Shown here: one piece after another, positions 1 to 15,026 of the stretch
How the letters are laid out: each line of letters starts with the position of its first letter
How positions within the stretch are numbered: position 1 is the stretch's first letter
DNA from: Candidatus Undinarchaeales archaeon SRR5007147.bin71
GTDB lineage: Archaea > Undinarchaeota > Undinarchaeia > Undinarchaeales > Undinarchaeaceae
Direction: 5' to 3'
DNA: 15,026 bases
Assembly: GCA_014189675.1 (NCBI GenBank)
Contig: DVAE01000038.1
Span: 1 to 15,026 of the forward strand
Program-made: the position numbers and the translations under genes
Notes under the pieces: model-generated
The model's database searches: none
What the model was told of the DNA's origin: nothing
What the model saw: the letters and a program-made list of their open reading frames with translations, nothing else

Positions 1-1458
1 ATCGTCAATACCCATTCCTTCAAGACTCTCGATGTGAAGTAGTCCCATTGCAGTTCGCAGCCAGAGCTGATACTTTTCCGTGATTTCAGCAGAGTTCATC
101 TCCCTCCATTCCCCTCCTGAAAGAGCGTCCGAAAAATCTTTCCACTCAGAGGGTATGTCTCCCTTCTTTTTGTATTCCCTAGTCTTCCCCTCAAAAGGAT
201 CAAAGATAGGTGGAATATAACCAGGTGGCAGCAAACCCGAAAGCACAACAGGTGGCTCAGCAAGAAGCTTCAGAAGAAGCTCTTCAGTAATCCATACATA
301 ACCATCTTCTCCAAAGCGCTTACCCCAACTGTTCCTGATTTTGAAGGCTTTGACTCCACCACCTTTGTGTGGATAGTGTGAGTGGTAACCAACAAGCGTC
401 ATTGCATGACATTCTTCTTTACCACCTGAAGGTTTTGTGTAAGGAGATTTTGTACTATAGTTAAAATTTCCGTAAGTATGAATCGCGATGTATATTGGGT
501 CTCCTTGTTTCAGCCAGGATATCCACTCTGAAGTGTCATTCATAGAAAGTTTTAGAGATTTCTCTGCACCTCTTCGTCTTGCATCTGCTTGTATGTCAGC
601 ACTATTTTCAGGTCCCTCTGTAGGATTCTGTTTGAATTTATTTGGATCATCTGAGTCTTTGTCCTTATATCCCCACAAAGCCTCCGTGCAAATTCCCTCA
701 TATGACGCCCTTGATTTAGTTGTAATACATGCAAAAATATTTTGAGTATGGCTGCCATTATCCACATATTTCGCTCCAGCTCCTCGCCCGAAATAGTAAA
801 GGAAGAGGGGAGAAAGTACCTCATCTCTTCCACTAATATTATTGTAATACTCCACCATGCAAGACGCAGCAAATGCGGAGCAAGAACCTAATTTTCCTTG
901 AGATCTTACACCCAGAAAGTTTTCAGAAAGGTCTATCAAGATTTCTTCAGCATTAATTTCTTCTTTTTCGGAATCTGACAGCTCATCAGCCCCCTCTATC
1001 TCATCGAGGTCTTCGTCGATGTGGAGCTGAGGCTCTTCTCGCTTTTCATCCGGCATATCCGGGTCGCTATCTAGAGGGTCTACCAAATCTACCAGACCTT
1101 CTGGATCTATTCCCTCTCTTCTCCTGCCAGCGTCTTCTTCATCCCCAGGCTCAGGAGTAGATCTTCGTCTTCTGCCAGATCCTCCGCCAAAGCCTGATTG
1201 ACGAAATAGGAAAATAAGTGCCACTGCAGCTACCATGAGAATAATTATTCCAGAGCCGCCACCTCCGCCGCCAGTGGCTCCGCCACCTGCTCCGGCACCA
1301 ATAGCAGAACCGCCTCCGCCACCTCCGCCGAAGGAAATACCACCAAAACTCTCCATTATGCCCAGACCAAGGAGTCTGTCAGCAAGGAAGAGTGCGCCTA
1401 TAATTACAATAAGAACTATGAGGATTTTACCAAATTTTCCATACTTTTTCTTAAGCAT
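1..1458 (-). CDS. Membrane-anchored papain-like (C1A) cysteine protease, C-terminus off the window
   Basis: Reading from ATG at 1458, the frame stays open for 486 codons to the window edge, so the 3' end is missing. The N-terminus has a hydrophobic helix (about residues 11-30), a Gly-rich stretch (about 37-69), a second hydrophobic helix (about 70-86), an RRRR cluster and a long acidic linker (about 100-175). A papain-type core follows: QGKLGSCSAFA with oxyanion Gln187 and nucleophile Cys193, His351 in CHAMTLVGY, and Asn376 in RNSWG. The full Gln/Cys/His/Asn set implies an active endopeptidase. The usual Trp after the Cys is Ser. The N-terminal KKK before helix 1 and RRRR after helix 2 predict, by the positive-inside rule, a hairpin anchor with the protease on the cytoplasmic side. 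This is inference; if helix 1 were a cleaved signal the topology would flip. Substrate unknown. Confidence 0.88.
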   Translation of the reverse strand, partial: MLKKKYGKFGKILIVLIVIIGALFLADRLLGLGIMESFGGISFGGGGGGGSAIGAGAGGGATGGGGGGSGIIILMVAAVALIFLFRQSGFGGGSGRRRRSTPEPGDEEDAGRRREGIDPEGLVDLVDPLDSDPDMPDEKREEPQLHIDEDLDEIEGADELSDSEKEEINAEEILIDLSENFLGVRSQGKLGSCSAFAASCMVEYYNNISGRDEVLSPLFLYYFGRGAGAKYVDNGSHTQNIFACITTKSRASYEGICTEALWGYKDKDSDDPNKFKQNPTEGPENSADIQADARRRGAEKSLKLSMNDTSEWISWLKQGDPIYIAIHTYGNFNYSTKSPYTKPSGGKEECHAMTLVGYHSHYPHKGGGVKAFKIRNSWGKRFGEDGYVWITEELLLKLLAEPPVVLSGLLPPGYIPPIFDPFEGKTREYKKKGDIPSEWKDFSDALSGGEWREMNSAEITEKYQLWLRTAMGLLHIESLEGMGIDD

Positions 1459-1474
1459 CGTATAATATTAGGGA

Positions 1475-1490
1475 ACTTTATAGCTATAAT
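1475..1490 (-). promoter_or_regulatory. Candidate TATA region for the protease gene
   Basis: On the minus strand this reads TATTATAG followed by CTATAAAGT, centred about 21-29 nt before the ATG at 1458. That is close to archaeal TATA spacing for a leaderless or near-leaderless mRNA. No Shine-Dalgarno is visible before the ATG. Which of the two overlapping boxes is used cannot be told. Confidence 0.4.
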
Positions 1491-1522
1491 AGTTTTTCAA
1501 ATTGAAGTTTAAACAACAAAAG

Positions 1523-1616
1523 TCCCCCCGGCTGGATTTGAACCTGCAACCTTCCGGTATCAGCACATACTGATGACGTTCTACAGCCGGACGCTCTGCC
1601 ATTGAGCTACAGGGGG
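1523..1616 (-). tRNA. tRNA-Tyr(GUA) with a 22-nt intron
   Basis: Acceptor CCCCCTG pairs with CGGGGGG and the discriminator is A73. C1-G72 is the archaeal tRNA-Tyr identity pair. The D stem is GCTC/GAGC, the anticodon stem TCCGG/CCGGA, and anticodon GTA sits in loop CTGTAGA. The T loop is TTCAAAT, with an A51-A63 mismatch in a GCAGG/CCAGC stem. No CCA is encoded. The intron (1559-1580) lies between positions 37 and 38 and fits a BHB: 3-nt bulges AGA and ATA, a 4-position central helix CTGT/GCTG with one T-T mismatch, and an inner ACGT/ATGT stem. A TATA-like box lies 28 nt upstream. Confidence 0.93.
1559..1580 (-). other. Intron of tRNA-Tyr at position 37/38
   Basis: The 22 nt removed to give a canonical 72-nt tRNA-Tyr. 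Inner stem ACGT/ATGT closes a 7-nt loop. The 3' part, GTGCTGAT, resembles the matching part of the tRNA-like fragment at 2366-2425. It would be excised by the archaeal splicing endonuclease (family knowledge). Confidence 0.8.
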
Positions 1617-1637
1617 ATAGCATTTTGATGAATGTTT

Positions 1638-1650
1638 GCTTATTTAAATC
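1638..1650 (-). promoter_or_regulatory. TATA-like box for tRNA-Tyr
   Basis: On the minus strand this contains TTTAAATA, centred about 28 nt upstream of the tRNA 5' end at 1616, as expected for an archaeal tRNA promoter. Confidence 0.6.
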
Positions 1651-1676
1651 TAGTGGGCTACTTGCTTATATCGATG

Positions 1677-2324
1677 CTATAATAGCTTAGTTCTGGCAAA
1701 GCTTACTTTAGGAAGTGCGATGCCTATCTTTTTAAGCCTTGAATTGTGGAGAAAATATGCTTTTTTCATAATCTCCCTTGCATCATTTAACTGATCTTTA
1801 CTAAGGCCTTCCTGCTCGGCTGCAGCCATCATTATTGAAATTGCATTTTTGTGCACTTCTTCTGTTCTAGCCCTGGAATCAGAGTCTGCAAACTTTTCCA
1901 GTTGATTGAGGCAGAATGCAAGGTGCCTTTTTTCATCTTCTATTACCTTTTTTAGTACAGTTTGGGTTTTTTCATCTAATTCTGGATATCTGTAAATGAA
2001 GGAAGCCATTGCGAGTTCTTCAATAACTGCTTGAACAGAAACACTCTTGACCCAGTCTTTTTCGTCAACACAAGTCTGGGCATAATCGTAAAGACTGTTA
2101 AGGTTCTTACTCAGGCCTTCACAGTCTATATCTAAGTCTTTTAATCTAGTATTGAAAATCTCCTCGTGGCCAACTTCATCTTCAATTTGCTGGCGTAATT
2201 CAAAGGCCGCTTCACTGTTGGGTGCAAATAATATAAGCTGCTTGAGGAGATGGACTCCTCGCTCTTCGCCCTTTGCAAAAGAGCAGATCGGATCATTGAT
2301 AATGTCACCAATAGTTTCAGCCAT
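1677..2324 (-). CDS. Ferritin-like diiron-carboxylate protein
   Basis: A 215-residue, probably all-helical protein carrying a full four-helix-bundle diiron ligand set: Glu20/Glu21, E50-V-G-H53, Glu102/Glu103, and E131-K-R-H134. Two ExxH motifs, each paired with a further glutamate, are the hallmark of ferritin-like oxidases, rubrerythrin-like proteins and diiron oxygenases. The order E, ExxH, E, ExxH covers the first 135 residues; the C-terminal 80 residues are helical and basic. No rubredoxin domain or signal peptide is present, so a cytoplasmic role is likely. I infer iron handling or peroxide/oxygen chemistry; the substrate cannot be read. The ATG at 2324 is preceded by CTTAAATA about 29 nt upstream, indicating a nearly leaderless mRNA. 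It lies between tRNA-Tyr and a tRNA-Tyr-like fragment. Confidence 0.8.
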   Translation of the reverse strand: MAETIGDIINDPICSFAKGEERGVHLLKQLILFAPNSEAAFELRQQIEDEVGHEEIFNTRLKDLDIDCEGLSKNLNSLYDYAQTCVDEKDWVKSVSVQAVIEELAMASFIYRYPELDEKTQTVLKKVIEDEKRHLAFCLNQLEKFADSDSRARTEEVHKNAISIMMAAAEQEGLSKDQLNDAREIMKKAYFLHNSRLKKIGIALPKVSFARTKLL

Positions 2325-2349
2325 CCCCTTATTTGTTAAGAATAGGGGC

Positions 2350-2357
2350 TATTTAAG
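2350..2357 (-). promoter_or_regulatory. TATA box for the ferritin-like gene
   Basis: On the minus strand this reads CTTAAATA, centred 29-30 nt before the ATG at 2324. This implies a leader of only a few nucleotides. Confidence 0.55.
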
Positions 2358-2365
2358 ATTTTTTA

Positions 2366-2425
2366 GCGCCACGGCTGAGGATTTGAACCTGCAACCTCCC
2401 GGTATAAGCACGGAGTGAAACGACG
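2366..2425 (-). pseudogene. tRNA-Tyr-like 3'-half fragment beginning inside an intron
   Basis: The minus strand reads, in order, an intron-like stretch (CGTCGTTTCACTCCGTGC, then TTAT), A38, a 3' anticodon strand CCGGG, AGGTT, GCAGG, T loop TTCAAAT, and an acceptor-like CGTGGCG. From the intron end through the T loop it closely matches tRNA-Tyr at 1523-1616 (ATACCGG.AGGTTGCAGGTTCAAATCC). The T-stem 3' side has an extra TC and cannot form five pairs. No 5' half exists: tRNA-Val ends about 17 nt upstream. The intron part matches the tRNA-Ile intron (shared CGTCGTTTC, ACTC and GCTTA) better than the tRNA-Tyr intron. Probably a pseudogene; a split-tRNA 3' half is less likely. Confidence 0.6.
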
Positions 2426-2442
2426 AGGGAAAAGGCTTGTAG

Positions 2443-2516
2443 TGGGCCCGGCCGGATTTGAACCGGCGACCTTTACCATGTGAAGGTAACGTCATACCGA
2501 GCTAGACCACAGGCCC
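2443..2516 (-). tRNA. tRNA-Val(CAC)
   Basis: A 74-nt intronless cloverleaf. Acceptor GGGCCTG pairs with CGGGCCC with one G-T wobble; discriminator A73. D stem GTCT/TGAC. Anticodon stem TTACC/GGTAA with loop TTCACAT, anticodon CAC. T arm GCCGG-TTCAAAT-CCGGC is perfect. No CCA is encoded. It starts 16 nt after the purE stop codon on the same strand; that gap holds AT-rich TAAATAATTAAATA, so it may be cotranscribed with the pur operon or use its own promoter. Confidence 0.95.
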
Positions 2517-2532
2517 ATCTGTATTTAATTAT

Positions 2533-3102
2533 TTAGAGCCAGTCCCCAGAGGGTCTCTCTTTTGGCTTTTCATCTTCTTCAGACTCTATATCTTCACTTT
2601 GGTCTGAACTTGAAGTATCTGTTGTAGATGAACCCGGTAAATCAAAAAATGCAAAGCTTGAAGGAGACTCTGTAGAAGCAGGAACGCCATCTCCGCTTTT
2701 GACAAGAGCTTCAGGATATTTTATTCCAAGCACCCTCAGAGCAAGATAGGCGGCATTTTTTCCATTATCAACGCCGACAGCCGCAACCGGGACTCCGGAA
2801 GGCATCTGTACTGTCGAAAGCAGACTGTCCAAACCACCGAGTTTCGCATCTACTGGAACTCCGATAACTGGTTTCGCGGTTATGCTTGCAACAAATCCTG
2901 GAAGTGCGGCAGATAGACTGGCCACGCAAATAAAAACATCTGATTCAGAATCGAGAACTATTTCTCGAACTCTGTCAGGATTTTTGTGTGCAGAAGAGAC
3001 TTCACAAAGATAGGGAACTTCGTAAACATCCAGAACTTTTTTTACAGACTCGGCTATATGCATATCTGTTTCCGAGCCAACTAATAGTGTTATGTGATTC
3101 AT
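2533..3102 (-). CDS. purE: PurE, phosphoribosylaminoimidazole carboxylase/mutase, with acidic tail
   Basis: Purine biosynthesis PurE fold. The substrate loop is VGSETDMHI (canonical GS.SD), and SSAHKNPDR carries the catalytic His39. Core motifs SAALPGFVASITAKPVIGVP and GGLDSLLSTVQMPSGVPVA follow, then VGVDNGKNAA. Where bacterial class I enzymes have AHLPG this has AALPG (Ala66), together with an archaeal-style VDNGKNAA end, so AIR carboxylase versus N5-CAIR mutase activity is not decidable by eye. Residues about 143-189 are a Ser/Asp/Glu-rich tail absent from compact PurE enzymes. Start: ATG 3102, with GAGGT six bases upstream and an ATGA overlap with the pfkB stop. A longer reading from 3183 runs inside pfkB and is not credible. 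Third gene of the purD-like/pfkB/purE operon. Confidence 0.88.
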   Translation of the reverse strand: MNHITLLVGSETDMHIAESVKKVLDVYEVPYLCEVSSAHKNPDRVREIVLDSESDVFICVASLSAALPGFVASITAKPVIGVPVDAKLGGLDSLLSTVQMPSGVPVAAVGVDNGKNAAYLALRVLGIKYPEALVKSGDGVPASTESPSSFAFFDLPGSSTTDTSSSDQSEDIESEEDEKPKERPSGDWL

Positions 3103-4013
3103 TCGATTACCTCTTGCGCACTTTTTGCGAGCAGCTGCTTCATTGTTGGAAGACCTTCTCTTGCACCCATATGCTGGATACACAAGGAAGCCACTTTACT
3201 TCCCATTTTTCCAGACTCAGACAGTGTGCGTCCCGCAAGGATTCCCGCAAGAAAACCTGCAGCGTAGGCATCCCCAGATCCGGTGGTGTCCACAACATTA
3301 ACCGGGTATGCTGGGATATTATATGACTCTTTCCTTGACGAAACATACGAGCCTTCCTTTCCACGTGTCACGGCAACTCTTTGGATACCGAGCTTAAAGA
3401 GCCTGCTGCACGCGCCTTCGTAGGAATCGTCCATTAAGTATTTTAATTCAGATTCGTTGATGAAAAGTGTGTCTGTCTTCTTGAGTATTGGAATTAGCTC
3501 ACTGTAACCGAAATGAGACATCACCTTGCCGGGAGAAAAGCTCAGTTTTGTTTTTCCAATTTTTTTGACAAGCGCATTCTGAAGGTCTATCTTGCTACTA
3601 TCTACAAAAGAAGACATATGAAAATACTTTGCTTTTTTAATCTGCTCAATATCAAGGTCATCTAACTCAAATTCCTGAGCCACACCAGGATCTCTGTAAA
3701 ATCTTGGAGAACCAGCTCTGTCAACTAGAGCAAGTATTTTTGAGGTCTGACCTTTTTTTCTTGCTACTCCTGATATTCTAACTGACTCTTTTTTGAGGAT
3801 TTCAACAATTATCTTTCCTGCGGAATCAGAACCTACAACTCCCAAAGCAGCCGTCCTGAAGCCGAGTCTAGAAAGACCAACAAGAGTATTTGCGGCTGAA
3901 CCGCCCGCCTCTTCTCTTTGCTCAAGTATGCGAGCTTCTCTTCCATATGATGCAGAATCTACTTTGTAAAGAAGATCCAGATTCAGATTTCCAAAACCTA
4001 CTAGGTCAAGCAT
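3099..4013 (-). CDS. PfkB/ribokinase-family sugar or nucleoside kinase
   Basis: A 304-residue kinase of the PfkB (ribokinase) fold. The N-terminus has FGNLNLDLL with substrate-contact Asp; AGGSAANT (36-43) is the family GG...N substrate loop. NESE (186-189) is the NxxE phosphate/Mg motif and DTTGSGDAYAAGF (242-254) is the C-terminal signature with catalytic base Asp248. All catalytic elements are present, so it should be active, using ATP to phosphorylate a sugar or nucleoside hydroxyl. The substrate is not readable; archaeal relatives include nucleoside, ADP-glucose-type and KDG kinases, and the purD/purE context favours a nucleoside or ribosyl substrate (inference). Its ATG lies inside the end of the purD-like gene (8-nt overlap), preceded by GGAGG at 4023-4027. 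Its stop overlaps the purE start, so the operon is translationally coupled. Confidence 0.88.
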   Translation of the reverse strand: MLDLVGFGNLNLDLLYKVDSASYGREARILEQREEAGGSAANTLVGLSRLGFRTAALGVVGSDSAGKIIVEILKKESVRISGVARKKGQTSKILALVDRAGSPRFYRDPGVAQEFELDDLDIEQIKKAKYFHMSSFVDSSKIDLQNALVKKIGKTKLSFSPGKVMSHFGYSELIPILKKTDTLFINESELKYLMDDSYEGACSRLFKLGIQRVAVTRGKEGSYVSSRKESYNIPAYPVNVVDTTGSGDAYAAGFLAGILAGRTLSESGKMGSKVASLCIQHMGAREGLPTMKQLLAKSAQEVIE

Positions 4014-5304
4014 TTTGAAGTTCCTCCATTTTTTTCATAGATTTCTGAGCAAGTCCTATAGTCCCTATGTCCTTTCTATAGAATAAATTTTCGGAATTTA
4101 CAGCAGAAATTGCAGACTCAACAAAATCTTCCGCAGTCTCGTGAGAATCTGCCACTGACAGAAGTGCAAGTGACCTGCCTTTAGAGGTGTATAATTTCCC
4201 GTCCTTGATGCTGACACTATTGTAGTACAGATCGGCGCCTTCCATGGATATTTTATCCTCGTCAACACTAAGAGGGATACCAATCTTCGGTTTTTCCGGA
4301 TATCCAAGAGGAACTAAATATTTGCAAACAGATGCCTTCTTTTTGAATTCTATGCTTGGCCATAGTTTCCCCTCGAGAATGGACATACACAAGTGAGAAA
4401 AATCTGTTTTTAGAAGAGATAAAACATTGAGTGCTTCAGGATCACCAAAACCGGCAGAAATATTAAGAAGTTTTGGACCCCCTGAAGTAATTATAAAGCG
4501 AGCGCAGAGAACCCCCCTATAGACTGAATTGTGTTCTGATTTCAAAGCTCTTAGAAGTTTTAGGAGAATTGACAAAGACTTTTCTGCATCCTCAGCACTA
4601 ATGTAGGGAAGAAGATGATTTGACTCAGAATAAGTTCCTACGCCTTCACTTAAGTTGGTTTTTTCATTTTCTGAAAGAGTGTAACTCTTTACAAGAGGCA
4701 TTGCAGATACAGTTTCACCGTCAGTGAAAACCTGCAATGTGAAGTCCTCGCCTTCTGCTTTTTCCTGGAGAACAACTGAAGAAGAACCAGAAGACTTGTC
4801 CCCAATCGATCTGTAAGCATATTCTCTGGCGAGGTAGGGGTTTTCAAAGTGATTTTCCGGACTTTCGGAAGTGCTGACAGAGAGAGTACTTCCAATATCT
4901 CTGAAGGCATTATTGACTTCGTGACGACTTTCACATGCAGCAAATTTCAAGGAAGCATCCGGAGCATGATCCTGAATAAAAAATCTAAAGAAAGAAGGGT
5001 CCCACTCCAGCCTCGCGCCGGCTCTGCTTGGAGCCACTACCTGGAAGTCGGCTTCTGAAAGAGCATCCCCAACACCAGCTTCGATAACAGTCCCAGGACC
5101 AATGAATATATAATCAGGGTTGACATGTCTGGCAAAGAGTATTACTTCATTTGCATCAAGAATATTGCCTACTTTTATTTCAGAAGCGAGAGAAGAAATT
5201 CCTGGATTGTCTACGGAGACAAAAGCGTAAAGCTCGGAACCTTCGACCATCCTTTTTGCTATGGCGTGCTCACGGGCACCATCACCTATAAGAAGCGACT
5301 TCAT
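4006..5304 (-). CDS. PurD-like (GAR synthetase) protein lacking catalytic residues, probable pseudoenzyme
   Basis: Full-length collinear similarity to archaeal phosphoribosylamine-glycine ligase (432 residues): GDGAREHAIA near the N-terminus, EGEDFTLQVFTDGE (184-197), GFGDPEALN (285-293), CKYLVPLGYP (327-336) and YRKDIGT near the C-terminus. Yet each active-site block is altered. The ATP-grasp lysine/glycine loop (canonical KADGLAAGKGV) is replaced about 138-160 by Ser/Glu/Asn-rich sequence. DHKR...GPNTGGMG is replaced by SYTLSENEKTNLSEGVG (207-223). The Mg-ligand block EFNARFGDPE is NISAGFGDPE (281-290), losing the Glu, Asn and Arg. GPEAP is GPGTV. Length and reading frame are intact, so it appears maintained as a protein without GAR synthetase activity (inference). 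ATG 5304 has GAGGT four bases upstream and a TATA-like TTTAATAA at 5335-5342. First gene of the operon. Confidence 0.82.
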   Translation of the reverse strand: MKSLLIGDGAREHAIAKRMVEGSELYAFVSVDNPGISSLASEIKVGNILDANEVILFARHVNPDYIFIGPGTVIEAGVGDALSEADFQVVAPSRAGARLEWDPSFFRFFIQDHAPDASLKFAACESRHEVNNAFRDIGSTLSVSTSESPENHFENPYLAREYAYRSIGDKSSGSSSVVLQEKAEGEDFTLQVFTDGETVSAMPLVKSYTLSENEKTNLSEGVGTYSESNHLLPYISAEDAEKSLSILLKLLRALKSEHNSVYRGVLCARFIITSGGPKLLNISAGFGDPEALNVLSLLKTDFSHLCMSILEGKLWPSIEFKKKASVCKYLVPLGYPEKPKIGIPLSVDEDKISMEGADLYYNSVSIKDGKLYTSKGRSLALLSVADSHETAEDFVESAISAVNSENLFYRKDIGTIGLAQKSMKKMEELQNA

Positions 5305-5334
5305 CCCAACCTCAAGACAGATAAGAAAGGACTC

Positions 5335-5342
5335 TTATTAAA
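5335..5342 (-). promoter_or_regulatory. TATA-like box for the purD-like/pfkB/purE operon
   Basis: On the minus strand this reads TTTAATAA, centred about 34 nt upstream of the ATG at 5304. It leaves a short leader holding the Shine-Dalgarno GAGGT at 5309-5313. This is one of the few genes here with both a leader and an SD. Confidence 0.45.
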
Positions 5343-5345
5343 CTT

Positions 5346-5720
5346 TTATCTGGAGGCGATGATGTGGCAGTCTTCAACAGAAACTTCAACAAAGTGGGTC
5401 GCCTCTCCGCTTATGTAAGACTCACACTGATTAGACGGATCTCTGTCAACTTCTTCACGCGGATCGTGACCGGAATCGCATACCCAGCCTTCAACTATGT
5501 TGTTTGAGAGACAGGGACCTGCACTTAAATCCTGACCTGCAGACTTGGAATCCTGACAGAGTTTAACGCAAAGGCTTTGCGGATTTTCAAGTAAATTACC
5601 CCCTACATTTGGAATAACGATTTCACTGACACCCTGATAGAGATTTTCCTCAGCACTCGAACCGGCCAGACAGCCTGAAATTACAAGTGGAAATATCAGA
5701 ATAAGAACTAATTTTTTCAT
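5346..5720 (-). CDS. Small cysteine-rich lipoprotein
   Basis: A 124-residue protein with an N-terminal MKK, hydrophobic core and lipobox VISGC, so Cys17 is the predicted lipidated residue and the mature chain is extracytoplasmic. The mature part contains six more cysteines (51, 55, 70, 81, 99, 118), an even number consistent with three disulfides. Recognisable blocks are LCVKLC, SAGPCLS, GWVCDSGHDPR and NQCESY, ending with THFVEVSVEDC. I know of no function. The spacing of Cys-rich blocks looks like a conserved small domain rather than low complexity, and similar small lipoproteins occur in DPANN genomes as far as I recall (unverified). ATG 5720 is about 26 nt below a TTAAAA element at 5741-5750 that overlaps the GNAT stop codon, so it is probably leaderless. 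Confidence 0.78.
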   Translation of the reverse strand: MKKLVLILIFPLVISGCLAGSSAEENLYQGVSEIVIPNVGGNLLENPQSLCVKLCQDSKSAGQDLSAGPCLSNNIVEGWVCDSGHDPREEVDRDPSNQCESYISGEATHFVEVSVEDCHIIASR

Positions 5721-5740
5721 AAGCAGATTATTGCAGAGAA

Positions 5741-5750
5741 CATTTTAAGA
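5741..5750 (-). promoter_or_regulatory. TATA-like box for the lipoprotein gene
   Basis: On the minus strand this reads TCTTAAAATG, centred about 26 nt before the ATG at 5720. It overlaps the stop codon (5745-5747) of the upstream acetyltransferase gene. Confidence 0.45.
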
Positions 5751-6272
5751 CTTTGGGAGCCACATTTCCATGATGATAATATCTGAATACTTCCCATCTC
5801 TCTTCGAATGTCTTTTACGGGAACCTACTCTTGAAAAGCCAAGTTTTTCGTAGAATCTCAAAGCCCCTTCATTATTAGAGTCGCAATAAAGTTCTATAAG
5901 TTCTAAATCCAGGGATTTTGCCGTGTCAAGGGTTTTTTCAAAAAGAAGTTTAGCGAGGCCTGAACCTCTCCAATTGACTGAAACACTTATGTCCATAATG
6001 GCTACGTGGTCCATAGCACTTTTCTTCATAAAATCTCTGTTGATACCACAGATACCGATTATCTTTCCGTCGTGCAGAGCGGCAAGAGTCACACCTCTGT
6101 CAGTCTCACACAATTCCTGTACATAGCTGAGAAATTTCTGCTCTTCCTCGAGAGTAAATTTCTCAAGATGGGCTATGTAGAGATTTTCATCGATAAGACT
6201 ATTTATGTACTCCATGCAAATTTCAGCATCCTCGATAGAGGGCTGCCTGAACTCAACTTCACTGAGATTCAT
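5745..6272 (-). CDS. GNAT-family N-acetyltransferase
   Basis: A 175-residue GCN5-related acetyltransferase. Motif A, DISVSVNWRGSGLAKLLFEK (94-113), contains the acetyl-CoA pyrophosphate loop WRGSGLA. Motif B, NNEGALRFYEKLGF (133-146), ends with the typical Y..LGF, where Tyr141 is the usual general-acid candidate. The strand HDGKIIGICGI (67-77) matches the family's central sheet. The acceptor is unknown; a GNAT alone cannot be assigned to a peptide, antibiotic or protein N-terminus. I chose ATG 6272, not the TTG one codon upstream, because ATG overlaps the preceding stop as TGATG and has an AGGAG eight bases upstream. It is thus translationally coupled to the 6272-6589 gene. Confidence 0.87.
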   Translation of the reverse strand: MNLSEVEFRQPSIEDAEICMEYINSLIDENLYIAHLEKFTLEEEQKFLSYVQELCETDRGVTLAALHDGKIIGICGINRDFMKKSAMDHVAIMDISVSVNWRGSGLAKLLFEKTLDTAKSLDLELIELYCDSNNEGALRFYEKLGFSRVGSRKRHSKRDGKYSDIIIMEMWLPKS

Positions 6273-6589
6273 CAATTTCTCCTGAATTGTTCAAGCTCTT
6301 GCCTTTCATCAGCAGGCATATGCTGCTTCCTTCGGAGCCCCTTGAAGTTGTCCTGAACTCCTTTGAACTTCTGGAGAACTCTTCCAGTGTCAACTTGGGG
6401 ACCACCAGGGAAGAGAACTTTCGAGCACTCCTCAACAAGATCCAGAAGGTCACGGAGAGAGTAGGCTATTGCATCCTCTGTGCTTTCTCCCGGATACTTA
6501 TTTACTAGGTCGAGGTTTCTCTGATGGTAGTCAAAAAATTCCTGCAACCATAGGTATGCATGGTTCCATTCTTCAAATTTACGTGCCAT
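6272..6589 (-). CDS. Small helical protein of unknown function, cotranscribed with GNAT
   Basis: A 105-residue predicted cytoplasmic protein without signal or membrane segments. I do not recognise it. It is rich in aromatic and charged residues (WNHAYLWLQEFFDYHQ at 8-23) and likely mainly helical, with a basic C-terminal segment (GLRRKQHMPADERQELEQ). Support for coding: ATG 6589 with TATTTATT centred about 25 nt upstream, and a TGATG stop/start overlap with the GNAT gene. This suggests a dedicated partner or substrate of that acetyltransferase, which is inference only. It diverges from the coiled-coil gene at 6666. Confidence 0.68.
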   Translation of the reverse strand: MARKFEEWNHAYLWLQEFFDYHQRNLDLVNKYPGESTEDAIAYSLRDLLDLVEECSKVLFPGGPQVDTGRVLQKFKGVQDNFKGLRRKQHMPADERQELEQFRRN

Positions 6590-6610
6590 ACTCTTCTTTA
6601 GGCTTAGAAG

Positions 6611-6618
6611 AATAAATA
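6611..6618 (-). promoter_or_regulatory. TATA box for the 6272-6589/GNAT pair
   Basis: On the minus strand this reads TATTTATT, centred 25-26 nt before the ATG at 6589. This is classic leaderless spacing. Confidence 0.55.
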
Positions 6619-6634
6619 CCTTTCAGGAAGACAG

Positions 6635-6643
6635 AAATATATA
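6635..6643 (+). promoter_or_regulatory. TATA box for the coiled-coil gene
   Basis: AAATATATA centred 26-27 nt before the ATG at 6666, so the mRNA should be leaderless. It lies about 17 nt from the opposing TATA of the divergent gene. Confidence 0.55.
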
Positions 6644-6665
6644 GGAGAGACAACAAATTCAGAAT

Positions 6666-6974
6666 ATGAGTAAGGAAGAAGCGGAGCTGAAGAAAAGAAC
6701 AGAAGAACTGCGGAAAAGGGTGAGAATAGGTGAGAAATCCACAATACAGGAATATATTGAGGCTCTCACGGAACGCATACTTATACTTGAGAAATCAAGA
6801 AAAATGCCTCAAAGACAATTAGAATTTACTCAAAAAAAGTTAGATGATATACAGAAGCGAATTAAAACAATAGATGATGAGATTGCTCTTGCTCGAGAGG
6901 AGCAGGCAAAACATTTTACATTAAAACTTGAGAAAGGGGAAAAGACTATACTGAAAGAAATAAAGAAGGGCTAG
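6666..6974 (+). CDS. Small coiled-coil protein of unknown function
   Basis: A 102-residue, highly charged protein that is almost entirely predicted coiled coil. Lys/Glu-rich heptad-like stretches run from residue 2 to about 80 (KRTEELRKRVRIGEK, ALTERILILEKSRK, LDDIQKRIKTIDDEIALARE), followed by a short basic tail. It has no cysteines, signal or membrane segment. I do not recognise a family. The leaderless TATA spacing and the lysine- and glutamate-rich composition support a real gene. It converges on 6979-7335 with only four bases between the stops. Confidence 0.6.
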   Translation: MSKEEAELKKRTEELRKRVRIGEKSTIQEYIEALTERILILEKSRKMPQRQLEFTQKKLDDIQKRIKTIDDEIALAREEQAKHFTLKLEKGEKTILKEIKKG

Positions 6975-6978
6975 AAGA

Positions 6979-7335
6979 TTATCCTTTTCTAGGCTTTCGT
7001 TTGCGTTTTCTTCTCCTGTTCTCTACCCTGAGGGTTTGCCACGCCTTAAAAGTTTGTGGGTCCATAGAGGGTATGTTATTGATAACATCAGAGACGCCTT
7101 CAAGAAAAACTCCTACTTCCATTTCAGAATCCTCTACAGGAGAGGTCAGGAGGCCAGGATTATTCTCCATCCACTTTTCAATTAGTAAAAGAAGCTTCAT
7201 CTTTTTATTCTCTGGTATAAATTCTCCGTCAATTGTTCTTGTAAAAACAGGAGCAATATCTTTGTTTAATTTTGATAGCCTTGGGTCTTTAAGTAAATAC
7301 AGATCAATTATATTGATTTTCTTTTTTGAGGACAT
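6979..7335 (-). CDS. Small protein of unknown function with a strongly basic tail
   Basis: A 118-residue protein I do not recognise. The first half (KINIIDLYLLKDPRLSKLNK, then FTRTIDGEFIPENKKMKLLLLIEKW) looks globular and the middle is acidic. The last 15 residues (ENRRRKRKRKPRKG) are almost all basic, suggesting nucleic-acid or ribosome contact (inference). Start ATG 7335 is 25 nt below TATTTATA at 7357-7364, which overlaps an 18-bp perfect palindrome. There is no signal or membrane helix. Its stop faces that of the coiled-coil gene. Confidence 0.6.
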   Translation of the reverse strand: MSSKKKINIIDLYLLKDPRLSKLNKDIAPVFTRTIDGEFIPENKKMKLLLLIEKWMENNPGLLTSPVEDSEMEVGVFLEGVSDVINNIPSMDPQTFKAWQTLRVENRRRKRKRKPRKG

Positions 7336-7356
7336 AATTGCTATAATTCCTAGAGG

Positions 7357-7376
7357 TATTTATAGAATTCTATAAA
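7357..7376 (-). promoter_or_regulatory. TATA box overlapping an 18-bp perfect palindrome
   Basis: The minus strand has TATAAATA at 7357-7364, about 25 nt before ATG 7335. Positions 7359-7376 read TTTATAGAATTCTATAAA, a perfect 18-bp inverted repeat centred on an EcoRI-type hexamer. Its left arm overlaps the TATA box, so it could be an operator that blocks TBP, or a chance product of AT-rich promoter sequence. Confidence 0.5.
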
Positions 7377-7405
7377 AACCAGAGAGCTCCCCGACTGAGA
7401 CCCAG
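7374..7405 (-). repeat. Degenerate direct repeat of the tRNA-Glu 3' end and its terminator
   Basis: This stretch matches 7421-7458, which spans the T arm, acceptor and 3' flank of tRNA-Glu. The first 14 bases (aaaaaccagagagc) are identical; two substitutions and one 6-base gap (ttcgaa, the T-loop core) follow over the rest. The offset is 47 bp in the same orientation. The copy cannot form a T arm. The poly-T flank was duplicated too. Confidence 0.7.
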
Positions 7406-7415
7406 AAGCACTTTT

Positions 7416-7427
7416 TTAGAAAAAACC
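7416..7427 (-). terminator. Poly-T terminator after tRNA-Glu
   Basis: The minus strand reads GGTTTTTTCT beginning 7 nt after the discriminator base at 7434. This is a typical archaeal T-rich termination signal for the ncRNA-tRNA-Ile-tRNA-Glu unit. Confidence 0.55.
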
Positions 7428-7433
7428 AGAGAG

Positions 7434-7508
7434 CGCCCCGACTGGGATTCGAACCCAGGTCACCAGGATGAAAACCTAGTATGATTGGCCGGACTACACC
7501 ATCGGGGC
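7434..7508 (-). tRNA. tRNA-Glu(UUC)
   Basis: A 75-nt intronless cloverleaf. Acceptor GCCCCGA/TCGGGGC, discriminator G. Anticodon stem CTAGG/CCTGG with loop TTTTCAT, anticodon TTC. T arm CTGGG-TTCGAAT-CCCAG is perfect. The D arm is weak (GTGT/TCAT). No CCA is encoded. Its 5' end is only three bases (CAT) from the 3' end of tRNA-Ile, so both come from one transcript. Confidence 0.95.
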
Positions 7509-7511
7509 ATG

Positions 7512-7614
7512 TGGGCCAGCCGAGATTTGAACTCGGGACCTCGCGCTTTCTTAAGCGAGTGTACGAAACGACGCCTTATAAGACGCGCGCTCCACCAGGC
7601 TAAGCTACTGGCCC
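7512..7614 (-). tRNA. tRNA-Ile(UAU) with a 29-nt BHB intron
   Basis: Acceptor GGGCCAG/CTGGCCC, A73, T8A9, D stem GCTT/GAGC, anticodon stem CGCGT/GCGCG, T arm CCGAG-TTCAAAT-CTCGG. After removing 29 nt the loop is CTTATAA with anticodon TAT. The intron fits a canonical hBHBh': central helix C32-T-T-A35 with TAAG, bulges T36-A37-A and A-A-A38, and inner stem GGCG/CGCT, which fixes the splice between 37 and 38. UAU is notable because most archaea decode AUA with a CAU tRNA carrying agmatidine. No CCA is encoded; a CAT trinucleotide separates it from tRNA-Glu. Confidence 0.9.
7542..7570 (-). other. Intron of tRNA-Ile(UAU) at position 37/38
   Basis: A 29-nt intron placed by the BHB structure (boundaries could slide by one or two bases because of flanking A residues). 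It shares CGTCGTTTC, ACTC and GCTTA, in that order, with the intron-like part of the fragment at 2366-2425. Confidence 0.75.
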
Positions 7615-7617
7615 ATG

Positions 7618-7717
7618 ATGCACAAACTTGCCAGTGCCCCCAAATCACAATCGAAAGAGGCACGCGGCTTCGCTGAGACTAGGTTCGTATTATTCCTATC
7701 TCGGCTGAGCTGTGCAT
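7618..7717 (-). ncRNA. Candidate structured small RNA ahead of tRNA-Ile/tRNA-Glu
   Basis: A strong TATA-like TTATTTAA (minus strand, 7741-7748) predicts a start near 7717-7718. Exactly there begins ATGCACA (7717-7711), which pairs with TGTGCAT (7624-7618) to close a 100-nt RNA. Inside are two hairpins: GAGATAGG/CCTAGTCTC (7702-7695 with 7683-7675, one bulged base, 11-nt loop) and GTGCCTC/GGGGCAC (7663-7657 with 7640-7634, one G-U). The result is a three-way-junction-like fold, three bases from tRNA-Ile. It is not recognisably 5S, SRP, RNase P, a tRNA or a C/D-box RNA. It could instead be just a structured leader. Confidence 0.45.
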
Positions 7718-7740
7718 GACAGTATAGGGGAAAAGCTGGC

Positions 7741-7748
7741 TTAAATAA
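7741..7748 (-). promoter_or_regulatory. TATA box for the ncRNA-tRNA-Ile-tRNA-Glu unit
   Basis: On the minus strand this reads TTATTTAA, centred 27 nt upstream of 7717, where the closing helix of the candidate RNA begins. It lies immediately after the FKBP stop codon. No equally good box lies 25-30 nt before the tRNA-Ile 5' end. Confidence 0.55.
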
Positions 7749-7752
7749 GTTT

Positions 7753-8568
7753 TTACTGTTCTTCCGCTGAAGCGCGCTGTATATCAAGAAGTTCAATGTC
7801 GAAGAGAAGAGTTTCCCCTGCCATTGGGTGGTTAAAGTCTGTGTAAATGAAGGTGTCATCAACACTCTCAATATATCCTAATCTGCCCTGTATCTGGATT
7901 GGCTCCCCGACTTTTGCAAGGTTTTCTACAATATATCCCTCATCTGTCACATCAATAACCTTGAGTGAATACGGATAACTGAAAATGTAATAGAGAGAAC
8001 CGTTAACAAGGTGGTGTGTTATATTCACAGTATCCCCTGAAATTGAACCAACAGTTGTTTTCCAGTGAGTTCCAGGTAATTCTACCTCGACACCATATCC
8101 CAAAGGAGTGTCACCAAGAACTTCTTCTATATAGCTCCTGTCAGCCTCAGTAGTCATGGGGAGGTTGATGTATCTGAACTGCTTGGCAACTAGTGAAAGA
8201 TTTTTCTCGCCGTAGCCGTCTTTTGGAAGAACAGTTATACTAATCTTGTCTCCAACAGACATTTCCAAGAGAGCGGATTCAACACCCGGAATTAGCCTGC
8301 CTCCACCAAGACTTACTGTAAGATTTCCAGACTCAGGGAGTCCGCCGTCTGCTGTTTGGACTGTATAGGAGAAAGTGACTGTGTCTCCCATCTCAGCACC
8401 CTCAGAAGGAAGAAAGAGAGAAAATGCAGCTATTATGAGAACTGCCATTCCGGCAAGAAGAACTTTCTGTACAGGTGTCTTTGCAGTTAGAGACTTTCTG
8501 GCTTTTTTGGAAAGGCCAGACTTCTTGGGGACTGTACTTTTCTTTTTACTTGTACTCTTCTTTGCCAT
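7753..8568 (-). CDS. Membrane-anchored FKBP (SlyD-like) peptidyl-prolyl isomerase
   Basis: A 271-residue protein. A Lys-rich N-terminus (residues 1-35) and one hydrophobic helix (about 36-53) form an uncleaved anchor that by charge puts the rest outside. The FKBP domain opens at GDTVTFSYTV (61-70), with IPGVESALLEMSVGDKISI (93-111) and KDGYGEKN (116-123). A long insert (about 130-225) replaces the flap, as in SlyD and archaeal long-type FKBPs, where it is a chaperone domain. The C-terminal block DFNHPMAGETLLFDIELLDI matches the SlyD/long-FKBP ending. Role: proline isomerisation and chaperoning of exported proteins (family knowledge). Upstream TATTTATT (8593-8600) and a GAGGT at 8572-8576 give it its own promoter. 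It follows SRP54 by 37 nt; the targeting/folding link fits. Confidence 0.9.
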   Translation of the reverse strand: MAKKSTSKKKSTVPKKSGLSKKARKSLTAKTPVQKVLLAGMAVLIIAAFSLFLPSEGAEMGDTVTFSYTVQTADGGLPESGNLTVSLGGGRLIPGVESALLEMSVGDKISITVLPKDGYGEKNLSLVAKQFRYINLPMTTEADRSYIEEVLGDTPLGYGVEVELPGTHWKTTVGSISGDTVNITHHLVNGSLYYIFSYPYSLKVIDVTDEGYIVENLAKVGEPIQIQGRLGYIESVDDTFIYTDFNHPMAGETLLFDIELLDIQRASAEEQ

Positions 8569-8592
8569 AGAACCTCACTAATATATATTCAT

Positions 8593-8600
8593 AATAAATA
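8593..8600 (-). promoter_or_regulatory. TATA-like box for the FKBP gene
   Basis: On the minus strand this reads TATTTATT, centred about 28 nt before the ATG at 8568. A second AT run (TATATAT, 8580-8587) lies nearer. The GAGGT beside the ATG would be usable only if transcription starts further upstream, for example by read-through from SRP54. Confidence 0.4.
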
Positions 8601-8605
8601 CTTTT

Positions 8606-9937
8606 CTACATACCTGGGAAGCCTTTGAAATTCTTCATCATTTTTTTCAAAGACCCCTGGTTCTTTCCAAAGCGCTTCATCATTTTCTTTGTCATCTTGT
8701 ACTGCTTCAAAAGAGTTCTGACATTTTCAACACTCGTTCCTGCTCCAGTAGCTATTCTCTCAACTCGGCTCTTGTCAAGAAGATCTGGATCCTCAAGCTC
8801 GCTGTTTGTCATTGAATCCATAATAACCATAAAAGAGTTCATCCTTTCCTGAGACATGTCCATCTGGTCAGTTGGAATATCGGCACCCATCGGCACCATC
8901 TCCATAACTTTCTTCAGCGGACCCATTTTTTTCATACCCTCTATCTGCTTGTAAAGATCTTTGAGATTGAAGTCTCCTTTGAGCATTGCCTGAACTTGAT
9001 CCTCTTCAACTTCTCCGAAAATTTCCTGTGTTTTCTTCACAAGAGATTCTAAGTCACCCATTCCAAGAAGCTTTCCGACGAATTTATCAGGCTTAAAAGC
9101 CTCAAAATCTTCTGAGCGTTCTCCGATACCGACGAATTTTATTGGAACATTAAGAGCAGAACAGGCTGAAAGAGCTCCTCCTCCCTTTGCAGTTGAATCC
9201 AACTTAGTAAGTATTACGCCGTCTATTCCTACAAGTTCATTAAAGCCTTTTGCAACCGGCTCAGCCTTCTGACCAAGATCAGCAGGGATAACGAGAAGCT
9301 TCTCCTCTGCCTTGAACTCCTTGTCGAGCTTTTTTAGCTCTTTTGAGAGTTCTTCGTCGACAGTGTCTCGGCCTGCTGAGTCGACTATGATAACATCAAA
9401 GGATTTTGCCTCTTTTAGAGAAGCTTTTAGAACCTTCAGAGCTGATTTTTCTTTTGGATTTCCGAATACTGGAACATCGATTTCCTCCCCAATTTGTTTC
9501 AGCTGCTCATATGCAGCAGGTCTCCAAGTATCAGTAGATATGAGGGCAACTTTCAAGCCCTGCTTCTTCAGATGACGGGCAAGTTTACCACAAGTTGTTG
9601 TCTTTCCTGATCCGAAAAGACCAACGAGCATTATTCTTGAAACCTTTCCAAGCTCCTTTGCCGCCACCTTACCACCAAGAGCGGCTGTTATCTCCTCGTA
9701 AACTATATTGAGTATGTGCTCGCGTTTTGAGAGTCCTTCAGGTGGCTTCTCATCCCAAGCTCGCGATTTTATATTCTCCGTCATGCCGAAAACGAGTTTA
9801 ACATTAACATCGGCAGACAGCATCGCCCTCTGAATATCCTTGATAACTTCATCGAGAGTATTTCTGTCGACATAGCCTGCTTTCGCTATCCTTCGAATTC
9901 CGTCTCTCAATGATTTGCCAAGTCCCTCAAGAACCAT
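8606..9937 (-). CDS. srp54: Signal recognition particle GTPase SRP54 (Ffh homologue)
   Basis: A complete 443-residue SRP54 that binds signal sequences and 7S RNA and delivers ribosomes to FtsY at the membrane. The N domain occupies about 1-95. The G domain has G1 GLFGSGKTT (106-114; commonly GLQGSGKTT, so Phe replaces Gln), G2 DTWRPAAYEQL (136-146), G3 DSAGR (186-190), G4 TKLD (244-247) and G5 GIGE (270-273). The M domain from about 315 is Met-rich and ends in a basic helix (MTKKMMKRFGKNQGSLKKMMKNF) that contacts SRP RNA. Length and motif order are standard for archaea. ATG 9937 lies 25 nt below TTATAAAA at 9959-9966, so the mRNA is leaderless. No SRP RNA gene is seen in the window. Confidence 0.98.
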   Translation of the reverse strand: MVLEGLGKSLRDGIRRIAKAGYVDRNTLDEVIKDIQRAMLSADVNVKLVFGMTENIKSRAWDEKPPEGLSKREHILNIVYEEITAALGGKVAAKELGKVSRIMLVGLFGSGKTTTCGKLARHLKKQGLKVALISTDTWRPAAYEQLKQIGEEIDVPVFGNPKEKSALKVLKASLKEAKSFDVIIVDSAGRDTVDEELSKELKKLDKEFKAEEKLLVIPADLGQKAEPVAKGFNELVGIDGVILTKLDSTAKGGGALSACSALNVPIKFVGIGERSEDFEAFKPDKFVGKLLGMGDLESLVKKTQEIFGEVEEDQVQAMLKGDFNLKDLYKQIEGMKKMGPLKKVMEMVPMGADIPTDQMDMSQERMNSFMVIMDSMTNSELEDPDLLDKSRVERIATGAGTSVENVRTLLKQYKMTKKMMKRFGKNQGSLKKMMKNFKGFPGM

Positions 9938-9958
9938 AATACATCAGTAACTTTTCGC

Positions 9959-9966
9959 TTTTATAA
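9959..9966 (-). promoter_or_regulatory. TATA box for srp54
   Basis: On the minus strand this reads TTATAAAA, centred 25-26 nt before the ATG at 9937, in the 35-bp gap after the mutase stop codon. Confidence 0.65.
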
Positions 9967-9972
9967 CTCTTA

Positions 9973-11259
9973 TTAGTTCATAATACTGCCCATTAACTGC
10001 CTTGCCATTGCTTCAGAATGAGCTTCTACAGTAATACGGACTTTTTCCTCTGTACCTGACTTTCGGACAAGTATCCAGGCCTCTTCCAGCTGAATTCGAA
10101 TCCCGTCTGTCTCACTTAGTTCCCCGCCAAGTTTTTTCGCCTTTTCAGACAGTTTTTTGAAAGATTTTTCTCTGTCTCCTTCGACGACGCCCCTCAAGAT
10201 TGGATAGCTGGGGATTTCTGCAACGAGTTCTGACATACTTTTTCCTGAAAGCTCCATAGTTTCCAGAATTTTCAGAGCAGCGAGAAGTCCATCAGGACAG
10301 AGATGAACTTCAGGAAAGATGTAGCAGCCGCTTGCTTCTCCGCCGAAGACTCCATTTTCTTGCTTCAGGGCCTCTGAAACATAAACGTCGCTAACCTTTG
10401 TACGAATAACTTTTGCTCCAATTTCGTCAATTGCCATTGAAGTATCAACAGGAACCGCTATTGTAGAATTTTTTCCTAGTTCCGACTTTGCAAGAATTGC
10501 TAAGAGGGTATCCTGTTTGACGAAGTCCCCCTGATTGTCAATTACAGCGACCCTGTCTCCGTCACCGTCGAATGCAAAGCCGAGATCTGCTTTAGAAGAC
10601 AGTACTTTTTTCTTGAGCTCTGATAGATTTTTCTCGGAAGGCTCTGACAGCCGATTTGGGAACATACCATCTGGTTTATCAAAAATTGAAATATTGTCAG
10701 AAACTCTGCTCAGGATTTCAGGAGCAGTCAGTGTTACAGAGCCATTTCCGCAATCAGCAACAGTTTTCAAACCGCCTTCTATAGAAAAGGAAGCAGTGAT
10801 GTCCTCCATATATCTCTCAAGCGCCTCAACTGAACTTAGATTTTTTACTTCACCCCACCCTGCCCTCTCTGATTTTCCTGATTTTATAAGAGCCTCGATT
10901 TCCTTCTCCATTTTTGGAGAGTATGCAGAACCGTCTGGCTGCCATAACTTAACGCCGTTGAATTCAGGAGGATTGTGAGAAGCAGTTATAACGGCGCCTG
11001 CTGATGCCTTGAATTTTTTTGTTGCATATGCAAGCACTGGAGTAGGACAGGTACCGGCATCAAGAACCTCCGCACCAGTAGAAAGGATTCCAGAAACCAA
11101 GGCTGACTGCAATTGCTTTGAACTTGTTCTGAAATCCCTGCCAACGCAGACAGTGCCTTCAGCCTGAGTTCCAAGGGAGAGCCCTATTTTTGTGAAAAGC
11201 TCTGCGCTCACAAAATTAGGATAAACTCCGCGTATACCGGACGTTCCGAAAAGTTCCAT
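9973..11259 (-). CDS. Phosphoglucosamine/phosphomannomutase (alpha-D-phosphohexomutase family)
   Basis: A complete 428-residue phosphohexomutase that interconverts 6-phospho and 1-phospho sugars via a phosphoserine, feeding UDP-GlcNAc or GDP-mannose for surface glycans. It opens with FGTSGIRG (4-11). The active-site loop is ITASHNPPEFNGVK with Ser94. The metal loop is DGDGDR (231-236), the sugar-binding loop GGEASG (306-311), and the phosphate loop RKSGTEEKVR (399-408), where the canonical RPSGTEPK has both prolines replaced. The sugar loop GEASG, rather than GEQSG, is compatible with GlmM- or ManB-type archaeal enzymes, so the exact sugar is open. It diverges from the MobA-SWIM gene and shares one TATA region with it. 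Confidence 0.92.
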   Translation of the reverse strand: MELFGTSGIRGVYPNFVSAELFTKIGLSLGTQAEGTVCVGRDFRTSSKQLQSALVSGILSTGAEVLDAGTCPTPVLAYATKKFKASAGAVITASHNPPEFNGVKLWQPDGSAYSPKMEKEIEALIKSGKSERAGWGEVKNLSSVEALERYMEDITASFSIEGGLKTVADCGNGSVTLTAPEILSRVSDNISIFDKPDGMFPNRLSEPSEKNLSELKKKVLSSKADLGFAFDGDGDRVAVIDNQGDFVKQDTLLAILAKSELGKNSTIAVPVDTSMAIDEIGAKVIRTKVSDVYVSEALKQENGVFGGEASGCYIFPEVHLCPDGLLAALKILETMELSGKSMSELVAEIPSYPILRGVVEGDREKSFKKLSEKAKKLGGELSETDGIRIQLEEAWILVRKSGTEEKVRITVEAHSEAMARQLMGSIMN

Positions 11260-11282
11260 GACAAATAATAGAACTTAGGCTC

Positions 11283-11294
11283 ATTATAAATAAT
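11283..11294. promoter_or_regulatory. Symmetric shared TATA element between divergent genes
   Basis: ATTATAAATAAT reads TATAAATA on the plus strand and TTTATAAT on the minus strand. Its centre (11288.5) is 28-29 nt from the ATG at 11317 and 29-30 nt from the ATG at 11259, the only plausible TATA spacing for both. One TBP site could therefore fire both leaderless genes. Confidence 0.55.
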
Positions 11295-11316
11295 TCTACG
11301 ACTATATTTTTCTCTC

Positions 11317-12153
11317 ATGAAGTGTTCTGCAGTTCTGCTCTCCCCTGGCTTGCGAGAAGGGAAGGATCCCTCATTCCTGGATGTCTATGGAGAAACCATA
11401 CTGGAAATAGCTTTCCGAAATGCCAAGAAGGCCTTCAAAAGAACTCTTGTTGTAGCTGAAAACTACAAAGGGCAAAAAGAATACGAAAAGCTGGTTGACT
11501 GTGATGTTGTCGCTGATATGAGTCCTGAGAAAAACTTTCTGACCCGCCTACTTACAGGGCTCAAGGCCTGCAAAACTCAGTATGCATTCGTTACAACCTG
11601 CGCAATGCCACAGATTGATCCAAAAACTATAGAGTTGATGATGTCCAAAATAGAGGAAACGGAATATGACGCTGTTATTCCAAAAATAGCTAATTCTCTA
11701 GAGCTTCTGCATTCGATTTACAGAACAGGACCTGTGTCAAAGTCTCTTGAAAACTCTATAGGAGACTTATCCTATGATCTTGAGACAGCTCTTACAAAGA
11801 TGAATACACTTTTCATACCCGAAAGCGAGTTTTCAGAACTTGACCCGGCACTTTCCACATTTTTCAAAGTAGGAAGCGAAATAGACTACCAGACACTCAA
11901 AAATCAATACAGGAAAAAGACTTATAGAAACAGGCTGAAAAAAGCCAGCAGGATTTCATCAGGAACCAGTGCCGAGATAGAAACAGAAAATACCGCGTAT
12001 TACCGGGTTCCAGGAACGGAGAAAAGCCACGAAGTGGCACTAAACAAAAGAAAGAATATGTGGAGCTGCGACTGTCGCTATTTCACTATGAGGGGAAACT
12101 ACTGTTCGCACATACTTGCGAGCCAGAAGAAACGAGATAAAGATGCTGACTGA
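11317..12153 (+). CDS. MobA-like nucleotidyltransferase domain fused to a SWIM zinc finger
   Basis: A 278-residue protein. Residues 1-195 follow the MobA-like NTP-transferase fold: a first strand and loop SAVLLSPGLREGKDPSFL, VVAENY (45-50), a central FLTRLLTGLKACKTQYAFVTTCAMPQID (74-101), the family LELLHSIYR block (128-136), and a late FKVGSEIDYQTL (183-194). Key residues are altered: the loop LAGGxSxRMGxDK is only vaguely kept (LSPGLREGKD), and CDMP is CAMP (Asp to Ala97). True guanylyltransferase activity is therefore doubtful. A basic linker leads to a SWIM zinc finger, C251-x-C253-x9-C263-x-H265, a DNA- or protein-binding module. This domain pairing is unusual. Its end overlaps the DUF359-DHH gene by 11 nt. 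The ATG at 11317 has leaderless spacing. Confidence 0.72.
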   Translation: MKCSAVLLSPGLREGKDPSFLDVYGETILEIAFRNAKKAFKRTLVVAENYKGQKEYEKLVDCDVVADMSPEKNFLTRLLTGLKACKTQYAFVTTCAMPQIDPKTIELMMSKIEETEYDAVIPKIANSLELLHSIYRTGPVSKSLENSIGDLSYDLETALTKMNTLFIPESEFSELDPALSTFFKVGSEIDYQTLKNQYRKKTYRNRLKKASRISSGTSAEIETENTAYYRVPGTEKSHEVALNKRKNMWSCDCRYFTMRGNYCSHILASQKKRDKDAD

Positions 12154-13624
12154 CTTTAAGATAGCAGAAGAAACACGAAAGGATTTGAAGAGTCCAATTG
12201 GAGAGCTCACTGAAGAGCTACCAAGAAGCGGAGATGGACTCATAGCTATAGGAGATGTTACAACGCTGAGGCTCCTCAAAGAAGGTGTAACTCCGGACAT
12301 ATGCGTTATTGACTACAAAGCCGAGAGGGAAGAACTTTCTGAAGAAGATATCAAAACCTTGAAGTCTCTTGATGTGCGAGAGATTAAAGCAACAAACAAT
12401 GCAGGAGAAATATCACTTTCGGCTTGGAGAGCTTTTGAGGATGCTCTAAAAAACACTCCTGCGAAAATAGTGATTGAGGGAGAAGATGACCTCCTGGCAC
12501 TTGTAGCTCTTTTCCTGGCGCCAGAAGGAAGTAGAGTGGTATACGGCCAGCCGGATCTTGGAATGACAATGTTTGAAGTTTCTGACAGAATGCGTCAGAA
12601 ATACGCTGAAGTTCTTATTCACGGAAAAGGCAGGGAGTTCCTAAATGCCATACAGGGTAAAGTCGTAATCGTGCACGACAGCGATGCTGACGGAGCCTGC
12701 TCTGCGATAGTATTAGCAAAATATCTCGAAGATAGGAAAGTCGAAGTTGTCCTGATGGAGAGTAGCGATCCGCTGATACACAGTAATACAAAAAAGGAAA
12801 TCAGAAAGGAGGAGGCAGGAAGTCTTATTGTTCTTGACCTTGGAAGCGAAGCATATGACTCTTTGAAAGAACTTAGTGAGGAGATGCACGTGATGGTTCT
12901 TGACCATCACAAAGTAGTTGGAAGTCCTGATTTCGGAAAAACACTAATTCTAAACCCGCACCTTTTCAATATCCCGGACAATGTTGTCGGACCAACTTCT
13001 TACCTATCCTATGTTATATGCCAGGAGCTAGACTGGGTTTCCGCTATAGGAACCATAGCTGACAAAGGATTCTATCCTGCAGAGGAACTTCTGAAATCTG
13101 TCAAAAACCGATACAAAGTAGATTTTGAAAGATTGAGTCAGATGTTTGAAGCAGGTGCAGTATTGAGGAAGCTGGCAGAAACAAGAGATGCAGTCAGAAA
13201 TGCAGAATCGCCTGAAGAGCTGGAAAAATCTGAAACATTGATTAGCTTTGAGAAGGAGTATTTGCAGGAGCTTGAGAGGCTGAAAAAGCTCCATGAGTCT
13301 GAAGCTGAGGAGCTGGCTGAAGGCAGGATACTATTGTTTGATTTCACTTCAGAATACAGAGTAAGAGGGATGGTGTCAAATATGCTTCAGACTATGTATC
13401 CGAAAAAGTCAATAATAGTAGCAGAGAAGGTCGGGCCGCACTACTACTTCAGTATGAGAGCAGGTGGGCAAGGCGTTGACCTGGTTGAAATAATAAAATA
13501 CGCGGTTGATGGGCTCGCGGAAGCAAACGGCGGTGGACACACCAAGGCAGCCGGTGCCAGAGTAATGGCCGGAGATCGTGACAAGTTCATAAGCGGCTTT
13601 GTTGAAAAGTTCAAGGAAATATAG
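12143..13624 (+). CDS. GTP-dependent dephospho-CoA kinase (DUF359) domain fused to DHH/DHHA1 phosphoesterase
   Basis: A 493-residue two-enzyme fusion. Residues about 10-160 match archaeal GTP-dependent dephospho-CoA kinase: RKDLKSPIGELTE, GDVTTLRLL (37-45), PDICVIDYKAER (51-62), EGEDDLLAL (112-120) and APEGSRVVYGQP (126-137), all family landmarks intact. Residues about 172-310 are a DHH domain: HDSDADGACSA (178-188), DLGS (232-235) and LDHHK (253-257). A coiled linker (about 340-392) leads to DHHA1 with GGGH (463-466). DHH/DHHA1 proteins are RecJ-like nucleases or small-nucleotide phosphodiesterases. The first domain normally performs the last CoA step with GTP. I chose ATG 12143; an upstream TTG at 12116 would overlap the SWIM domain further. 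No strong SD; translation is likely coupled to the upstream gene (11-nt overlap). Confidence 0.88.
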   Translation: MLTDFKIAEETRKDLKSPIGELTEELPRSGDGLIAIGDVTTLRLLKEGVTPDICVIDYKAEREELSEEDIKTLKSLDVREIKATNNAGEISLSAWRAFEDALKNTPAKIVIEGEDDLLALVALFLAPEGSRVVYGQPDLGMTMFEVSDRMRQKYAEVLIHGKGREFLNAIQGKVVIVHDSDADGACSAIVLAKYLEDRKVEVVLMESSDPLIHSNTKKEIRKEEAGSLIVLDLGSEAYDSLKELSEEMHVMVLDHHKVVGSPDFGKTLILNPHLFNIPDNVVGPTSYLSYVICQELDWVSAIGTIADKGFYPAEELLKSVKNRYKVDFERLSQMFEAGAVLRKLAETRDAVRNAESPEELEKSETLISFEKEYLQELERLKKLHESEAEELAEGRILLFDFTSEYRVRGMVSNMLQTMYPKKSIIVAEKVGPHYYFSMRAGGQGVDLVEIIKYAVDGLAEANGGGHTKAAGARVMAGDRDKFISGFVEKFKEI

Positions 13625-13629
13625 AAACG

Positions 13630-13637
13630 TTTATAAG
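13630..13637 (+). promoter_or_regulatory. TATA box for the membrane-protein pair
   Basis: TTTATAAG centred 26-27 nt before the ATG at 13660, just after the DHH stop codon. This gives a leaderless start. Confidence 0.6.
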
Positions 13638-13659
13638 AAGCATTTCATTAACAGCAAAC

Positions 13660-14028
13660 ATGAAGAGGCAAGTCTGGAAAGTTTTCCAGTTCACAGGCTG
13701 GTTCGTTGTTCTCCTCGCAATTACATTAGGACTTCTTTACGCAAGCATACTTGTTGGAGAGCAGATATACGGAAGCGCATTATTGATTGTAGTTGGAATA
13801 CTTCTTGTAATATTAGGTGAGCATTTCATATCGATAAAGTACGCAAAACGCTACCTTCTTGTATGGCAGGCAGGCTCAATTGCTGGAGCATTTTCAATAA
13901 CTATTGGAGTAATCTGGCTAGTTATACAGTTCTTACAGGCCTATCAGTCATGGTACAGTATACTCATCCTCCTTGCGCTGGGCATAGGCCTTATCGTAGT
14001 AGGGGAGAACTTTAAGCTGGAAAAATGA
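13660..14028 (+). CDS. Small four-helix membrane protein, unknown function
   Basis: A 122-residue hydrophobic protein with four predicted membrane segments at about 10-33, 37-55, 68-92 and 96-115, short loops and both ends basic. FISIKYAKRY between helices 2 and 3 is basic, consistent with N- and C-termini in the cytoplasm. Two helices end similarly (VILGEHF after helix 2, VVGENF after helix 4), suggesting an internal duplication of a two-helix unit. No family recognised. Leaderless start at 13660; the stop overlaps the next start as ATGA, so the two are translated together. Confidence 0.72.
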   Translation: MKRQVWKVFQFTGWFVVLLAITLGLLYASILVGEQIYGSALLIVVGILLVILGEHFISIKYAKRYLLVWQAGSIAGAFSITIGVIWLVIQFLQAYQSWYSILILLALGIGLIVVGENFKLEK

Positions 14029-14273
14029 AGCAAAAGACTAAGTTTATGCTCGTTGCGACGCTTGTTATAATGCTTGTTTTAAGCGCAGCGATTGAGGCAA
14101 GATCCAGCAGAACGGCTGATGCACCCGCAAAAAAAGATAGTGGCGGTGTTGGCAGTCAGTTTCTTCAGAGTTTCACCTGTATATTCACGCAGTGTGGCTG
14201 GCCTGCTATCATAATACTAATACTACCTGTTTTCGGAATGTGGGTTTACAAGAAGTACTTCAGCCTCTGGTAG
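14025..14273 (+). CDS. Small secreted or membrane protein, unknown function
   Basis: An 82-residue protein with an N-terminal signal-like helix (about 7-24, possible cleavage after AIEA), a polar Ser/Lys/Gly segment (24-46), and a C-terminal membrane helix (about 58-75) followed by KKYFSLW. Two cysteines flank FTQ just before the last helix (CIFTQC). I do not recognise it. Its ATG overlaps the stop of the four-helix protein gene by 4 nt, so the two products are likely made in step and may interact in the membrane (inference). Confidence 0.65.
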   Translation: MKQKTKFMLVATLVIMLVLSAAIEARSSRTADAPAKKDSGGVGSQFLQSFTCIFTQCGWPAIIILILPVFGMWVYKKYFSLW

Positions 14274-14281
14274 GCATAGGT

Positions 14282-14293
14282 AAAATATATAAG
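14282..14293 (+). promoter_or_regulatory. TATA box for the 14323 gene
   Basis: AAAATATATAAG. Its centre is 26 nt before an in-frame GTG (14314) and 35 nt before ATG 14323. Confidence 0.55.
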
Positions 14294-14322
14294 GAAAATA
14301 ATGCATGAGATAGGTGATAATA

Positions 14323-14802
14323 ATGGCAATGGCAGCACCGAAAGTAAAAAAAGAACTTGAAAGAACTCTTCACCAGGTATTTGAACCTGTTGAGGAAAGA
14401 GTAGAGATTAAGCTTTTGAAGGATTCAGAACCAATAACAGAGGACATCATAAATACAGTTGCAGATGTCGTAAGAAAGGCTGACAAAGGAACAGATATCA
14501 AGGACATGACTGAGGAAGTCCAGACAATAGCTGAAGAGAAGGTAAAATCTGGAAACTGGAACCTCCATTCAGCAATAGTTGCGGTAGGAGATTTACTTCA
14601 AAGTTCAAAGTCTCTAAAAGGACTTGACAACGACCAGCAGGCAAAGGTTAGAATTCTTATCGGAGATGTTATTGGAGCATCAATGGCAGAAGTTGTTGAA
14701 TCCCTTGACAGGCTTGAAGGAGCAGCAGGAATTGAGAGTAGGACTATAGTTAACAGAGTGAAAAACTACTACTCAAGAAAGTGGGTAGCAAGAGCTCTGT
14801 AA
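14323..14802 (+). CDS. Helical acidic protein of unknown function
   Basis: A 159-residue soluble protein, largely helical, with alternating Lys and Glu/Asp (VEERVEIKLLKDSEPITED, DIKDMTEEVQTIAEEKV) and a basic C-terminus (NYYSRKWVARAL). No cysteine, signal or membrane helix. I do not recognise a family. Two starts are possible. ATG 14323 has a perfect anti-SD match, GGTGAT, four bases upstream, which decides my choice. GTG 14314 sits at exact leaderless distance from the TATA and would add MII. With a start near 14314 the SD would lie at the very 5' end of the mRNA. Confidence 0.72.
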   Translation: MAMAAPKVKKELERTLHQVFEPVEERVEIKLLKDSEPITEDIINTVADVVRKADKGTDIKDMTEEVQTIAEEKVKSGNWNLHSAIVAVGDLLQSSKSLKGLDNDQQAKVRILIGDVIGASMAEVVESLDRLEGAAGIESRTIVNRVKNYYSRKWVARAL

Positions 14803-14876
14803 TCTCTGAGTTTTAATTACGTTTTAAAAAATAGCGCGAGCCCTTGAATTAATTATTTCGATTAAATAAAATGAAC

Positions 14877-15020
14877 TTAAGACTTGGCAAGCTCTTTTCC
14901 AGTCTTGTGGGCTGCCTTTCCGGCTATCCGAACTTCGTGACCCCTGAGTCTCCAAGTGTGCTTTCCGGTTTCATCTGCCTTAATCTCAGCCAACTGGCGT
15001 ATATTCCTTGCGGCTGACAT
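14877..15020 (-). CDS. Small basic protein, possibly extending beyond the window
   Basis: The minus-strand frame reads 47 residues from ATG 15020 (MSAARNIRQLAEIKADETGK, then HTWRLRGHEVRIAGKAAHKT) to TAA at 14877-14879. The frame is still open upstream of the ATG to the window edge, so the true start may lie outside. It is rich in Lys, Arg and His and looks protein-like, but I know no family. It converges on the 14323-14802 gene; the 74-bp gap has T runs on both strands that could terminate either transcript. Confidence 0.45.
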   Translation of the reverse strand: MSAARNIRQLAEIKADETGKHTWRLRGHEVRIAGKAAHKTGKELAKS

Positions 15021-15026
15021 AAGAGG

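Follow-up and report, generated by a model that had tools for sequence, protein, structure and literature searches.

The window, by which we mean the whole 15,026-nucleotide stretch of DNA that was analysed, carries an uninterrupted open frame of 493 codons encoding a single protein in which a DUF359 domain is followed by a DHH-DHHA1 phosphoesterase (Table 1). A TTG at 12116 would give a longer frame; the ATG at 12143 is the start conserved in 5/5 fusion genomes. The gene immediately upstream overlaps the fusion gene by 11 nt and stands in the same order at loci L002, L003 and L004, and the small membrane protein downstream adjoins the fusion gene in all five genomes. A promoter scan with the sigma-70 consensus, which is not applicable to archaea, stayed at the level of shuffled sequences, and terminator predictions were little above shuffles. 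Elsewhere in the window, an open-ended ORF at 1-1458(-), read by eye, has the look of a papain-type cysteine peptidase, with an N-terminal membrane segment followed by a glycine-rich stretch. A cluster at 2533-5304(-) comprises a PurE-like ORF, a sugar kinase of the PfkB type (ribose-1-phosphate kinase being its best match in NCBIfam, below cut-off) and PurD; this cluster possibly serves nucleoside salvage or purine synthesis.

Table 1. Features of the fusion gene and its neighbours (positions in the window).
Feature	Position	Strand	Description and evidence
MobA-like NTP transferase with C-terminal SWIM zinc finger	11317..12153	+	PF12804 60.8 bits, PF04434 28.8 bits
Fusion gene	12143..13624	+	DUF359/DPCK - helical linker - DHH - DHHA1, 493 aa; ORF, Pfam, conservation, AF2 model
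DUF359 / GTP-dependent dephospho-CoA kinase (DPCK) domain	12143..12622	+	aa 1-160; PF04019, 8jvc match, catalytic Asp38/Asp57/Asp116
Predicted continuous helix joining the two domains	12584..12649	+	aa 148-169; AF2 secondary structure
DHH domain	12659..12961	+	aa 173-273; PF01368; D181/D183, D232, D254-H255-H256
DHHA1 domain	13367..13609	+	aa 409-489; PF02272; S437-x-R439, GGGH 463-466, invariant columns
Small membrane protein, 122 aa	13660..14028	+	ORF; directly downstream of fusion, homologues in L002-L005

All three Pfam matches exceeded their cut-offs: DUF359 at aa 40-158 (103.5 bits, cut-off 25, E 8e-30), DHH at aa 173-273 (44.1 bits, cut-off 28.1) and DHHA1 at aa 409-489 (31.6 bits, cut-off 25.9). 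The landmarks named in a preliminary description of this gene were all present, namely GDVTT (37-41), VIDYK (55-59), GEDD (113-116) and APEGS (126-130) in the kinase half and DADG (181-184), DHH (254-256) and GGGH (463-466) in the phosphoesterase half. The domain identities that it proposed are thus upheld, and residues 1-160, where it had allowed that a DUF359 match might be missing, hold a strong one (103.5 bits). The AlphaFold2 (AF2) model of the 493-aa protein had a pLDDT of 83.9 and a pTM of 0.74, and no regulatory domain was seen in the protein.

The window genome (623,718 bases, 83% complete) has two relatives in the same genus and three more genomes in the same order, and these six were counted as Undinarchaeota, the phylum in which Naiadarchaeum is classified. 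The same fusion was present in five of the six, spanning three genera; the carriers besides the window genome were Ca. Naiadarchaeum limnaeum, UBA55, UBA543 and ARS1358, and the four other proteins were 95, 90, 39 and 40% identical to the window protein over their full length. The five proteins share the start methionine and are collinear to the end, and each is the sole DUF359 in its genome. The one Undinarchaeota genome without the fusion, G004, is 75% complete and lies in 190 contigs. Because the join recurs in four other MAGs besides that of the window, an assembly error or chimera was ruled out, and the fusion is real, as the preliminary description had held. In a search of 394 archaeal genomes, these five Undinarchaeota alone gave full-length matches at E 1e-18 or better, and all other hits contained just one of the two halves, DUF359 or the DHH part, the latter in proteins of about 345-410 aa; within this set, the fusion architecture is special to Undinarchaeota. 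A search for plasmid relatives matched only distant Deinococcus hypothetical proteins. Both halves are under purifying selection, with NG86 dN/dS values of 0.06-0.14 in both halves within the window's genus. In the DUF359 tree, the five fusion kinase halves grouped together with support of 71/84, which is weakly consistent with one clade and a single origin of the kinase half. We also considered an ancestral operon of separate genes, and this was rejected: in some genomes, in-frame extensions past DUF359 had the look of an adjacent DHH gene, but at L012 and L080-L082, the cases read, the neighbour appears from its sequence to be ribosomal protein S24e and not DHH.

The closest solved relative of the kinase half was the Thermococcus kodakarensis DPCK (8jvc, E 1.5e-16), with which aa 3-163 of the AF2 model aligned at Z 20.6 and an rmsd of 2.4 Å over 154 residues. 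D38, D57 and D116 are the equivalents of D48, D67 and D125 of the T. kodakarensis enzyme TK1697 and are invariant in 23 aligned sequences; alanine mutants of these TK1697 residues gave slower growth of a complemented knockout (PMC6650551). The wider DUF359 motif set (GD, D-x-K-x-x-R, GE-x-DL and YGQP) is also fully retained in the fusion. The score against the NCBIfam model of the known DPCK equivalog, NF041125, was below cut-off (72.9 bits against 300); this model is specific to Thermococcales, and the miss therefore bears on orthology within Thermococcales only. Homology suggests that the N-terminal half would be a GTP-dependent dephospho-CoA kinase in activity. The preliminary description took archaeal DUF359 enzymes to be stand-alone proteins, but DUF359-PPAT fusions have been published (PMC6650551) and are also present at L073, L074 and L075. 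Two further DUF359 loci were observed. In an archaeon outside Undinarchaeota (G220; L072, 819-1916(-)), DUF359 is part of another fusion, with a P-loop kinase-like region (GTPGTGKT) on its N-terminal side, and on a 1.02-Mb contig assigned to Candidatus Gottesmanbacteria (L042, 6001-6396(+)), the normally archaeal DUF359 is possibly the result of lateral transfer or misbinning.

In the phosphoesterase half, the metal-ligand residues (D181, D183, D232, D254-H255-H256 and D307) do not vary among the fusions and seven stand-alone relatives, and neither do the S-x-R pair or the GGH of GGGH; D307 belongs to motif IV and follows closely after the DHH domain. The enzyme class, a DHH-DHHA1 phosphoesterase, is firm, but no firm choice can be made among pAp, nanoRNA and longer nucleic acid as candidate substrates, because the structural comparison is nearly tied and the sequence profiles disagree between 8a8k and RecJ/HAN. 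For aa 172-493 of the AF2 model, the top structural match was the Methanothermococcus thermolithotrophicus pAp phosphatase 8a8k (Z 22.2, 3.3 Å, 294 residues), with RecJ cores at Z about 20-21, only 1-2 below it and thus near a tie. A profile of the fusions and stand-alone relatives covered 8a8k in one stretch (E 6e-22), whereas a fusion-only profile at E 0.01 matched archaeal RecJ/HAN and not 8a8k; in sequence-profile comparisons, the fused DHH domain likewise matched archaeal RecJ/HAN best. The score against the archaeal RecJ equivalog NF053576 fell below cut-off (88.6 bits against 360). Of the substrates suggested in the preliminary description, pAp fits the best structural match but sits poorly with the fusion-only profile, which favours archaeal RecJ, and nothing was found in support of c-di-AMP or of a kinase acting on nucleic-acid ends. 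One source of pAp is phosphopantetheinyl transferase. No such enzyme was found in the six Undinarchaeota genomes, a search for the ACPS domain giving none, and a supply of pAp by holo-ACP synthesis was rejected on this ground. Related archaeal arCOGs have been placed in the COG2404 (NrnB) clade by Makarova et al. (PMC3307487).

Stand-alone relatives of the DHH half (E 1e-18) occurred in about 46 genomes, only four of which had DUF359; in the other genomes the share with DUF359 was roughly three quarters, a difference that probably owes much to lineage. Of 17 genomes from other groups with such a relative, 15 had no DFP either, and DUF359 was absent from all of those in which it was looked for. 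In the window's genus (three genomes), no DHH domain other than that of the fusion was found. An unfused DHH protein of NrnA type, adjoining exosome genes, is present in G003, G004 and G005, its carriers including Naiadarchaeum and UBA543, so the fused DHH domain is not the sole nanoRNase candidate in G003 and G005. At L007 (1489-3141(-)) and L014 (912-2532(+)), stand-alone relatives of the DHH half have, as read by eye, an HD-domain hydrolase as neighbour, with genes resembling isoleucyl-tRNA synthetase and fibrillarin/Nop5 close by, suggesting an RNA-turnover setting for these two.

The upstream CoA pathway was not detected in Undinarchaeota, and the fusion is the only CoA-synthesis gene found. 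In MAGs of 75-98% completeness, DFP/CoaBC (PF04127) and the archaeal phosphopantothenate synthetase PPS (PF02006) were each found in 0/6 Undinarchaeota genomes, bacterial-type CoaE was absent from all six, leaving no second DPCK of that type, and PF01467 (PPAT) was found in 0/3 genomes of the window's genus. PF01467 matches in the other genera were rejected as PPAT, their motifs reading instead as NMN adenylyltransferase (GRFQPFHxGH), HldE-like or RibL-like. An acetate-CoA ligase-type CoA-ligase domain scored above cut-off in three of the six genomes. The published account of the phylum lists acdA and a pathway for nucleoside degradation, and notes that vitamin synthesis is missing (PMC7414124). 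An AMP-phosphorylase/RuBisCO route has also been reported for the phylum. The link to CoA metabolism drawn in the preliminary description has become more puzzling because the upstream pathway genes were not found. With this pathway undetected, a CoA-using ligase present in three genomes and DUF359 mostly lacking from the genomes of the DHH relatives, the puzzle is therefore why the last-step kinase has been kept and joined to a phosphoesterase. Separately, at locus L053 (862-1890(-), genome G004), a RibL-like nucleotidyltransferase, read by eye, is apparently fused to a TraB-like domain.

Dephospho-CoA kinase phosphorylates a 5'-phosphorylated adenosine at its 3'-oxygen, the very atom whose esters are hydrolysed by DHH enzymes of the pAp-phosphatase/nanoRNase type. 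Our best reading, which we hold tentatively and with somewhat less than even confidence, is that the fusion may be a bifunctional cofactor/nucleotide salvage enzyme special to Undinarchaeota. Judged by homology, the N-terminal domain would phosphorylate the 3'-OH of dephospho-CoA with GTP to give CoA, and the C-terminal domain would be a Mn-dependent phosphoesterase acting at the 3' position of small nucleotides, with 2-5-nt oligonucleotides and/or pAp as substrates and 5'-NMPs as products of the hydrolysis. Speculatively, the halves may have been joined because both act on the 3'-oxygen of 5'-phosphorylated adenosine: the DHH half could trim products of nucleotide and CoA degradation that are acquired from a partner or with imported nucleic acid, the AMP that it releases could be fed into the AMP-phosphorylase/RuBisCO route, and the kinase half could restore CoA from scavenged dephospho-CoA for acetate-CoA ligase. 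Each activity is supported separately by homology, and the link between them is a guess. What speaks against salvage is that a kinase dependent on dephospho-CoA would have little purpose where PPAT is lacking, unless its substrate is imported. The broader interpretation offered in the preliminary description, a phosphoesterase and a kinase tied to CoA metabolism, is partly supported: it stands as to the domains and the join.

Other scenarios were weighed against the salvage enzyme. The two halves could be independent, a DPCK for salvage and a DHH domain for housekeeping nanoRNase work, joined by stop-codon loss in a shrinking genome and sharing no substrate; we regard this as fairly unlikely. 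It accords with the fusion being the only DHH protein found in the window's genus and with stand-alone relatives being common in other small archaeal genomes, two of them near the IleRS-like, HD-hydrolase and fibrillarin/Nop5-like genes, but the join has been kept across three genera, and Naiadarchaeum and UBA543 have their separate NrnA-type DHH protein beside exosome genes. It is unlikely that the DUF359 half, after the loss of CoA synthesis, took to phosphorylating a new 3'-OH, that of some other nucleotide or of a short RNA/DNA end, with the DHH half removing or hydrolysing the product, which would make the protein a nucleic-acid end-processing or signalling enzyme. The upstream CoA enzymes were not found and yet both halves are under purifying selection, and the DHH half is nuclease-like by sequence, which speaks for such a change; however, the catalytic Asp residues and the wider DUF359 motif set are all kept, the structural match to DPCK is close (Z 20.6), and a CoA-using ligase is present in relatives. 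A single protein setting the CoA to dephospho-CoA ratio, with the DHH half dephosphorylating CoA or pAp and the kinase half rephosphorylating it, seems very improbable: in its favour, the structure that the DHH half matches best is that of a 3'-phosphatase whose target, the 3'-phosphoadenosine group, is also part of CoA, but that enzyme is reported to be highly specific for pAp (PMC10322725), a futile cycle would cost GTP, and the fusion shows no regulatory domain. Likewise very improbable is RNA-cap recycling, in which the DHH half would digest dephospho-CoA-capped RNA oligomers, such caps having been reported in bacteria (PMC9326634), to dephospho-CoA and NMPs, and the fused kinase would at once make CoA from the cap, so that an archaeon unable to make CoA would get it from nucleic acid.

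The preliminary description named the pairing as one not known to be characterised, and we found no description of a DUF359/DPCK-DHH-DHHA1 architecture in the open-licence literature searched (DUF359; Undinarchaeota and coenzyme A; DPCK and DHH). The component enzyme families are already known, and it is the DPCK-phosphoesterase join that is new with respect to this literature. CoA synthesis is lacking in several archaea that have small genomes and probably depend on hosts. In Undinarchaeota, which are tiny and little-known archaea, the last-step kinase alone has been kept and welded to a phosphoesterase, which offers one expressible protein for probing CoA scavenging or a change of kinase substrate and points to either a salvage route or a changed job. 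The fusion would also connect the pan-archaeal DPCK with the metabolism of 3'-phosphonucleotides, and no such connection was met with in the literature searched.

Compared with known systems, the closest sequence relatives of the DHH half are the stand-alone compact DHH-DHHA1 proteins of other small archaeal genomes (about 345-410 aa, 23-34% identity), which differ in being unfused and in belonging to genomes mostly without DUF359. The archaeal DHH-type pAp phosphatases (MtPAPP, PDB 8a8k, PMC10322725; PyapApase, PMC8268124) share with the C-terminal half the compact DHH-linker-DHHA1 plan and the same metal-ligand motifs, but they stand alone and are about 16% identical to it. Archaeal RecJ2/HAN/GAN and the bacterial NrnA/NrnB nanoRNases have the same DHH-DHHA1 core and motifs; the RecJ/HAN/GAN proteins, however, are longer chains (430-500 aa) that match as two separated stretches, and none of the enzymes in either group is joined to a DPCK domain. 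On the kinase side, TK1697 of Thermococcus kodakarensis (arCOG04076/DUF359; PDB 8jvc, 8jvf and 8jvg) resembles the N-terminal half in its fold, its three Asp residues and about 30% identity, but it is a stand-alone enzyme in an organism with the whole CoA pathway, whereas the Undinarchaeota kinase is joined to DHH-DHHA1 where that pathway was not detected. The PPAT-DUF359 fusions of uncultured archaea, like the Undinarchaeota protein, join DUF359 to a second enzyme domain, but their partner is the preceding enzyme of CoA synthesis and not a phosphoesterase.
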